From: Bacteroidia bacterium | GTDB lineage: Bacteria > Bacteroidota > Bacteroidia > JADZBD01 | Assembly (NCBI GenBank): GCA_020054095.1 | Contig: JAGVMA010000052.1 | Coordinates: forward strand, 62,001 to 126,000 | DNA: 64,000 nt | Direction: 5' to 3' | Part shown: one piece after another, positions 1 through 64,000 of the stretch | How positions within the stretch are numbered: the stretch's first letter is position 1 | Layout of the letters: each line of letters starts with the position of its first letter | Position numbers and translations under genes: made by a program | Notes under the pieces: model-generated | What the model was told of the DNA's origin: nothing | The model's database searches: none | What the model saw: only the letters and a program-made list of their open reading frames with translations

Positions 1-157
1 TGATTATTTAGGATAAGATTGAAAGAGTGTTATTTAAAAGGGAATTAAAAATAGAAAAACAAACCGAAAATAAAAAACATATTTCGCTTTTGTGGATAAT
101 TAATTTGAAGGTGATTTTGTGTTATTTGTTTTAAATTGCGAGAAATATCTCCAAACT

Positions 158-3100
158 ATGCTTTTTAGATTTATATTTTTATCTTTTACAATTTTCAAAT
201 ACGGCTTTGGACAAGAACCAGTTAAGCAATACCCAAAACCGATGAAAAAATTAATTGAGCGGATTACTCCTATTGGCGATACCATTATTGCCGAGTATAT
301 CAGTAACGAAAACTTTAACCAAGAATCAGCCATAAGTGAGCAACACAAGTATTACTCGCAATTTAATTTCACAACTCAAGAGCAATGGGATTCGCTTTAT
401 GCTACCAAAAATCCAAATGCTGTTTCTGCAAAAAAGATAAAAAGCCAAGGTGGCTGTAATCTAAATAAAATTGTATTCGGCTGGAATCCTTACTGGATAA
501 GCTCTTCACAATACAACAATTATGATTACTCACTGCTTAGTGATTTGAGTTTTTTCTCGTATGAAGTCAATGCGAATACCGGTGCCGCAAACACAACAAA
601 TGGTTGGATGACTAACGGTGCTGTTACAAATGCGCAAAACGCAGGGTGCCGAGTAAATTTATGTGCCACCCTCTTTGCCAATCACGCTACTTTTTTAAAC
701 AGCACGAGCGCTAAAAATAATTTTATCAGCACCATCATATCACTTGTGCAGCAACGCAATGGTAATGGCGTAAATATAGATTTTGAAGGAATGGCAGCAA
801 GCAACCGCAATGCATTTGCAGGTTTTATGGTTCAACTTGGCAATCAGTTGCACGCTGCTATTCCGGGTTCGCAATTATCTATCGCACTACCATCGGTTGA
901 TTGGGGAAATGTAATGGATGTGCAAACGATGGGCTCGGCAGTAGACTTGTTTTTAATAATGGGCTACGATTATTACTGGCGCGGAAGTTCAAACGCTGGT
1001 CCTGTTTCGCCACTAAATCATGGCAATTTTTGGAACGGAATAGATTGCAGCCGTTCAATAGTTTATTATTTGGATGCAGGCGTGCCGGCAAATAAATTAG
1101 CGCTTGGCGTGCCGTATTACGGATATGATTGGCCCACAACAAGTAATGCTTTAAACTCAACCACCACCGGGCAAGGCACATCCGTGGTATATTATAATGC
1201 AATACCCAATTCGCAAAACTATGGCCGAATATGGGATGTAGCATCATCTACACCACATTACACTTATAACAGCAGCGGCTGGCGACAATGTTTCTATGAT
1301 GATGAGCAAAGTTTGACCTCTAAATACGAACGAGTAAATTTTTTAAACCTTGCCGGAATAGGAATTTGGGCATTGGGTTATGATGATGGCTATGTGGCCT
1401 GCTGGGATGCAATAAAAAATAATTTTACCAATTGTGCAGCACCACAACCCTGCTCTGATACCATTACCGATATTGGCGGTCCCGGTGATTATTATGATGA
1501 TGAAAATTGGACCTATACCATTGCTCCCCAAGGAGCGCAACAAGTTACGCTCAGTTTCAGCAGTTTTGATTTAGAAACAAATTATGATTTTCTTTACGTC
1601 TATGATGGGCCAACTATTACAAGTCCGCTGATTGGAACTTATACGGGCAATACAAATCCAGGAACATTAACCGCCACAAGCGGACAAATGACTTTGCGAT
1701 TTACATCAGATGGAAACACAACAAACCAGGGCTGGACTGCTGTTTGGAATTGCATTAGCGATAACATTTCGCCTACTACTGCCATTAATACTTTAGGTAC
1801 ATGGCAAACAGCAAACTTTAACGCATACTTTAACGATCAAGATAACCAGAACGGCAGCGGTGTTGAAAAAGCATTTTATCAGGTGATAGATTATGATGGT
1901 GCCGATTGGCGTGCAAATAATACACAGGGTTTTTTTTACGACAATTTTGATTTAATTACGATTAACAGCGAGTGGACATCCGTTACAGGAACTTGGGCAA
2001 TTAGTAATCAGGTTTTAGAGCAATCTGACCAAAATTTAAGCAATACCAACATTTATGCTTCGCTTACCCAAAACCTATCCAATAAATATTTATACAAATG
2101 GAACGGAAAAATAGATGGCACGAGCAATAACCGCAGAGCCGGCTTTCACTTCTTTTCAGATAATGGAAATTTAACCAACAGAGGTAATTCTTACTTTGTT
2201 TGGTTCAGGTTAGACCAAGGCACTTGCGAGTTTTACAAAGTAGTAAACGATATTTTCACTCTACAACAAAGCGTACCTATGACAATAGTGGCTAACCAAT
2301 GGTACGAATACAAAGTGATTTACGATAGAATTACAGGTGAAATTCAAGTGTATCAGGACAACACCTATATTGGCGCATGGGCAGATACATCGCCTTATAA
2401 TAATGGACAATATATTTCTTTTCGCAGCGGTAATTGCAATTGGCAAGTTAACGACTTGCGTATTTACCGCTCACGTGCTACAAATGCTGTAAGTACAATT
2501 TCAGTTGGCAATTGTGCATCATGTATGATTCGTTATCAAAACCAAAACCCCATTTCTCCATCGGGTAAACTATGTTCAATCGTTCGCGATTCAGCCAATA
2601 ATTTCTCAACCGTTTACACGCATGATGTAAATATAGATTGGACTCCGCCTGATAGTGTTTTGGTTTTTGACGGCACCATTACTGATATTGATACCATCTA
2701 TAACAACAATACGCAATACGACTTGTTTTACACAGTTTCCCAAGATTCAAATTCGGGTTTAGCGCAATACTATTATGCCATAGGCACTTCGCCCAATGCA
2801 GCAGATGTGGTTAACTGGACTACAAATCAGTTAAACTTAAATACACAGATTACATCTTTAAACTTGAATTACAACCAAGTATATTACGCATCAGTTAAAT
2901 CTGAAAATGCTGCCGGATTAATATCAAACAGTACATCGTCAGATGGATGTATAATCCTGAACAATTCGGCCATAAACGAAAATAATTTTGATTACGGTTT
3001 GAACTTATTTCCCAATCCTTCAAATGGGAACAGTACACTTCATTTATTTTTAAAAAGTAAGACTAATTTGAGCATCATTTTAACCGATGCGCTCGGGCGA

Positions 3101-3250
3101 AAAATTGCGACACTTGCCGATACAAATGATGCAATGGGCGAATACACTTTAAACATTAACACAAAGCAATTAAATTTGAAAGAAGGAGTCTATTTCATAA
3201 CAATTAGCACAAACAAAACACAATCAATTAAACTAATTATAACTTACTGA
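158..3250 (+). CDS. Secreted GH18-type glycoside hydrolase with CUB domain and T9SS sorting signal
   Basis: The protein is probably a secreted or surface glycosidase acting on chitin or peptidoglycan-like glycans. I start it at the ATG at 158, which gives a hydrophobic signal sequence; a GTG at 119 would add 13 polar residues. A GH18 barrel runs from about residue 100 to 420. Its catalytic stretch GVNIDFEG places the acid/base Glu at about 210, the form seen in YaaH/SleL-like GH18 enzymes. A CUB domain (about 430-535) follows, starting CSDTITDIGGPGDYYDDENW. A laminin-G-like segment (about 590-780) and a FN3-like segment come next. The last 80 or so residues (LFPNPSNG...GVYFITI) are a T9SS type A sorting domain. 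The next gene starts 1 bp downstream. The fold calls are firm; the substrate is inferred. Confidence 0.85.
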   Translation: MLFRFIFLSFTIFKYGFGQEPVKQYPKPMKKLIERITPIGDTIIAEYISNENFNQESAISEQHKYYSQFNFTTQEQWDSLYATKNPNAVSAKKIKSQGGCNLNKIVFGWNPYWISSSQYNNYDYSLLSDLSFFSYEVNANTGAANTTNGWMTNGAVTNAQNAGCRVNLCATLFANHATFLNSTSAKNNFISTIISLVQQRNGNGVNIDFEGMAASNRNAFAGFMVQLGNQLHAAIPGSQLSIALPSVDWGNVMDVQTMGSAVDLFLIMGYDYYWRGSSNAGPVSPLNHGNFWNGIDCSRSIVYYLDAGVPANKLALGVPYYGYDWPTTSNALNSTTTGQGTSVVYYNAIPNSQNYGRIWDVASSTPHYTYNSSGWRQCFYDDEQSLTSKYERVNFLNLAGIGIWALGYDDGYVACWDAIKNNFTNCAAPQPCSDTITDIGGPGDYYDDENWTYTIAPQGAQQVTLSFSSFDLETNYDFLYVYDGPTITSPLIGTYTGNTNPGTLTATSGQMTLRFTSDGNTTNQGWTAVWNCISDNISPTTAINTLGTWQTANFNAYFNDQDNQNGSGVEKAFYQVIDYDGADWRANNTQGFFYDNFDLITINSEWTSVTGTWAISNQVLEQSDQNLSNTNIYASLTQNLSNKYLYKWNGKIDGTSNNRRAGFHFFSDNGNLTNRGNSYFVWFRLDQGTCEFYKVVNDIFTLQQSVPMTIVANQWYEYKVIYDRITGEIQVYQDNTYIGAWADTSPYNNGQYISFRSGNCNWQVNDLRIYRSRATNAVSTISVGNCASCMIRYQNQNPISPSGKLCSIVRDSANNFSTVYTHDVNIDWTPPDSVLVFDGTITDIDTIYNNNTQYDLFYTVSQDSNSGLAQYYYAIGTSPNAADVVNWTTNQLNLNTQITSLNLNYNQVYYASVKSENAAGLISNSTSSDGCIILNNSAINENNFDYGLNLFPNPSNGNSTLHLFLKSKTNLSIILTDALGRKIATLADTNDAMGEYTLNINTKQLNLKEGVYFITISTNKTQSIKLIITY

Positions 3251-3251
3251 T

Positions 3252-4469
3252 ATGATTACAAAACTACTGCCCGCAATAATTTTAGCTTTTACATTTTTTA
3301 CTGCTAACGCTCAATGGACATCACAACAATCAGGCATCACCACCGAGTTACGCTCCGTTTATTTTGCTGATGAATTAAAGGGCTGGGCTGTGGGCATAAA
3401 TGGCGTAATACGTTATACCACAAATGGCGGTAGCACTATTTGGACATCACAAATGTCAACCACCACACTCAATTTAAACTGCATTATGTTTTTATCGAAC
3501 GGAACTACTGGCTGGCTTTGTGGCGATGGTGGCACCATTGTAAAAACCACTAACAGTGGAACGCTGTGGACTGCGCAAACAAGTGGCAGTAGCCAAAATT
3601 TACAATCAATTTATTTTACAGATGCTAACAACGGCTGGGCTGTAGGGCAAAGCGGAACCATACTTTACACCTCAAACGGTGGCACTAATTGGTCTGCCCA
3701 AACAAGCGGCACCACACAAAATTTATACTCAGTACAAATGACATCATCAACCACCGGCTATGCCTGCGGAAGCAATGGCGTTTTTCTTAAAACTACCAAT
3801 GGCGGAACCTCATGGACATTGCAATCCACAAGTGTTAATGATACATTAAAAACGCTTCATTTCCCCTCTGCGGCCAATGGCCATGTGTTTGGCTCGGCTG
3901 GTGTTGGCAAGTTTACCGATGGCAATGGAACATTTACAAACGCAAAACCAAACAATAACAAATCAATCAATGGCACTCATTTTCCTAACGATACAATGGG
4001 TTGGGTTGTTGGCGATTCAGGAAAAATTTATAAAACCATAAACAATGGCAGCAGTTGGGTAATGCAAACATCGTTAACTACACTAAGTTTAAAGTCGGTT
4101 TATTTCCCAAGTGATACGGTGGGTTACGCAGTTGGCAGAAATGGAATCATCAGAAAATTGGTTTTCAACTTACCTAATTCCGGATTGAGTATAGGCGACT
4201 ATAATTTCGATCCATTAGAAATGAGTATTTACCCAAATCCGGCAAACGAAAACACTGTGCTCACCATTAATGCTAAGCTACAAGGCAATTGCTTCATAAA
4301 AATTTACGACATAACCGGAAAAGAAATTGCAACCATCACCAAACAACTTATTAAAGGCAGTAACCTATTAGCCATTTTCGATTATATTGCCAATATTGAA
4401 AAAGGTATTTACTTTGTATCTGCTACGCTTGCAAATGCCACCGGCACTAAAAAACTAATTGTTAAATAA
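3252..4469 (+). CDS. Secreted Ycf48/BNR-like beta-propeller with T9SS type A sorting domain
   Basis: A signal peptide (ending TANAQ) precedes about seven repeats. Each carries a GWAVG-type strand followed by a TTNGGTSW-type turn, as in Ycf48-like photosystem assembly proteins and BNR propellers. The C-terminal 80 or so residues (IYPNPANEN...GIYFVSA...KKLIVK) are a T9SS type A sorting domain, so the protein should be exported and anchored on the surface or released. It starts 1 bp after the GH18 gene and is followed 5 bp later by the PepSY-like gene, so the three are likely co-transcribed. No catalytic residues are recognisable. It probably acts as a binding or scaffold protein, which is inference. 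Confidence 0.85.
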   Translation: MITKLLPAIILAFTFFTANAQWTSQQSGITTELRSVYFADELKGWAVGINGVIRYTTNGGSTIWTSQMSTTTLNLNCIMFLSNGTTGWLCGDGGTIVKTTNSGTLWTAQTSGSSQNLQSIYFTDANNGWAVGQSGTILYTSNGGTNWSAQTSGTTQNLYSVQMTSSTTGYACGSNGVFLKTTNGGTSWTLQSTSVNDTLKTLHFPSAANGHVFGSAGVGKFTDGNGTFTNAKPNNNKSINGTHFPNDTMGWVVGDSGKIYKTINNGSSWVMQTSLTTLSLKSVYFPSDTVGYAVGRNGIIRKLVFNLPNSGLSIGDYNFDPLEMSIYPNPANENTVLTINAKLQGNCFIKIYDITGKEIATITKQLIKGSNLLAIFDYIANIEKGIYFVSATLANATGTKKLIVK

Positions 4470-4474
4470 CCGTT

Positions 4475-4960
4475 ATGCTACACAAATTAATTTTCCCATT
4501 AATGCTTATTGCAGGATCAATTAGCGCACAAGAAATTGCACCCAAAGATGTTCCGGCACCCGTGTTTGCTAAATTCAATGCTTTTTATGGCGATGCAAAA
4601 AAAGTGAAATGGGAAAAAGAAAACGAGCGCTACGAAGCTTCGTTTAAAGATGCCGCAAAAAAGAAAATGAGTATCACTTTTAATGCCGATGGAAATATTT
4701 ATGAAAAAGAATGGGAAGTGAAAAAGAAAGAATTGCCCAAAACAATTGCCGATAGTTTGATGAAAAAATTTCCGGCAGCTAAAATTTTAGAAATAGAAAA
4801 AATTGACCGTAGCGGCCTTGTTTTATTTGAAATAGAAACTGCTATTGAAGAAAACAAAATAAAAAAAGGTTACGCCATTTGCTTTACCGAAGACGGTAAG
4901 CTTTATACGAAAGAAGAAATAAAGCTCGAAAACAAAAAAAACAATAAGCCGAAGGCGTAG
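4475..4960 (+). CDS. PepSY-like periplasmic protein
   Basis: This is a small exported protein with a signal peptide ending SISAQ. The rest is rich in Lys and Glu and holds two copies of the PepSY-like/BLIP-like unit common in Bacteroidota. Each copy has a 'VPAPVFAKF' or 'IADSLMKKFP' helix followed by a strand pair of the type VKWEKENERYEASF or LFEIETA. Members are periplasmic and their ligand is unknown. It is the last gene of the run from 158 and ends 1 bp short of the convergent ABC transporter gene. The family assignment is fairly secure; the function is not known. Confidence 0.75.
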   Translation: MLHKLIFPLMLIAGSISAQEIAPKDVPAPVFAKFNAFYGDAKKVKWEKENERYEASFKDAAKKKMSITFNADGNIYEKEWEVKKKELPKTIADSLMKKFPAAKILEIEKIDRSGLVLFEIETAIEENKIKKGYAICFTEDGKLYTKEEIKLENKKNNKPKA

Positions 4961-4961
4961 G

Positions 4962-6722
4962 TTAATTTACTTCCAGCGCTTGCTTTTGGTAAAGTTCGTA
5001 ATAACTGCCATGCTTTTTCATAAGTTCGTTGTGGTTACCTTGTTCAATAATTTTTCCGGCATCAAGTACAATTATACTATCGGCATTTTTAACCGATGAA
5101 ACTCGGTGGCTGATGATGATGCATGTTTTATTCAGCATTATTCGTTTAAGGTTATTCAAAATTTCCTCTTCCGTTTCGGTGTCAACTGCCGATAGGCAAT
5201 CGTCAAAAATTAAAATGCTTGGCTCGTGAATAATTGCACGGGCAATAGAAATTCGCTGTTTTTGTCCGCCCGATAATGTGATTCCGCGCTCGCCCACCAT
5301 CGTTTCAAACCCATCGGTGAAAGACTTAATATTATCGTAGATGGCGGCATCTTTTGCTGCCTGTTTCACAACAGCTTCGGTAACTTTAGTTTTATTAATT
5401 GAAAACGAAATATTGTTTGCAATCGTTTCAGAAAATAAAAAAACTTCTTGTGGAACATAACCAATTTGCGAACGCAACGATGCTAACGAGTGTTGCCTTA
5501 TGTCTTTTTCATCAATGCAAATAGAACCGGAATTAGCATCATAAAGGCGCACCAATAAATTAGCAAGCGTAGATTTTCCGCTGCCCGTTTTTCCTATAAT
5601 AGCTAATGATTGACCTTTATTAAGTGTGAACGAAATATTTTGCAGTGCGTTAATTCCGGAATCGGGATAAGTGAACGATACATTCTTAAATTCAATTTTG
5701 CCTTCTATTTCAGCAGCAGTACTATTTGGTTTCGAGTAAATTTCGGGCTGAGTATTTAAAAATTCATTAATGCGCTGTTGTGATGCTGCTGCACGTTGAA
5801 TAAGAGATGTAACCCAACCAAGTGATGCAATAGGCCATGTTAACCTATTGATGTACAATATAAACTCGGCTACGTTGCCCATTGTAATATTCCCGTTTAT
5901 GGCCTCGATACCGCCAATGTAAATAGTAAGCAAAGTGCTTAAGCCGATGAGCGTAATCATAAAGGGCTGAAATAAAGCCTCTGTTTTTACAAGCGATAAA
6001 TTTACTGAGCGATATTCGCTCGATTCATCAGCAAAATTTTTAGCGTTATCATTTTCTTTTGCATACGATTTTAAAACTCGTATTCCTGAAAATGCTTCTT
6101 GTGACAAGGTGGACAGATAGGACTGCTGCCGCTGAACTTTTGTACTTTTCTTATTGATAACATCGCTCACTTTATATATGCTAAACGCCAAAACAGGTAA
6201 TGGCAAAAGCGCATAGAGAGTTAGTTTAACATCCACACTAAGCATCACAATTATTGTCAACACAAAAGTACCGAGCGTATTTACAATGTACATAATAGCA
6301 GGGCCAATATACATTCGCACACGGCTTACGTCCTCACTTATTCTGTTCATTAAATCGCCTGTATTGTTACGCTTGTAAAAATTCAAATCAAGTTTTTGAT
6401 AATGTGCATATATTTCATTTTTTAAATCGTATTCTATCAGTCGCGACATTACAATAATGGTTTGGCGCATAAAAAACATAAACAAACCCATGAGAGCTGC
6501 TGTGCCAATTATGAGCAAACCATAGTACAACATTTTGTCGCTTATGCTCACGCTATCAATGTTTTCGTTAGCGCGATTAGTTACCACGTAATCTACTGCT
6601 AAGCGCACATACTTAATTGAATCAACAGCAAAGTAATTTGACAACCCAACAAATAAAATACCGAGCAGCAACCTAACCTTGTATTTAAAGAAAAATTTAT
6701 TGAGATAACTGAGTGATTTCAA
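4962..6722 (-). CDS. ABC exporter, fused permease and ATPase
   Basis: This is a full-length type IV ABC exporter half-transporter of 586 residues, likely moving lipids, drugs or peptides out across the inner membrane. Residues 1-320 hold six membrane helices. The ATPase has Walker A GKTGSGKST near 375, signature LSGGQKQRISIARA near 480 and H-loop SHR. Walker B reads LIFDDCLSAVD near 505, so the usual catalytic Glu after the Walker B Asp is Asp. That substitution marks the degenerate site in YheI/MdlA-type subunits of heterodimeric exporters, but no partner gene is adjacent. It is divergent from leucine dehydrogenase. The substrate cannot be named. Confidence 0.9.
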   Translation of the reverse strand: MKSLSYLNKFFFKYKVRLLLGILFVGLSNYFAVDSIKYVRLAVDYVVTNRANENIDSVSISDKMLYYGLLIIGTAALMGLFMFFMRQTIIVMSRLIEYDLKNEIYAHYQKLDLNFYKRNNTGDLMNRISEDVSRVRMYIGPAIMYIVNTLGTFVLTIIVMLSVDVKLTLYALLPLPVLAFSIYKVSDVINKKSTKVQRQQSYLSTLSQEAFSGIRVLKSYAKENDNAKNFADESSEYRSVNLSLVKTEALFQPFMITLIGLSTLLTIYIGGIEAINGNITMGNVAEFILYINRLTWPIASLGWVTSLIQRAAASQQRINEFLNTQPEIYSKPNSTAAEIEGKIEFKNVSFTYPDSGINALQNISFTLNKGQSLAIIGKTGSGKSTLANLLVRLYDANSGSICIDEKDIRQHSLASLRSQIGYVPQEVFLFSETIANNISFSINKTKVTEAVVKQAAKDAAIYDNIKSFTDGFETMVGERGITLSGGQKQRISIARAIIHEPSILIFDDCLSAVDTETEEEILNNLKRIMLNKTCIIISHRVSSVKNADSIIVLDAGKIIEQGNHNELMKKHGSYYELYQKQALEVN

Positions 6723-6769
6723 TACTAAAAACTTTTGAAATTAAGCGTTTATAAACTTATTAAATGGTA

Positions 6770-6798
6770 TTGCTACAATAAAAATTCCCATAATTTTG
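6770..6798 (+). promoter_or_regulatory. Predicted sigma-A promoter for leucine dehydrogenase
   Basis: The -7 element TAATTTTG (6791-6798) matches the Bacteroidota consensus TAnnTTTG, and a TTG lies 18 bp upstream. This leaves a leader of about 50 nt before the ATG at 6859. Confidence 0.5.
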
Positions 6799-6858
6799 TC
6801 GCGCCTCAAAAGTAGGTAAATAATACAAAGCATAATATTTTCCTTAATCATAAATAAC

Positions 6859-7938
6859 ATGGAAATTAGCACGAGTACTTTAACAGCAGAAAATCCGGTG
6901 ATTGCCAACATGGGCATTTTTAACCACGAACAATTGGTTTTTTGCAACGATAACGAAACAGGATTAAAAGCAATTATTGGCATACATAACACAGTGCTTG
7001 GCCCCAGCTTAGGCGGCACACGCATGTGGAAATACAATAACGAAACCGAAGCAATACGCGATGTATTGCGCCTATCGCGCGGAATGACTTACAAAGCATC
7101 CGTAGCCGGATTAAACTTGGGAGGCGGCAAAGCTGTTATTATAGGCGATAGCAAAAAAGATAAAAACGAAAAATTCATGCGCAAGTTCGGGCAGTTTGTT
7201 AATTCGCTTGGCGGAAAATACATTACAGCCGAAGATGTGGGAATTGGCACCCAAGATATGGAATGGGTTAACAAAGAAACAAAACACGTTACCGGTTTGC
7301 CCGGAAAAAGTGGCGACCCATCGCCTGTTACTGCTTACGGTGTTTATCATGCGATGAAAGCATCTGCAAATGAACGCTGGGGAAACGATAGCTTGGCAGG
7401 AAAAAAGGTGATGGTGCAAGGCATAGGTCATGTAGGCGAATATTTGGTAAAATATTTAACAGATGAGGGCGCGATAGTATTTATAAGTGATATTAATGAA
7501 GAGCGACTTGCTGCTGTGAGCAAAACATACAAAGCCGAAGTGATAGCGCTTAACAATGTGTATGATATTGAGATGGATATTTACGCTCCGTGCGCATTGG
7601 GTGCAACGGTTAATAACGATACGCTTAACCGCTTAAAGTGCAGTATAATTTGTGGCGCTGCTAATAATCAACTTGCCGATGAAAAAACACACGGTGTTGA
7701 AGTACTTAAAAAGGGAATTATATATGCTCCGGATTATGTTGTGAATGCCGGTGGCTTGATTAATGTATCAACCGAAATAAGCGGAATGAGTACTGATGAA
7801 GCAATGAAATTGGCACAAAATATTTACAACACCACATTAAATATCTTTAAAGTAGCTAAAGAAAAAAATATACCTACTTATGCCGCAGCAAACCAAATTG
7901 CTGAAAAGCGCATTGCCGATACATTATCAAAAAAATAA
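6859..7938 (+). CDS. Leucine dehydrogenase (Glu/Leu/Phe/Val dehydrogenase family)
   Basis: It catalyses NAD-dependent reversible oxidative deamination of branched-chain amino acids in the cytoplasm. Its 359 residues match the leucine dehydrogenase subfamily. The substrate-binding part has GPSLGGTRMW and LNLGGGKAVI, with the catalytic Lys region near 90. A TAEDVGIGTQDM block follows, then a Rossmann domain with VQGIGHVGEYL near 190-200. The C-terminal part contains VNAGGLINVS. NusB starts 11 bp downstream, so the two are probably co-transcribed. An HMG-CoA lyase elsewhere in the window would fit leucine catabolism. Leu over Val or Phe preference is by family likeness only. Confidence 0.9.
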   Translation: MEISTSTLTAENPVIANMGIFNHEQLVFCNDNETGLKAIIGIHNTVLGPSLGGTRMWKYNNETEAIRDVLRLSRGMTYKASVAGLNLGGGKAVIIGDSKKDKNEKFMRKFGQFVNSLGGKYITAEDVGIGTQDMEWVNKETKHVTGLPGKSGDPSPVTAYGVYHAMKASANERWGNDSLAGKKVMVQGIGHVGEYLVKYLTDEGAIVFISDINEERLAAVSKTYKAEVIALNNVYDIEMDIYAPCALGATVNNDTLNRLKCSIICGAANNQLADEKTHGVEVLKKGIIYAPDYVVNAGGLINVSTEISGMSTDEAMKLAQNIYNTTLNIFKVAKEKNIPTYAAANQIAEKRIADTLSKK

Positions 7939-7949
7939 AACAAAAACAG

Positions 7950-8897
7950 ATGCTAAGCCGCAGATATTTAAGAATAAAAGTGATGCAAGGATTGTATGCT
8001 TACTTCCAGGCAGATGATGCAGAAATATCGAGAGGAGAAAAAGAAATGTTTGTGGCTATTGATAAAATAAATGAACTGTACCACTATTTACTTTCATTAC
8101 TACCTGAAATAAAATTTAATGCAGTTAGGTTAATTGAAGAATCGAAAGCAAAACGATTACCAACTAAAGAGGACTTAAACCCAAACATTAGATTCATTTC
8201 TAATCCGGTTTTTAAATTACTAGAAAGCAACAAAGCGCTCACACATTACTGCACAAAGCAAAAATTAAGCTGGCAAAACGAAGGTGAGTTGACACGGAAA
8301 TTATTTGCTCAAATACGCGCAGCCAAAGAATACACCGATTACTTGGCAAAAGACTTAACAACATTTGCCGATGACAAAAATTTTGTAGCCGAAATTTACC
8401 GCAATTACATTTCCACATCCGAACTGTTAGAACAATACTTAGAAGACCGCAGTATTTTTTGGGCCGATGATTTTGATTATGTGAACTCAATGGTTTTAAA
8501 AACAGTTGAAAGCATAAACGCAACTGATAACGAAAACACAGCACTATTACCGCTTTACAAAAACAAAGAAGAAGACACCTCTTTTATGGTTGACCTTTTC
8601 AGGAAAACTATTTTACACGATGATGAAAATCAAAAAATTATTGCTGAAAAAGTAAAAAACTGGGAAGTGGATCGCATTGCAATGATGGACATTTTATTGA
8701 TGAAAATGGCTGTAACCGAGCTCATGTACTTCCCTACTGTTCCGGTAAAAGTTACACTCAATGAGTACATCGAAATTTCTAAATTCTTCAGTACACCTAA
8801 AAGCAAAATGTTTATCAATGGTATTCTTGATAAAATAGTACAAGAATTTAAAGCAAACGGCAAAATAGCAAAAACCGGACGTGGACTAATGGAGTAA
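7950..8897 (+). CDS. nusB: Transcription antitermination factor NusB
   Basis: NusB binds boxA RNA with NusE (S10) in rRNA antitermination complexes. This is the long Bacteroidota form of 315 residues, with an N-terminal extension of about 180 residues before the canonical NusB helical domain. The N-terminus is typical (LSRRYLRIKVMQGLYAYFQ). The C-terminal domain holds the family-typical run WEVDRIAMMDILLMKMAVTE followed by KVTLNEYIEISKFFSTPKS. It lies 11 bp after leucine dehydrogenase and 33 bp before uvrB. Confidence 0.95.
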   Translation: MLSRRYLRIKVMQGLYAYFQADDAEISRGEKEMFVAIDKINELYHYLLSLLPEIKFNAVRLIEESKAKRLPTKEDLNPNIRFISNPVFKLLESNKALTHYCTKQKLSWQNEGELTRKLFAQIRAAKEYTDYLAKDLTTFADDKNFVAEIYRNYISTSELLEQYLEDRSIFWADDFDYVNSMVLKTVESINATDNENTALLPLYKNKEEDTSFMVDLFRKTILHDDENQKIIAEKVKNWEVDRIAMMDILLMKMAVTELMYFPTVPVKVTLNEYIEISKFFSTPKSKMFINGILDKIVQEFKANGKIAKTGRGLME

Positions 8898-8930
8898 TTA
8901 TTACCTTAGTTTCTGCTAACATTCTAAATT

Positions 8931-10961
8931 TTGAAATTCAAATTAGTATCTGATTATAGTCCAACTGGCGACCAACCCACTGCAATAAAACAATTGACAG
9001 AAGGTATAAAAAACAACTTGTCTTACCAAACACTGCTGGGCGTAACAGGTTCAGGAAAAACATTTACAGTAGCTAATGTGGTGGAACAAATACAGCGCCC
9101 CACACTTGTACTTAGCCACAACAAAACATTGGCAGCACAGTTATATGGCGAGTTCAAACAATTTTTCCCAAACAATGCAGTAGAATATTTTGTTTCGTAT
9201 TACGATTATTATCAGCCCGAAGCATTTATCCCCACTACAAACACTTACATTGAAAAAGACTTGGCAATAAACGATGAAATTGAAAAGTTGCGCCTAAGTG
9301 CCACATCTGCTCTGCTTTCCGGCCGACAAGATGTAATCGTGGTTTCAAGCGTATCGTGTATTTACGGTATGGGAAACCCGGCTGAGTTTAGCAAAAATGT
9401 AATTCACATTAAACGAAGCGATGTTATTTCACGGAACAAATTTCTTTTCATGCTCGTGGGCGCACTTTACTCGCGCACCGATGCTGAATTTATGCGCGGA
9501 AATTTTAGAGTGCGTGGCGATAATGTGGACATAAACTTAGCGTATGCCGATTATTCTATCCGTGTTGGCTTTTTCGGTGATGAAATAGAGGAAATTGAAA
9601 CTTTTGAAACTTCAACAGGAAAAATTATCGAACGCTTTGAAAGTATAAATATTTATCCGGCAAATATTTTTGTAACCACGCAAGACTCAATGAAGGCGGC
9701 AATTGTGCACATACAAAACGATTTACTGAAGCAGGTTAATTTTTTTCGCGACAACGGGAAACCATTAGAAGCAAAACGAATTGAAGACAGAGTAACGCAC
9801 GATATGGAAATGATGAAAGAAATTGGCTACTGCTCGGGCATTGAAAACTACTCGCGCTATTTTGATAACCGCTTGCCGGGACAACGCCCTTTTTGCCTTT
9901 TAGATTACTTTCCTAAAGACTTCCTAATGGTTATTGACGAAAGCCATGTTACACTGCCTCAAATACGTGCCATGTACGGAGGCGACAGATCAAGAAAAAT
10001 AAACTTGGTAGAATATGGTTTCAGATTACCTGCAGCTATGGATAACCGTCCGCTAAAGTTTGATGAATTTGAAACACTGCTCAATCAGGTAATTTATGTG
10101 AGTGCTACACCAACAGAGTTTGAGTTAGAAAAATCCGAAGGGGTTGTGGTTGAACAATTAATAAGACCAACCGGCCTTTTAGATCCACTTATTGAAGTGC
10201 GCCCATCGCTAAATCAAATTGATGATTTATTGGATGAAATAGATAAAATTGTGAAACGCGATGAACGTGTGTTGGTTACTACACTCACAAAACGTATGGC
10301 AGAAGAGCTTTACAAATACATGAATAATTTGGGTGTTCGTTGTCGTTACATCCACTCCGATGTAGATACACTTGACCGTGTAGAAATTTTACGCGATTTA
10401 CGATTGGGCATGTTTGATGTATTGATAGGAATAAATTTATTGAGAGAAGGATTGGATTTGCCCGAAGTTTCGTTGGTAGCAATTTTAGATGCAGATAAAG
10501 AAGGATTTTTACGCTCGGAACGAGCAATGGTGCAAACGGTGGGGCGCGCTGCCCGAAACATTAACGGCAAAGTAATTATGTATGCCGATAAGATGACTAA
10601 TTCAATGCAAAAAACAATTGACGAAACCGAGCGCAGAAGAAAAAAACAAATTGAATATAACTTTGAACGAGGATTGGTTCCGAAACAAATTGTAAAATCA
10701 AAAGCAGATATTTTTGGCCAAACTACCGTGGTTGACTCAAAAGGAAAACTGAACAAAGCATATATTGAGCAAGATAGCATTAACTATGCTGCCGATCCTG
10801 TAACTCAATACATGACTAAAGAACAGCTCGAGAAAAGAATAGCGCAACTTAAGCGCGAAATGCAAACTGCTGCAAAAGAATTAGATTTTATTGAAGCTGC
10901 ACGCCTTAGAGATGAGATGAAAGCGATGGAAGATTTGTTTAAAATAAAATACGGCAGTTAG
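8931..10961 (+). CDS. uvrB: Excinuclease ABC subunit UvrB
   Basis: UvrB is the damage-verifying helicase-like subunit of nucleotide excision repair. The 676 residues are full length. They show the N-terminal SDYSPTGDQPTAI, Walker A GVTGSGKT (about 37-45), the beta-hairpin region YYDYYQPEAF, DESHVTLPQ, and motif V-VI residues GINLLREGLDLPE and QTVGRAARN. A C-terminal UVR domain that contacts UvrC is present (about 630-670, KRIAQLKREMQTAAKELDF). Translation appears to begin at a TTG at 8931, because no in-frame ATG lies near the conserved N-terminus. It ends 4 bp into the convergent DUF2459 gene. Confidence 0.97.
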   Translation: MKFKLVSDYSPTGDQPTAIKQLTEGIKNNLSYQTLLGVTGSGKTFTVANVVEQIQRPTLVLSHNKTLAAQLYGEFKQFFPNNAVEYFVSYYDYYQPEAFIPTTNTYIEKDLAINDEIEKLRLSATSALLSGRQDVIVVSSVSCIYGMGNPAEFSKNVIHIKRSDVISRNKFLFMLVGALYSRTDAEFMRGNFRVRGDNVDINLAYADYSIRVGFFGDEIEEIETFETSTGKIIERFESINIYPANIFVTTQDSMKAAIVHIQNDLLKQVNFFRDNGKPLEAKRIEDRVTHDMEMMKEIGYCSGIENYSRYFDNRLPGQRPFCLLDYFPKDFLMVIDESHVTLPQIRAMYGGDRSRKINLVEYGFRLPAAMDNRPLKFDEFETLLNQVIYVSATPTEFELEKSEGVVVEQLIRPTGLLDPLIEVRPSLNQIDDLLDEIDKIVKRDERVLVTTLTKRMAEELYKYMNNLGVRCRYIHSDVDTLDRVEILRDLRLGMFDVLIGINLLREGLDLPEVSLVAILDADKEGFLRSERAMVQTVGRAARNINGKVIMYADKMTNSMQKTIDETERRRKKQIEYNFERGLVPKQIVKSKADIFGQTTVVDSKGKLNKAYIEQDSINYAADPVTQYMTKEQLEKRIAQLKREMQTAAKELDFIEAARLRDEMKAMEDLFKIKYGS

Positions 10962-11635
10962 TAGTGGCTTAGTAATAAAAAATCAAATGGTGCCCACAAT
11001 GCACATTTAATTCCCGATTGCTTTAGCGCTTCATTAGCCCACACATTGCAAGTGTAAAACAAACTATAAGTTCCATTGGCATCATAAAAATTGTCATTCG
11101 CACCGTACCCACTATCGCTAATTATCAAAAACCCACCGGTGCTGCCATCCACTTTAAATGATTGCAAAATAAAATCACATAATTTTTTGTATTGTTCGTT
11201 ACTGATATAAATTGACTTGGTGTTTTCACCAACATTAGGTTTCTTACTTCTGCACGTAACATGCATTGCACTTGTGCTTAAGCAAAACGCAGCATTAAAT
11301 GCAGTTGAAAATTTCAAATCGCTCCATTGCGGAGTGTTCAGGTAAAATCCTTTATCGCCCCAGCCCATTGCTATGTATTTAAAATCGGGCGATACATTTT
11401 TAAAGTCATGATAATTTATCTTCTTCCTCCAATTGCAAATACTGTTATCGGCAGGCACCACTATATCAGTATGCACACCATTTGATACCAAAAATATTTC
11501 TACCCCGCTTTTATCTTCCACAAAATTTCGGTTAGCAGTACTATAACCTAAGTAGAAAACAAAAAAGAAATAGGTGAAAAGGAATACGAATACAGTGGCA
11601 ATAATTTTTTTTAGAAAAGAAATAAGAATCATCAA
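10958..11635 (-). CDS. TIGR02117/DUF2459 family envelope protein
   Basis: The protein has one N-terminal membrane segment (residues 7-30), and the rest probably lies in the periplasm. The family motifs are visible: SNGVHTDIVVP, AMGWGDKGFYLNTPQWSDLK, and a C-terminal YTCNVWANEALKQSG. The conserved His, Asp and Cys suggest an NlpC/P60-like fold, but the activity of the family is not established. Its ATG overlaps the stop of the upstream TPR gene by 4 bp, so the pair is translationally coupled. It converges on uvrB. Confidence 0.75.
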   Translation of the reverse strand: MMILISFLKKIIATVFVFLFTYFFFVFYLGYSTANRNFVEDKSGVEIFLVSNGVHTDIVVPADNSICNWRKKINYHDFKNVSPDFKYIAMGWGDKGFYLNTPQWSDLKFSTAFNAAFCLSTSAMHVTCRSKKPNVGENTKSIYISNEQYKKLCDFILQSFKVDGSTGGFLIISDSGYGANDNFYDANGTYSLFYTCNVWANEALKQSGIKCALWAPFDFLLLSHY

Positions 11636-12567
11636 TTACAATTTGATTTGATTAGTTTTTCCACCTCGTTGCCATAAATTTCTGTGAACTTTAATTCTTT
11701 TGCTTTGTATAAATCATCGCAAGCTTTTTTAGTCTTATTCATTTTCAAATAAACTAACGCACGGTTTCTGAATGCAAAACTATTAGTACCATTAATCTTA
11801 ATTGATTTATTTATATCCGCAAGTGCCTCATCGTATTTCCCTATCATCATCAAAGCGTAACCACGATTATTGTAAGCGTAAAAACCTTCCGGATAAAATT
11901 TTATAGTTCTGTTAAAATAGTAAATTGACTCTGCATAATTTTTATACATTGATAAAAAGAAACCCATGTTGGTAACAGATATTAGCGAATTGGTATCTAT
12001 GTAGTAACCCTTTTTAACACTATTTAATGCGCCCAAAGTATCGCCAAGGCCAAGCAACGCTATTGCCATTTGGTTATAAATGTCTTCGTTTAACGAATCG
12101 TATTTAATTGCTTTTTTCAAATCTTGCATAGCACCTTCAAAATCTCGCAAGCTGCAACGTGAAGATGAATTATAAATCAATGCCTGAGACCTGACTGTGT
12201 CAATATCGGTAAGCATAATTACCATATTGCCATCTTTTATTGATTCGTAATACATATCTGACCATGAAAGCACGAGTGAGCGCTTTAAATAGGCATTAAC
12301 ATAATTGCCGTCTATTGAAATTATTTTCGTGAAGTTTTTGTATGCGCTCTGCAAATCACCCGTTTTCATGCATGCCTCGCCAGCAGCAAATAAATATTTT
12401 ATGCTATCGGGGGCAACCTTTATTGCGTTGTTAAAATACGATACTGATTCTTTGTACTGCTTACTGTCAAATTTTCGCTTTCCCTCTTTGTAATACGATT
12501 CTGCATCTTGTGCCGAACAAAACATAGGTGAGAGAAACACCAATAATAATTGAAAATAGGTCTTCAT
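11632..12567 (-). CDS. Tetratricopeptide-repeat protein, exported
   Basis: A signal peptide (ending FCSAQ) precedes about seven TPR units spread through the protein. Examples are AESYYKEGKRKFDSKQYKES, YVNAYLKRSLVLSWSDMYYE, FYAYNNRGYALMMIGKYDEA and SFAFRNRALVYLKMNKTKKA. TPR solenoids bind protein partners, here in the periplasm. It is the first gene of a pair with the DUF2459 protein (4-bp overlap) and is divergent from the gene at 12620. The partner is unknown. Confidence 0.8.
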   Translation of the reverse strand: MKTYFQLLLVFLSPMFCSAQDAESYYKEGKRKFDSKQYKESVSYFNNAIKVAPDSIKYLFAAGEACMKTGDLQSAYKNFTKIISIDGNYVNAYLKRSLVLSWSDMYYESIKDGNMVIMLTDIDTVRSQALIYNSSSRCSLRDFEGAMQDLKKAIKYDSLNEDIYNQMAIALLGLGDTLGALNSVKKGYYIDTNSLISVTNMGFFLSMYKNYAESIYYFNRTIKFYPEGFYAYNNRGYALMMIGKYDEALADINKSIKINGTNSFAFRNRALVYLKMNKTKKACDDLYKAKELKFTEIYGNEVEKLIKSNCN

Positions 12568-12619
12568 ATATTATAAAGATAATTTTTTTCAGGTGATTAA
12601 ACATTCTTAATTTTGGTTA

Positions 12620-13183
12620 ATGCGTAAAAGAAAATATATCTTATTAGTACTAAGCACCTGCCTTTTGCTGTTTTCGGCAAAACCTGAAACAAAAGTGTTT
12701 TCACTAAAGATTGTTCAAGGTGGGGAAGAATTTACGGTTAAAAAATCTACCATAAAACTGAAGAAGGCTGCTTTTGCATTTCTATTTGAGTTTGATGCGC
12801 CAATGGGAATAGATATTAACGCTTCATTTGAACCTGAAACTTATAAAAATGCAAAATCAGGAAAACCCATAGGCCAGCTACTTGGCTTTACAGCAAAAGG
12901 CATGGCAGAAAACGAGCGAAACATAGACCGCGAAATTTTAATGAGCAACAAAGCATCGTGCTATTGGTTTTACACCGATAATAAAAAAAACAGTTTTGAT
13001 GAAACATCACAGTTGAATAATAAAATTATTTGTAAACGTACAGTAGAAAAACTTTACCGTATTGATATTAAAGAATCAGCAAAAATTACAGAGCTAAGTC
13101 GCCCGCTCTATCTGGTTTTAATTTGCACGGATAAAAATGGCAGCGAAGTACAACGGCAATGCATTTGCATTAAATGGGAATAA
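12620..13183 (+). CDS. Hypothetical exported protein
   Basis: I do not recognise this 187-residue protein. It begins with a basic stretch and a hydrophobic signal segment (YILLVLSTCLLLFSA). The mature part is mostly beta-strand-like with many Lys residues, and it has three Cys near the end (LVLICTDKNG...RQCICIKWE). It stands alone between the divergent TPR gene and clpB. The reading frame looks genuine: its base composition matches its neighbours and the start follows the intergenic gap directly. Confidence 0.65.
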   Translation: MRKRKYILLVLSTCLLLFSAKPETKVFSLKIVQGGEEFTVKKSTIKLKKAAFAFLFEFDAPMGIDINASFEPETYKNAKSGKPIGQLLGFTAKGMAENERNIDREILMSNKASCYWFYTDNKKNSFDETSQLNNKIICKRTVEKLYRIDIKESAKITELSRPLYLVLICTDKNGSEVQRQCICIKWE

Positions 13184-13301
13184 CTTTGTCAGTTGCCTAT
13201 TAATAAAAAAGCCAATATTTCATGTTTCAATCGTCTTAATGACAATTATTCATTGCAAAAAGCAGTGGCTCGCTGTTTGATTCATATTTGAAAAACAGAA
13301 A

Positions 13302-15905
13302 ATGAACTTTAATAATTTCACTATAAAATCGCAGGAGGCTATTCAGCAGGCACTACAAGTAGCAACAGAAAAAAATAATCAGCAAATAGAGCCGGCACAT
13401 TTACTGAAAGGGATTCTATTGGTTGATGAAAATGTAACTCCGTTTCTTTTAAAGAAATTAAATGTAAATGAAATAAACCTGGAAAGAACCATTGACAGAA
13501 TAATTGGCACTTACCCAAAAGTAACCGGAGGACAACCGCATTTATCTGCCGATGCCAATCAAATACTAATAAAGGCGACATCGTTATTAAAAGAAGGTAA
13601 TGACGAGTTTGTGGCAATCGAGCATTTAGTACAGGCACTTGTGATAGTAAAAACATCTGTTTCACAACTATTAAAAGATAGTGGCATAAGTGAAAAAGAA
13701 CTAAAAAAAGCGGTTTCGGAATTACGAAATGGCGAACAAGTGAAAAGTCAAACAGTGGAAGAAACTTATAACGCACTTTCAAAATATGCAATAAACCTTA
13801 ATCAAAAAGCGTTGAGTGGAAAACTCGATCCGGTTATTGGTAGAGACGAGGAAATTAGGCGCGTGCTGCAAATATTATCAAGACGTACAAAAAACAACCC
13901 AATTTTAGTGGGCGAACCCGGAGTAGGTAAAACAGCAATTGCAGAAGGATTAGCCCATAGAATTGTGAATGGCGATGTGCCGGAAAATCTAAAATCAAAA
14001 CAAATTTACTCACTTGATATGGGCGCACTTATTGCCGGTGCAAAATTCAAAGGCGAATTTGAAGAGCGTTTGAAATCGGTAATAAAAGAAGTTATATCGG
14101 CCGATGGTGAAATAATTTTATTTATTGACGAAATACATACGCTTGTGGGTGCAGGTGGTGGCGAGGGTGCAATGGATGCTGCTAACATTTTAAAACCTGC
14201 ATTAGCTCGTGGCGAATTACGTGCTATAGGCGCAACTACATTGAACGAATTTCAAAAATATTTCGAAAAAGACAAAGCGCTTGAAAGAAGATTTCAAAAA
14301 GTAATGGTAGATGAACCAAATGCCGATGATGCAGTTTCGATTATGCGCGGTATAAAAGAAAAATACGAAGCACACCATAAAGTACGGATTAAAGATGAAG
14401 CGATTATTGCTGCGGTAGAATTATCGCAGCGATATATTAGTGACCGCTTTTTGCCTGATAAGGCAATTGACTTGATGGATGAAGCTGCATCAAAATTGCG
14501 AATGCAAATAAATTCGATGCCGCTCGAGTTAGAAGAAGTAGAGCGCAAGATTCGGCAATTAGAAATAGAACGCGAAGGAATAAAACGCGAAAACGATACA
14601 GATAAATTATCAGTTTTAGCAAAAGAAATAAGAGACCTAAGTGAAAAACGAACAGAGCTTAGGGCAAAATGGGTGAGTGAAAAGGAAGTTGTAGAGGGTA
14701 TTCAAAAAGCTAAGCAAAATATTGAATCGTTGCGATTTGAAGCCGAGCAAGCTGAACGAAATGGAGATTATGGAAAAGTAGCGGAGATAAGATATGGAAA
14801 AGTTAAAGATGCAGAAGAGTTACTTAAAAACTATGAAGAAAAATTAATTATAATGCAAGCCGATGGTTCGCAAATAATAAAAGAAGAGGTAGACAGCGAA
14901 GACATTGCCGGTATAGTTGCCAGCTGGACTGGAATACCAATAACCAGAATGTTACAAAGCGAAAAAGAAAAACTTTTGAATTTAGAAAGTGAGCTGCACA
15001 AAAGAGTTGTTGGACAAAATGATGCCATAGAAGTCATAAGTGATGCAGTGCGAAGAAGCCGAGCAGGATTGCAAGATAATAAGCGACCTATAGGCTCATT
15101 TATATTTTTAGGCAGTACAGGAGTAGGTAAAACAGAACTTGCAAAATCGCTTGCCGAGTATTTATTTAATAACGAAAACGGTATGACAAGAATAGATATG
15201 AGCGAATATCAGGAACGACATGCTGTGAACAGATTAATAGGTGCGCCTCCTGGCTATGTTGGCTATGATGAGGGAGGCCAACTTACAGAAGCAGTAAGAA
15301 GGAAACCATATAGCGTAATTTTACTTGACGAAATTGAGAAAGCCCATCCCGATGTTTTTAACATTTTGCTTCAAGTACTTGATGATGGGCGACTAACCGA
15401 TAATAAAGGGCGCACTGTGAATTTCAAAAATACCATCATTATAATGACCTCCAATATTGGTTCGAACATTATACAAGAAAACCTAGAGACCATAAACATG
15501 AATAACAAAGAAGATGTTTTTGCCAAAACAAAAAACTTGGTTTATGAATTACTTAAAAAAAGTATCCGTCCTGAGTTTTTGAACAGGATTGATGAAGTAA
15601 TAATGTTTAATCCATTGACACGAGAAGATGTAGAGGAAATTGCAAAAATATTATTCCAATCTATCTCGAACACATTACTCACAAATGGCATAAAAATATC
15701 AGCAACTACTGAAGCTATTAATTGGTTGGCTGCACTTGGTTATGATCCGCAATTTGGCGCACGGCCCGTTAAACGAATCATTCAACGAAAAATATTGAAT
15801 GAACTTTCTAAGCAAATACTCTCCGGCCGAATAAAAAAAGACGGTGAAATTGTGGTAGATTATTTCGGAAATGATTTTGTTTTTCGCGAACCAATTAAAA
15901 CTTAA
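13302..15905 (+). CDS. clpB: ATP-dependent disaggregase ClpB
   Basis: ClpB is a hexameric AAA+ chaperone that works with DnaK (also in this window, 59041) to pull proteins out of aggregates. The 867 residues are full length. They comprise an N-terminal Clp_N repeat pair (1-145), NBD1 with Walker [10 protein letters not shown] near 205, a coiled-coil middle domain (about 400-520) that marks ClpB rather than ClpA or ClpC, and NBD2 with Walker [10 protein letters not shown] near 605. [13 protein letters not shown] is the pore-loop region. No ClpP-binding IGL-type loop is seen. It ends 11 bp before the convergent kinase gene. Confidence 0.97.
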
Positions 15906-15916
15906 TAAAAAAGGCA

Positions 15917-16561
15917 CTATTTCACTTTTACTTTAAACAGGCCATGTACTTCGGCATCTATCTTTCCGATAATTTTCCCTAAATCCTCTTTCTTTGCCGA
16001 GAAGTTATTATCGTCAATATCAATAATCAAAAGACGTGCGTCCGGATTTTCTTGCTCATAGGTAGTAATCCATGCCTCGTAACGCTCGTTAAGGCGGCTT
16101 AAATAATCTAATCGGATGGCAGTTTCATATTCGCGACCACGTTTTTGAATGTTATTAACCAAAGTAGGCACAGATGCTCTCAAATAAATAAGTAAATCGG
16201 GTGGCGAAATAAACGACTCCATTAATTTGAACAGTGAAAAGTAGTTTTCAAAATCGCGGGTAGTCATTAATCCCATTGAATGAAGATTGGGTGCAAAAAT
16301 ATAGGCATCTTCATAAATGGTTCTATCCTGAATAATTGTTTTTTTAGTGTTTGCTTTAATATCACGAACTTGTGAGAAACGGCTATTCAAAAAATAAACC
16401 TGTAAGTTAAACGACCAGCGTTGCATGTCTTCATAAAAATCGTTCAAATAAGGATTGTCGTCAGCATCTTCGTAGTGTGGCAGCCATGCATAATGCTTGG
16501 CTAATAATGATGTTAAAGTTGTTTTTCCTGAACCGATGTTTCCTGCTATTGCTACGTGCAT
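15917..16561 (-). CDS. Deoxynucleoside kinase (deoxyadenosine/deoxycytidine kinase type)
   Basis: It phosphorylates deoxynucleosides in the salvage of DNA precursors. Its 214 residues show the P-loop GNIGSGKTT at 8-16, the DRTIYEDAYIFA block with the ERS/DRT-type Arg, and the lid-like Arg region RGREYETAIRLDYL. It fits the family in size. It is likely monocistronic: 66 bp separate it from the upstream propeller-like gene. Which base is preferred cannot be told from the sequence. Confidence 0.88.
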   Translation of the reverse strand: MHVAIAGNIGSGKTTLTSLLAKHYAWLPHYEDADDNPYLNDFYEDMQRWSFNLQVYFLNSRFSQVRDIKANTKKTIIQDRTIYEDAYIFAPNLHSMGLMTTRDFENYFSLFKLMESFISPPDLLIYLRASVPTLVNNIQKRGREYETAIRLDYLSRLNERYEAWITTYEQENPDARLLIIDIDDNNFSAKKEDLGKIIGKIDAEVHGLFKVKVK

Positions 16562-16627
16562 ACTATAATTTTTTAGGGTTGACTAAAATACAAAAACTAA
16601 TGAAGCAAGCAAGTATATTTTTGCATA

Positions 16628-17416
16628 TCAAGGTCGGTTTATTATAGCTATTTCATTGTCTGTTTGAAGATATATTTTACGATTAGTAACCACAATTTTT
16701 TTTATAGTTTGGGTCAATGAAGTTATAGTGCTTTCTTCAAGCGTTTTTATGTTTATTGTCATAACAGATTTATCATTTATATAATAAACAACATCGCCCA
16801 AAACATCAAACGATCTTGCATTTTTTACACCAATAGTTTTATAATACCCGCCAAACTGATCGAACATAACAATTCCTCTTGCAGTATCAGCGGCATATAA
16901 ATAGTTACCACGTTCAATCATACAGGTCGCATTTAATTTATATCCAAGTATCTGCTGCAAATTTCCGCTGCGCTGCAGTGTATTATAAAATTGGTCAACC
17001 CTCACTAATTCCGATTGTGTATAATTAAAAAGCCATAGTGAGTTGTTAAACGATGAGCAAACCACCGGACAAAAAGAGGAGCAATATTGATTCACATCTA
17101 ATGTTTCGCTTGTTTTGGCAAGCATGTTATCTAAAAATGTAATCTTGCCTTGCGTTACCGAATAAATAAATGGTTTCATGGAATTTCCGGCATCCACATA
17201 ATCAATCGTACCAATTACTTTATCGGAAAAATCTAATGTGAGTTTGAATAACGAATCGTATTTTTTCAACTGGTCGTTTTCAGCGATATAAATATTACCT
17301 AAATTATCAACACAAAAAGAATTAGCGTTTGTTTTTATGGCATTATCAGTTCCGGAAAATGCAAAAAAAATTAGCAACGAAATCGAGAATATTGTTAAAG
17401 AGATTTTTTTATGCAT
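16628..17416 (-). CDS. Hypothetical exported protein, probably a small beta-propeller
   Basis: The family is not recognised. A signal peptide (ISLTIFSISLLIFFAFSG) precedes a series of strand-rich units such as FCVDNLGNIYIAENDQLKKYD and NYLYAADTARGIVMFDQFGG. They resemble NHL or SMP-30-like propeller blades. I chose the ATG at 17416, which overlaps the stop of the GH3 gene by 8 bp; an ATG at 17434 is also possible. It is the last gene of the polX-GH3 run. Confidence 0.65.
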   Translation of the reverse strand: MHKKISLTIFSISLLIFFAFSGTDNAIKTNANSFCVDNLGNIYIAENDQLKKYDSLFKLTLDFSDKVIGTIDYVDAGNSMKPFIYSVTQGKITFLDNMLAKTSETLDVNQYCSSFCPVVCSSFNNSLWLFNYTQSELVRVDQFYNTLQRSGNLQQILGYKLNATCMIERGNYLYAADTARGIVMFDQFGGYYKTIGVKNARSFDVLGDVVYYINDKSVMTINIKTLEESTITSLTQTIKKIVVTNRKIYLQTDNEIAIINRP

Positions 17417-18920
17417 ATTTTTTAATTTCTTCAATTATTTTTCGGTCGTTAGATAATCGTGGTACTTTGTTTTGGCCTCCAAGTTTTCCTTTTGAACGTA
17501 GCCAATCAACAAACGCGCCTTGCTTTACTGCCTTAACTAACGGAGGTTTTAGCGTAAAATTGTGATAGCGCTTTGCTTCGTAATCTGAGTTTAGTGATTT
17601 TAAAGCATTATCTAACATCTCAGCAAAGTAATCTAAATTATCGGGATGTTTTTCAAATTCAATTAACCATTCGTGTGTACCATTTTCGTTTTCTTTCATA
17701 TACACTGGTCCGGCAGTATATTCTGTTACGAGTGCTCCGGTTTTTTCGCATGCAATCCTTATGGCATTATCGGCATTATCAATTATAATTTCTTCGCCAA
17801 ATACATTAATAAAATGCTTGGTGCGCCCTGATATTTTTACTCTGTAAGGATTAATAGATGTAAATTTAACTGTGTCGCCAATTTTATAGCGCCACAAGCC
17901 GGATGTAGTTGAAATTACCAGCGCGTAATTCTTATTTAATTCCACATCTGCAAGTGAAATAGTTTTAGGAAAATCATTATTCCATTCTTCCATGGGAATA
18001 AACTCATAATGTATTCCATAGTCGAGCATGAGCAGCAAATCATCTGCTGCAGAATTTTCTTGTATTCCAAAAAATCCCTCTGATGCGTTGTATAATTCCA
18101 AAAATCTAATTTTATCTGCGCCAAAAATTCCTTTGTATATTTCTTTGTAAGGATTAAAATTTACACCGCCATGGAAAAACACTTCGAAGTTAGGCCACAC
18201 TTCGCTCATTGATTTTTTGCCTGAAATTTTAATGATGTGTCGCATCAGCACCATCATCCAGGATGGTACACCGGCAATGCTTGTCATATTTTCGTTCATT
18301 ACAGCGCGTGCTACTTTTTCCATTTTTTCATCCCAATCGCTTAATAGTGCAATTGACAAATCAGGCGCACGTAAAAACTCGGCCCAAAGCGGCAAATTAT
18401 TAATCACGATTGCCGATAAATCTCCGCTGTAGCTTTCATGTTCGTTAAAATTATCTGTAACAAAATTACCTGCAAGAGATAAATTTTTTCCGGTAAATAA
18501 TTTTGTGTCTTCGTAATTATTGCAATAAATCGCAACCATATCTCTACCACCGTTGTAATGGCAGCCCTCCAACGAATCCATGCTAAGTGGAATGTATTTG
18601 CTTTTATCGCTCGTAGTTCCGGATGATTTTGAAAACCATTTAGTTTCGCCCGGCCAAAGTACGTTTTGCTCACCGCGTCTCATTCGGTCAATATATGGTT
18701 TTAAGGAATCGTAATCCTGTAACGGCACTTGTTTCCTGAAATCATCAACTGATTTAATTGAACTAAATTTATATTTCCTCCCCCACTCTGTATGCTCGGC
18801 TGATAAAATATTTTTCTTAAGCCACTCATTTTGCACATCGTGCGGGTATTTCATAAATAGTTCAATCTGATGCATTCGTTTGCGCATCCACCAACTTGCT
18901 ATGGAATTAAATATTGGCAT
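17409..18920 (-). CDS. GH3 auxin-responsive promoter family protein (acyl-adenylase)
   Basis: This belongs to the GH3 branch of the adenylate-forming (ANL) enzymes. In plants these join amino acids to hormones; in Bacteroidota the substrate is unknown. Its 503 residues show the ATP-binding motif SKSSGTTSDKSKYIPLS near 100, a central LYNASEGFFGIQ block, GLWRYKIGDTVKF and the C-terminal-domain hinge SGRTKHFINVFGEE. The start at 18920 shares its A with the stop of polX (TAATG), so the two are coupled; an upstream in-frame extension lies inside polX and is rejected. Confidence 0.88.
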   Translation of the reverse strand: MPIFNSIASWWMRKRMHQIELFMKYPHDVQNEWLKKNILSAEHTEWGRKYKFSSIKSVDDFRKQVPLQDYDSLKPYIDRMRRGEQNVLWPGETKWFSKSSGTTSDKSKYIPLSMDSLEGCHYNGGRDMVAIYCNNYEDTKLFTGKNLSLAGNFVTDNFNEHESYSGDLSAIVINNLPLWAEFLRAPDLSIALLSDWDEKMEKVARAVMNENMTSIAGVPSWMMVLMRHIIKISGKKSMSEVWPNFEVFFHGGVNFNPYKEIYKGIFGADKIRFLELYNASEGFFGIQENSAADDLLLMLDYGIHYEFIPMEEWNNDFPKTISLADVELNKNYALVISTTSGLWRYKIGDTVKFTSINPYRVKISGRTKHFINVFGEEIIIDNADNAIRIACEKTGALVTEYTAGPVYMKENENGTHEWLIEFEKHPDNLDYFAEMLDNALKSLNSDYEAKRYHNFTLKPPLVKAVKQGAFVDWLRSKGKLGGQNKVPRLSNDRKIIEEIKKYA

Positions 18921-20353
18921 TAGCTCGTAAAATATTTTTCTATTTCGGTTAAACTCATTGCATTTAAGCACATTTCTTTTGTAAGCATACCTTTTCGTGC
19001 AGCACACACACCATAATACATATCAAGTAATCCTTCTTTTACGTGCGCATCGGGGTTGATTGATATTTTCACATTTTTCTCTAAGCAATACGGAATCCAG
19101 CGCCAATCAATATCTAATCGGTAAGGATGTGCATTTAACTCAATTGCTACATTATTTGCTGCACAGGCATCAATTATTTTTTTGTGATTGACTGGGTAAC
19201 CTTGTCGGGATAAAAGTAAACGACCGGTTGGGTGTCCGAGTATAGTAGTGTGCGGGTTTTCAATTGCTTTTATTAAACGAGTATTTGCCTTTTCTTCATC
19301 CATTTTTAAATTACTATGAACAGATGCGACAACAAAATCGAATTGTTTTAAAATTTCTTCATCGTAATCTAATCGGCCATCATTTAAAATATCCGACTCA
19401 ATGCCTTTGAATATTTTGAATGGAACCAATTGCTTATTCAGTACTTCTATTTCAGCAAATTGTTTTAAAACATTTTCGGGTTTCATTCCACTTGCATAAA
19501 ATGCGGATTGAGAATGATCGCAAACGCCAAAATATTCGTAACCGAGTTTTATGCACTCCTCGGCCATTTCGGTAAGCGTATTGTAACCATCGCTGTATTT
19601 GGTATGATTATGCAATGCGCCACGTAAGTCTTTATATTCAATAAGTTTAGGAATATTTTTATTGCGTGCGAGCTTCACTTCGTTTAAGCCCTCTCTCAAT
19701 TCTGGTTCAATGTATTGCATTCCTAAAGATTCATAAATAGCTTCTTCGGATTTGTTTTTTGTAGAGGCTTTAAAACTATCTATTAACACTAAATGCTCTG
19801 CGGTGGCTGTAGTATTAATAAGTGTGTCATAAAAATTGTCTTTGTCGCAAAAAATAAAATTAACCGGAATTGAATTTTCGGGTTTAATAAAATTTTCAGT
19901 ATTTATTTTTTCTGCAATTAAAACATCAATAATTTCAATAATCTCACACTTCCTCCTTATCGCTCCAGTAAGCGAAACTAATACAGCGGGATGTTTAATT
20001 TTTATCTCCGCAATAATTTTATCGGCAACAATTTCGGCAGCATAGTAATGAAACTTACCAGCGCTTGCCATTTTAAACTCTATGGCTTTTTTAACTTGGG
20101 CTTGCGTTTTTTCTCCAAAACCCTTTAGTTCAATTAGTCTGTTTTCGTTACAAGCGTATAAAAGTTCACCTATTGATTCAACTTCTAATTCCCGCCAAAG
20201 CTGCCCCACTTTTTTAGGACCAATACCTTTTATGGAGAGCATTTCTATTACACCATTAGGCGTTTTCCCCAACAGTTTATTTAATTCTGCCAAACTGCCA
20301 TTTGTTTGCAGTTCGGTAATTTTTAGTGCCAAACTTTTCCCAACGCCTTCCAT
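18920..20353 (-). CDS. polX: PolX-family PHP nuclease, main reading frame (N-terminus lost to a frameshift)
   Basis: This 477-residue frame holds the helix-hairpin-helix repeats, a Pol X-like core and an intact C-terminal PHP exonuclease domain. PHP metal ligands are visible: HNHTKYSD, GVCDHS, KGIESD, ASVHSN, GHPTGR and NPDAH. In the polymerase core the usual GS...GDxD signature reads TGAIRRKCEIIEIIDVLI, so the first catalytic Asp is gone. Polymerase activity is therefore unlikely, and noncanonical exonuclease-only PolX proteins are known. The frame begins inside the expected protein. The missing 54 residues are encoded just upstream in the +1 frame (to 20514). It is coupled to the GH3 gene by TAATG. 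Confidence 0.85.
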   Translation of the reverse strand: MEGVGKSLALKITELQTNGSLAELNKLLGKTPNGVIEMLSIKGIGPKKVGQLWRELEVESIGELLYACNENRLIELKGFGEKTQAQVKKAIEFKMASAGKFHYYAAEIVADKIIAEIKIKHPAVLVSLTGAIRRKCEIIEIIDVLIAEKINTENFIKPENSIPVNFIFCDKDNFYDTLINTTATAEHLVLIDSFKASTKNKSEEAIYESLGMQYIEPELREGLNEVKLARNKNIPKLIEYKDLRGALHNHTKYSDGYNTLTEMAEECIKLGYEYFGVCDHSQSAFYASGMKPENVLKQFAEIEVLNKQLVPFKIFKGIESDILNDGRLDYDEEILKQFDFVVASVHSNLKMDEEKANTRLIKAIENPHTTILGHPTGRLLLSRQGYPVNHKKIIDACAANNVAIELNAHPYRLDIDWRWIPYCLEKNVKISINPDAHVKEGLLDMYYGVCAARKGMLTKEMCLNAMSLTEIEKYFTS

Positions 20354-20514
20354 TTTTCAATTTCCTCAAATGTGAGTCCATCAAAATTTACTCCGGCTTT
20401 ATCTAATCTATAAGCGGCATTTGCAAGCGACTTAACTTTAAATGGATTCTCGTTATGTAAATCCATCAACTGCGATAATAATTTAATATTGTCTATTACT
20501 TCTTCAGTTTGCAC
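20323..20514 (-). pseudogene. polX: N-terminal fragment of PolX, shifted out of frame
   Basis: The 63-residue frame from the ATG at 20514 encodes the N-terminal HHH_8 helix domain of PolX (MDLHNENPFKVKSLANAAYR). It runs into wrong-frame residues after EEIEK. Adding one A to the run of five A on the minus strand (T run at 20353-20357 on plus) would give EEIEK-MEGVGKSLALKI and a continuous protein of 531 residues. The gene is thus broken by an apparent one-base deletion in a homopolymer. The cause may be a real mutation, a sequencing error or, less likely, ribosomal slippage. Confidence 0.8.
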
Positions 20515-20547
20515 CTTATTTGTATTTTTATAAAAATAAAAAATGAT

Positions 20548-22146
20548 ATGATTGTGAGTTTAAAAATAAAAAATACTTTTTTGCTTTTACTTATATTTTT
20601 AGTTACCGATAAGTTAAATGCTCAATTTGGTCAACAGCCACCTTATACTATTTCAATAGAGCCGGCAGGCAGACTTGCACAAGGGTTTCATTCATTCGCA
20701 TTTGCTCAGGATAATAATTTTCTACTTTTAATAGGTGGCAGAACAAACGGATTGCATGGCATGTCATCAAACGATGGATTCCCTGTGCAATATGCTAATA
20801 ACGACATCATTGTAATTGACACAACAAGTTGGCAACAATTTTCTTCAAGCCTAAATGTGCTTCCATATAATATAGCTGACCCGCTTCGCTCCACTAACAT
20901 GCTATATTATGTGAGTGGAAATTACTTATACATGATTGGTGGTTACGGGTGGGACAGCATACAAAACAGGTTTGTAACATTTAACACACTCACTGCAATT
21001 CATATTAATGATATGGTTAATGCTGTACTTTCTAACAACCCTATCCAGCCTCACATACGGCAAATAACCGATACTAATTTTACAGTATGCGGTGGCGAGT
21101 TAAAAAAAATATACAACGATTACTATTTGTGTTACGGACATAATTTTGAAGGCCGATACACCGACCCTCCTACCCCACTTTTTACACAACTGTATAATAA
21201 TGAAATAAAAAAATTCAATATCACTGATAATGGTGTTTCCATTTCTGTATCTAACTTCAGCTATTTTATTGATACCAATGAGTTTCACCGAAGAGATTTG
21301 AATGTGTGCCCAACCATAACACCACAAAACCAACAAGGGCTTGTAACGCTTGGCGGTGTTTTTAGAAAAGATTACAACTTGCCATTTTTAAATCCAATTC
21401 AAATTGCACCAACGGGCGGAACAGTTATTAATTTTCAACAATTGATGAATCATTATACCTGTGCCAACATTTCGGTATATGATTCAGCAACTCAAAAGAT
21501 GTATGTAACATTACTTGGTGGAATTAGTATGTACGATTACAATCCGCAAAACAATACAGCAGTTTTAGATTCACTTGTACCTTTCGTGAGCGATATAAGC
21601 ACCATCACTATTAATGCCAATGGGCAGTTCGGGGAATCGGTGATGCCGTTGCAAATGCCTGGTTTGCTTGGATCAAATGCGGCTTTTATTCCTAACTTAA
21701 ATTTAATGTCTTATCAAAATGGTGTAATAAAATTCAGGCAGTTGCCATCGCAGCCCACTTTAGCGGGATATATTTTAGGAGGAATAAGAGCCACGGGGAC
21801 AAATCTTTTTCCGAGTACAGCAAACGATACGGTTTACAGATTGATAATTACACCCGATTTATTATCATCAAACGTAAACGATGAAAATAATACATCGTTT
21901 ACTATTTTTCCTAATCCGGCACAAAACCAAATAAACATTAGTATTTCTTCAAGCAAACAGTGTGTATTGAAATACGCTGTGTTTAACGCAAGCGGTGAAA
22001 AAGTTTTAGAATCCGACAGTGAATCATTCTCAGCCGGTAATCACATCAGAAAATTAAACACGGAGCTAAGCAGCGGAGTTTACTTTATTGAATTTAAAAC
22101 GAATACAAGTGTTAGCGTAAAAAAACTAATTGTAGTTAGTCAATAA
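20548..22146 (+). CDS. Secreted Kelch-like protein with T9SS type A sorting domain
   Basis: A signal peptide ending DKLNAQ is followed by strand-rich repeats with Kelch-like features (NNFLLLIGGRTNGLHG, NYLYMIGGYGW, KMYVTLLGGISMYDY). The C-terminal 75 residues (IFPNPAQNQINIS...GVYFIEF...KKLIVVSQ) are a T9SS sorting domain. I start it at the ATG at 20548, directly before the signal sequence; the frame is open 39 bp further up. It is divergent from polX, and its last 21 bp overlap the 3' end of the convergent aroF. The ligand is unknown. Confidence 0.8.
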   Translation: MIVSLKIKNTFLLLLIFLVTDKLNAQFGQQPPYTISIEPAGRLAQGFHSFAFAQDNNFLLLIGGRTNGLHGMSSNDGFPVQYANNDIIVIDTTSWQQFSSSLNVLPYNIADPLRSTNMLYYVSGNYLYMIGGYGWDSIQNRFVTFNTLTAIHINDMVNAVLSNNPIQPHIRQITDTNFTVCGGELKKIYNDYYLCYGHNFEGRYTDPPTPLFTQLYNNEIKKFNITDNGVSISVSNFSYFIDTNEFHRRDLNVCPTITPQNQQGLVTLGGVFRKDYNLPFLNPIQIAPTGGTVINFQQLMNHYTCANISVYDSATQKMYVTLLGGISMYDYNPQNNTAVLDSLVPFVSDISTITINANGQFGESVMPLQMPGLLGSNAAFIPNLNLMSYQNGVIKFRQLPSQPTLAGYILGGIRATGTNLFPSTANDTVYRLIITPDLLSSNVNDENNTSFTIFPNPAQNQINISISSSKQCVLKYAVFNASGEKVLESDSESFSAGNHIRKLNTELSSGVYFIEFKTNTSVSVKKLIVVSQ

Positions 22147-23127
22147 GTTTATTTTTTTCACAAACGCTGCGCTCTCATCAAAATTTAATGTCTGCTGACC
22201 ATCTGAAGCAGCTTCTTCAGGACATTGATGCACTTCGTAAATCACGCCATCGGCACCAGCAATTAGCGAAGCAAGTCCAATTGCCGCAACGTGCTCCCTC
22301 ACACCTATTCCATGGCTGGGGTCGGCAATCACTGGCAAATGTGATTTCTCCTTTAATACCGCGATTGCATTTATATCAAACGTATTACGATAAGCGTTTT
22401 CATACGTTCTTATTCCGCGCTCGCAAAGTATAAGTTTTTCATTTCCATTGCTGAATACATATTCCGCACTTTGCAAAAGTTCATCAATTGTTCCGCTCAT
22501 TCCGCGTTTCAGCAAAATTGATTTGTCCACTTTACCAAGTTCATCTAGTAAATTAAAATTTTGCGAATTGCGTGCTCCCACCTGAAAAACATCCACATAA
22601 TCGTACATTTCTTTTATTTGCGAAACTTGCATTACTTCCGTAATAATTTTTATTCCGTTTTTTTTGCAGATACGATAAAACATTTTCAGCCCATCAATTC
22701 CTAATCCTCTAAAAGCATAAGGCGAGCTGCGTGGCTTAAAAACACCACCACGCATCACTTTAATTCCGTTGAGTTTTAAATGGGTTACAATTTTCTCCAC
22801 CTGCTCTTCACTTTCAATTGAACATGGGCCGGCCATAATTGTTTTTTGAGCAGCGCCAATTTTTATTCCGCCACCCAAATCAACATGCGAATAACCCACC
22901 TTCCATTTTTTTGAAACTAATTTATAAGATTCCGAAACACGGTGCACGTCCAATACTCCCGGCAAACTTCCAATCAGACGAATATCAAAATCTGCCTTTC
23001 CGATACAAACCAAATAATTCCCGGCTTGTGTTTTCACTTCGGTTGGTTTGTGATTTATAGCGGCAATACTTTTTAGTATCAGCTGTTTATCTTTTGTTTT
23101 AATTTTTGACTCAAGTTGTATAATCAT
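22126..23127 (-). CDS. aroF: 3-deoxy-7-phosphoheptulonate synthase (DAHP synthase)
   Basis: It condenses phosphoenolpyruvate and erythrose 4-phosphate, the first step to all aromatic amino acids. It is of the Bacillus/Thermotoga AroF type. A ferredoxin-like N-terminal regulatory domain (1-85) precedes a barrel carrying AGPCSIESEEQ, MRGGVFKPRSSPY, LLKRGMSGT, LCERGIRTYE and IADPSHGIG. It is the last gene of the trp operon, with its ATG overlapping the trpA stop by 4 bp, so chorismate supply is tied to tryptophan demand. Its 3' end overlaps the convergent secreted-protein gene by 21 bp. Confidence 0.93.
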   Translation of the reverse strand: MIIQLESKIKTKDKQLILKSIAAINHKPTEVKTQAGNYLVCIGKADFDIRLIGSLPGVLDVHRVSESYKLVSKKWKVGYSHVDLGGGIKIGAAQKTIMAGPCSIESEEQVEKIVTHLKLNGIKVMRGGVFKPRSSPYAFRGLGIDGLKMFYRICKKNGIKIITEVMQVSQIKEMYDYVDVFQVGARNSQNFNLLDELGKVDKSILLKRGMSGTIDELLQSAEYVFSNGNEKLILCERGIRTYENAYRNTFDINAIAVLKEKSHLPVIADPSHGIGVREHVAAIGLASLIAGADGVIYEVHQCPEEAASDGQQTLNFDESAAFVKKINLLTNYN

Positions 23128-23873
23128 CTTATTGTTTTTATAAATTCAGTAACATGTGTTTTTGTTTTTAACGATTGAATAAATGCTGTTCCAATGATTG
23201 CTCCGCTTGCATAATTACATGCTTTGTTAAAACTTTGCTTTTCAGAAATTCCAAATCCTATCATTACAGGATTTTTCAAATTCATTTTTTTAATTCTGCT
23301 GAAGTATTTTTCTTTATCTGCATTCACACCATTTTTAGTACCCGTTGTACTCGAAGATGAAACGGCATAAATAAAAGCATCGCTGTGCTTGTCAATAAGC
23401 TTAATGCGCTCATTTGAGGTTTGTGGGCTTATTAAAAATATATTCTTCAAGTCATACTTCTGGAAAACATGTTTGTATTCTTTTAGGTAAACCTCAATAG
23501 GCAAATCAGGGATTATTAATCCGGAAACACCCACGGATTTTGATTGTTTACAAAATTTTTCAACTCCGAATTGCATAACCGAATTAAAATAGCCCATTAA
23601 AATAAGCGGTGCTTTCGTATTCACATTTTTTAATTGCTCAAATAGGAATGAAACATTCATCCCATTTGCAATTGCTCGCTCGCTCGAATCTTGTATCACA
23701 GGTCCATCTGCCAAGGGATCTGAGAAGGGTATTCCGATCTCAATCATATCCACACCGGCATTATCTAATTCATTTAAAATTTTAGCGGTGCTGTTTAATT
23801 CCGGAAAACCGGCTGTGAAATAAATAGACAACAGTTTTTTTTTATCGCTGAAAAGAGTATTTAATTTGTTCAT
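23124..23873 (-). CDS. trpA: Tryptophan synthase alpha chain
   Basis: It cleaves indole-3-glycerol phosphate to indole, which is channelled to TrpB. The TIM barrel shows the catalytic Glu in [19 protein letters not shown], the catalytic Asp in LIIPDLP, and the phosphate-binding GFGISEKQ near the end. At 249 residues it is slightly shorter than the usual 265. Start and stop overlap trpB and aroF by 4 bp each, which shows translational coupling. Confidence 0.96.
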
Positions 23874-25036
23874 ATTGGCAAGTGTTTTATATATGTTGAT
23901 AAATCTTTATCACCCCTTCCGGATAAGTTTACAACCACAGTTTCATTTTTTTTAGCTTTTAGTTTTCCGAGGTACGCTAATGCGTGTGCGCTTTCTAATG
24001 CCGGAATTATTCCTTCGAGTTTTGCAAGTTGATATGCTGCTTTTAATGCTTCTGCATCTGTAATTGAAACAAATTTAGCTCTGTCGGTATCAAACAAATG
24101 TGCGTGAATAGGACCAACTCCCGGATAATCTAATCCTGCAGAAATAGAATACGGCTCTGTTATTTGTCCATCAGAATTTTGCATAAGCATAGTTTTACTT
24201 CCGTGAATAATTCCGGGTTTGCCAAGTACCATTGTTGCAGCAGAATGTCCTGATTTAATTCCTTTGCCTGCCGCTTCCACTGCAATTAGTTTTACATTTT
24301 TATCATTCATAAAATGGTAAAAAGCACCGGCAGCATTGCTGCCGCCACCAACACAGGCAATTACGTAATTGGGTTTAGTTCTTAATTGCAATTTAATTTC
24401 TTTAGAAATAACCGATTGCAATTTTGCAACCAAATCGGGATAAGGATGAGGCCCCACAACCGAACCAATAATGTAATAAGTATCTGTTGCATTATTTATC
24501 CAATCTCTGATGGCTTCGTTGGTTGCATCTTTTAATGTTTTACTTCCGCTTGTTGTCGACACAACTTTTGCGCCCAGCATTTTCATACGAGCTACGTTTG
24601 GTGCTTGTCTTTCTATATCAACTTCGCCCATGTAAACAATACACTGCAAACCCATAAGAGCACAAACGGTAGCTGTGGCAACACCGTGCTGCCCTGCACC
24701 TGTTTCGGCAATAATTCTTTTTTTGCCTAAATGCTTTGCAATTAAAATTTGACCGAGTGTGTTGTTAATTTTATGAGCACCGGTGTGCAACAAATCTTCG
24801 CGCTTTAAATAAATATTGGTTTTGTATTTTTCTGATAAACGCTTGGCAAAATATAGAGGCGTTGGTCTGCCTGCGTAATTTGCAAGTAATGCATTGTACT
24901 CGTTTTTAAATTTCTGCGAAGAAATAATTTTTTGATAATTATTTTTAATCTCTTCAATATTCGGGTAAAGCATTTCAGGAATATATGCTCCACCAAAACT
25001 CCCATAATAACCTTCTTTGTTAACGCTGTAATTCAT
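23870..25036 (-). CDS. trpB: Tryptophan synthase beta chain
   Basis: A PLP enzyme that joins indole and serine to form tryptophan. The 388 residues include the PLP Lys in HTGAHKINN, the adjacent [11 protein letters not shown] loop, [13 protein letters not shown] and the C-terminal [10 protein letters not shown]. It is the normal TrpB1 type that pairs with TrpA. The start at 25036 lies inside trpF (17-bp overlap) and the stop overlaps trpA by 4 bp. Confidence 0.97.
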
Positions 25037-25631
25037 TCATCATTAGTTTTAATTTATTTATATCTTTTATTCCCGGTGATGATTCAAATTTCGAATTCAC
25101 ATCTAGTCCAATGCAGTTATCATCGTGTGTATTATTGTTTTTTATTTCTTCAATATCAATTCCACCGGAGATAAAATACGGCACGCTTACGCTATAGTTC
25201 TTCAACAAATTTCTGTCAAAAGACAGGCCGGTGCCGCCATATTGGTCAGACTTGGTATCAAACAGAAAGTAGTTGCAATAAGCAGTGTAAGTACTGAGCA
25301 ATGAAAAATCAAATGATGCATCAATACCAAATGCTTTAATGATGTTAACATGTTTACTTAAATCATTACAAAATTGTGCGGACTCGGTTCCGTGCAACTG
25401 AACAAAATCAAGATTATGTTTTTCTACTGTTTTTAAAATAAGATCCATTTTCTCATTTACAAAGACTCCAACTTTTTTTATGCTATTGTCAACTAAAGGC
25501 ATCGCAAAATCATTACCAACAAATCTTTTAGAATTGCGATAGAAAATAAAGCCCATAAAATCAGGTTTTAATTCCGCTGCTTGGATGATATTTTCAGCGT
25601 ATTTCATTCCACACACTTTTACTTTCATCAT
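25020..25631 (-). CDS. trpF: Phosphoribosylanthranilate isomerase
   Basis: It converts phosphoribosylanthranilate to CdRP in the third step of the tryptophan branch. The barrel of 203 residues shows the catalytic Cys in [11 protein letters not shown], the FVQLHGTE strand, the catalytic Asp in [14 protein letters not shown] and the phosphate-binding FISGGI. It overlaps trpC by 4 bp and trpB by 17 bp. It is separate from trpC, not fused as in enteric bacteria. Confidence 0.95.
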
Positions 25632-26416
25632 ATTGCGTTAATTTGTTTTACTAAATCTGCACAAGCATTTTCCGGTCGTGCATTTTTCATAAATGCTTCG
25701 CCAATTAAAAATCCTTTGTAGCCGGCTTGTTTTAAATCAGCCATTGTTTTAGCTGTATCAATTCCGCTTTCAGAAATTTTCACAAAATCGTCAGGAATTA
25801 AATTTGATAGCTCGAAGGAGCGGCTGACATTTGTTTTAAATGTTTTTAAATCACGATTATTTACGCCCACACAATCCACATCTGCAGAAATTGATTTCAG
25901 TTCATCTTTATCTCTTATTTCCAATAACACTTCTAATCCAAGCGACTTAGAAAATTTTGATAACGATTTAATTTCTTTAGCCGTTAAAACATTTGCCAAT
26001 AATAAAATGGCATCAGCGCCAATTGATTTTGCTTCGATAATCTGGTACTCATCAATTATAAAATCTTTTCTCAAAATAGGGCAATAGTTATACTTCCGAG
26101 CAATGGTTAAATCAGCAGAACTTCCGCCAAAAAAATTAGTATCTGTGAGCACACTTAAAGCGCTAGCGCCTGCTTGCATATAGCCAATTGACGTGCGTTC
26201 AACATTGGCATATTTATTAATAAATCCTTTTGATGGTGATTTGCGTTTGAACTCGGCAATTATTCCGGCTTTATCTGTACGCAATAAATATTTTTTAAGC
26301 GACACGGTAGGTGAAATAAAATAAATACTTTTTGCCAAAAGTTTTATCGGGAAAAGCGATTTGCGATTTGCTACTTCTTTCTTTTTTTCAGCAATAATCT
26401 CTTCGAGTATATTCAT
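25628..26416 (-). CDS. trpC: Indole-3-glycerol phosphate synthase
   Basis: It closes the indole ring from CdRP. The motifs are IIAEFKRKSPSKGFI (catalytic Lys), LRKDFIIDEYQI, LEIRDKDEL, VGVNNRDLKTF and ISESGI. I use the ATG at 26416, which shares its A with the trpD stop (TAATG); the open frame upstream reads through trpD and adds non-homologous residues. It overlaps trpF by 4 bp. Confidence 0.95.
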   Translation of the reverse strand: MNILEEIIAEKKKEVANRKSLFPIKLLAKSIYFISPTVSLKKYLLRTDKAGIIAEFKRKSPSKGFINKYANVERTSIGYMQAGASALSVLTDTNFFGGSSADLTIARKYNYCPILRKDFIIDEYQIIEAKSIGADAILLLANVLTAKEIKSLSKFSKSLGLEVLLEIRDKDELKSISADVDCVGVNNRDLKTFKTNVSRSFELSNLIPDDFVKISESGIDTAKTMADLKQAGYKGFLIGEAFMKNARPENACADLVKQINAI

Positions 26417-27387
26417 TACGATATTATTTTTTTGAATGTTAATAGTGCTTTTTTTGATAACAGTGAGTCTTCGGCTTGTGCAATGCATTCAGTAATATTA
26501 TTTTTAGTAAAACACTGTATTGCATGGGCGGCATTAATTACAGCCACTGACTTTTGAGCTTCTGTGCCTTCGCCATTTAAAATATTCAAAAATATTTTAG
26601 TGGCATCAGCAGTAGAATTGCCACCATATAAATCTTTCGGTAGAATTTTTTTGAGCGGATACATTAATCGCTCACCATCTTTACCTGTAATTTTATAGGT
26701 ATCTGTAAGCGAGATTTCATCGTAGCCATCAAGCGAATGAACTATTGAATAATTAATATCCGTTTGCTGAAGTGTGTAATTATACAATCGCAGCATTTCC
26801 AAATTGTAAACGCCAAGCACTTGGTAATTAGGCATACATGGATTTACCAAGGGACCAAGCATGTTAAAAAATGTACGCACACCAAGTTCTTTTCGGATGG
26901 GTGCAACAGTTTTCATTGCAGGATGAAATAATGGCGCGTGCAAAAAGCATAAGTTAGCATTATCCAACTGCTGTTGCAAAATTCCAGAATTGTTAGTGAA
27001 TTTATAGCCAACACTTTCAAGCAAATTGGAAGATCCACTAATGGAACTTACGCCATAATTTCCGTGCTTGGTAACTTTATAACCCGCACCGGCAACAACA
27101 AAACAAGCAAGCGTTGAAATATTAAACGTGTTTTTACCATCGCCACCTGTGCCAACTATATCAATCGTTTCATGTGTATTAAATTTTACGGGCAAACATA
27201 GCTCCAGCATCGCATCTCTGAAACCCGATAACTCTTCAACTGTGATTGGTCGCATTAAATACACTGACATAAACGAAGCTACCTGCGATGCATAATATTT
27301 TGACTCTGCAATATTGATTAAAACTTCGCGTGCTGTTTTTTGGGTCAGCGTTTGATGATTGTATAATCTATTTAAAATATCTTTCAT
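26416..27387 (-). CDS. trpD: Anthranilate phosphoribosyltransferase
   Basis: It transfers phosphoribose from PRPP to anthranilate. The 323 residues carry the PRPP-binding GTGGDGKNTFNIST, KHGNYGVSS with the anthranilate site, a FFNMLGPLVNP block and the VHSLDGYDEIS motif. It is a stand-alone TrpD, not fused to TrpG. It overlaps trpG by 4 bp and meets trpC in a TAATG junction. Confidence 0.96.
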   Translation of the reverse strand: MKDILNRLYNHQTLTQKTAREVLINIAESKYYASQVASFMSVYLMRPITVEELSGFRDAMLELCLPVKFNTHETIDIVGTGGDGKNTFNISTLACFVVAGAGYKVTKHGNYGVSSISGSSNLLESVGYKFTNNSGILQQQLDNANLCFLHAPLFHPAMKTVAPIRKELGVRTFFNMLGPLVNPCMPNYQVLGVYNLEMLRLYNYTLQQTDINYSIVHSLDGYDEISLTDTYKITGKDGERLMYPLKKILPKDLYGGNSTADATKIFLNILNGEGTEAQKSVAVINAAHAIQCFTKNNITECIAQAEDSLLSKKALLTFKKIIS

Positions 27388-27950
27388 GATTTCACCCAGT
27401 TTTCAATCATTTGTAATCCATGTTCGGTTAAAATACTTTCGGGATGAAACTGCACTCCACGCACATTATATGTTTTATGTTTTAGTGCCATTATAAATCC
27501 CATTTCATCTTTTGCTGTAATTTCCAACTCAGCAGGTAGCAATTTTTCATCAACTACCCATGAGTGATACCGACCAACATTAAACTCATCTGGAATGTTA
27601 TTAAATATTAAATCGTTATCGAAAGTTTTTATTGGAGTGGCAACTCCGTGATAAACAGAATCAAGGTTTTTTAATTTACCACCAAACGCCTCAGCTATTG
27701 CCTGCATGCCAAGACACACACCCAAGATGCTTTTGCGATCGGCATAGCGCGTTATAAGTTCCAATAAAATTCCTGCCTCTTGAGGTACGCCCGGACCTGG
27801 TGACAATAAAATTTTATCAAATAAATTCACATCTTCAATAGAAATTTTATCGTTCCTAAAAACGTGTACACCGGCATCACTAACTTTTTCCAAATAGTGG
27901 ACAAGATTGTACGTAAACGAATCGTAATTATCCAAAACAAGTATTTTCAT
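27384..27950 (-). CDS. trpG: Anthranilate synthase component II (glutamine amidotransferase)
   Basis: It supplies ammonia from glutamine to TrpE. The class I amidotransferase triad is present: Cys in LGVCLGMQAIAE, and His and Glu in VQFHPESILT. The oxyanion block SPGPGVPQEAG is also present. It could also serve as PabA for folate, as often happens where only one copy exists. Both ends overlap neighbours by 4 bp (trpE upstream, trpD downstream). Confidence 0.94.
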   Translation of the reverse strand: MKILVLDNYDSFTYNLVHYLEKVSDAGVHVFRNDKISIEDVNLFDKILLSPGPGVPQEAGILLELITRYADRKSILGVCLGMQAIAEAFGGKLKNLDSVYHGVATPIKTFDNDLIFNNIPDEFNVGRYHSWVVDEKLLPAELEITAKDEMGFIMALKHKTYNVRGVQFHPESILTEHGLQMIENWVKS

Positions 27951-29356
27951 ATTTCTGTTGCTAGTTTTATTGCCGACTTTAATGCCGACAGTTTGTTATT
28001 TACTTCTTGTAATTCGCTGTTTGCATCCGATGTGATAACAACTCCTGCGCCTGCACGGTAAAAAAGTTTGTTGTTTTTACTCAAGAACGAACGAATAATA
28101 ATAGCATGATTAAAATCTCCGTTAAACCCGATAAAACCAATTGCGCCACCATAATAACCGCGTGGGTAATTTTCGCAATCGTTAATCACTTGCATTGCTT
28201 TTACTTTTGGCGCTCCACTTAATGTCCCGGCAGGAAATGTATCAGCAAAAATTTTTAAAGCGTGAAAATTCCTTTTAACTTTTCCAACCACTCGCGAAAC
28301 CAAATGTATCACGTGCGAATAAAATTGAGTTTCAGCAAATACATTAACATTTACATCTGTGCATGACTTGCTTAAATCATTGCGCGCTAAATCAACCAAC
28401 ATTACGTGCTCGGCATTTTCTTTTTTATCCAACTTTAATTTTTCTGCTATAAAAGCATCTTCAGTATCGTTGCCTGTACGTTTGAAAGTACCCGCTATCG
28501 GGTTAATTTGCGCTTCATTATTTTTCAAGAGCAATTGTGCTTCGGGCGATGAACCCAAAATTTTGAAATCGCCATAATCAAAATAAAAAAGATAGGGTGA
28601 TGGGTTGATTGAACGTAACGAGCGATAGACATTAAATTCATCGCCATTAAACTTTTGGCTAAACTCGCGCGACAAAACAATTTGAAACAGATTACCTCTT
28701 TTACACTCGTCTTTTCCTCTCTTCACCATTTGCGTGTATGCCTCATCAGTTAAATTAGACTGCTCTGATCCTGTAACCAAAAATTTATATTGCGCGTAAT
28801 TTTTATTTAAAATGATAGATTTCACATCGGATAAAGTAAAAGATGAATGATGCGAATCGCAATTATGTTCAAATAGGTATAGCTCTTCTTTAAAATGATT
28901 GATTGCAATTACAAATTGATAGACCGAATAAACGGCATCTGGTATTTTTTTATCATCGGAAGTGCTTACGTTCAGTTTTATATTTTCAAAATACCTTACC
29001 GCATCATAGCTCGTGTAGCCAAACAAGCCATTGCTGATAAACTTAAAATCTGTTTCTTCAACTGAGAATTTATCAGCAAATTTTTTTATTATCTCTGCAA
29101 CTGAAATACCTTCATTAATTACATGATGTAATTCCGTTTCATCCGGAAATTGTTCTGTTATGATTTCATCTGCAATTATAATTTTAGCAATTGGATTGCA
29201 ACAGATATAAGAAAAGCTGTTTTCGTTGCCATGATAATCAGAGCTTTCGAGCAAAATGCTATTCGCGAATTTATCGCGCAACTGTAAGTATATTGTTACG
29301 GGTGTAACCGTATCGGCCAACAACTTTTTATACTTCGTTTTTAATTTGTATTTCAT
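27947..29356 (-). CDS. trpE: Anthranilate synthase component I
   Basis: It makes anthranilate from chorismate and is the committed step of the branch. The 469 residues hold the N-terminal regulatory domain with the Trp-binding LLESSD motif near 35, then the chorismate-binding domain. That domain shows FQIVLSREF, IAGTFKRTG, HVMLVDLARNDLSKSC and TFPAGTLSGAPKVKAM. It is the first enzyme gene of the operon, so it is controlled both by likely Trp feedback (LLESS) and by the attenuator 12 bp upstream of its ATG. It overlaps trpG by 4 bp. Confidence 0.96.
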   Translation of the reverse strand: MKYKLKTKYKKLLADTVTPVTIYLQLRDKFANSILLESSDYHGNENSFSYICCNPIAKIIIADEIITEQFPDETELHHVINEGISVAEIIKKFADKFSVEETDFKFISNGLFGYTSYDAVRYFENIKLNVSTSDDKKIPDAVYSVYQFVIAINHFKEELYLFEHNCDSHHSSFTLSDVKSIILNKNYAQYKFLVTGSEQSNLTDEAYTQMVKRGKDECKRGNLFQIVLSREFSQKFNGDEFNVYRSLRSINPSPYLFYFDYGDFKILGSSPEAQLLLKNNEAQINPIAGTFKRTGNDTEDAFIAEKLKLDKKENAEHVMLVDLARNDLSKSCTDVNVNVFAETQFYSHVIHLVSRVVGKVKRNFHALKIFADTFPAGTLSGAPKVKAMQVINDCENYPRGYYGGAIGFIGFNGDFNHAIIIRSFLSKNNKLFYRAGAGVVITSDANSELQEVNNKLSALKSAIKLATEI

Positions 29357-29367
29357 TTTTAGGTAAT

Positions 29368-29397
29368 AAAAAAGCCCGCTGTTGAACAGCGGGCTTT
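29368..29397 (-). terminator. trp attenuator (intrinsic terminator in the trp leader)
   Basis: On the minus strand AAAGCCCGCTG and CAGCGGGCTTT form a perfect 11-bp stem with a five-base loop, followed by a run of T, and trpE starts just downstream. The 5' arm can instead pair with GGACAGC (29431-29437), through GCTGTTC (29384-29390), giving an antiterminator. This is the arrangement expected for ribosome-mediated attenuation. Confidence 0.9.
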
Positions 29398-29440
29398 GTA
29401 TGGTTTATATGTTTTATAAATAACAATCAGGCTGTCCTCG

Positions 29441-29485
29441 TTAAGAGTTAAGCCACCACCAATTGTTATTTAATATTATTCTCAT
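29441..29485 (-). CDS. trpL: trp operon leader peptide with three tandem Trp codons
   Basis: A 14-codon open frame reads MRIILNNNWWWLNS and stops at TAA (29443-29441). Three consecutive TGG codons lie at 29461-29453. Tryptophan is rare, so three in a row directly upstream of a terminator and trpE is a strong signature of an attenuation leader. The antiterminator arm begins three bases after the stop codon. A ribosome stalled at the Trp codons would leave the arm free to pair, and one that reaches the stop would cover it. The start is preceded by an A-rich stretch rather than a strong Shine-Dalgarno sequence, as is normal in Bacteroidota. Confidence 0.88.
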   Translation of the reverse strand: MRIILNNNWWWLNS

Positions 29486-29498
29486 TTTCTTGACGGAG

Positions 29499-29531
29499 CA
29501 AATATATAAAATGAAATTACAAACTACAAAA
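29499..29531 (-). promoter_or_regulatory. trp operon promoter
   Basis: On the minus strand TTTTG (29531-29527) is followed by a 20-bp spacer and TATATTTG (29506-29499), an exact match to TAnnTTTG. Transcription would start shortly before the leader ATG at 29485. The -33 element sits against the dacB stop codon. Confidence 0.8.
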
Positions 29532-29532
29532 T

Positions 29533-30963
29533 TTATTTTAGTGCACCCATTAAATCCATAATAGTTTCTATTTTTTTACGCATTTGGCTTGGGCTGCAAT
29601 CATAGTTATTGGCAATGATGGCAAATGCCAATAAGTCGCCCGATGGCTTTTTCACATAACCGGTATATGAGCGCACGCGCGTAATATATCCGCTTTTTGC
29701 ATAAATATTGTTTCCTTGATCGGGCAACGAATTAAAAAATGAATTGAAAGTTTTTTCTTTGGTCATAAATTTCATCACTTGAGCAAGTTGTTTTGCCGAT
29801 ATACTGTTCCAACGCGAAAGTCCGCTACCATCATTCAAGTAAAGCCCTTTTGTATCAACGCCTTTATTTGCTAATAATGTTTGTAAAAGAGCAGTGCCGC
29901 TGTTTAATGTTCCAAGTCCGCTTTGTTTTAACGAAACAGTTTTAAGCAATGCTTCTGCAAAAAGATTAACAGATTTTTTATTTGTCCAATAGACTATTTC
30001 AGATAAAGGTTTTGAAAAATGTGAGGCGAGCTTTTTTCTATCCGCTTTTTTATATTGACTATGTAATTGCAACTCACGAACGGTGGTGTGCTGTTTTTTT
30101 ATACTGATACCTGCTTGCTTTAAAAGCGAATCAAATTCATAAGCGCAATAAAGCGAGGCATCGGGCATTGAACCATCCACATCAAAATTAGTTTTGTTTG
30201 GAGGAATTTTTCCTTCGGCATACCTAATATTACTATGTGGTGCGCCATATATAAAGCAATTGTCGCCACTGCCGCTGCATTTTACATTATTTACAATTTG
30301 TAAATTTTTTATTGCAGGATTTGTTTTTACAATTTTCGCATCTTCGCCTGTATCGGTAGAATTAAAAAAGAGGGTGTATAAATTATCGCGATAATTTAAA
30401 CCCATTGCGCCTGCACCGTAATAATTTCCCATATCGCCCCAAATCCATGTTACCGGAGTTGGCTCATTCTCAAAACAAGACGCATCGGCAATTATACTTC
30501 CGGTAACGGATTTAATATTTTTTGATTTGAGAATAGCAATCCATTTTTCCATAAATGAATTTGCAGAGTCATCTTTAGTTACAAAATATTTTGAGCCAAG
30601 CGATGGATCGCCACTTCCTGTAATGTATAGGTTGCCGTTCAAAATTCCTTTTGCAGTATCTAAATAACCATCGTACTCTAATTTGGTTTCGTATTTATAA
30701 TCGGCACCAAGCTGTGATAATGCAATGGCGGTGGTAACTGTTTTTAATGAACTTGCCGGCACAAGGCCTGTGTTGCCGTTGTAATCAATCAAAACAGAAT
30801 CATTTTTAATATCATATAAATAAACGCCCAACATGCCTCGCTCTAAATCACTACTGCTTTTTAATTTATTTATTTCGGATTTTAATAATGCAAGATTATT
30901 ATCATCTATTGTGAGCGAGAAGAAAAACCCAAACGAGAAAAAAAGAAATAAAAATTTATGCAT
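29533..30963 (-). CDS. dacB: D-alanyl-D-alanine carboxypeptidase/endopeptidase (PBP4 type)
   Basis: A periplasmic class C low-molecular-mass penicillin-binding protein that trims or cleaves peptidoglycan cross-links. After the signal peptide the catalytic SxxK reads PASSLKTVT near 78. The SxN-type motif lies in NLYTLFFNSTD or the later SVNLFAEALL block, and the KTG-like motif is AKSGYITRVRSYTGYV. GDMGNYYGAGAMGLNYRDN is typical of the family. I start at 30963, where ATGCATAA overlaps the phhB stop by 8 bp; a further ATG at 30978 is less likely. The trp promoter lies immediately downstream. Confidence 0.92.
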   Translation of the reverse strand: MHKFLFLFFSFGFFFSLTIDDNNLALLKSEINKLKSSSDLERGMLGVYLYDIKNDSVLIDYNGNTGLVPASSLKTVTTAIALSQLGADYKYETKLEYDGYLDTAKGILNGNLYITGSGDPSLGSKYFVTKDDSANSFMEKWIAILKSKNIKSVTGSIIADASCFENEPTPVTWIWGDMGNYYGAGAMGLNYRDNLYTLFFNSTDTGEDAKIVKTNPAIKNLQIVNNVKCSGSGDNCFIYGAPHSNIRYAEGKIPPNKTNFDVDGSMPDASLYCAYEFDSLLKQAGISIKKQHTTVRELQLHSQYKKADRKKLASHFSKPLSEIVYWTNKKSVNLFAEALLKTVSLKQSGLGTLNSGTALLQTLLANKGVDTKGLYLNDGSGLSRWNSISAKQLAQVMKFMTKEKTFNSFFNSLPDQGNNIYAKSGYITRVRSYTGYVKKPSGDLLAFAIIANNYDCSPSQMRKKIETIMDLMGALK

Positions 30964-31192
30964 TATATATAGTATCAATTTTCTCTGCGAGTGATTTATC
31001 TTTTTCGGTTACAATGTTACCGCTATCGTGTGTGCACAATTTAATTTCTACCTTATTATAAATGTTAGTCCACTCGGGGTGGTGTTGCTCCTTTTCAGCC
31101 AGCAGCGCTACTTCCCACATAAATGCAAATGCTAATTTAAAATCAGAAAAAATGAAAGTTTTGCAAAGTTTATTATCAATTTCTTGCCACAT
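30956..31192 (-). CDS. phhB: 4a-hydroxytetrahydrobiopterin dehydratase (pterin carbinolamine dehydratase)
   Basis: It recycles the pterin cofactor of aromatic amino acid hydroxylases. The 78 residues carry the diagnostic EKEQHHPEWTNIYNKVEIKL with the catalytic His pair, followed by LCTHDSGNIVTEKD. The length matches the short bacterial form. No phenylalanine hydroxylase gene is in the window. It is coupled to dacB by an 8-bp overlap. Confidence 0.93.
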   Translation of the reverse strand: MWQEIDNKLCKTFIFSDFKLAFAFMWEVALLAEKEQHHPEWTNIYNKVEIKLCTHDSGNIVTEKDKSLAEKIDTIYNA

Positions 31193-31310
31193 AGTGTGTT
31201 AGTACAAATGAATATGGCTCAAAAGTACTGTAAAAATGGGTATTTCGGGGGTGGTTATTAACAAACCGACTGAATTTATTAACAAAACATCATTTTTTTT
31301 GTGTGAAGCC

Positions 31311-31340
31311 TTGACAGGTAAAGGATTTCATATACATTTG
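31311..31340 (+). promoter_or_regulatory. Promoter of the HU gene
   Basis: TTG (31311-31313), a 19-bp spacer and TACATTTG (31333-31340) match the Bacteroidota consensus. Just upstream, ATTAACAAA occurs twice about 22 bp apart (near 31257 and 31279), possibly a binding site. This region of about 190 bp between phhB and HU holds nothing else recognisable. Confidence 0.7.
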
Positions 31341-31384
31341 CCTTGTCTAAATAATTAATCATTAACTAACAAAAACAAAACAAA

Positions 31385-31660
31385 ATGAACAAAGCAGAAT
31401 TAATTGACGCAATTGCAGCAAGTGCAAAAATTTCTAAAGCTGATGCAGGAAGATCATTAGATGCAACTATTGAAGCAGTTACAAAAGCACTTAAAAAAGG
31501 TGATAGAGTAGCTTTAGTAGGTTTCGGTTCTTTCTCAGTTGCTAAACGTAATGCACGCACTGGCCGTAATCCACAAACTGGAAAAACAATCCAAATCAAA
31601 GCTAAAAAAGTTGCTAAATTTAAAGCTGGCGCTGAATTAGCTAAGACAGTAAACAAGTAA
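31385..31660 (+). CDS. HU family DNA-binding protein
   Basis: A 91-residue nucleoid protein that binds and bends DNA as a dimer. It shows the full HU pattern: [28 protein letters not shown], the beta-arm [17 protein letters not shown], and a basic C-terminus. It has its own promoter and a strong terminator, so it is a single-gene unit. Confidence 0.96.
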
Positions 31661-31680
31661 TCGGTTGTCAACCAATTCTG

Positions 31681-31709
31681 AAAACCCCGAGCAATGCTCG
31701 GGGTTTTTT
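31681..31709 (+). terminator. Intrinsic terminator after the HU gene
   Basis: AAAACCCCGAGC and GCTCGGGGTTTT form a 12-bp perfect stem with an AAT loop, followed by T residues. Confidence 0.92.
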
Positions 31710-31768
31710 ATTTTCAATAAATTGTAAACAACAGCATTTTCATTTTTGCTCTTTATTAATTTCGCTGC

Positions 31769-32818
31769 ATGAATAAATCAGACAAAATAAAAACATTTGA
31801 CCCTAATGGTTTAGGTGATAAAGGAAACAATATTTACGGCTTACCATTTACAACCGATGAAGCCAAAGTTGTGGTGATTCCTGTTCCGTGGGAAGTAACT
31901 GTTTCGTACAGCGCAGGCACAGCAAATGGCCCACAAGCAATTTACGATGCGTCTTTCCAAGTTGATTTATACGACCCCTATATAAAAGATGCTTGGAAAA
32001 CAGGAATTGCAATGGATAAAATACCCGAAAAAATTTTAAAAAAAAGTAACAAGCTGCGAGCAAAGGCCGAAACATATATTGCAATGCTCGAGGATGGAAT
32101 GAGTACCGATGAAAATAAAAAGATGCGTGCCCTACAAAAAGAAATAAATGCGGAATGTGCTGAACTGAATAAATATGTGAAAGGAATTGCGCTACACTTT
32201 ATGAGCAAGAAAAAAATTGTGGCACTCTTAGGTGGCGACCATAGCACGCCACTTGGCTTAATGCAGGCACTTGCCGAAAAACACAAATCGTTTGCCATCT
32301 TGCAAATTGATGCGCATGCCGACTTGCGAAATGCTTATGAAGGGTTTGAATATTCTCACGCATCAATTATGTATAATGCCTTAAAAATTAAGCAAGTTGA
32401 AAAGTTAGTGCAAGTAGGTATTAGAGATTATTGTGAGGCAGAAGCCAACTTGGTAAAAAACTCAAAAGGGCGAGTTGTTACTTTTTATGATAAAGACATA
32501 AAGCACCAACAATACAAAGGCGATACTTGGGCAAAAATTTGCGGCAACATTATAAAACAATTGCCTGATAAAATTTACCTGAGTTTTGATATTGATGGGC
32601 TTGACCCCAAACTTTGCCCTAATACAGGCACACCTGTAGCAGGTGGTTTTGAATACGAACAAGCGCTATTTCTTATTCAAAAAATAGTAGAAACCAAGAA
32701 ACAAATCATTGCATTTGACATAAACGAAGTAGCACCCGGAAAAGATGAATGGGATGCAAATGTGGGTGCTCGCCTCTTGTACCGGATAGCTAACTTAGCT
32801 GCAAAATCTAACAAATGA
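31769..32818 (+). CDS. Arginase/agmatinase/formimidoylglutamase family ureohydrolase
   Basis: A binuclear manganese hydrolase. The metal-binding motifs are complete: GGDHSTPLG (about 155), DAHADLR (about 179) and SFDIDGLDP (about 271). The specificity loops differ from classic arginase and agmatinase (the second motif continues NAYEGFEYSHAS). The substrate could therefore be agmatine, formiminoglutamate or another guanidino compound. An insertion of about 50 residues rich in Lys and Glu (about 85-135) is present. It overlaps trmH by 4 bp. Confidence 0.88.
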   Translation: MNKSDKIKTFDPNGLGDKGNNIYGLPFTTDEAKVVVIPVPWEVTVSYSAGTANGPQAIYDASFQVDLYDPYIKDAWKTGIAMDKIPEKILKKSNKLRAKAETYIAMLEDGMSTDENKKMRALQKEINAECAELNKYVKGIALHFMSKKKIVALLGGDHSTPLGLMQALAEKHKSFAILQIDAHADLRNAYEGFEYSHASIMYNALKIKQVEKLVQVGIRDYCEAEANLVKNSKGRVVTFYDKDIKHQQYKGDTWAKICGNIIKQLPDKIYLSFDIDGLDPKLCPNTGTPVAGGFEYEQALFLIQKIVETKKQIIAFDINEVAPGKDEWDANVGARLLYRIANLAAKSNK

Positions 32819-33498
32819 GCGAAGAAAAAGAACTTGCCGAATACCTTTCGGGATTTGTTACTCATGCGCGCAAGACAAAATTTAGCACTATTATTGCTCA
32901 GCGAACGAGGCACATAACAGTTGCGCTCGAAGATATTTATCAACCACACAATGCAAGTGCGGTATTAAGAACTTGTGATTGTTTTGGCATACAAGATGTG
33001 CATATCATTGAAAATAAAAACGCGTATAGCGTAAATCCCGATGTGGCACTTGGCTCATCGCAATGGTTAACTATGCATCGCTACAGCGAAAAAGAAAGCA
33101 ACACCATAGACTGCATTCAATCTCTAAAAAAGAAGGGTTATAAAATAATTGCAACCACACCACATAATAACGATTGTAACATTAGCGACTTAAACATTAA
33201 TGATAAAATCTGTTTGTTTTTTGGAACAGAAAAAGAAGGAATAAGTGAAGATACGAAAAAACATGCTGATGGTTTTGTGAAAATACCTATGCATGGTTTT
33301 ACCGAAAGCTTTAACATATCAGTATCAGCAGCAATATGCCTTTACGAGCTGACTAAACGATTAAGAACATCTGCCATTAATTGGCAGCTAACTGAAAGTG
33401 AAAAAAACGAATTGCTCTTAAGCTGGGTAAGAAACACAATCCATAAAGTAGATTTGATAGAAAAAGATTTTAAGGCAAAAAAGAAAAATCGCAAGTAG
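32815..33498 (+). CDS. trmH: TrmH/SpoU family tRNA 2'-O-ribose methyltransferase
   Basis: It methylates the 2'-hydroxyl of a tRNA ribose, most likely G18, using S-adenosylmethionine in a knotted SPOUT fold. The three SpoU motifs are present: YQPHNASAVLRTCDCFG (Asn and Arg), LFFGTEKEGIS and IPMHGFTESFNISVSAAICLYE. At 227 residues it has the N- and C-terminal helical extensions typical of TrmH. Coupled to the ureohydrolase by a 4-bp overlap. Confidence 0.9.
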   Translation: MSEEKELAEYLSGFVTHARKTKFSTIIAQRTRHITVALEDIYQPHNASAVLRTCDCFGIQDVHIIENKNAYSVNPDVALGSSQWLTMHRYSEKESNTIDCIQSLKKKGYKIIATTPHNNDCNISDLNINDKICLFFGTEKEGISEDTKKHADGFVKIPMHGFTESFNISVSAAICLYELTKRLRTSAINWQLTESEKNELLLSWVRNTIHKVDLIEKDFKAKKKNRK

Positions 33499-33512
33499 GC
33501 AAAAAATATTTC

Positions 33513-33520
33513 TACTTTTG
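33513..33520 (+). promoter_or_regulatory. Promoter -7 element of the THX gene
   Basis: TACTTTTG fits TAnnTTTG and lies 21 bp before the THX start codon. No clear -33 element is seen. Confidence 0.5.
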
Positions 33521-33541
33521 TTCACCAAATAAAAAACAACT

Positions 33542-33697
33542 ATGGGAAAAGGAGATAAAAAATCAAAAAAAGGAAAAATCCGCTTAGGTTCATGGGGCAA
33601 CTCTCGCCCGAGAAGAAAAAAATCTACTGCAACTGCTGCCGTTAAAAAAACGGCTCCTAAAAAAACTGCTGCAAAGAAAACTAAAAAAGGAGAATAA
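33542..33697 (+). CDS. 30S ribosomal protein THX
   Basis: A 51-residue, very basic protein that begins MGKGDKKSKKGKIRLGSWGN and continues SRPRRKK. This matches the THX peptide that sits in the head of the small ribosomal subunit. The C-terminal 24 residues are a Lys/Ala/Thr-rich tail of the kind seen in Bacteroidota THX. It has its own -7 element upstream and a terminator downstream. Confidence 0.88.
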   Translation: MGKGDKKSKKGKIRLGSWGNSRPRRKKSTATAAVKKTAPKKTAAKKTKKGE

Positions 33698-33717
33698 CCT
33701 TTTGCTCACACGTATAA

Positions 33718-33747
33718 AAGCTCCGCAAAAAGCGGGGCTTTTTTTTT
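33718..33747 (+). terminator. Intrinsic terminator after the THX gene
   Basis: AAGCTCCGC pairs with GCGGGGCTT (one T-G wobble) around a run of A, followed by nine T residues. Confidence 0.88.
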
Positions 33748-33847
33748 ACTTCCACCGTATAAATAATTAACAATTGTCGGGTAAAAATAATATTGAAGAT
33801 AAAGACTGTTTTAAAACAAAAAAACATAAATTTGCGTAAATACCCCT

Positions 33848-34744
33848 ATGAAGAATAAAGTACTATTAGCATTAGTCATTTGTTTGCCATTCATCTCAGA
33901 AGCTCAACGAAAATTCAGATACAAATATGAATTAGTTGGGGGATTGATTGGCACATTTTTTTTAGGCGATTTAGGCGGGCGTGATGCAATAGGCACCAAT
34001 TTTATTCGCGATTTAGATTTTAATGGAATAAGACCCGGTTTACAAGCCGGCTTACGATACAAATTAGGAAACTACTATGCCCTACGCAGCAGCTTGGCTT
34101 TTGCATGGCTGCGTGGTGATGACAAGTGGACAAACGAACCGTTCAGAAATAATCGGTACTTATCTTTCAGAGCACCCATTCTTGAATTAAATGTGGTGGG
34201 CGAAGTTTTTTTTACGCAAGAAAAAACCGGACACCGCTATAAAATCAAAAAAGTAAAGGGTTTAAAAAGTTTAAACATTCAGGGCTATGCTTTTGGTGGC
34301 TTTGGTGGCTTGTGGTTTAACCCTCGCGGAAAATATAACGGCAAGTGGTATTCATTACAGCCGCTTGGTACCGAAGGACAAGGAATAATTGCCGGGAAAG
34401 ACAAATACAAACGTATTGCATTGTGCCTTATTTATGGTATTGGTGCTAAATATGGAATTAACCGCTATTGGAGTGTAGGTGTGGAAATAGGTATGCGTAA
34501 AACATTCACTGATTATTTGGATGATGTATCAACTACCTATAATACGGATACAGTAACAGCTATGAACGGTGCTGTAGCAGGGTACTTTGCCGATCCATCG
34601 CAACAGCAAGGGCAATACCCTAATAGCGTGGAAGACGGTCAACAGCGTGGCGACCCAAAAGATAAAGACTCTTATGCTTTATTAACATTCACTGTTAGCT
34701 ACAAGCTAAAATACAACCGCAGAAAAACGCGCTCGAAGTTTTAG
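33848..34744 (+). CDS. Outer-membrane beta-barrel protein, PorG/DUF6089-like
   Basis: A signal peptide (ending ISEAQ) precedes alternating amphipathic strands and Gly/aromatic-rich turns typical of an eight-stranded barrel: YELVGGLIGTFFLGDLGG, GLQAGLRYKLGNYYALRSSL, GYAFGGFGGLWFNPRGKY and GVEIGMRKTFTDYLDDVSTTY. The pattern resembles PorG-type proteins tied to the T9SS or cell envelope of Bacteroidota, though the exact family is uncertain. TAAATTTG at 33827-33834 fits a -7 element 13 bp from the start. The C-terminus is basic. Confidence 0.65.
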   Translation: MKNKVLLALVICLPFISEAQRKFRYKYELVGGLIGTFFLGDLGGRDAIGTNFIRDLDFNGIRPGLQAGLRYKLGNYYALRSSLAFAWLRGDDKWTNEPFRNNRYLSFRAPILELNVVGEVFFTQEKTGHRYKIKKVKGLKSLNIQGYAFGGFGGLWFNPRGKYNGKWYSLQPLGTEGQGIIAGKDKYKRIALCLIYGIGAKYGINRYWSVGVEIGMRKTFTDYLDDVSTTYNTDTVTAMNGAVAGYFADPSQQQGQYPNSVEDGQQRGDPKDKDSYALLTFTVSYKLKYNRRKTRSKF

Positions 34745-34746
34745 AT

Positions 34747-35418
34747 TTAATTTTGTGGCGCACCCATAAGCAATTTCATTCGCGCTTGCTGTTTTTTCAA
34801 CATTTCTTGATAATTAAGTTTTATTCTAAGCCCTGCTCCAATTACAAATGTGTTTCGGTTTCTATTTACCGATGTTTTTGAAATTTCATACCTATAAGAT
34901 GTATTTAAACTTAAGCTCATATATTTAAACACATTAAAATACACTCCTAAAACAGGACTTACATGCCAGTACCTGTCATTTATTCCCGGCTGTGGAATAC
35001 TATATGTATTAGTTAAAGTGTCTCTGTATCTGTAAGTTGAATTATAAAAAGCACCACCATATCTAAGTCCGGCAGAAAAGTTCACTATTCGTTTTGGACA
35101 AATCAAATAGGATGATTCAATATATACGCCTGCGCTCGTCTGATTAATGATTAAAATATCGGTATTGGATCTATCGGAATTAAAGAAACCCAAATCGCTG
35201 CCAAAGTCAAAAGCAAATTGGTCTTTAAAAACCAAGCCCACAGCAAGGTTATAACCGTTTTGCACATAATATTTTTCTGGTCTAATATTTACATAACCAA
35301 TTTTGTATGAAAAATCAGTAAACTTAAAATTCTTTACCAAATACTTTGTTGTATCGGTATTCAAGGCTAAAATGCTGTTAGCGCTCATCAGAGATATGGC
35401 AATAATTAAATTTTTCAT
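34747..35418 (-). CDS. Putative outer-membrane beta-barrel protein
   Basis: A 223-residue exported protein not assignable to a named family. After the signal sequence, strands alternate with short turns (LAVGLVFKDQFAFDFGSDLGFF, NFSAGLRYGGAFYNSTYRYR, HVSPVLGVYFNVFKYMSLSL, FVIGAGLRIKL). This supports a small porin-like barrel. It ends with a basic helix KKQQARMKLL. It converges on the PorG-like gene with 2 bp between stops. Confidence 0.6.
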   Translation of the reverse strand: MKNLIIAISLMSANSILALNTDTTKYLVKNFKFTDFSYKIGYVNIRPEKYYVQNGYNLAVGLVFKDQFAFDFGSDLGFFNSDRSNTDILIINQTSAGVYIESSYLICPKRIVNFSAGLRYGGAFYNSTYRYRDTLTNTYSIPQPGINDRYWHVSPVLGVYFNVFKYMSLSLNTSYRYEISKTSVNRNRNTFVIGAGLRIKLNYQEMLKKQQARMKLLMGAPQN

Positions 35419-35462
35419 TTGTGAAATTTATATTATAACGAAAATAAATGAAATTTATTGTA

Positions 35463-36284
35463 CTATCCTAATCCAACATCTAAAATCATCATTACCAAAA
35501 ATCCGGCAACAAAACCCATCGTAGCAAAATCGGTGTATTTATCGCGCTGTGTTTCGGGCACCACCTCTTCCACCACTACGTAAATCATAGCGCCTGCTGC
35601 AAACGCAAGGGCATAAGGCAAAATTGGTTGCATGTAAATTACAGCAATTGCACCTATCACTCCGGCAACGGGCTCAACAAGTGCAGATGATTGTCCCCAC
35701 ATAAAACTTTTCCAGCGGCTTAAACCTTCTCTTCGCAATGGCACTGAAACAGCCGTTCCTTCCGGAAAATTTTGAATTCCGATACCAATTGCAAGTGCCA
35801 CTGCAGCGCCAATTTCGGCATGAGGCAAATCGGCTGCCACGGCACCAAAAGCTACACCCACGGCCAGTCCTTCTGGAATATTATGAAGTGTGATAGCAAG
35901 CACAAGTAATGTGGTTCGATGCCAATCGGTTTTAACACCTTCGCTTTCATTTTTATTAAAATTAATGTGTAAGTGCGGAATGTATTTATCTAAGCAAAAA
36001 AGAAAAAGCGCTCCCAGTAAAAAACCAACTGCCGGTGGAAACCAAGATGGCAAACTACCGCCTTCGCTCATTTCAATTGCCGGTGCAAGTAATGACCAAA
36101 AACTTGCTGCTACCATTACTCCACCTGTAAATCCTAACATAGTATCTAAAGTGCGCCTATTAATTTCTTTAAAGAAAAAAACCAACGAAGCTCCCAAGGC
36201 AGTTAAAAACCAAGTAAATGTAGTAGCAATTAATGCCGACCATATTGGGCCTATTTTATTGAGAAAATGATATACTTCGTTCAT
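35463..36284 (-). CDS. ZIP family divalent metal transporter
   Basis: An inner-membrane transporter that brings zinc, iron or manganese into the cytoplasm. The 273 residues give eight membrane helices. The two signature metal-binding helices are HNIPEGLAVG (near 132) and QNFPEGTAVSVPLRREG (near 168), the ZupT-like arrangement. A second Glu/Asp/His patch lies in a cytosolic loop. It starts 3 bp after the DtxR-type regulator gene, so it is almost certainly controlled by that regulator. Confidence 0.9.
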   Translation of the reverse strand: MNEVYHFLNKIGPIWSALIATTFTWFLTALGASLVFFFKEINRRTLDTMLGFTGGVMVAASFWSLLAPAIEMSEGGSLPSWFPPAVGFLLGALFLFCLDKYIPHLHINFNKNESEGVKTDWHRTTLLVLAITLHNIPEGLAVGVAFGAVAADLPHAEIGAAVALAIGIGIQNFPEGTAVSVPLRREGLSRWKSFMWGQSSALVEPVAGVIGAIAVIYMQPILPYALAFAAGAMIYVVVEEVVPETQRDKYTDFATMGFVAGFLVMMILDVGLG

Positions 36285-36287
36285 AAA

Positions 36288-36944
36288 TTATTGCTTAATG
36301 ATTAATAAATTTTTGGCCACTTGGTTACTGATAAAAAATGACTTGCCTTTGTTTACTGAAATCAAAAGTGATTTATCGTAACTATTCTCCTCTTCTAATT
36401 TTATTTCACATCCGAGTTTTATTCCGCATTTTTCAAGGTACCTCAGAAAATCTGTGCTATGGTCAATCACTCCGGTAAGTTTTGTTTTATCACTAACTGC
36501 TGCACTTGAAAGCAGCATTGATTTTTGTACCGCTATTTTACCATTCACATCGGGTATAGGGTCGCCATGCGGATCGAACTTTGGAAAATTAAGCGCTTTT
36601 TCCACCTGCTCTATTAACTTATCGGAATTAATGTGTTCTAACTGCTCAGCCACATCGTGTACCTCGTCCCACCTAAAATCTAACTTCTCTACTAAAAACA
36701 TTTCCCACAGTCGGTGTTTTCTAATTATAGCCAGCGCTGTTTTTCGCCCTTTTTCAGTAAGCGTTAAACCTTTGTATTTTTTGTAGTTAACTTGCTTTTT
36801 GGAAGCCAGTTTTAAAATCATATCGGTAACAGATGCTGCTTTGGTATTCATTTCAGCTGCAATGTCATTGGTGTAAACCACATCTGTATTTTCCATTAGC
36901 TTATAGATACACTTGAGATAATTCTCTTCGGTGTGCGAATTCAT
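36288..36944 (-). CDS. DtxR/MntR family metal-dependent transcriptional repressor
   Basis: A metal-sensing repressor. The N-terminal winged helix (about 1-65) reads NYLKCIYKLMENTDVVYTND and AASVTDMILKLASKKQ. The dimerisation and metal-binding domain (about 65-140) has HRLWEMFLVEKLDF...HDVAEQLEHI. The C-terminal part looks like an SH3/FeoA domain. At 218 residues it is the long, IdeR-like form. It heads a pair with the ZIP transporter and has a DtxR-like palindrome inside its own promoter. Iron versus manganese cannot be decided. Confidence 0.92.
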   Translation of the reverse strand: MNSHTEENYLKCIYKLMENTDVVYTNDIAAEMNTKAASVTDMILKLASKKQVNYKKYKGLTLTEKGRKTALAIIRKHRLWEMFLVEKLDFRWDEVHDVAEQLEHINSDKLIEQVEKALNFPKFDPHGDPIPDVNGKIAVQKSMLLSSAAVSDKTKLTGVIDHSTDFLRYLEKCGIKLGCEIKLEEENSYDKSLLISVNKGKSFFISNQVAKNLLIIKQ

Positions 36945-36963
36945 GGAGGTAATAATTTTAGGG

Positions 36964-37014
36964 CAAATATAATATTTTTTTAGATTAGTCTAAATTTATT
37001 ATTAGGTTTGCTAA
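36964..37014. promoter_or_regulatory. DtxR-type operators in the divergent promoter region
   Basis: TTTAGATTAGTCTAAA (36979-36994) is a near-perfect palindrome. Extended, it matches 14 of 19 positions of the known DtxR consensus. It lies just upstream of the minus-strand -7 element TATATTTG (36971-36964), so bound repressor would block RNA polymerase. A looser repeat, TTAGGTTTGCTAA (37002-37014), lies 12 bp before the DUF1111 start and may be a second site acting on the rightward operon. Confidence 0.75.
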
Positions 37015-37026
37015 AAATTTTGTTAC

Positions 37027-38256
37027 ATGAATTATTCAAAAAGGTATTATGTCTTATTCGTAATTATACTATTTGTGTGCACAATTGTCGCCTGCGAAAA
37101 GCTGTTGCCAAAAGCACCAAATGAAGATGAAATTCTTGATGGGCCTGTTGAAGGATTAAGCGAATCGGAAAACGCACAGTTTTTTGCAGGTGACATTGCA
37201 TTTAATGATGAGGTATTTACCCCACAAACAGGGCTAGGCCCATATTTTGTTGCTAGCTCGTGCGGCACTTGCCATGCAGGTGATGGAAAAGGTCATCCAT
37301 TTAGCACGTTAACACGTTTTGGTCAAAATGATAGCACAGGCAATCAGTTTCTTTCTATGGGTGGACCGCAATTACAAAACAGAGCTATACCGAGTTATGT
37401 GCCCGAACAAATTCCCAATGGTGCAGCATTTACAAAACTAACACCACCTGCCAACACCGGATTAGGATTTTTGGCTGCCTTAACTGACGCACAAATACTT
37501 AGTAATGCTGACCCTAATGACATTAATGGTGATGGAATTTCCGGTGTTCCAAATTACATTTCCCCACCTTCATATTTTCAGCCGCAATGGTTTCACCAAT
37601 CGTTTAATGGAAAATATATTGGGCGTTTTGGAAAAAAGGCAGCTGCAATTGACCTGCTGCAACAAACAGTTAACGCATATAATCAAGATATGGGAGTTAC
37701 TTCCATCTTTTCAAATACAGAACCCTCAGTAAATGGTGTGCAAAGTCCTTATGGTGATAATGTACCCGATCCAGAAGTGTCGTCATCAAGTGTTTTAAAT
37801 GTTGTTTTTTATCTACGAACATTAAAGGCTCCTGTACAAAGAAATCAATCTGACCTAAATGTGCAAAACGGAAAAAATATATTTAAAAATATTGGCTGCG
37901 ATAAATGTCACATCTCACAATGGACAACCAATCAATCAGACATCATTGCATTATCATATAAAACATTTTATCCCTACACCGATTTGTTATTACATGATAT
38001 GGGTATGGATTTAGATGATGGGTACACCGAAGGCATTGCTAAAACAAGTGAATGGAAAACGCCAGCTCTATGGGGCATAGGATTATCGAAAAACTCACAG
38101 GGAGGGCAGTACTACTTAATGCACGATGGGCGAGCTAAAAGTATTGAATCTGCAATACAACTACATGGTGGTGAAGGACAAAATAGCAGACAACAATACA
38201 ACCTGTTGAACAATGCGGATAAAGAAGCTCTTATAAGTTTCCTTGAAAGTCTATAA
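37027..38256 (+). CDS. DUF1111 di-haem cytochrome c lipoprotein (putative thiol oxidoreductase)
   Basis: A lipoprotein signal (FVCTIVAC) is followed by a DUF1111/COG3488 domain. The first haem site is SCGTCHAGDGKGHPF (near 77) and the second is GCDKCHISQW (near 290). The conserved block IQLHGGEGQNSRQQYNLL closes the protein. The family is found next to iron-uptake genes in other bacteria, but its activity is unproven. It begins an operon with the Rieske and porin genes (TAATG junction) and is divergent from the metal regulator, so control by that repressor is likely. The cofactors imply an extracytoplasmic redox role. Confidence 0.85.
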   Translation: MNYSKRYYVLFVIILFVCTIVACEKLLPKAPNEDEILDGPVEGLSESENAQFFAGDIAFNDEVFTPQTGLGPYFVASSCGTCHAGDGKGHPFSTLTRFGQNDSTGNQFLSMGGPQLQNRAIPSYVPEQIPNGAAFTKLTPPANTGLGFLAALTDAQILSNADPNDINGDGISGVPNYISPPSYFQPQWFHQSFNGKYIGRFGKKAAAIDLLQQTVNAYNQDMGVTSIFSNTEPSVNGVQSPYGDNVPDPEVSSSSVLNVVFYLRTLKAPVQRNQSDLNVQNGKNIFKNIGCDKCHISQWTTNQSDIIALSYKTFYPYTDLLLHDMGMDLDDGYTEGIAKTSEWKTPALWGIGLSKNSQGGQYYLMHDGRAKSIESAIQLHGGEGQNSRQQYNLLNNADKEALISFLESL

Positions 38257-38693
38257 TGAAAAGATATGAATTTATAAAAACATGCGGCTTCGCCTGCATA
38301 GGATTAGGTGGCTTGTCTTTACTTAACTCTTGCATGGCAGTAAAACTTGTGCAGGTTGAAATCGAAAATAATAAATTAAAAATTTCACGGTCGGAGTTTG
38401 TTGAGATCAAAAATGGCAAAACTGTTATTAGACGATATATCATTATTAAAAGTAAACTATATGACTTTCCAATTATTCTCTACCGTTTCAGCGAGTCTGA
38501 ATTCTCGGCTCTGCTACTACGGTGCACACACCAAGGTGTTGAGCTAAACGTAAATGGCGATTTACTTTCTTGCTCAGCGCATGGCAGCGAGTTCAGCAAT
38601 AAAGGAGAACTTATACAAGGGCCAGCAGAAGAAGGGTTAAAAAAATACAACGTAACTTCTGATAAAGAATCAATTTATATACACCTATCATGA
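38256..38693 (+). CDS. Rieske [2Fe-2S] lipoprotein
   Basis: The cluster motifs are complete: CTHQGVEL and CSAHGSEF, giving two Cys and two His. The N-terminus KRYEFIKTCG resembles a Tat signal with Lys-Arg in place of the twin Arg, followed by a LNSC lipobox, so export in folded form is likely. At 145 residues it is a free-standing Rieske protein, not a bc1 subunit with a membrane anchor helix plus cytochrome b neighbour. Its start shares an A with the DUF1111 stop, and its end overlaps the porin gene by 4 bp. Confidence 0.85.
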   Translation: MKRYEFIKTCGFACIGLGGLSLLNSCMAVKLVQVEIENNKLKISRSEFVEIKNGKTVIRRYIIIKSKLYDFPIILYRFSESEFSALLLRCTHQGVELNVNGDLLSCSAHGSEFSNKGELIQGPAEEGLKKYNVTSDKESIYIHLS

Positions 38694-39913
38694 AAAAAAT
38701 ATTTTTTTTACTCATTTTAACTACATCAATCAAGTGCCTTGCACAAAAGGATAGCTCTTTTGTCAATCGTATTAAACCTGATACAAGTAAATTAAATTTG
38801 AATATGGATGCTTTGTACACGCGCCCATTTCTTCAAATAGGCAAGTTGCCACTTTCGCTGGGAGGGTATGTGGAAGCCAATAGCAGCTATTTTGGTACAA
38901 ATGGGATAAGGGAGGGACTTTCATTTCAATTACCACGCTTAACTCTATTCATGTCGTCTACAATAAAAAAGCGCATCAAATTTTTATCTGAAATTGAGTT
39001 TGAAGAAGGGGGCAGAAAAATTAGTATTGAGTTTGCATCAATGGATATAGAATTGCTTCCACTGCTTAATTTGCGAGGCGGCATTGTTATGAATCCAATT
39101 GGCGCATTCAATCAAAATCACGATGGTCCAAAATGGGAATTTATCAGTCGTCCAATTTCCGCAACAACAATTATTCCATCAACATGGAACACTGTTGGTT
39201 TCGGAGTCTTTGGCAAGTACAGGAGAAACAACCTAACATGGGCGTACGAGCTATATTTTACCAATGGATTTGATGACAAAATAATTGCAAACACCGAAAA
39301 CAGAACATGGCTGCCAGCAAGCAAACAAAACACCGAGCGATTTGAAAAAAGTTTTAATGGAGTGCCGCTAATAACAGCTAAAACAGCAGTGCGTTACAAA
39401 AAATTTGGAGAACTGGGCATTTCATGGATGGGTGGTGTGTATAATAAATTTGAAGTGGACGGATTAGTGATTGACAAAAGAAGGCGAATTGATTTACTCG
39501 CAATTGACTTTAATACAACACTACCTAAAATAAAGACCAATGTTAATATTGAATGGGTTTGGGCAATAGTAGATGTTCCAAAAACATACTCACAACAATT
39601 CGGAAGCAAACTACAAGGTGGATTTTTAGATATAGTTCAGCCTGTGATAAGGCGAAAAATATTGGGCTGGGAAAACAGCGTTGTCAACTTGGTTTTTCGA
39701 ACTGAATACACCGATTATAACGTAAGCAATTTTAATGAAACAGGTGAAAATATTTACGATCATCTCATTGCTATTGTACCAGGCATTAGTTTCAGACCAA
39801 GTTCACAAACTGTGATAAGAGCCAATTACAGATATCATTGGCAAAGAGATATATTGGGGAATCCACCAGCATTAACAGCAGGATTTCAATTTGGATTTTC
39901 CACCTATTTTTAG
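38690..39913 (+). CDS. Outer-membrane porin-like protein
   Basis: A signal peptide (ending KCLAQ) is followed by a barrel of about 16 strands: LPLSLGGYVEANSSYFG, FLSEIEFEEGGRKISIEFAS, GELGISWMGGVYNKFEVDG and, at the end, RANYRYHWQRDILGN. The protein closes with an aromatic C-terminus (FGFSTYF). It resembles the phosphate-selective porin/OprP-like group. As the third gene of the DUF1111-Rieske operon it probably imports the substrate or metal complex that the two redox proteins act on, which is inference. Confidence 0.75.
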   Translation: MKKIFFLLILTTSIKCLAQKDSSFVNRIKPDTSKLNLNMDALYTRPFLQIGKLPLSLGGYVEANSSYFGTNGIREGLSFQLPRLTLFMSSTIKKRIKFLSEIEFEEGGRKISIEFASMDIELLPLLNLRGGIVMNPIGAFNQNHDGPKWEFISRPISATTIIPSTWNTVGFGVFGKYRRNNLTWAYELYFTNGFDDKIIANTENRTWLPASKQNTERFEKSFNGVPLITAKTAVRYKKFGELGISWMGGVYNKFEVDGLVIDKRRRIDLLAIDFNTTLPKIKTNVNIEWVWAIVDVPKTYSQQFGSKLQGGFLDIVQPVIRRKILGWENSVVNLVFRTEYTDYNVSNFNETGENIYDHLIAIVPGISFRPSSQTVIRANYRYHWQRDILGNPPALTAGFQFGFSTYF

Positions 39914-40007
39914 CGGCAAAAAATATTTTTTATTTAAAAACAGATTAATAACGCTAACGTACCAATTGTTATCAACATTTAGCTACTCATTGCTATTAAC
40001 ATAAAAA

Positions 40008-40047
40008 TGCAGTTTTGTTTAAAAGAAGCAGTTAAAAACAAACTGCA
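40008..40047. repeat. Inverted repeat upstream of parA
   Basis: TGCAGTTT (40008-40015) and AAACTGCA (40040-40047) are perfect complements, and nearby bases extend the pairing imperfectly. No T run follows, so it is unlikely to be a terminator. It lies 60 bp before the parA start, near a TACTTTTA -7-like sequence, and may be a regulatory site or RNA hairpin. Confidence 0.45.
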
Positions 40048-40107
40048 CTCCTACTCTATTAAGTACTTTTAGCCCATTAAAATTAATAAGCACTAAAACA
40101 AAACACA

Positions 40108-40923
40108 ATGGGAAAAATTATTGCAATTGCCAATCAAAAAGGTGGAGTAGGAAAAACAACTACCGCCATCAATCTTGCTGCGAGTTTAGCTGTGCTTGAG
40201 AAAAAAACACTTTTGGTTGATGCCGATCCTCAAGCCAATTCTACTTCAGGAGTTGGATTTGACCCAAAAAATATTAAGACAAGTATTTACGAATGTTTAA
40301 TTGAGGGAATAGATCCGAAAGGAATTATATTAAGTACCGAAACACCAAACCTTGATATATTGCCTGCTCATATAGATTTAGTGGGCGCTGAATTAGAACT
40401 AATAAATATGCCTAATCGCGAAAAGATGATGCGAAAAGCATTTGAAAAACTAAAAGATGATTACGATTTTATTATAATTGATTGCTCTCCATCGCTTGGA
40501 CTTATCACAGTTAATTCATTAACAGCCGCAAATTCAGTATTAATTCCCGTTCAGTGCGAATTTTTTGCTTTAGAAGGATTGGGCAAATTACTAAACACAA
40601 TCAAAATAGTACAGGCGAGATTAAACCCCGAACTAAATATTGAAGGAATATTACTAACGATGTATGACATACGCTTGCGCTTGTGCAATAATGTGGTGGA
40701 AGAGGTTAAAACACATTTTCAGTCAATGGTGTTTGATACCATTATACAACGCAACACCAAGCTGGGCGAAGCACCAAGTTTTGGACAAACAATTATAATG
40801 CACGATGCCACCAGCAAAGGAGCAATCAGCTACCTTAACTTAGCACGCGAAATTTTGCAAAAAAATCATTTAACAAGAATGAGCGAAGGTGAGAAAGTGA
40901 TAAATATGACCGAGCAAAACTGA
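40108..40923 (+). CDS. parA: ParA/Soj family chromosome-partitioning ATPase
   Basis: A deviant Walker A ATPase that moves the origin region with ParB. The 271 residues show NQKGGVGKTT at 9-18, LLVDADPQANS (Walker A') and FIIIDCSPSLGLIT (Walker B), followed by VQCEFFALEGL. The C-terminus has the usual RNTKLGEAPSFGQTI block. ParB is normally next to it, but here the following gene is a convergent response regulator whose stop lies 3 bp away. No parS-like site (GTTTCACGTGAAAC) is seen in the window. Confidence 0.95.
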   Translation: MGKIIAIANQKGGVGKTTTAINLAASLAVLEKKTLLVDADPQANSTSGVGFDPKNIKTSIYECLIEGIDPKGIILSTETPNLDILPAHIDLVGAELELINMPNREKMMRKAFEKLKDDYDFIIIDCSPSLGLITVNSLTAANSVLIPVQCEFFALEGLGKLLNTIKIVQARLNPELNIEGILLTMYDIRLRLCNNVVEEVKTHFQSMVFDTIIQRNTKLGEAPSFGQTIIMHDATSKGAISYLNLAREILQKNHLTRMSEGEKVINMTEQN

Positions 40924-40926
40924 TTG

Positions 40927-41616
40927 CTACTTGCAAAACTTGTAGCCTACACCTCTTACAGAATAAAAATGTTTCGGCTCACGCTGATTTTCTTCAAAGT
41001 ATTTTCTGAAATTAACAATGTAGTTATCAATAGTGCGCGTAGTAGGGTAAACATCCACTCCCCAAATTGTTTGCAGAATATCTTCGCGAGAAACCACTTG
41101 ACTTTCTCGTTCAATTAAAAGTTTTAGTAACAAAATTTCGCGTTTGCTAATTTGGCGGTTTATCCCGTCAATACACTTTATATCGTAAGTGTTAAAATTA
41201 ATTTCGCAATTACCAAATGTGAATGAATTAATAACAGCAACCTCGGTTTTCAATGACCGTCTCAATAAAATTTGAACTCGTAAGAGAAATTCCTCCAGAT
41301 TAAATGGCTTGGTTAAATAATCATCTGCTCCTAATCGCAAACCGGTAATTTTATCATCGCTACTATTCTTTGCAGTTAAAAATAAAATAGGCACTTGGTT
41401 GTTTTCAAGTCGGATAGACTGACAGAGTGTAAAGCCATCTACGTGCGGAAGCATTACATCGAGCACCACCAAATCAAAACGAGCGGATTTAAACTCTCGC
41501 ATTACTTTTCTTCCATCATCACACACAGCAACATGATAGCCCTCCAACTCCAAATTAAGCTTAATGCTTTTTTGCAAGCTCTCCTCATCTTCTACCAATA
41601 AAATCCTATGGCTCAT
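40927..41616 (-). CDS. OmpR-family response regulator
   Basis: A two-component transcription factor. The receiver domain has the acidic pair at the N-terminus (VEDEES), the phospho-acceptor Asp at about 53 (LVVLDVMLPHVDGF) and the conserved Lys (FLTAKNSSDD). The DNA-binding winged helix ends with the family-typical FYSVRGVGYKF. No histidine kinase gene is adjacent, so its partner lies elsewhere. Its end lies 3 bp from the parA stop. Confidence 0.93.
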   Translation of the reverse strand: MSHRILLVEDEESLQKSIKLNLELEGYHVAVCDDGRKVMREFKSARFDLVVLDVMLPHVDGFTLCQSIRLENNQVPILFLTAKNSSDDKITGLRLGADDYLTKPFNLEEFLLRVQILLRRSLKTEVAVINSFTFGNCEINFNTYDIKCIDGINRQISKREILLLKLLIERESQVVSREDILQTIWGVDVYPTTRTIDNYIVNFRKYFEENQREPKHFYSVRGVGYKFCK

Positions 41617-41689
41617 GTATTTCGTAAATCTGTTTTGCTAAATTACTTATTTTTATCTTTTACAATTGAAGTGTTAGCGGCAAGAATGA

Positions 41690-42955
41690 ATGAGTAATAA
41701 AAAAGAAAACCAGATGCAATCAATTGCGATAATAGGAACAGGCATTGCCGGAATGGGCGCAGCGCATTTTTTAAAAGATAAATATGATTTAACTATTTAT
41801 GAAAAAAATAATTATGTAGGCGGTCACACTAATACTGTAACTGTTGACGAAAACGGCTCACCCGCTTATATTGATACTGGTTTTATGGTATTTAACCATG
41901 TAACCTATCCGCATTTAACAAAATTATTTAACGACTTAGCTGTACCGACAAAAAAAACAAGCATGTCCTTTAGCGTTCAGCACATCCCAAGCAGTCTTGA
42001 ATATTGCGGCTCAGGAATAAATGGATTGTTTGCACAGCGGAAAAATATTTTCAGCATAACGCACATAAAAATGCTGATGCAAATTACCCGATTTAACAAA
42101 GAGAGCATCAAAATACTTGACAATCCAAAATACGACAGCTATTCGCTTGACGATTACATGAAAGAACAGGGTTTTGGTGAAGATATGCTTTGGAAATATT
42201 TAATTCCAATGAGCTCGGCAGTATGGAGCACACCAATGGATTTAATGTTAAAATTTCCGGCAAAAACTTTAATTCGTTTTTTTTACAATCACGGTTTTTT
42301 GGGACTAAACACGCAGCACCAATGGTACACCGTTGTAAACGGAAGTAAAACATACCGCGATATTTTAATAGCACCGTTTAAAAATAAGATTGAAACCAAC
42401 AATGCGGTAATAAGCGTTACGCGCGAAAATGGAAAAGCGATAGTTAAAGCAAAAAACGGAACTCAAAGAATATTCGACAGAGTAGTTATTGCCGCTCACG
42501 CTGACGAGGCGCTGGCATTGCTTGCTAATCCAACACGAGAGGAGGTGAGATTACTTAGTTGTTTTAAATACCAAGAAAACATTGCTACACTTCACACGGA
42601 TGAAAGCATAATGCCAAAAACAAAATTAACTTGGAGTAGTTGGAACTATCGAATTGATAAAAAGGACAATGCGTTAGAGCCATCAACTATTTATTGGATG
42701 AACAGCTTGCAGCAAGTATCAAAAAACAAAAACTATTTTGTTTCCATCAATAACCCTGATATTATTGATAAGAATAAAGCATTGAAGACAATTAAATATA
42801 CTCACCCACTTTTTGATATTGATGCACAAACTGCACAAAAAGAATTAACTCAATTAAATAAAACTGGGCCTATCTATTTTATCGGCAGCTATTTCAGATA
42901 TGGATTTCATGAAGATGCATTACTATCAAGTGTGGAATTGTGCAAAGGGTTGTAA
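41690..42955 (+). CDS. NAD/FAD-binding oxidoreductase (COG2907 amine-oxidase-like)
   Basis: A flavoprotein with the Rossmann motif IIGTGIAGMGAAHFL near residue 12 and the FAD-binding YEKNNYVGGHTNT that follows. Inside it carries the COG2907 blocks IDTGFMVFNHVTYPHL and SAVWSTPMDLMLKFPA. At 421 residues it is full length. In many bacteria this gene clusters with DUF1365 and cyclopropane-fatty-acid synthase and acts on lipids; neither is present here. It ends 3 bp before the convergent fmt. Confidence 0.85.
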   Translation: MSNKKENQMQSIAIIGTGIAGMGAAHFLKDKYDLTIYEKNNYVGGHTNTVTVDENGSPAYIDTGFMVFNHVTYPHLTKLFNDLAVPTKKTSMSFSVQHIPSSLEYCGSGINGLFAQRKNIFSITHIKMLMQITRFNKESIKILDNPKYDSYSLDDYMKEQGFGEDMLWKYLIPMSSAVWSTPMDLMLKFPAKTLIRFFYNHGFLGLNTQHQWYTVVNGSKTYRDILIAPFKNKIETNNAVISVTRENGKAIVKAKNGTQRIFDRVVIAAHADEALALLANPTREEVRLLSCFKYQENIATLHTDESIMPKTKLTWSSWNYRIDKKDNALEPSTIYWMNSLQQVSKNKNYFVSINNPDIIDKNKALKTIKYTHPLFDIDAQTAQKELTQLNKTGPIYFIGSYFRYGFHEDALLSSVELCKGL

Positions 42956-42958
42956 TTT

Positions 42959-43924
42959 CTATGCCAATTTCCATTCGTTTGTAATTTTAAATCCTCTAAG
43001 AAAATCTTCCACTAACATTCTTTTTTTGCCTTCCATTTGTAAATCTAAAATGGCTATACATCCATCACAGCAGTTAATGTGTAAGTAGTTTTTACCATCG
43101 GTACTCATAGCCGTTTCAGAAATAGTATCTGTTTTTTTTGCATTAAATATTTTGAGTTGGTATTCTTTATTATCGGGTGATAGTATTGTGGTAAAAGCAC
43201 CCGGGTAAGGGCTTAATCCCCTAATCAAATTGTTAACATCTGCTTTCGGTTTTGAAAAATTAATTTTACAATCCTCCTTAAATATTTTGGGTGCGTGCTT
43301 TAACTCAGCGTTAGGATTAATAAAATTACTTTGTTCTATTTGCTCGAAACTGTTAGCTTCTATTGCATTAACAGTTTTTAGCACCAACTCGGCACCAATG
43401 TGCATTAGCTTATCGTGTACTGTGCCGGCAGTGTCATTTTCAAGTATTGAAATTTTTTCACGGAAAATAATTTTGCCGGTATCAATTTCATGTTTTAAAA
43501 AAAATGTAGTTACACCTGTTTCGACTTCGCCATTTATCACTGCCCAATTAATGGGGGAAGCACCCCTGTATTGTGGCAGCAAGGAGCCATGCAGATTAAA
43601 AGTACCTAAGCGAGGCATTTGCCAAACCACTTCAGGTAACATTCTAAAAGCAACTACAATTTGTAAATCGGCATTCAGTTGTTTCAGTTCAAAAAGGAAC
43701 TGTGAATCTTTTAATTTTTCGGGCTGTAAAACACTTAATCCATTTTGTTCGGCAAAAATTTTCACTGCACTTTGCTGCACTTTAAGTCCTCTGCCGGCTG
43801 GCTTATCGGGGGCGGTAACTACAGCTACCACATTAAAGCCAGCATCAATAATTTTCTTTAAGGACTCCACAGCAAAATCAGGAGTGCCCATAAAAACAAT
43901 TCGTAAATTATTTTTTTGCAACAT
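42959..43924 (-). CDS. fmt: Methionyl-tRNA formyltransferase
   Basis: It formylates initiator Met-tRNA using 10-formyltetrahydrofolate. The N-terminal hydrolase-like domain has VFMGTPDFAVESL, PDKPAGRGLKV and the catalytic block NLHGSLLPQYRGASPINWAV (Asn and His), with Asp in HEIDTGKI. The C-terminal tRNA-binding domain runs from about 205. Its ATG shares an A with the stop of the upstream lipoprotein gene (TAATG). The def gene is not nearby. Confidence 0.96.
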   Translation of the reverse strand: MLQKNNLRIVFMGTPDFAVESLKKIIDAGFNVVAVVTAPDKPAGRGLKVQQSAVKIFAEQNGLSVLQPEKLKDSQFLFELKQLNADLQIVVAFRMLPEVVWQMPRLGTFNLHGSLLPQYRGASPINWAVINGEVETGVTTFFLKHEIDTGKIIFREKISILENDTAGTVHDKLMHIGAELVLKTVNAIEANSFEQIEQSNFINPNAELKHAPKIFKEDCKINFSKPKADVNNLIRGLSPYPGAFTTILSPDNKEYQLKIFNAKKTDTISETAMSTDGKNYLHINCCDGCIAILDLQMEGKKRMLVEDFLRGFKITNEWKLA

Positions 43925-44289
43925 TATTTTTTTAATTCAATTGCCACCACATTAACTACATCGCCTGCCATGCAAGTTGTCATTGCATCTTTTTCAGCCG
44001 TAAATTTTATCCAAACTTGTAAATCGTTTTTCTGAAAATTGGTAGGCAATGGAGTGTATGGTTGCAACAATTTCTGATTCATCAATCTGAGCATCCAGGT
44101 ACAGCCGTCCACTTCGTATATTATTACAGTGGCTTCCAGAAAACCCTCTGCTTCAAAATCGCGAGGTGATGGTGGCGTATTAGTAGTAGTGGTATCTGTT
44201 TTTATTTTCTTTTTACTACAACAAGCATTAAATGAAAAAGAAAAGATTAAAACAGAAAAAATGATTGCAATATTGTTAAGTTTGCTCAT
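43924..44289 (-). CDS. Hypothetical small lipoprotein
   Basis: A 121-residue protein with a lipoprotein signal ending FNACCS, a Thr/Pro-rich linker and a compact strand-rich domain (EGFLEATVIIYEVDGCTWMLRL...LQVWIKFTAEKD). I do not recognise a family. It is co-transcribed with and coupled to fmt. The function is unknown. Confidence 0.65.
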   Translation of the reverse strand: MSKLNNIAIIFSVLIFSFSFNACCSKKKIKTDTTTTNTPPSPRDFEAEGFLEATVIIYEVDGCTWMLRLMNQKLLQPYTPLPTNFQKNDLQVWIKFTAEKDAMTTCMAGDVVNVVAIELKK

Positions 44290-44330
44290 AAATGTAATTT
44301 TATTTAAAATTAATTTTATTTTTCAAATCA

Positions 44331-45806
44331 GTGAGCGAAGAAAACGGCAGCGCTAATTACAAATTAAGCTACAATATTGCTTTAGGTCCACTACTTGCAA
44401 TTACGCTTTTGCTATTTGATTTGTCTCCTGCCAATCCATTAGCAACAAGAATGGCAGCCATAGTTGTGTGGATGGCAGTTTGGTGGTTAACCGATGTAGT
44501 TCACCATGCCGTAACGGCACTAATACCAATAGTTTTTATCCCATTAATGGGAATATTAGACACAAAAACTACAGCCATGCAATATACCGAACCGATAGTA
44601 TTTTTATTCATCGGTGGCTTCATCATTGCATTTGCAATTGAGCGATGGAATTTGCACCAGCGCATTGCACTCAGAATATTAATGATGGTTGGCAGCAGTC
44701 CATCTAAAATATTATTTGGTGTAATGCTCTCTTCATTTTTAATTTCAATGTGGATTTCAAATACGGCAACTACCATGATGCTTTTATCAGCAGTACTGGC
44801 AGTTATCTATCAGGCGGAAAAATATTTTAAAGCCGATGCTGATTCAAAAAACTTTGCGGTGGCATTGCTCATCGGGTTGTCCTATTCGGCAACTATTGGC
44901 GGAATGGCAACACCTGTGGGAACACCTACTAATATGATATTCATGGAGTTTTACAAGAAAACTTTTGCCGAAAGCTTAACGATGAATTTTTTTGAATGGT
45001 TTAAAATCGGATTTCCCATTGCCGTAGCTTTTTTACTTGCCGCTTATTTTGTTTTGCGAATTTTATTTGTCAGAAACAAAAATAAATTTGAAATAGAAAA
45101 AGATTATTTCAAAACCGAATATGCCCAACTCGGAAAAATTACTTATGAAGAAAAAATGGTGGCGTTAGTATTTTCAATTACGGCATTGCTCTGGTTCACT
45201 CGTGCTAATATTGATTTTGGTTACTTCACCATGAAAGGATGGAGCAACCTTTTTTCAAAGTCTGATTTTATTTCAGATACAAGCGTGGCAATGCTTATGT
45301 CATTTATACTATTTGTAATTCCATCAAAAAACAAAAAAGGCGAAGCACTAATAACGTGGAAAGAAGCATCGAAACTGCCGTTTGACATCGTATTGCTTTT
45401 TGGGGGTGGCTTTGCAATGGCAAAGGGAATAGAAGTTAGCGGATTAAGTGGATGGATTGCAAGCCAGCTTAATTTTTTAAGCGGAGTAAATATTGTATTG
45501 TTTATTTTTTTGATGTGTGTTATCATCACCATCATCAGCGAGTTTGCAAGTAATGTTGCGTGCATACAATTAATGCTTCCAGTATTAGTTGCTGTTCAAT
45601 CCAACATGGATGTTCAACCACTTACATTACTTTTACCTGCTACATTAGCAGCATCATTGGGATTTATGTTACCGGTTGCAACAGCGCCCAACACAATTGT
45701 TTTCGGTACTCACAAAATAAAAATTAATCAAATGTTAAAAGCAGGGTTCTATTTAGATTTAATAGGAATCGTACTTATCACAATTTTAGCATCGCTAATT
45801 AACTAG
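44331..45806 (+). CDS. SLC13/DASS family anion:sodium symporter
   Basis: An inner-membrane carrier for dicarboxylates, citrate or sulfate, with 491 residues and about 12 membrane helices. The family signatures are visible: ISNTATTMMLLSAVL (the SNT motif) in the first half and the pair SATIGGMATPVGTPTNMIF near 195. The C-terminal half has a matching LPVATAPNTIVFG. The start is a GTG at 44331; no usable ATG lies near. Its stop TAG is part of the CTAG duplicated by the adjacent transposable element. Confidence 0.9.
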   Translation: MSEENGSANYKLSYNIALGPLLAITLLLFDLSPANPLATRMAAIVVWMAVWWLTDVVHHAVTALIPIVFIPLMGILDTKTTAMQYTEPIVFLFIGGFIIAFAIERWNLHQRIALRILMMVGSSPSKILFGVMLSSFLISMWISNTATTMMLLSAVLAVIYQAEKYFKADADSKNFAVALLIGLSYSATIGGMATPVGTPTNMIFMEFYKKTFAESLTMNFFEWFKIGFPIAVAFLLAAYFVLRILFVRNKNKFEIEKDYFKTEYAQLGKITYEEKMVALVFSITALLWFTRANIDFGYFTMKGWSNLFSKSDFISDTSVAMLMSFILFVIPSKNKKGEALITWKEASKLPFDIVLLFGGGFAMAKGIEVSGLSGWIASQLNFLSGVNIVLFIFLMCVIITIISEFASNVACIQLMLPVLVAVQSNMDVQPLTLLLPATLAASLGFMLPVATAPNTIVFGTHKIKINQMLKAGFYLDLIGIVLITILASLIN

Positions 45807-46300
45807 TCGAACCTCAAAAAGTCAATTTTTGAGCATATTTATAATATAAAGCTTCATAAACAGTTTTCAGGATGAAAAATAAAAAGTTAATGAGCCCCTG
45901 TTTCCAGAGCTTCATGACTCGTTTAAAATTCATTGCCGCAGCCGCCATTGATACATTTATTTCATCACTGAGATTACGCAACTGTTTTAATATTAACAAA
46001 GCCACCATTAAACATATTGGCTTTGCAGGCTTGCCCTGTGTGAGACTATAGTGTTTCTCAAAAGCAGTATCAACAACTTTCCACTGTATCGTTTTTCCTA
46101 ATTTATAAAGAGGATGTTGATGATTAAGTTGCTCTTCAAATGTGGTATAAAAACCCAATTGTGATTTATTTTTTCCTTTAGCTGGCATACACAAATCTGC
46201 CGCTTTTTTCACCCTTTTTTACTTTTTTCGGCAGAATTTTATCCCTTGTTTTTTGAACAAATACCGTTATAGTATAGCTTTCAGAGAATTTGAGGTTCGA
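45807..46300 (-). mobile_element. Miniature, internally deleted IS5-like element (494 bp)
   Basis: Terminal inverted repeats TCGAACCTCAAA (45807-45818) and its complement (46289-46300) are perfect over 12 bp. CTAG flanks both ends (45803-45806 and 46301-46304), a four-base YTAR-type target duplication as made by IS5-group elements. Between the ends is a transposase gene that lacks its catalytic middle. The element landed exactly between two convergent genes whose stop codons then abutted, so neither was damaged. It could only move with help from a full-length relative; none is in the window. Confidence 0.88.
45814..46188 (-). pseudogene. Transposase remnant, N- and C-terminal parts fused in frame
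   Basis: The frame opens with MPAKGKNKSQLGFYTTFEEQ and continues to LMVALLILKQLRNLSDE, the N-terminal DUF772 domain of IS5-like transposases. It then jumps to INVSMAAAAMNFKRVMKLW, which is the C-terminal tail of such proteins. The DDE catalytic core of about 250 residues is missing. The deletion kept the frame, so a short protein of about 124 residues may still be made; it could compete for the inverted repeats. A GTG further up (46212) is possible as a start. Confidence 0.85.
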
Positions 46301-46304
46301 CTAG

Positions 46305-47156
46305 TTAGTGATTAGGAAACACATCTGCCGACATTTTATATGCAACATTAAACTCCTGGATGTTCAAAAAAGAGTTAATGTTTTTTTCGGTGAGCCAGTG
46401 CATTAAATTTTCTGTTGGCATATTTCCGGTAAGTTTATCAGATGCCATAGGGCAACCGCCAAATCCTTTTACAGCAACATCAAATCTGCGGCAGCCGCTG
46501 TTATAAGCAGCGTCAATTTTTTCTTTCCATGTGTTTGGAGTAGTATGAAGATGAGCTCCAATTTCTACATTATTAAACTCCGGAATAATATTTGAAAAAA
46601 GATAGTTGATGTTTTCAGAATTAGAAACACCTGTTGTATCAGCCAACGCAATTGTTTTTACGCCAAGTTGTGAAATTTTTTTTGTCCAATTAACTACAAC
46701 ATCCGCACTCCAGTCATCGCCATAAGGGTTACCGAAAGCCATGGATATATATATTACCAATTGCTTTCTGTTTTTCACACACAACGACTGAATTTCTTCT
46801 ACCCTTTTCAGCGATTCAATAATTGATGAGTTAGTGTTACGCTGCTGAAATGTATCAGAAATCGAAAACGGGAATCCCAAATAAGTTATCTCCGGAAAAA
46901 GGCACGCATTCTCTGCTCCTCTCGAATTTGCAACTATGGCTAATAATTTTGATGATGTTGTACTTAAGTTCAAATTCGCTAAAACCTCGGCAGTATCTCT
47001 TAATTGTGGAATTGCTTTAGGCGAAACAAAACTCCCAAAATCAATAGTATCAAATCCTACTTTTAAAAGCTGATTTATATATGCCGCCTTAGTTGCAGTA
47101 GGAATAAAATCGGCAATGCCTTGCATCGCATCTCGCGGACATTCAACTATTTTCAT
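46305..47156 (-). CDS. Hydroxymethylglutaryl-CoA lyase
   Basis: It splits HMG-CoA to acetyl-CoA and acetoacetate, the last step of leucine breakdown. The HMGL-like barrel begins ECPRDAMQG (the Arg/Asp metal site), has [15 protein letters not shown] and [10 protein letters not shown], and ends with the active-site Cys loop [20 protein letters not shown]. At 283 residues it matches the family. It overlaps pyrD by 4 bp. Before the adjacent IS inserted, its stop directly met the SLC13 stop. Confidence 0.92.
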
Positions 47157-48190
47157 TTTATATTTTTTAAAAGTGCTTTATTAATTTTTTTTGCAATTGA
47201 CGGGCCTTCGTAAATAAATCCGGTATAAACCTGCACAAGCGATGCTCCTGCATTGAGCATATCTATTGCATCTTGCGCGGTATGTATCCCACCTACGCCA
47301 ATTATCGGAAATGCATTATTAGATTTTTGACTTAAATATTTAACAACCTCTACCGATCGTTTGGTAAGTGGCTTTCCGCTCAATCCTCCAGCTCCAATTT
47401 CAGATATTTTATTTTTCGGGGTGTTTAAGTTTTCTCTGCTGATGGTAGTATTGGTAGCCACCACTCCGTCTAATTTAATTTCTTTCACAATTTCTATAAT
47501 ATCATCGAGCTGTTCATTGGCTAAGTCCGGTGCAATTTTTAGCAAAATAGGTTTCTGCTCAATTTTTGTTTTATTTATTTTTTGAAGATGTGAGAGTAAA
47601 TTTTTCAATGGTTCTTTTTCTTGCAATGCTCTCAAATTTGGTGTGTTTGGCGAACTTACGTTTACCACAAAATAATTTACATAACTGTGCAAAGCATTAA
47701 AACATTGTTCATAATCATCTATTGCTTCATCATTAGGTGTAGTTTTATTTTTACCGATGTTGCCACCAATAATTATATCAGTATGCTTTTTCTTTAATCG
47801 CTCAATTGCTGCATATACACCATCGTTATTAAAACCCATTCTGTTAATCAGTCCTTCATCGGCTGGCAACCTGAACATGCGCGGCTTATCATTTCCTGCT
47901 TGTGGCTTTGGTGTGAGTGTTCCTATTTCTATGAAACCAAAACCATAATTACTAAGCTCGTTAAACAGCTTTGCATCTTTATCAAGTCCGGCAGCTAAGC
48001 CCACAGGATTTTTAAAATGCAGCCCAAATAGTTTTCGCTCAAGTTTTGGGTTATCAATACAGTATATTTTTCTGGTAAGGCTACCTGTTCTCGGTATTTT
48101 CGATATAAATTTTATAACCTTGAATACGATGTGGTGAATTGTTTCGGGCTGCCAAAGAAAAAAAATGGGCTTAATAATAAACTTATACAT
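47153..48190 (-). CDS. pyrD: Quinone-dependent dihydroorotate dehydrogenase (class 2)
   Basis: It oxidises dihydroorotate to orotate and passes electrons to the quinone pool at the inner membrane. The N-terminal helices [19 protein letters not shown] are the membrane-binding tail of class 2 enzymes. The FMN barrel shows [13 protein letters not shown], the catalytic Ser in [23 protein letters not shown] and [11 protein letters not shown]. It is the first gene of the pair with HMG-CoA lyase. Confidence 0.96.
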
Positions 48191-48232
48191 AGTGCTGCAA
48201 ATTTAGTATTTGATACAATTAGTAATAAATTA

Positions 48233-48262
48233 AAAACGCCCCGCAAGAATGCGAGGCGTTTT
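48233..48262 (-). terminator. Intrinsic terminator of the TPR gene
   Basis: On the minus strand AAAACGCCTCGC pairs with GCGGGGCGTTTT (one T-G pair) around ATTCTT, followed by TTAATTT. It lies 21 bp after the TPR stop codon. Confidence 0.8.
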
Positions 48263-48283
48263 CATTTGTACTTTCAAAAAAGC

Positions 48284-49342
48284 TTATTTACAATTTTTTG
48301 CGTCCTCTTCAGCTTCCTCGTAGCCTAATGAAAGTGCCTTTTTAAAGTCTTCGCACGATTTCTTGTCCTTCATTTCTCTTTTTAAAATACCTCTTTTGTA
48401 GTAAGCCAAACCTTCTTCCGGTTTTATCCTTATTACCTGGCCGTAATCATATAATGCAGATTTAGGATTAGCCAATGCTTCGCAGCAGTAGGCTCTATAC
48501 AAATAAGCATCTGCATAATTGTTATCGTATTTTATTGCTCTTCCAAAATCATCAAATGCAAGCTGAAATTTTTCGGTGCTGTAATAACACAATCCTCTTT
48601 TAAAGTAATATTCTGCTCTTTCGGAGTTCAGCTCTATTGCTTTAGAGAAATCGAGTAGTGCTTTATCGAATTTGCCCAAGCCATAGTATGCAAGCCCGCG
48701 TTTGTAAAAATTAACTGCTGAATCGGGGTTTAATTTAATAGCTAAGTTAAAATCTACTAAAGCTTCTTGATATTTATTCAAGTTTAATTTAGTGGTTCCT
48801 TCTTTCAAGTAGTTTAAACTTGAGTTCCAGCAGAAGTTGTTTTCATAGGCATCTTTTGATGCTTCGCTGCCTAAATCAGCGGCAACGCGTAAATCAATAC
48901 AAGCTTCATCTTTATTGCCTGATGTAATTTTAAGCTTTCCTCTTTCATAAATCGCATCAGCAAACTTATCATCTAGCGATACAGCCATATTAAAATCAGA
49001 TAAAGCCGATTCATTGTTTTTAGCATTAGCATAACACATTCCGCGATAATAATACGGTAACGCTAAATCGTTTCTGCGGCTAACTAACTCCGCATTTTCA
49101 ACCAACGCTTTTTCGTATTCGCTCATTTTATCGTATTCCACTTTCTTTTTCAGGAATTTATCTACCTCCATTTTGTTTTTGGTAATCACTGCATTAAAAT
49201 CCTGCATTGCACCTTGATAGTTTTTTGCATCAAATTTTTGCTTGCCCGATTTCATTTGCGGGTCTTCCGTTGGCTTAGTTTGTGCGGTTACTGCCCCCGA
49301 ATAGGAAATACATAAAAAGATAAAAAGTAGTTTTTTAAACAT
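48284..49342 (-). CDS. Tetratricopeptide-repeat protein, exported
   Basis: A signal peptide (ending GAVTAQ) is followed by about eight TPR units. Examples are KQKFDAKNYQGAMQDFNAVI, ALPYYYRGMCYANAKNNESA, AVNFYKRGLAYYGLGKFDKA and AEYYFKRGLCYYSTEKFQLA. The protein ends SLGYEEAEEDAKNCK. It resembles the TPR protein at 11632 in layout but is not a copy. The likely site is the periplasm; the partner is unknown. Confidence 0.8.
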   Translation of the reverse strand: MFKKLLFIFLCISYSGAVTAQTKPTEDPQMKSGKQKFDAKNYQGAMQDFNAVITKNKMEVDKFLKKKVEYDKMSEYEKALVENAELVSRRNDLALPYYYRGMCYANAKNNESALSDFNMAVSLDDKFADAIYERGKLKITSGNKDEACIDLRVAADLGSEASKDAYENNFCWNSSLNYLKEGTTKLNLNKYQEALVDFNLAIKLNPDSAVNFYKRGLAYYGLGKFDKALLDFSKAIELNSERAEYYFKRGLCYYSTEKFQLAFDDFGRAIKYDNNYADAYLYRAYCCEALANPKSALYDYGQVIRIKPEEGLAYYKRGILKREMKDKKSCEDFKKALSLGYEEAEEDAKNCK

Positions 49343-49401
49343 GATGTAATGTTTTAGTTCGACAAAAGTAAAAAATTATGAATAGAGTAAATGCAAAAAT
49401 C

Positions 49402-49845
49402 CTACCAAGAAAAACACTTGCTTTTAGATTTTTTCTTTTTATTTGAAGGGCGGAATATTTTACGCATCTTTTTTTGAAATTTTAAAGCGCGTTTTTTAAG
49501 CAAATAGCTTGTAGATTTTTTTGAACTTGATGATGAGTAAGAGCCTCCACCACCAGTATAACCGGTGCGAGGAGAATTGCCTTGTGTATAATTTGTGCTA
49601 ACTATTTGTTGTTCGTTTTGCGCAAAAACATTTGTATTATTAATTTCCTGCTGCTGAGGGTTGTAATTTGGTTGAACAACCACATTCATATTATTATCTG
49701 GTAAATCAGATTGTATTTCAATTGCATTAGAGTTAACCAAGTAAATTGCATTAAAATCGGGGTTAGCCGGCTGCTCGTCATTGATAGTTTGAGCTAAAAC
49801 AGCAAGAGGTAAGATTGAAAAAAGTATGAATGTACGTTTCACCAC
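49402..49845 (-). CDS. Hypothetical exported protein with basic C-terminus
   Basis: The family is not recognised. It has a signal peptide (ending AVLAQ), an Asn/Gln-rich low-complexity middle, a Gly/Ser-rich stretch (TGYTGGGGSYSSSSSKKS) and a strongly basic end with one Cys (KKMRKIFRPSNKKKKSKS). The basic tail could bind lipids, nucleic acid or cell-wall polymers. It is divergent from the ECF sigma gene. Confidence 0.6.
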   Translation of the reverse strand: MVKRTFILFSILPLAVLAQTINDEQPANPDFNAIYLVNSNAIEIQSDLPDNNMNVVVQPNYNPQQQEINNTNVFAQNEQQIVSTNYTQGNSPRTGYTGGGGSYSSSSSKKSTSYLLKKRALKFQKKMRKIFRPSNKKKKSKSKCFSW

Positions 49846-49981
49846 AAAACAAATTTAATTAGTTTTTTAATACAATAGACTATTTAAAACATTTATTTTT
49901 ACGAACAAAGTTATTAAAAGGTTATAGTTAATTTATTATTTGCTGGCGTGCAACCTTTGGAGAATAACCTGCATCTTGTAT

Positions 49982-50548
49982 ATGGAATCAAATCGTACAA
50001 TGACCGATGAAGAACTCGTAAAGGGCTGTATTGAGAATAAACCAATTGCTCAAAAGACCTTATACGACAGGTTTTCGCGAAAAATGTATGGTGTTTGTTT
50101 AAGATATTGCGATGATCAAGATGAGGCGCAGGATATTTTACAAAATGGTTTCATTAAGGTCTTTGAAAATATGCAATCGTTTAAGGGAAGTGGCTCATTG
50201 GAGGGATGGATTAGAAGAATTATGGTGAACACAGCACTTAATCACTACAGGCAAACCAAAATGGGTAAGCAAAAAGTGGATTTAGATTCGGTTGAATATT
50301 CTTTAGAATCTTCGGCTCCATCTGTATCCGAAACCATAAATGCAAAAGAGTTGTTAGCTTTAATACAAACAATTCCGGCTGGTTTCAGGACAGTATTTAA
50401 CCTATTTGCCATTGAAGGTTACTCTCATAAAGAAATAGCAGAAATGCTTAACATATCGGAGGGCACGTCAAAATCTCAATTTGCGCGCGCAAGAGCATAT
50501 TTGCAAAAAATGTTAGAAAAAACTCAAAAAGTTAAAGAAATTATATAA
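49982..50548 (+). CDS. ECF-type RNA polymerase sigma factor
   Basis: A group 4 sigma factor directing transcription of an envelope-related gene set. Region 2 reads AQKTLYDRFSRKMYGVCLRY and DEAQDILQNGFIKVFENM, and region 4 reads IPAGFRTVFNLFAIEGYSHK then EIAEMLNISEGTSKSQFARA. Its 188 residues, from the ATG at 49982, are normal for the family. It is followed 5 bp later by a putative anti-sigma factor. This order is typical of Bacteroidota. Confidence 0.95.
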   Translation: MESNRTMTDEELVKGCIENKPIAQKTLYDRFSRKMYGVCLRYCDDQDEAQDILQNGFIKVFENMQSFKGSGSLEGWIRRIMVNTALNHYRQTKMGKQKVDLDSVEYSLESSAPSVSETINAKELLALIQTIPAGFRTVFNLFAIEGYSHKEIAEMLNISEGTSKSQFARARAYLQKMLEKTQKVKEII

Positions 50549-50553
50549 ATATC

Positions 50554-51675
50554 ATGGATTTAAACTCAGGAAATAACTTAGAAAGCCTCTTCAAATCAAA
50601 ATTTGAAGGGTTTGAGCCCGAGGTGGATGCCAATGTTTGGAATAATATCCAAAGTAAAATGGCTAAAACTAACGCTCCTTCTGATTCAGGGATGAGCAAC
50701 CTTATGAAGCTTGCTATAGGCACAGCTGCAGTAGGTGCTTTGGTTATTGGTGCAATATACTTTATGTCGCCAAAAGAAAATACTATTAAAGCTGAAACCA
50801 ATACAGCTAATAACACTAAAACGATTACTGAAAGCGGAAGCAATGGCGAAAGTAGCAACACATTAAATACTGATAATCAAACAACTATAGAAATAAATAC
50901 AGGTAACAAAACGACTACCAGTTCTACCAATTTAAATCCAAAAAATAATCAGAACAAAACAAATAATAGTACCAATAATAGCAACCAAGCTGACAACCAA
51001 AACGAGCATGATAATGCAGATGGTAAAGAGAATCTAAATCACCAGCTTAACAATACTACAACTGAAAAACACACGAACAATAATACTAATGACAATGTAA
51101 GTAATCATGTCAATAACACGGTAGAAACCGAGGTTGACCAAAATCAGCAAGAAGTAAACTTCACTGTTGCGGATATAGACAAGACACCCGTTGGAGGATA
51201 TGCCCCGCTCACAGTTTATTTCAATAACAAAGGAAAAGCACAAAGCTGCGAATGGAATTTTGGTGATGAAATGCCTTATGCAAGAGAGAATAACACCGTA
51301 CATATTTACGAAAAACCAGGTAAATACACCGTGTTACTTACCGCTAATTATGGAAGTAAAGTAGAGACTGATACAGTTATTGTTGAGGTTTTAACTCCAT
51401 CTTATATTCCAACAGCATTTTCACCTAACGGAGATGGCATAAACGATGTGTTTAAAGTTACACCCACAGATTTAACTTTTATTGAATCAGTTATATACGA
51501 CCGCCAAGGCAAAATGGTAGCGCAATGGAATTCTGTGGATGATGGTTGGGACGGAGTGAACATGAAAACAGGCGAAAAATGTGCCTTTGGCGCATACATT
51601 TTTACTGTTAAATGGAAAACTCCAGAAGGAAAGCATTACGAACAAAAAGGAACAGTTACTCTGACGAATAATTAA
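50554..51675 (+). CDS. Putative trans-envelope anti-sigma factor with PKD and gliding-motility C-terminal domains
   Basis: The short N-terminal segment LFKSKFEGFEPEVDANVWNN matches the motif that opens many proteins encoded after ECF sigma genes in Bacteroidota. One membrane helix follows (about 52-71). Outside it lies an Asn/Thr-rich linker of about 130 residues (75-205). Next come a PKD domain (about 208-280, YAPLTVYFNNKGKAQSCEWN) and a CHU_C/type B T9SS-like domain (about 288-373, TAFSPNGDGINDVFKV). I infer that the cytoplasmic part holds the sigma factor and the outer part senses something in the periplasm. No canonical zinc anti-sigma HxxxCxxC motif is seen. What lies outside could also be a T9SS substrate. 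Confidence 0.75.
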   Translation: MDLNSGNNLESLFKSKFEGFEPEVDANVWNNIQSKMAKTNAPSDSGMSNLMKLAIGTAAVGALVIGAIYFMSPKENTIKAETNTANNTKTITESGSNGESSNTLNTDNQTTIEINTGNKTTTSSTNLNPKNNQNKTNNSTNNSNQADNQNEHDNADGKENLNHQLNNTTTEKHTNNNTNDNVSNHVNNTVETEVDQNQQEVNFTVADIDKTPVGGYAPLTVYFNNKGKAQSCEWNFGDEMPYARENNTVHIYEKPGKYTVLLTANYGSKVETDTVIVEVLTPSYIPTAFSPNGDGINDVFKVTPTDLTFIESVIYDRQGKMVAQWNSVDDGWDGVNMKTGEKCAFGAYIFTVKWKTPEGKHYEQKGTVTLTNN

Positions 51676-51691
51676 AAACATCTGCCCCCAT

Positions 51692-51733
51692 CAAAAAGGA
51701 CTGTAAAAAGTCCTTTTGATTTTTTGTTTTTAT
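51692..51733 (+). terminator. Intrinsic terminator after the anti-sigma gene
   Basis: AAAAGGACT and AGTCCTTTT form a nine-base-pair stem around GTAAAA, followed by ATTTTTTG and further T residues. Confidence 0.78.
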
Positions 51734-51785
51734 TTATATCTTCGGCTCGAAATTATGATTTCAACAAAGTAACACGAAACAAAAA

Positions 51786-53609
51786 ATGAAAAAACTTTAC
51801 TCCAGTTTTGCTGCTATTGCAGCGTTTTTCTATTTTACTAACACAGCAGTTGCCCAATCAGATTCATGCTGCCCCAATGCAGGTTTTGAAAGCCAAAATT
51901 TTACAAATTGGGTGGGTTATATGGGAACGATAACCAATTTAACTTTGGGATTAAACCAAAGTACAAATACAGCACCAAACGATCCTGCTCAGCATACAAT
52001 ATTGACAGTACAAGGGCTTGATCCAAACTGTTTGGATCCCAACACTAACTGTGCAGTATCCACTTGTATGACTTACTTAGCACCTGGTGGAGGATTAGCA
52101 TCAGTGCGCTTAGGAAACGATAACGTGAATTATGGAAGTGAGCGATTAGAATACACTATGATTGTAGATTCTTGTAATTCCGGCTTCATATATTCTTACG
52201 CTGTAGTATTGGAAGACCCCGGCCATGCTCCTGCCGACCAACCTAAATTTGATATTCAACTTTTAGATCAAAACGGAAATCTTATACCCGGCCCTTGTGG
52301 TTCGTATTCAGTTTATGCCGGATCAGATTCTTCTTTTGTTCAATCATGCAACTTCGGTCCTATATACAAATGCTGGATAAGCGTGGGTTATGACTTAAGC
52401 CCATACATGGGAACACAAGTAACTATTACCTTCCAAACACGCGATTGCGGATTAGGCGGACACTATGGTTATGCATATATTGATGGATCTTGCAATGCAC
52501 TTACCGCAACTGCTGCATTTTGCCCTGGCGGAAATGGTACTATCGTTTTAATAGCGCCTTCCGGATACGCATCCTATCAATGGAATGATCCACAAGGGAA
52601 CCCAATACCGGGTCCTAACGGAACTAATGATACGGCCATATATTCACTACCAGCTAACATTGGAGATATTTTCACGGTCGGGATGACGTCCGTCTCTGGG
52701 TGTACCACAACCCTTATTGTTACATTACAACCAACAATTATATCTTCTGCACCTACTGTTACCAATGCAATTTGCTATGGTGATACTGGTTCTATTGTTT
52801 CATTAACAGGCCCTAACACAGGTATCCCAAGTTGGACGTTTAACTGGACAACAATAGGCGGCCAACCAGTGCAAAACACGGTTATTGGCTTGGGAGATAA
52901 TGACACACTTAATATGCAAGCAGGAACATATATATTAACACTCACCGATAGCTTGGGATGTGTATACAGTGATACACTCACAATTACTCAACCACCACAA
53001 CCGGCTGATACACTAAACCAAATATCATTTTATTGCGATGGCGATTCAACAGCAGTGTTTTACTTCCCAACCGGAAGTCATCCGTCAGTTGGTCCCGGCT
53101 ATCAATGGGAGTCATACCCGCAAGGTGTTGACTTACCCAATACCTACCCTTATAGCGGTGTAAATTCAAACACATTAACTGTGGGCAATTTCCCTGTTGA
53201 TGGTTTGCAACTCTATTTCACATGGTACATGAACGGCTGTCAGCACAAATCAGTAATTACGCTATCTCACACACCACAAAATCCATATTTAAAACCCGAT
53301 AGCTCAGCTAACGTATTTACACCAAACGGAGATTTATATAACGAAACATTCTTCCCATTCCGCACTACTGTTGCTTATGACCAAGCAGACATTGCATATT
53401 ATGCTAAAGAATACTCGTTCAAAGTCTTCAACAGATGGGGTAATTTAATTTTTGAAACTGATGATGTCACAAAAACATGGGACGGAAGAAAAGATGGAAA
53501 TTTAATGGGAACTGGAACATATTTTTGGATAGTAACTTATAAAAATCGTTGCGCTCCGGATACTGACCCTCCGGTAGAAACAAAAGGATTTGTTCAGTTA
53601 TTAAAATAA
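51786..53609 (+). CDS. Secreted protein with T9SS type B (gliding-motility) C-terminal domain
   Basis: A signal peptide (ending TAVAQ) leads into a Cys-rich strand region (residues 25-240, with SDSCCPNAGFESQNFTNWVG at the start). Ig-like or SprB-like repeats then follow (about 240-500, e.g. APSGYASYQWNDPQGNPIPG). The C-terminal CHU_C domain begins VFTPNGDLYNETFFPF near 513 and has FKVFNRWGNLIFETD. This type B signal directs export by the T9SS. It lies behind the sigma/anti-sigma pair but has a separate terminator, so it may be a target gene rather than an operon member. Confidence 0.85.
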   Translation: MKKLYSSFAAIAAFFYFTNTAVAQSDSCCPNAGFESQNFTNWVGYMGTITNLTLGLNQSTNTAPNDPAQHTILTVQGLDPNCLDPNTNCAVSTCMTYLAPGGGLASVRLGNDNVNYGSERLEYTMIVDSCNSGFIYSYAVVLEDPGHAPADQPKFDIQLLDQNGNLIPGPCGSYSVYAGSDSSFVQSCNFGPIYKCWISVGYDLSPYMGTQVTITFQTRDCGLGGHYGYAYIDGSCNALTATAAFCPGGNGTIVLIAPSGYASYQWNDPQGNPIPGPNGTNDTAIYSLPANIGDIFTVGMTSVSGCTTTLIVTLQPTIISSAPTVTNAICYGDTGSIVSLTGPNTGIPSWTFNWTTIGGQPVQNTVIGLGDNDTLNMQAGTYILTLTDSLGCVYSDTLTITQPPQPADTLNQISFYCDGDSTAVFYFPTGSHPSVGPGYQWESYPQGVDLPNTYPYSGVNSNTLTVGNFPVDGLQLYFTWYMNGCQHKSVITLSHTPQNPYLKPDSSANVFTPNGDLYNETFFPFRTTVAYDQADIAYYAKEYSFKVFNRWGNLIFETDDVTKTWDGRKDGNLMGTGTYFWIVTYKNRCAPDTDPPVETKGFVQLLK

Positions 53610-53623
53610 TTGATGAAGTAATT

Positions 53624-53657
53624 AAAAAGCCCCCGCCTTTGGCGGGGGCTTTTTTTT
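53624..53657 (+). terminator. Intrinsic terminator after the T9SS type B gene
   Basis: AAAAAGCCCCCGCC and GGCGGGGGCTTTTT form a 14-bp perfect stem with a TTT loop, followed by more T residues. It is the strongest terminator in the window. Confidence 0.95.
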
Positions 53658-53697
53658 GCACTAATAGAAATAAAAATTAACATGTAAAAAAATAATG

Positions 53698-53705
53698 TAG
53701 TTTTG
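53698..53705 (+). promoter_or_regulatory. pyrR promoter -7 element
   Basis: TAGTTTTG fits TAnnTTTG and ends 14 bp before the pyrR ATG, so the leader would be only a few bases long. This leaves no room for a PyrR-binding RNA hairpin. Confidence 0.5.
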
Positions 53706-53719
53706 TAAAACTTTCATAA

Positions 53720-54256
53720 ATGAACCAAAGGGTAATACTAAGTAGTAAACAATTAGACCTCACCATTACCCGCCTTTGTTACCAACTTATTGAAACTCAC
53801 AACGATTTTGCTAAATCAGCATTAATTGGGCTGCAACCACGAGGCATTTATTTGGCCAAGCGGATAGAGCAAAAGCTAAACACGATTTTAAAAGACAAAA
53901 AAATAAACTGTGGCTCGTTAGATATTACATTTTACCGCGATGATTTCAGAAAAAAAGAACTGATACCGAACAGCACCACCATAGATTTTATTATTGAAGA
54001 TAAAAACGTGATTTTAATTGACGATGTACTTTATACCGGACGTACAATAAGAGCCGGATTAGACGCTATGCTTGCCTTTGGAAGGCCGCAAGACGTGGAA
54101 TTACTTGTACTTATTGACCGAAGACTGAGCCGTAACGTACCTATTCAGGCAAAATATGTGGGTAAAACAATAGATAGCATTGCATCCGAAAAAGTAAAAG
54201 TAGAATGGCGCGAAATTGATAAAGAAGACAAGGTTTGGATAATGAAAAATGATTAA
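53720..54256 (+). CDS. pyrR: PyrR bifunctional pyrimidine regulator/uracil phosphoribosyltransferase
   Basis: The 178 residues show the PRPP-binding loop VILIDDVLYTGRTIRAGLDA and the conserved IGLQPRGIYLAKRIE. The C-terminus carries the PyrR-like DRRLSRNVPIQAKYVGKTI. In Firmicutes this protein binds pyr mRNA and is also a uracil phosphoribosyltransferase. It is 9 bp from pyrB, so the two form an operon, but no binding hairpin is visible upstream. It may act here mainly as an enzyme or regulate other transcripts. Confidence 0.92.
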   Translation: MNQRVILSSKQLDLTITRLCYQLIETHNDFAKSALIGLQPRGIYLAKRIEQKLNTILKDKKINCGSLDITFYRDDFRKKELIPNSTTIDFIIEDKNVILIDDVLYTGRTIRAGLDAMLAFGRPQDVELLVLIDRRLSRNVPIQAKYVGKTIDSIASEKVKVEWREIDKEDKVWIMKND

Positions 54257-54265
54257 ACGGCAATA

Positions 54266-55192
54266 ATGATGAACAAGCTAAGTACGAAACATCTACTAGG
54301 AATAAAAAACTTAACCAAACAAGACATTGAGCTGATTTTAGCAACTGCCGACAATTTTAAAGAAGTAATAAACCGCCCGATTAAAAAAGTTCCTTCGCTA
54401 AGAGACATTACCATAGCAAATCTTTTCTTTGAAAACTCCACACGCACAAAACTAAGTTTTGAATTAGCCGAAAAAAGATTAAGTGCCGATGTTATTAATT
54501 TTTCCGCATCCGGCTCATCAGTAAAAAAAGGAGAAACTTTAATTGATACCGTAAATAATATTTTAGCAATGAAAGTGGATATGGTAGTGATGCGCCATGC
54601 AAATGCCGGAGCAGCCTCTTTCCTTGCAAAACACGTGAATGCAAAAATTATTAATGCCGGTGATGGTGCTCATGAGCATCCAACGCAAGCTCTTTTAGAT
54701 GCCTACTCAATAAAACAAAAACTGGGAACAATAAAAGGAAAGAAGGTGGCAATAATTGGCGATATTTTACATTCAAGGGTTGCGCTTTCTAATATTTTTT
54801 GCCTTCAAAAACTTGGAGCAGAAGTACTGGTGTGTGGCCCCACAACGCTTATTCCGAGATACATTTGTGCTTTAGGTGTAAAAGTAGAAACCAATTTGCG
54901 CACTGCACTCGAATGGTGCGATGTAGCAAACATGTTGCGTATTCAGATTGAACGGCAAGACATCAAATACTTTCCTTCTTTACGAGAATACACCATGCTG
55001 TATGGAGTAAACAAATCGTTGCTCGATTCTATAAAAAAAGAAATTGTAATTATGCACCCCGGCCCTATAAACAGAGGCGTAGAAATAACAAGCGATGTAG
55101 CCGATAGCAAACAAGCTATAATACTCGAGCAAGTTGAAAACGGGGTGGCTGTTAGAATGGCTGTGCTTTACCTGCTTGCAGGAAGAAATTAA
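54266..55192 (+). CDS. pyrB: Aspartate carbamoyltransferase, catalytic subunit
   Basis: It makes carbamoyl aspartate, the first committed step of pyrimidine synthesis. Its 308 residues contain the carbamoyl phosphate loop FENSTRTKLSFELAEKRL, the SSVKKGET loop, HEHPTQALLDAYS and HPGPINRGVEI. No regulatory chain gene (pyrI) is adjacent. It follows pyrR closely. Its end overlaps the convergent secreted propeller gene by 4 bp. Confidence 0.96.
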   Translation: MMNKLSTKHLLGIKNLTKQDIELILATADNFKEVINRPIKKVPSLRDITIANLFFENSTRTKLSFELAEKRLSADVINFSASGSSVKKGETLIDTVNNILAMKVDMVVMRHANAGAASFLAKHVNAKIINAGDGAHEHPTQALLDAYSIKQKLGTIKGKKVAIIGDILHSRVALSNIFCLQKLGAEVLVCGPTTLIPRYICALGVKVETNLRTALEWCDVANMLRIQIERQDIKYFPSLREYTMLYGVNKSLLDSIKKEIVIMHPGPINRGVEITSDVADSKQAIILEQVENGVAVRMAVLYLLAGRN

Positions 55193-57567
55193 TTTATAAC
55201 TGTAAATTTTTCTACCACAAAGTCGCCATCACTAAGCTCTACTTTCAAAAAGTAAATTCCGGTTTTTAAATTTGATGTATTGACACTTAGTTGCTTTTCA
55301 CTAACAGCAGAAAAGCTAACGATACACACTTTGCCGGCAATATCAAATACAGTAAGCATTTCGGCTAATTTGTTTTTAGGAATTTTTACAAGCAAGTGCT
55401 CGGCACATGGATTAGGAAAGACAACAACTCTGCTTCCATCTTTTATCGTCTCATCCATACTCATAACTTGGTTGAATTTATACAATGCTGTATTGGGATG
55501 ATAATATCCAGACATTGTAGAGAAGTTACCCGATACAAAAAGGTAGTTTCCATCGTAAGAAAAACTACTGCTACTTCCATCAATCTGAATATTTGTTTGA
55601 TAAGGCACATAAGATGAATTAGCACACACGATTCCGTTATTGGGCGATGAAAATAGGCCGCCAATAATTACAGTATCGTTTTTGTAAAAGATTTGATTAG
55701 CTGTATTATTAAGCCCAATACTGTTGCTAACCGATGCTGATAAAGTATCTAAAACAGAAAAATACGGAGATGGAGTTGACGAAATGGAGTTGTAAAATCC
55801 GGCTGTGGCTATATCGTTGCCAATAAAACAAATATCATAAATGCCATCATCGGCATTGGGCGCCCATGCAGTAGCATACCCTGAAAGTGAGTTAATAGCA
55901 GCTATTTTATTGCGTGAATATCCGTTAATTGTAGAAAAATACCCGGCAACATAAACCAAGCTGTACCTTGGTATAATTTTATTTATCGTTCCATTTAAAA
56001 CAGGGTTCCAGGCAGTTAGTGTATTAGAAACTAAATCAAAACAAGCAATATTACTTCTCCAGCTTGTATTCACTTGGCTAAACAATCCGCCCAAATACAT
56101 TTGATTACCATCAAACGCTATTGTTTTCACAAAACCAAACACGCTAATATTAAAAGGCAAAACGGTATCTGCCAAAAGAGAAAAAGCACAAATGCCTTTT
56201 TGCACATTGTTATTTACTGAAGTGAAACTACCACCCATAAAAAGAGTATCGGCCTTTTCTGTGAATGTCATCACTTGCTCATTAAATGAAATGTTAAGCG
56301 AGCTTGCAGTTCCGTTAGTTAAATTTATCTGGCCAAAATTATTACGGGTAACGCCATTAACAGAAGTAAAATCACCGCCAATAAAAAAACCTGTATTTAA
56401 TTTAAGAACGCAGTTTGCCTCTCTATTTGCATGTGGATTAATGGATAGTAATTGATTTGCAGGAAATGTTACTGCACCTATGTTTTTCCTTTCGGATGAA
56501 TTTACTTGCGTAAATTTTCCGGCAAAGTAAACAACAGAATCTGAAACACAAATGTCGTTTACGCTTCCATTTATATCGGGCAACCAATTAACAAATGAGT
56601 TAGTTGTAATTTTTAATGCCGCCAAATGTTTTTTGGGCGAATTATCAATTGATGTGAACTCGCCACCAATAAACAAGAGGCTGTCGCTTTGCACTAAGCA
56701 ATTAACATCGCCATTTGCTTGGTGCACCCAATTTTCGAGTGAGCCATTTTGCACAGTATTAAATTTTGCAAGTCGCTTGCGCTGATTAGTAGTATTTACA
56801 GAACTAAATCGTCCACCAACATAAAGCATAGATGAATTTGTATCAAGCAGAATGTAATTTACTATACCATCAATTCTAAAATTAAAATCAATGTTAGGAA
56901 AAGTCGGCCAGCCTATCACATTTCCTATCGTATCGTCAACCCTCGCTAAATTTTCGCGAAGCACGCCATTAATACTTTTGAATTGTCCACCAAGGTAAAT
57001 TAGATTTGCAATTGTATCACATGCAATTGTGTGCACTGCGCTGTCAGTATTCGGGTGCCAATCCGTAATGCTATCCGTCATTGTATTTATTTCAAAAACA
57101 TTGTTGCGCAATTCGTTGTTCACCTGTGTAAATTTTCCACCTATCGCTATTCCTTTTTCTGTACTTGCAATACAATGCACTGAACCAAAAACATTGTAGT
57201 TAAACCCGGCATCAAAAGCTCCATTTGGTAAAAAATGAGCAAGCCCTGATAAATTATAACTGCCAATCTTTAAAAACTCACCCCCAACATAAAACCCACC
57301 AAGACTATCTTTCAAAACACAATGCACCACACCTTTTATTTTATTAAAATCCGAAATTAAAACACCGGAGCCACTATCAACTAAAACTCCATATCCTGTA
57401 TTTGGACCTATATCATCAAAACTACCACCCACATATAATTTATTACCCTTTATGTAAGATGTATTAACAACTCCATTTGTTATCCAGATATTTGTGTCCG
57501 CTTGCTGTGCAGCTAAATTACTTGCGATGATGTAACACCATACAAATAAAATTGAGTATAGCTTCAT
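55189..57567 (-). CDS. Secreted beta-propeller with T9SS type A sorting domain
   Basis: A signal peptide (ending NLAAQ) is followed by about a dozen repeats of about 48 residues. Each carries a motif such as LYVGGRFSSVNTTNQRKRLAKFN or FIGGEFTSIDNSPKKHLAAL: GG.F..VN, then a small basic turn and a strand. This is like the delta-60 and related propeller repeats of Bacteroidota secreted proteins. The last 75 residues (VFPNPCAEHLLVKI...GIYFLKV) are a T9SS sorting domain. It is convergent with pyrB. The ligand is unknown. Confidence 0.82.
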   Translation of the reverse strand: MKLYSILFVWCYIIASNLAAQQADTNIWITNGVVNTSYIKGNKLYVGGSFDDIGPNTGYGVLVDSGSGVLISDFNKIKGVVHCVLKDSLGGFYVGGEFLKIGSYNLSGLAHFLPNGAFDAGFNYNVFGSVHCIASTEKGIAIGGKFTQVNNELRNNVFEINTMTDSITDWHPNTDSAVHTIACDTIANLIYLGGQFKSINGVLRENLARVDDTIGNVIGWPTFPNIDFNFRIDGIVNYILLDTNSSMLYVGGRFSSVNTTNQRKRLAKFNTVQNGSLENWVHQANGDVNCLVQSDSLLFIGGEFTSIDNSPKKHLAALKITTNSFVNWLPDINGSVNDICVSDSVVYFAGKFTQVNSSERKNIGAVTFPANQLLSINPHANREANCVLKLNTGFFIGGDFTSVNGVTRNNFGQINLTNGTASSLNISFNEQVMTFTEKADTLFMGGSFTSVNNNVQKGICAFSLLADTVLPFNISVFGFVKTIAFDGNQMYLGGLFSQVNTSWRSNIACFDLVSNTLTAWNPVLNGTINKIIPRYSLVYVAGYFSTINGYSRNKIAAINSLSGYATAWAPNADDGIYDICFIGNDIATAGFYNSISSTPSPYFSVLDTLSASVSNSIGLNNTANQIFYKNDTVIIGGLFSSPNNGIVCANSSYVPYQTNIQIDGSSSSFSYDGNYLFVSGNFSTMSGYYHPNTALYKFNQVMSMDETIKDGSRVVVFPNPCAEHLLVKIPKNKLAEMLTVFDIAGKVCIVSFSAVSEKQLSVNTSNLKTGIYFLKVELSDGDFVVEKFTVIN

Positions 57568-57639
57568 GAGTAAAATAATAAAAATTTGGGGATGCCCAAA
57601 GTTACTAAATACAATTACATTTGCAATATTATTTACTAA

Positions 57640-58695
57640 ATGAAAAAACTATTACTCCTATTTCTAAGCATCGCTTTACTGCTTAACTCCTGCTCTACCG
57701 ATTTGGATGTGAACGATGAATGGCGCGAAACAATGGTTGTTTTCGGACTATTAAACCAAACCGATACTGCACATTACATTAAAATTAACAAGGCATTTTT
57801 AGGTCAGGCAAATGCGTTTGAAATGGCCTCTGTTTACGATACAGTAAATTACGGCAACAATATTATAGTCGTAATAAACGAACTAAATAATGGTAACGTA
57901 ATTAACTCGTTTCCACTTACACAAGATACTTCTATTGCTAAAGCAGGTGGCGTTTTTGCTTATCCAAAACAAGTTTTGTTTAAACTCAATCAACAGCTAA
58001 ATGATAATTACGAATACGAATTAGTTGTAACCAACAGCGAAACAGGTAAACAAGTAAAATCTAAAACCATACTCGTAAAAGATTTTACAACCATACAACC
58101 TTCCGCCATACAAACGAGCGTAAACTTTAGTTTGTATAACAATGATTTTAATGTGCGCTTTAACTCCGCAGAAAACGGAAAACTATATAATTTGATAGTT
58201 AGATTTTACTTCCGCGAGATAAACAAAATAACCAATGCCGTAACCGATAAATACATTGATTTAAACTTAGGCAATCAACAATCATTAAACACAAGTGGTG
58301 GTCAAGAAATCACCTACACGTTTCCGCAACGAACGCTTTATACTTTTTTATCTTCAAAACTAAACCCCGACCCTACTGTGTGGCGAAGAGTGGGAAAATC
58401 TTCAAATCCTGATACACAATTAGATTTTATTGTAACAGTAGCTGCAGAAGAGTTTTTTACTTACATGGAAGTTAATTCCCCTTCATCCATCACCACATTA
58501 CAAGACAAGCCCATTTATACAAATATCGAAAATGGCATAGGCCTTTTTTCATCGCGCTACAAGCAAAATAATGCTGCATATTATAATAAGAAACTAACCA
58601 CCCAATCGCTCGATTCAATTTATGGCGGAGTGTTTACAAAAAACTTGGGCTTTTGCGACCCAGGACACTCTAACCCAAATTATCAGTGTCAGTGA
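57640..58695 (+). CDS. DUF4249-like lipoprotein
   Basis: A lipoprotein signal (ALLLNSCS) is followed by a strand-rich protein of 351 residues with WRETMVVFGLLNQTDTAHYI near the start. This is the DUF4249 layout (about 20 residues of signal, then VV.GLLN-like strands and a C-terminal GIGLFSSRY block). Members of this family often accompany TonB-dependent receptors; none is next to it here. TACATTTG (57616-57623) may be the -7 element. The protein ends in a Cys-containing tail (FCDPGHSNPNYQCQ). Confidence 0.7.
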   Translation: MKKLLLLFLSIALLLNSCSTDLDVNDEWRETMVVFGLLNQTDTAHYIKINKAFLGQANAFEMASVYDTVNYGNNIIVVINELNNGNVINSFPLTQDTSIAKAGGVFAYPKQVLFKLNQQLNDNYEYELVVTNSETGKQVKSKTILVKDFTTIQPSAIQTSVNFSLYNNDFNVRFNSAENGKLYNLIVRFYFREINKITNAVTDKYIDLNLGNQQSLNTSGGQEITYTFPQRTLYTFLSSKLNPDPTVWRRVGKSSNPDTQLDFIVTVAAEEFFTYMEVNSPSSITTLQDKPIYTNIENGIGLFSSRYKQNNAAYYNKKLTTQSLDSIYGGVFTKNLGFCDPGHSNPNYQCQ

Positions 58696-58817
58696 CATAT
58701 TGACTTTTGAAATGCAAACTTAACCCCTGTCATAAAGGCAATTTGGCAGAGATTTTTGTTTTTTCCCAAAAGGCATTATTGTTGACTTACCGCTATCGAA
58801 TTAGTAAAAAACCAAAA

Positions 58818-59018
58818 ATGAAAAATTTCCTATTTGTACTAACTATTTTGATTCTCCTGGCTATCATTTGGGTTTTGAACCAAGAAAACAAAAGCTTAAA
58901 GTCAACTAACATTTTAATCACTAACCCAGAAAAAGCACCAGTAGCTTTTTCGAAAAATATAGATGCTGATGAACTCGAGTTTGATGGAGAATTCTGGAAA
59001 ACGACTAACAAAAATTAA
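58818..59018 (+). CDS. Small single-pass membrane protein upstream of dnaK
   Basis: A 66-residue protein with one N-terminal membrane helix (FLFVLTILILLAIIWVL). An acidic tail follows (NIDADELEFDGEFW). I do not recognise a family. I start at the ATG at 58818 because the upstream frame encodes no signal and has poor coding character. It lies 22 bp before dnaK and is probably co-transcribed with it. Confidence is limited by its size. Confidence 0.5.
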   Translation: MKNFLFVLTILILLAIIWVLNQENKSLKSTNILITNPEKAPVAFSKNIDADELEFDGEFWKTTNKN

Positions 59019-59040
59019 ATAAACCAAAAACTAAAGAACT

Positions 59041-60948
59041 ATGGGAAAAATAATAGGAATTGACTTAGGAACAACTAACTCGTGCGTAGCCGTTATGGAA
59101 GGCAACGAGCCGGTAGTAATTGCTAACAGCGAAGGCCGCAGAACCACACCTTCAATTGTAGCATTTGTAAAAGATGGTGAGCGCAAAGTGGGCGACCCTG
59201 CAAAAAGACAAGCCATCACCAATCCAAGAAACACCATCTACTCCATAAAACGATTTATGGGACACACATACGATGAAGTATCAAAAGAAACATCACGCGT
59301 ACCTTATGCACTTGTAAAAGGCGATAATAATACACCTCGTGTTAAAATTGACGAGCGCTTACACACACCGCAAGAAATATCGGCAATCATACTTCAAAAA
59401 ATGAAAAAAACAGCCGAAGACTTTTTGGGGCACGAAGTAACCGAAGCAGTTATTACAGTTCCGGCTTATTTTAACGATGCACAGCGTCAAGCCACAAAAG
59501 AAGCAGGCGAAATTGCCGGATTACAAGTAAAGCGTATCATTAACGAACCCACTGCTGCTGCATTGGCTTATGGCCTCGATAAAAAGAACAGCGATATGAA
59601 AATAGTGGTGTTCGATTGCGGTGGCGGAACACACGATGTTTCGGTACTTGAATTAGGCGATGGCGTATTTGAAGTAAAATCTACCGATGGTGATACACAT
59701 CTTGGCGGTGATGATTTTGACCAAAAAATAATTGACTGGTTGGTACAAGAATTTAAAGACGAAAATGGCGGCCTTGATTTAACAAAAGACCCTATGGCTT
59801 TGCAACGCTTAAAAGAAGGCGCTGAAAAAGCAAAAATCGAACTTTCAAGTTCACCATCTACCGAAATTAACTTACCATACATTATGCCGGTTGACGGCAT
59901 TCCAAAACACTTGGTACGCACATTATCACGTGCAAAATTTGAGCAATTGGTTGATGATTTGATTAAACGAACAATAGAGCCATGCCGTTCGGCACTTAAA
60001 AATGCAGGCATCACTCCATCAGAAATTGACGAGATTATTTTAGTAGGCGGCTCCACTCGCATACCTGCTATTGTAGATGCGGTTCAAAAATTCTTTGGCA
60101 AAGCGCCATCAAAAGGTGTTAACCCCGATGAAGTAGTTGCCGTGGGAGCAGCCATACAAGGCGGTGTGTTAACAGGCGAAGTGAAAGATGTTCTGCTTTT
60201 AGATGTTACACCACTATCGCTGGGCATTGAAACAATGGGCGGAGTGTTTACCAAATTGATTGAAGCGAACACAACTATACCAACCAAAAAATCGGAAACA
60301 TTTACCACCGCTGCCGATAACCAGCCGAGTGTACAAATTGTGGTTTTCCAAGGTGAACGAGCTATGGCGCGCGATAATCGCAAGTTGGGTGAATTTAACT
60401 TAGATGGAATTCCTCCGGCACCACGCGGCACACCACAGGTAGAAGTAACTTTTGACATTGATGCAAACGGAATTTTAAATGTGAGTGCAAAAGACAAAGG
60501 AACAGGCAAAGCGCACAATATTCGCATTGAAGCAAAAAGCGGACTTAGCGATGATGAAATTAAGCGCATGAAAAAAGAAGCGGAAGCTAATGCCGATGCC
60601 GATAAAAAAGCGAAGGAAGAAATTGACAAAGTGAATGCGGCCGACTCAATGATATTCAGTAGCGAAAAGCAACTGAAAGAATATGGCGATAAAATTAGCA
60701 GCGATAAAAAAGAGACCATTCAAAAAGCACTAAGCGAGTTAAAAGATGCACACAAAGAGCGCGACTTGGCTAAAATTGAAACCGCTATGGCCAACATGAA
60801 CACTGCATGGCAGTCAGCAAGCGAAGAAATATATAAAGCCACTCAAGAAGCACAAGCAAACGCTAACCCGCAAGCCGAGAACAGCAACACCACCGCTGAT
60901 AATGTTACTGATGTGCAATACGAAGAAGTGAAAGACGAGAAAAAGTAG
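59041..60948 (+). CDS. dnaK: Chaperone DnaK (Hsp70)
   Basis: The 635-residue Hsp70 binds unfolded proteins under control of DnaJ and GrpE and works with ClpB. ATPase motifs are intact: [16 protein letters not shown] at the start, [14 protein letters not shown] and [17 protein letters not shown]. The linker is [15 protein letters not shown], and the substrate domain runs through [18 protein letters not shown]. The end [11 protein letters not shown] is the usual bacterial tail. grpE and dnaJ are not adjacent. A terminator follows. Confidence 0.98.
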
Positions 60949-60970
60949 TTTCTTACTTTAATTTTTGCGA

Positions 60971-61008
60971 GAAAAATCCCTGCTGCACTTCGGGGATTTT
61001 TCTTTTTT
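60971..61008 (+). terminator. Intrinsic terminator after dnaK
   Basis: GAAAAATCCC and GGGATTTTTC form a 10-bp stem with a 12-base loop, followed by TTTTTT. Confidence 0.82.
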
Positions 61009-61054
61009 CACTTGCCTGATTACTAATTTCATCTGATAAATAGGAAAAAAAATA

Positions 61055-61085
61055 TTTGTTTTTCTCAATTGGTTTTATAAATTTA
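61055..61085 (+). promoter_or_regulatory. Promoter of the large T9SS protein
   Basis: TTTG (61055-61058), a 19-bp spacer and TAAATTTA (61078-61085) match the consensus except for the last base. The ATG follows 28 bp later. Confidence 0.6.
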
Positions 61086-61112
61086 CGCTAAGTTTTACCA
61101 AACCATAAAACC

Positions 61113-64000
61113 ATGAACCTAAAAAACAAACTACTAATTGCTGCTATTGCAGCACTTTGCATTTTCTGCTCAGGATTTGCGCAAAACAATAAAGTGCAAA
61201 ATACTAACTGGGTAGACATGATGCTAAACCAAGAAGTTAACTTCTTCGAAACTCAAAAAGCATTTTATCAATATGTGGATGACTATAAATCTACATACCG
61301 CTCAACACACAATGGCAACGACCCTGCGCGTGTACCGGGCTACAAAACTTTTAAGCGCTGGGAATGGTTTCAATTGCCTCGTATTTCGCAAACCGGTGAG
61401 CGATTCGACCCTTCAAAAGTGTGGCAAGAAATGAACAAATATAAACAAATGTATCCGTTACAAGCGGGAACCTGGACTTACATTGGAAACCCCACTACAC
61501 CAAGCGGTACTGGCAACGGCCGCTTAAATTTTGTGCGTTTCGATCCGAATAACTCAAATACCATTTATGTGGGTTCGCCCTCAGGCGGTTTGTGGAAATC
61601 TACAAATGGCGGACAAAACTGGACTACCAATACAGATAATTTACCACAAGTAATAGGCTGTACTGATTTAGCAATTGACCCTACTAATACTCAAATCATG
61701 TATTTAGGAACAGGTGATGGCGATGCAGGTGATAATTACACCGTTGGTTTATTAAAATCTACCGATGGCGGTACTACTTGGAATCCTACAGGATTATCAT
61801 TTTTTGTTCCGCAAACACGTATGCTAAGCAAAGTACTTTTAAATCCTAATAGCACCAGCACACTTTTAGTTGCAACATCGGCAGGTATTTATCGCAGTAC
61901 CGATGCCGGAACAACATTTACTTTAGTACAAGCAGGTTCGTTTAAAGACATGGAATTTAAACCGGGCGACCCTAACACTGTTTATGCTTGTGGCGCACAA
62001 TTCTATAAATCAACAAATGGCGGACAAACATGGACTAATATTACAAGCGGACTACCCACCCCTACTCAAGTAAGCCGCATGGCAATAGCAGTTACTCCAG
62101 CCGATCCTACTTATGTTTATTTATTGGCTGCTAACCCAGCTACTGATTATGGCTTTCAGGGCATGTATCGTTCTACTAACAGCGGTACTTCTTTCTCTAA
62201 CCGTAACACATCAAGCCCATCAAACATTTTAGGATGGAACAGTAACGGTGGCGATGCTGGAGGACAAGGTTGGTTCGACTTAGCATTGGCTGTTTCACCA
62301 GCAGATGCGAATGAAATTGTAACCGGTGGTGTTAACATTTGGCGCTCACTAAATGGAGGCTCTACTTTCACCCTAAATGGACACTGGACAGGAAGCGGTG
62401 CTCCTTATGTGCATGCCGATATTCACGAACTTGTTTACACAAGTGCTACAACTGTATTTTCTGCAAACGATGGCGGATTATTCAGAACAACTAATAATGG
62501 TACAAATTGGACTGATATAAGTAACGATTTACAAATATCACAAATTTATGGTTTCGGACAATCAACCACCACCGCTAATCTATTAATTACTGGCTGGCAA
62601 GATAATGGGACAGTTCGTAAGGACAACACTGCCAACTGGGCTGAAGTTATGGGCGGAGATGGTATGTTGGCGTTTATCAGTTCGGCAAATAATAATAATA
62701 TGTGGGGATCGCAATACAATGGTTCACTTAACCGTTCAACTAACGGAGGTAACTCTTGGAGCGGTGCCACAAGCGGTATTACAGGAACTGGCGCGTGGGT
62801 AACTCCATGGAAAGAAAGTCCAACTACAGCTAATACACTTTATGCAGGTTTCCAAAATATGTTCCGCAGCACAAATGGCGGCACATCGTGGAGTGCTTTA
62901 GGTACAATTCCTGGAACAGCTACAATCACTCAGTTTGCAGTATCACCTGCAAATGTTCAAGTTATTTGGGTTGCAAAAGGTTCCGATTTGTATCTTACTA
63001 CAAATAATGGCGGAACCTGGACACTTATTGGAAACGTGCCTCCGGGTAATATTTCATACATTGCTTGTCATAACACCGATGTAAATAAAGCGTGGATAAC
63101 TTACAGTGGTTTTACAAACTCTAATAAAGTTTTCCAGACTACCGACCAAGGTCAAACTTGGACAAATTTGTCGGGCTCTATTCCAAACATACCTGTTAAC
63201 TGTATCACTTTCATGAATGGGTCAAACGATGGATTATATATCGGTACAGATGCGGGCTGTTTTTACAAAGATGGTACTATGAATGTTTGGCAACCATTCT
63301 CGGGTGGCTTGCCAAACGTAGGGGTAACACAAATCGAAGTATTTTATTCTGGAAATAAAATCCGTTGCTCTACTTATGGGCGCGGTATGTGGGAATCGGG
63401 CTACTATACACCTGGCAACTACCCGCCAACTGCAAATATTACTGCGAGCGAATTTATCGCATGTCCGGGTGCGGGCATTCAGTTTACTGATTACTCTTCG
63501 GGCCAGCCCACTTCATGGAATTGGACTTTCCCTGGCGGAAGCCCTGCTTCATCTACTCAGCAAAATCCATTTGTTGTTTACAATGCATCGGGCAACTATA
63601 ACGTAACACTTATAGTTACAAATAATAATGGCACGGATACAATTAGTATGAATAATTATATAACTATCGCTACAAGCCCTAATGCTAATCCAACAACTGT
63701 TGGCGATTCAGTTTGTAATAACGGTGTGGTTAACCTATCGGCTACCGGTACCGGAAATGGAACATTACGCTGGTGGGATGCTGCGGGTGGTGGAAATATT
63801 GTAAATACCGGTGCTACTTATTCGCCAAGTTTAACAACCACTACTACTTATTATGTAGATGAAACTTTCCCTTCAGGAAATCCGGGTAACGTAGGCCCAA
63901 CTACAAATGGAATGGGCACAGGTGCAATGTTCTCGGCTAACGATATTAGAGGTTTGTATTTTGATGTAACAAGCCCAATTATTCTAAACTCAATAGACGT
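61113..64000 (+). CDS. Large secreted propeller protein with PKD domain, partial (cut by window end)
   Basis: The frame is open from the ATG at 61113 to the last base, about 962 codons with no stop. A signal peptide (ending CSGFAQ) comes first. About ten BNR/sortilin-like blades follow, each with a KSTNGGQNWT-type turn (for example near 158, 206 and 303), up to a YGRGMWESG block that usually closes such propellers. A PKD domain (about 772-850, IQFTDYSSGQPTSWNWTFPG) and an Ig-like domain (SVCNNGVVNLSATGTGNG) come next. A T9SS sorting domain is expected past the window edge. Its substrate or partner is unknown. Confidence 0.85.
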   Translation, partial: MNLKNKLLIAAIAALCIFCSGFAQNNKVQNTNWVDMMLNQEVNFFETQKAFYQYVDDYKSTYRSTHNGNDPARVPGYKTFKRWEWFQLPRISQTGERFDPSKVWQEMNKYKQMYPLQAGTWTYIGNPTTPSGTGNGRLNFVRFDPNNSNTIYVGSPSGGLWKSTNGGQNWTTNTDNLPQVIGCTDLAIDPTNTQIMYLGTGDGDAGDNYTVGLLKSTDGGTTWNPTGLSFFVPQTRMLSKVLLNPNSTSTLLVATSAGIYRSTDAGTTFTLVQAGSFKDMEFKPGDPNTVYACGAQFYKSTNGGQTWTNITSGLPTPTQVSRMAIAVTPADPTYVYLLAANPATDYGFQGMYRSTNSGTSFSNRNTSSPSNILGWNSNGGDAGGQGWFDLALAVSPADANEIVTGGVNIWRSLNGGSTFTLNGHWTGSGAPYVHADIHELVYTSATTVFSANDGGLFRTTNNGTNWTDISNDLQISQIYGFGQSTTTANLLITGWQDNGTVRKDNTANWAEVMGGDGMLAFISSANNNNMWGSQYNGSLNRSTNGGNSWSGATSGITGTGAWVTPWKESPTTANTLYAGFQNMFRSTNGGTSWSALGTIPGTATITQFAVSPANVQVIWVAKGSDLYLTTNNGGTWTLIGNVPPGNISYIACHNTDVNKAWITYSGFTNSNKVFQTTDQGQTWTNLSGSIPNIPVNCITFMNGSNDGLYIGTDAGCFYKDGTMNVWQPFSGGLPNVGVTQIEVFYSGNKIRCSTYGRGMWESGYYTPGNYPPTANITASEFIACPGAGIQFTDYSSGQPTSWNWTFPGGSPASSTQQNPFVVYNASGNYNVTLIVTNNNGTDTISMNNYITIATSPNANPTTVGDSVCNNGVVNLSATGTGNGTLRWWDAAGGGNIVNTGATYSPSLTTTTTYYVDETFPSGNPGNVGPTTNGMGTGAMFSANDIRGLYFDVTSPIILNSID

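Follow-up and report, generated by a model that had tools for sequence, protein, structure and literature searches.

The window, a stretch of 64,000 nucleotides from a Bacteroidia bacterium, carries on its minus strand a putative tryptophan operon. Reading along that strand, dacB/PBP4 is followed by a promoter, a leader open reading frame, the motif GGACAGC, a terminator with its T run and then trpE. The features, in this order, are as follows:

30978-29533, minus strand: dacB/PBP4, the gene 5′ of the attenuator
29530-29527, minus strand: putative -33 promoter element, TTTG (from the sequence)
29506-29499, minus strand: -7 promoter box TATATTTG, of the form TAnnTTTG (from the sequence)
29485-29441, minus strand: leader open reading frame of 14 codons, MRIILNNNWWWLNS and stop (from the sequence; WW/WxW leader in 97/107 relatives)
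29471-29461, minus strand: region 1, AAATAACAATT, 5′ arm of the 1:2 helix (from folding and species swaps)
29461-29453, minus strand: TGG TGG TGG, three tandem Trp codons, putative stall site (from the sequence and folding)
29437-29431, minus strand: region 2, GGACAGC, antiterminator arm (from folding and pairing tests)
29428-29418, minus strand: GATTGTTATTT, 3′ arm of the 1:2 helix (from folding and species swaps)
29397-29371, minus strand: intrinsic terminator (3:4), AAAGCCCGCTGTTCAACAGCGGGCTTT, a 12-bp stem with a 3-nt loop, then a T run
29390-29384, minus strand: region 3, GCTGTTC, partner of region 2 in the terminator 5′ arm (from folding and pairing tests)
29356-27947, minus strand: trpE, the first regulated gene (from family scan and context)
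27950-22126, minus strand: trpG, trpD, trpC, trpF, trpB, trpA and DAHP synthase, the remainder of the putative operon (from family scans)

The best NCBIfam match of trpE is TIGR00564 (trpE_most) with 419 bits, which does not reach the equivalog cut-off of 518 bits; despite this score, its identity is unambiguous by context. The frames of trpEGDCFBA and DAHP synthase lie on the same strand and adjoin or overlap, and we infer from this arrangement that they are co-transcribed. The DAHP synthase gene (22126-23127) is the last of the operon, so the attenuator would also govern the entry of the shikimate pathway. At the other end, the putative -33 element begins 2 nt 3′ of the dacB/PBP4 stop codon (29527-29535), which leaves no separate dacB terminator ahead of the trp promoter.

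A preliminary description of this DNA had placed a consensus promoter here. A promoter does lie at the site, and its sequence is that of the Bacteroidota -7/-33 form, not of sigma-70; a sigma-70 scan gave no match at the TATATTTG/TTTG site. In Flavobacterium psychrophilum, the -7 box was mapped at -12 to -5 relative to the transcription start (PMC9723704), and this spacing predicts a start at about 29494 and a 5′UTR of 9 nt, short yet not leaderless. Among the homologous leaders described below, TAnnTTTG occurs at most 30 nt from the leader ATG in 67 of 97, versus 1.7% in shuffles. The predicted 5′UTR is at most 5 nt in 38 of the 76 leaders with an assignable box, a count to be read with the choice of the leader ATG as the first in-frame one 3′ of the box, which biases these distances short. 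The leaderless share of mapped F. psychrophilum mRNAs is only 5.5% (PMC9723704).

Downstream of this promoter, the elements already described from the sequence are all found at their minus-strand positions: the 14-codon frame with its three TGG codons, GGACAGC starting three bases 3′ of the leader stop codon, and a terminator, located 14 nt 5′ of trpE, whose 5′ arm contains GCTGTTC. GGACAGC and GCTGTTC form 7 pairs, including one G-U. The preliminary description called the attenuator complete; every part that it named is present, but it left out the 1:2 helix (29471-29461 with 29428-29418). AAATAACAATT sits just 5′ of the first Trp codon and runs into that codon, GGCT/AGCC pairs stack above the AAATAACAATT/GATTGTTATTT helix, and this helix sequesters the 3′ end of the antiterminator arm. 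Compared with shuffled sequences, the entire leader fold has a z of -5.7.

The behavior of these pairings was analyzed by constrained folding, masking a ribosome footprint of 18 nt upstream and 14 nt downstream of the start of the A-site codon, an assumed textbook size that does not come from ribosomes of Bacteroidota. The segment from the end of the stalled ribosome to the terminator loop adopts the 2:3 antiterminator fold at -11.7 kcal/mol. For an RNA ending at 29383, the 2:3 probability was 0.98, 1.00 and 1.00 for a ribosome positioned on Trp codons 1, 2 and 3, respectively, 0.27 in ribosome-free RNA and 0.00 for a ribosome on the stop codon. This reproduces in silico the proposal that a ribosome stalled at the Trp codons leaves GGACAGC free and that one at the stop codon covers it. 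The 1:2 helix had a probability of 0.99 in ribosome-free RNA ending at 29394 and of 0.96-0.97 when a ribosome occupied the stop codon. Once it is complete, the terminator is favored at equilibrium in all ribosome states, so antitermination would have to be kinetic. Such kinetic action of the antiterminator is accepted for the enteric attenuator.

Conservation was then assessed among relatives. Of 119 genomes, 37 contained a TrpE homologue at E <= 1e-70, and 80 named TrpE loci belong to Flavobacteriaceae, Cytophagales-type genera, Sphingobacteriaceae, Chitinophagaceae and Bacteroidales; the genus itself is represented in the genome collection by this genome alone, leaving no closer relatives to compare. 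The upstream test set comprised 107 loci with at least 150 nt 5′ of trpE, and a locus was called positive when a short frame with two Trp within five codons was followed by a terminator. A leader and terminator were present upstream of trpE in 97 of these 107 relatives, spread across Bacteroidota, with the pattern WWW in 76, WW in 14 and W-x-W or similar in 7. The same scan of other segments from these loci gave 8 positives in 2869, some of which may be real leaders farther upstream. No feature of the leaders is more constant than their Trp codons, and the conservation check proposed in the preliminary description is passed: the phylum as a whole keeps these codons, the terminator and the alternative pairing.

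The loci without a call are heterogeneous. In L026, a WWW leader is present and the scanner overlooked its terminator, while the sequence of L004 stops at a contig edge. In L029, L094 and L107, a trpB-like sequence directly precedes trpE and a WWW leader lies about 1.4-1.5 kb 5′ of trpE, presumably before trpB; L034 has a WWW leader about 0.6 kb upstream of trpE. No tandem-Trp leader was found upstream of trpE in L006, L012, L024 and L104. L006 and L012 share a conserved frame that resembles a leader, contains one Trp codon (MKLWQ.YY.P.PLL.KGMG*) and is accompanied by a terminator; this is possibly a reduced or altered attenuator.

The geometry of the antiterminator was compared in 63 non-redundant leaders. 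The arm most complementary to the 5′ half of the terminator starts at a median of 27 nt past the first Trp codon (sd 4.4) and lies 18-32 nt past this codon in 90% of the leaders, versus 35% when shuffled. Its distance to the stop codon is far more variable (sd 12.2 nt), and in 46 of 63 leaders it begins within the leader frame; the placement seen in the window, with the arm three bases past the stop codon, does not hold generally. An arm pegged to the Trp codons rather than to the stop is what stalling at the Trp codons predicts. In flavobacterial loci such as L008, L036 and L054, the antiterminator arm CGTCGTGA overlaps the leader stop codon, which may account for the conserved peptide end LRQTS*.

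When each pairing was compared with its species-swapped counterparts, the median fraction of equally good swaps was 0.16 for 2:3 (KS P ~3e-12) and 0.18 for 1:2 (P ~4e-8), P values that are optimistic because related species were treated as independent. Taken alone, the window has a 2:3 pairing that exceeds shuffles only moderately (P = 0.025) and does not clearly exceed species swaps (0.35), since the GAACAGC/GCTGTTC core is common to many relatives. Its 1:2 pairing outdoes nearly all swaps.

These comparisons bear on a simpler reading of the locus, in which the hairpin would be the terminator of dacB/PBP4 and the WWW frame accidental. The gene indeed has the same orientation, with 136 nt between its end and the hairpin, and short Trp-rich frames by themselves are not rare, being found in 294 of 2869 control segments when no terminator is required. 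This reading is nevertheless very improbable given the leader and terminator ahead of trpE in 97 of 107 relatives, the four operons that have no adjacent leader and carry a WWW leader 0.6-1.5 kb farther upstream, and a position and pairing pegged to the Trp codons.

In 2004, Vitreschak and others reportedly mentioned candidate attenuators in Bacteroidetes/Chlorobi in a comparative study. Scanned with Rfam at the gathering level, the window gave no match, including to any T-box or riboswitch family. This empty result first suggested an uncatalogued element, an idea ruled out by a relaxed scan, whose two best sub-threshold matches of the window are both tryptophan leader-peptide families: RF01692 with 37.8 bits over its full length (1-131 of 131; cut-off of 49 bits missed) and RF00513 (Trp_leader) with 36.8 bits, also full-length (cut-off of 41 bits missed). 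RF01692, or "Bacteroid-trp", is the Bacteroidete tryptophan peptide leader RNA of Weinberg et al. 2010 (PMC2864571) and is present in the trp operon of F. psychrophilum (PMC6414381). At its cut-off, it matched 7 of 60 further loci (L011, L033, L035, L038, L041, L048 and L055) and additionally L008 and L036. The positive loci with organism names are Flavobacteriaceae, and the window falls outside this sequence group. The element thus resembles RF01692 in phylum, kind of leader and end-to-end alignment and differs in scoring below the cut-off; it is best called, from its site and anatomy, a tryptophan attenuator related to RF01692 that lies under both formal thresholds. Leader attenuation in Bacteroidota is already known, having been catalogued since 2010 under RF01692, and the novelty outside Proteobacteria implied in the preliminary description is therefore not upheld.

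A structured leader ahead of an amino-acid operon could also bind a ligand or a protein directly, as a riboswitch, a T-box or a TRAP-like target, with the peptide incidental. Neither the Trp repressor TrpR nor TRAP (PF02081) was found in the genome, the TRAP search matching its positive control in Bacillus subtilis. Together with the empty gathering-level scan for T-box and riboswitch families, the nature of the two best sub-threshold matches and the constancy of the Trp codons, this makes direct binding extremely improbable. Hardly any weight falls on the last reading, in which leader translation would act chiefly through translational coupling or reinitiation at trpE and not through termination: in Bacteroidetes, leader genes located close to structural genes have been proposed to increase translation (PMC4833913), but here the leader stop lies 84 nt from trpE, far from the 11-14 nt peak of that study, and a strong terminator separates the two. 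All three readings, the dacB terminator, the riboswitch or TRAP target and reinitiation, were rejected on these points.

Other attenuators of the genome were sought by gene family (hisG, pheA and ilvD). A His leader, MKQFTHIHHHHTFP and stop (HHHH), with a terminator precedes hisG (G000:C82, locus L114), and a Phe/Tyr leader, MTNKNRYYFFFYPTPTKGLRKEIYFCN and stop (YYFFFY), with a terminator precedes pheA (G000:C11, locus L132). His-rich leaders were found upstream of hisG in all 11 readable loci, including this genome, and aromatic-rich short frames upstream of pheA in 5 of 8 loci. For ilvD, this genome gave no match, and the relatives carrying the gene showed no clear leader upstream of it. When the whole 64-kb window was scanned for further amino-acid-rich leaders followed by terminators, no other convincing case emerged. 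The hisG and pheA leaders match the F. psychrophilum report of leader-peptide attenuation with conserved elements upstream of both genes (PMC9723704).

Leader attenuation has been discussed in F. psychrophilum (PMC6414381, PMC9723704), and the attenuators of its amino-acid operons (PMC9723704; trp element PMC6414381) share with ours the phylum, the proposed mechanism and the pheA and hisG elements; they come from mapped transcripts of one species, whereas those described here are known from sequence alone but phylum-wide. The fit to the enteric mechanism, suggested in the preliminary description, is borne out by a full 1/2/3/4 anatomy that switches in silico. As in the enteric trp attenuator (RF00513), there is a 14-codon leader with tandem Trp codons, the first gene is trpE, and the 1:2, 2:3 and 3:4 helices are mutually exclusive. 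Unlike in the enteric attenuator, there are three Trp codons instead of two, the promoter is of the Bacteroidota form, TrpR is lacking, the 5′UTR is about 9 nt, and the lower 1:2 stem is built from the codons immediately 5′ of the Trp codons.

The locus thus has a short leader frame with tandem Trp codons upstream of a biosynthetic operon, an intrinsic terminator between this leader and trpE and, in silico, a mutually exclusive antiterminator that is freed by a stalled ribosome and covered by one at the stop codon. We consider it very probably a ribosome-mediated transcription attenuator, sensing charged tRNA-Trp and governing trpEGDCFBA and DAHP synthase. The parts come from the sequence, their conservation from the comparison with relatives and the switch from constrained folding; from these we infer stalling, read-through and a response to tryptophan. 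In the proposed mechanism, transcription would start near 29494 and the 14-codon leader would be translated at once. With ample Trp-tRNA, the ribosome would reach the stop codon and cover GGACAGC, and the terminator would fold; after its departure, the 1:2 helix would form and sequester part of the GGACAGC arm, and the terminator would again fold. With scarce Trp-tRNA, the ribosome would stall on TGG TGG TGG and block region 1, so that the free GGACAGC could capture GCTGTTC before the polymerase has made the terminator's second half. Once 2:3 had formed, the polymerase would continue into trpE.

We more tentatively propose, as a possibility that we somewhat doubt, that the phylum-wide trp device is far broader than RF01692, that its peptide is often made, with no help from a Shine-Dalgarno sequence, from a transcript that is leaderless or almost so, and that the size of the stalled ribosome fixes the distance from the arm to the first Trp codon. 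How widely the device occurs in Bacteroidota and how regular its geometry is are of some interest. These results suggest that ribosome-mediated attenuation is a standard control of trp operons throughout the phylum, including an organism without TrpR and TRAP, and probably of his and phe operons too, with the Rfam model at its cut-off recognizing a small part of the leaders. The leader set also offers natural variants for studying prompt leader translation without a Shine-Dalgarno sequence, often with almost no 5′UTR, and for asking to what extent the geometry of the switch is dictated by the stalled ribosome.
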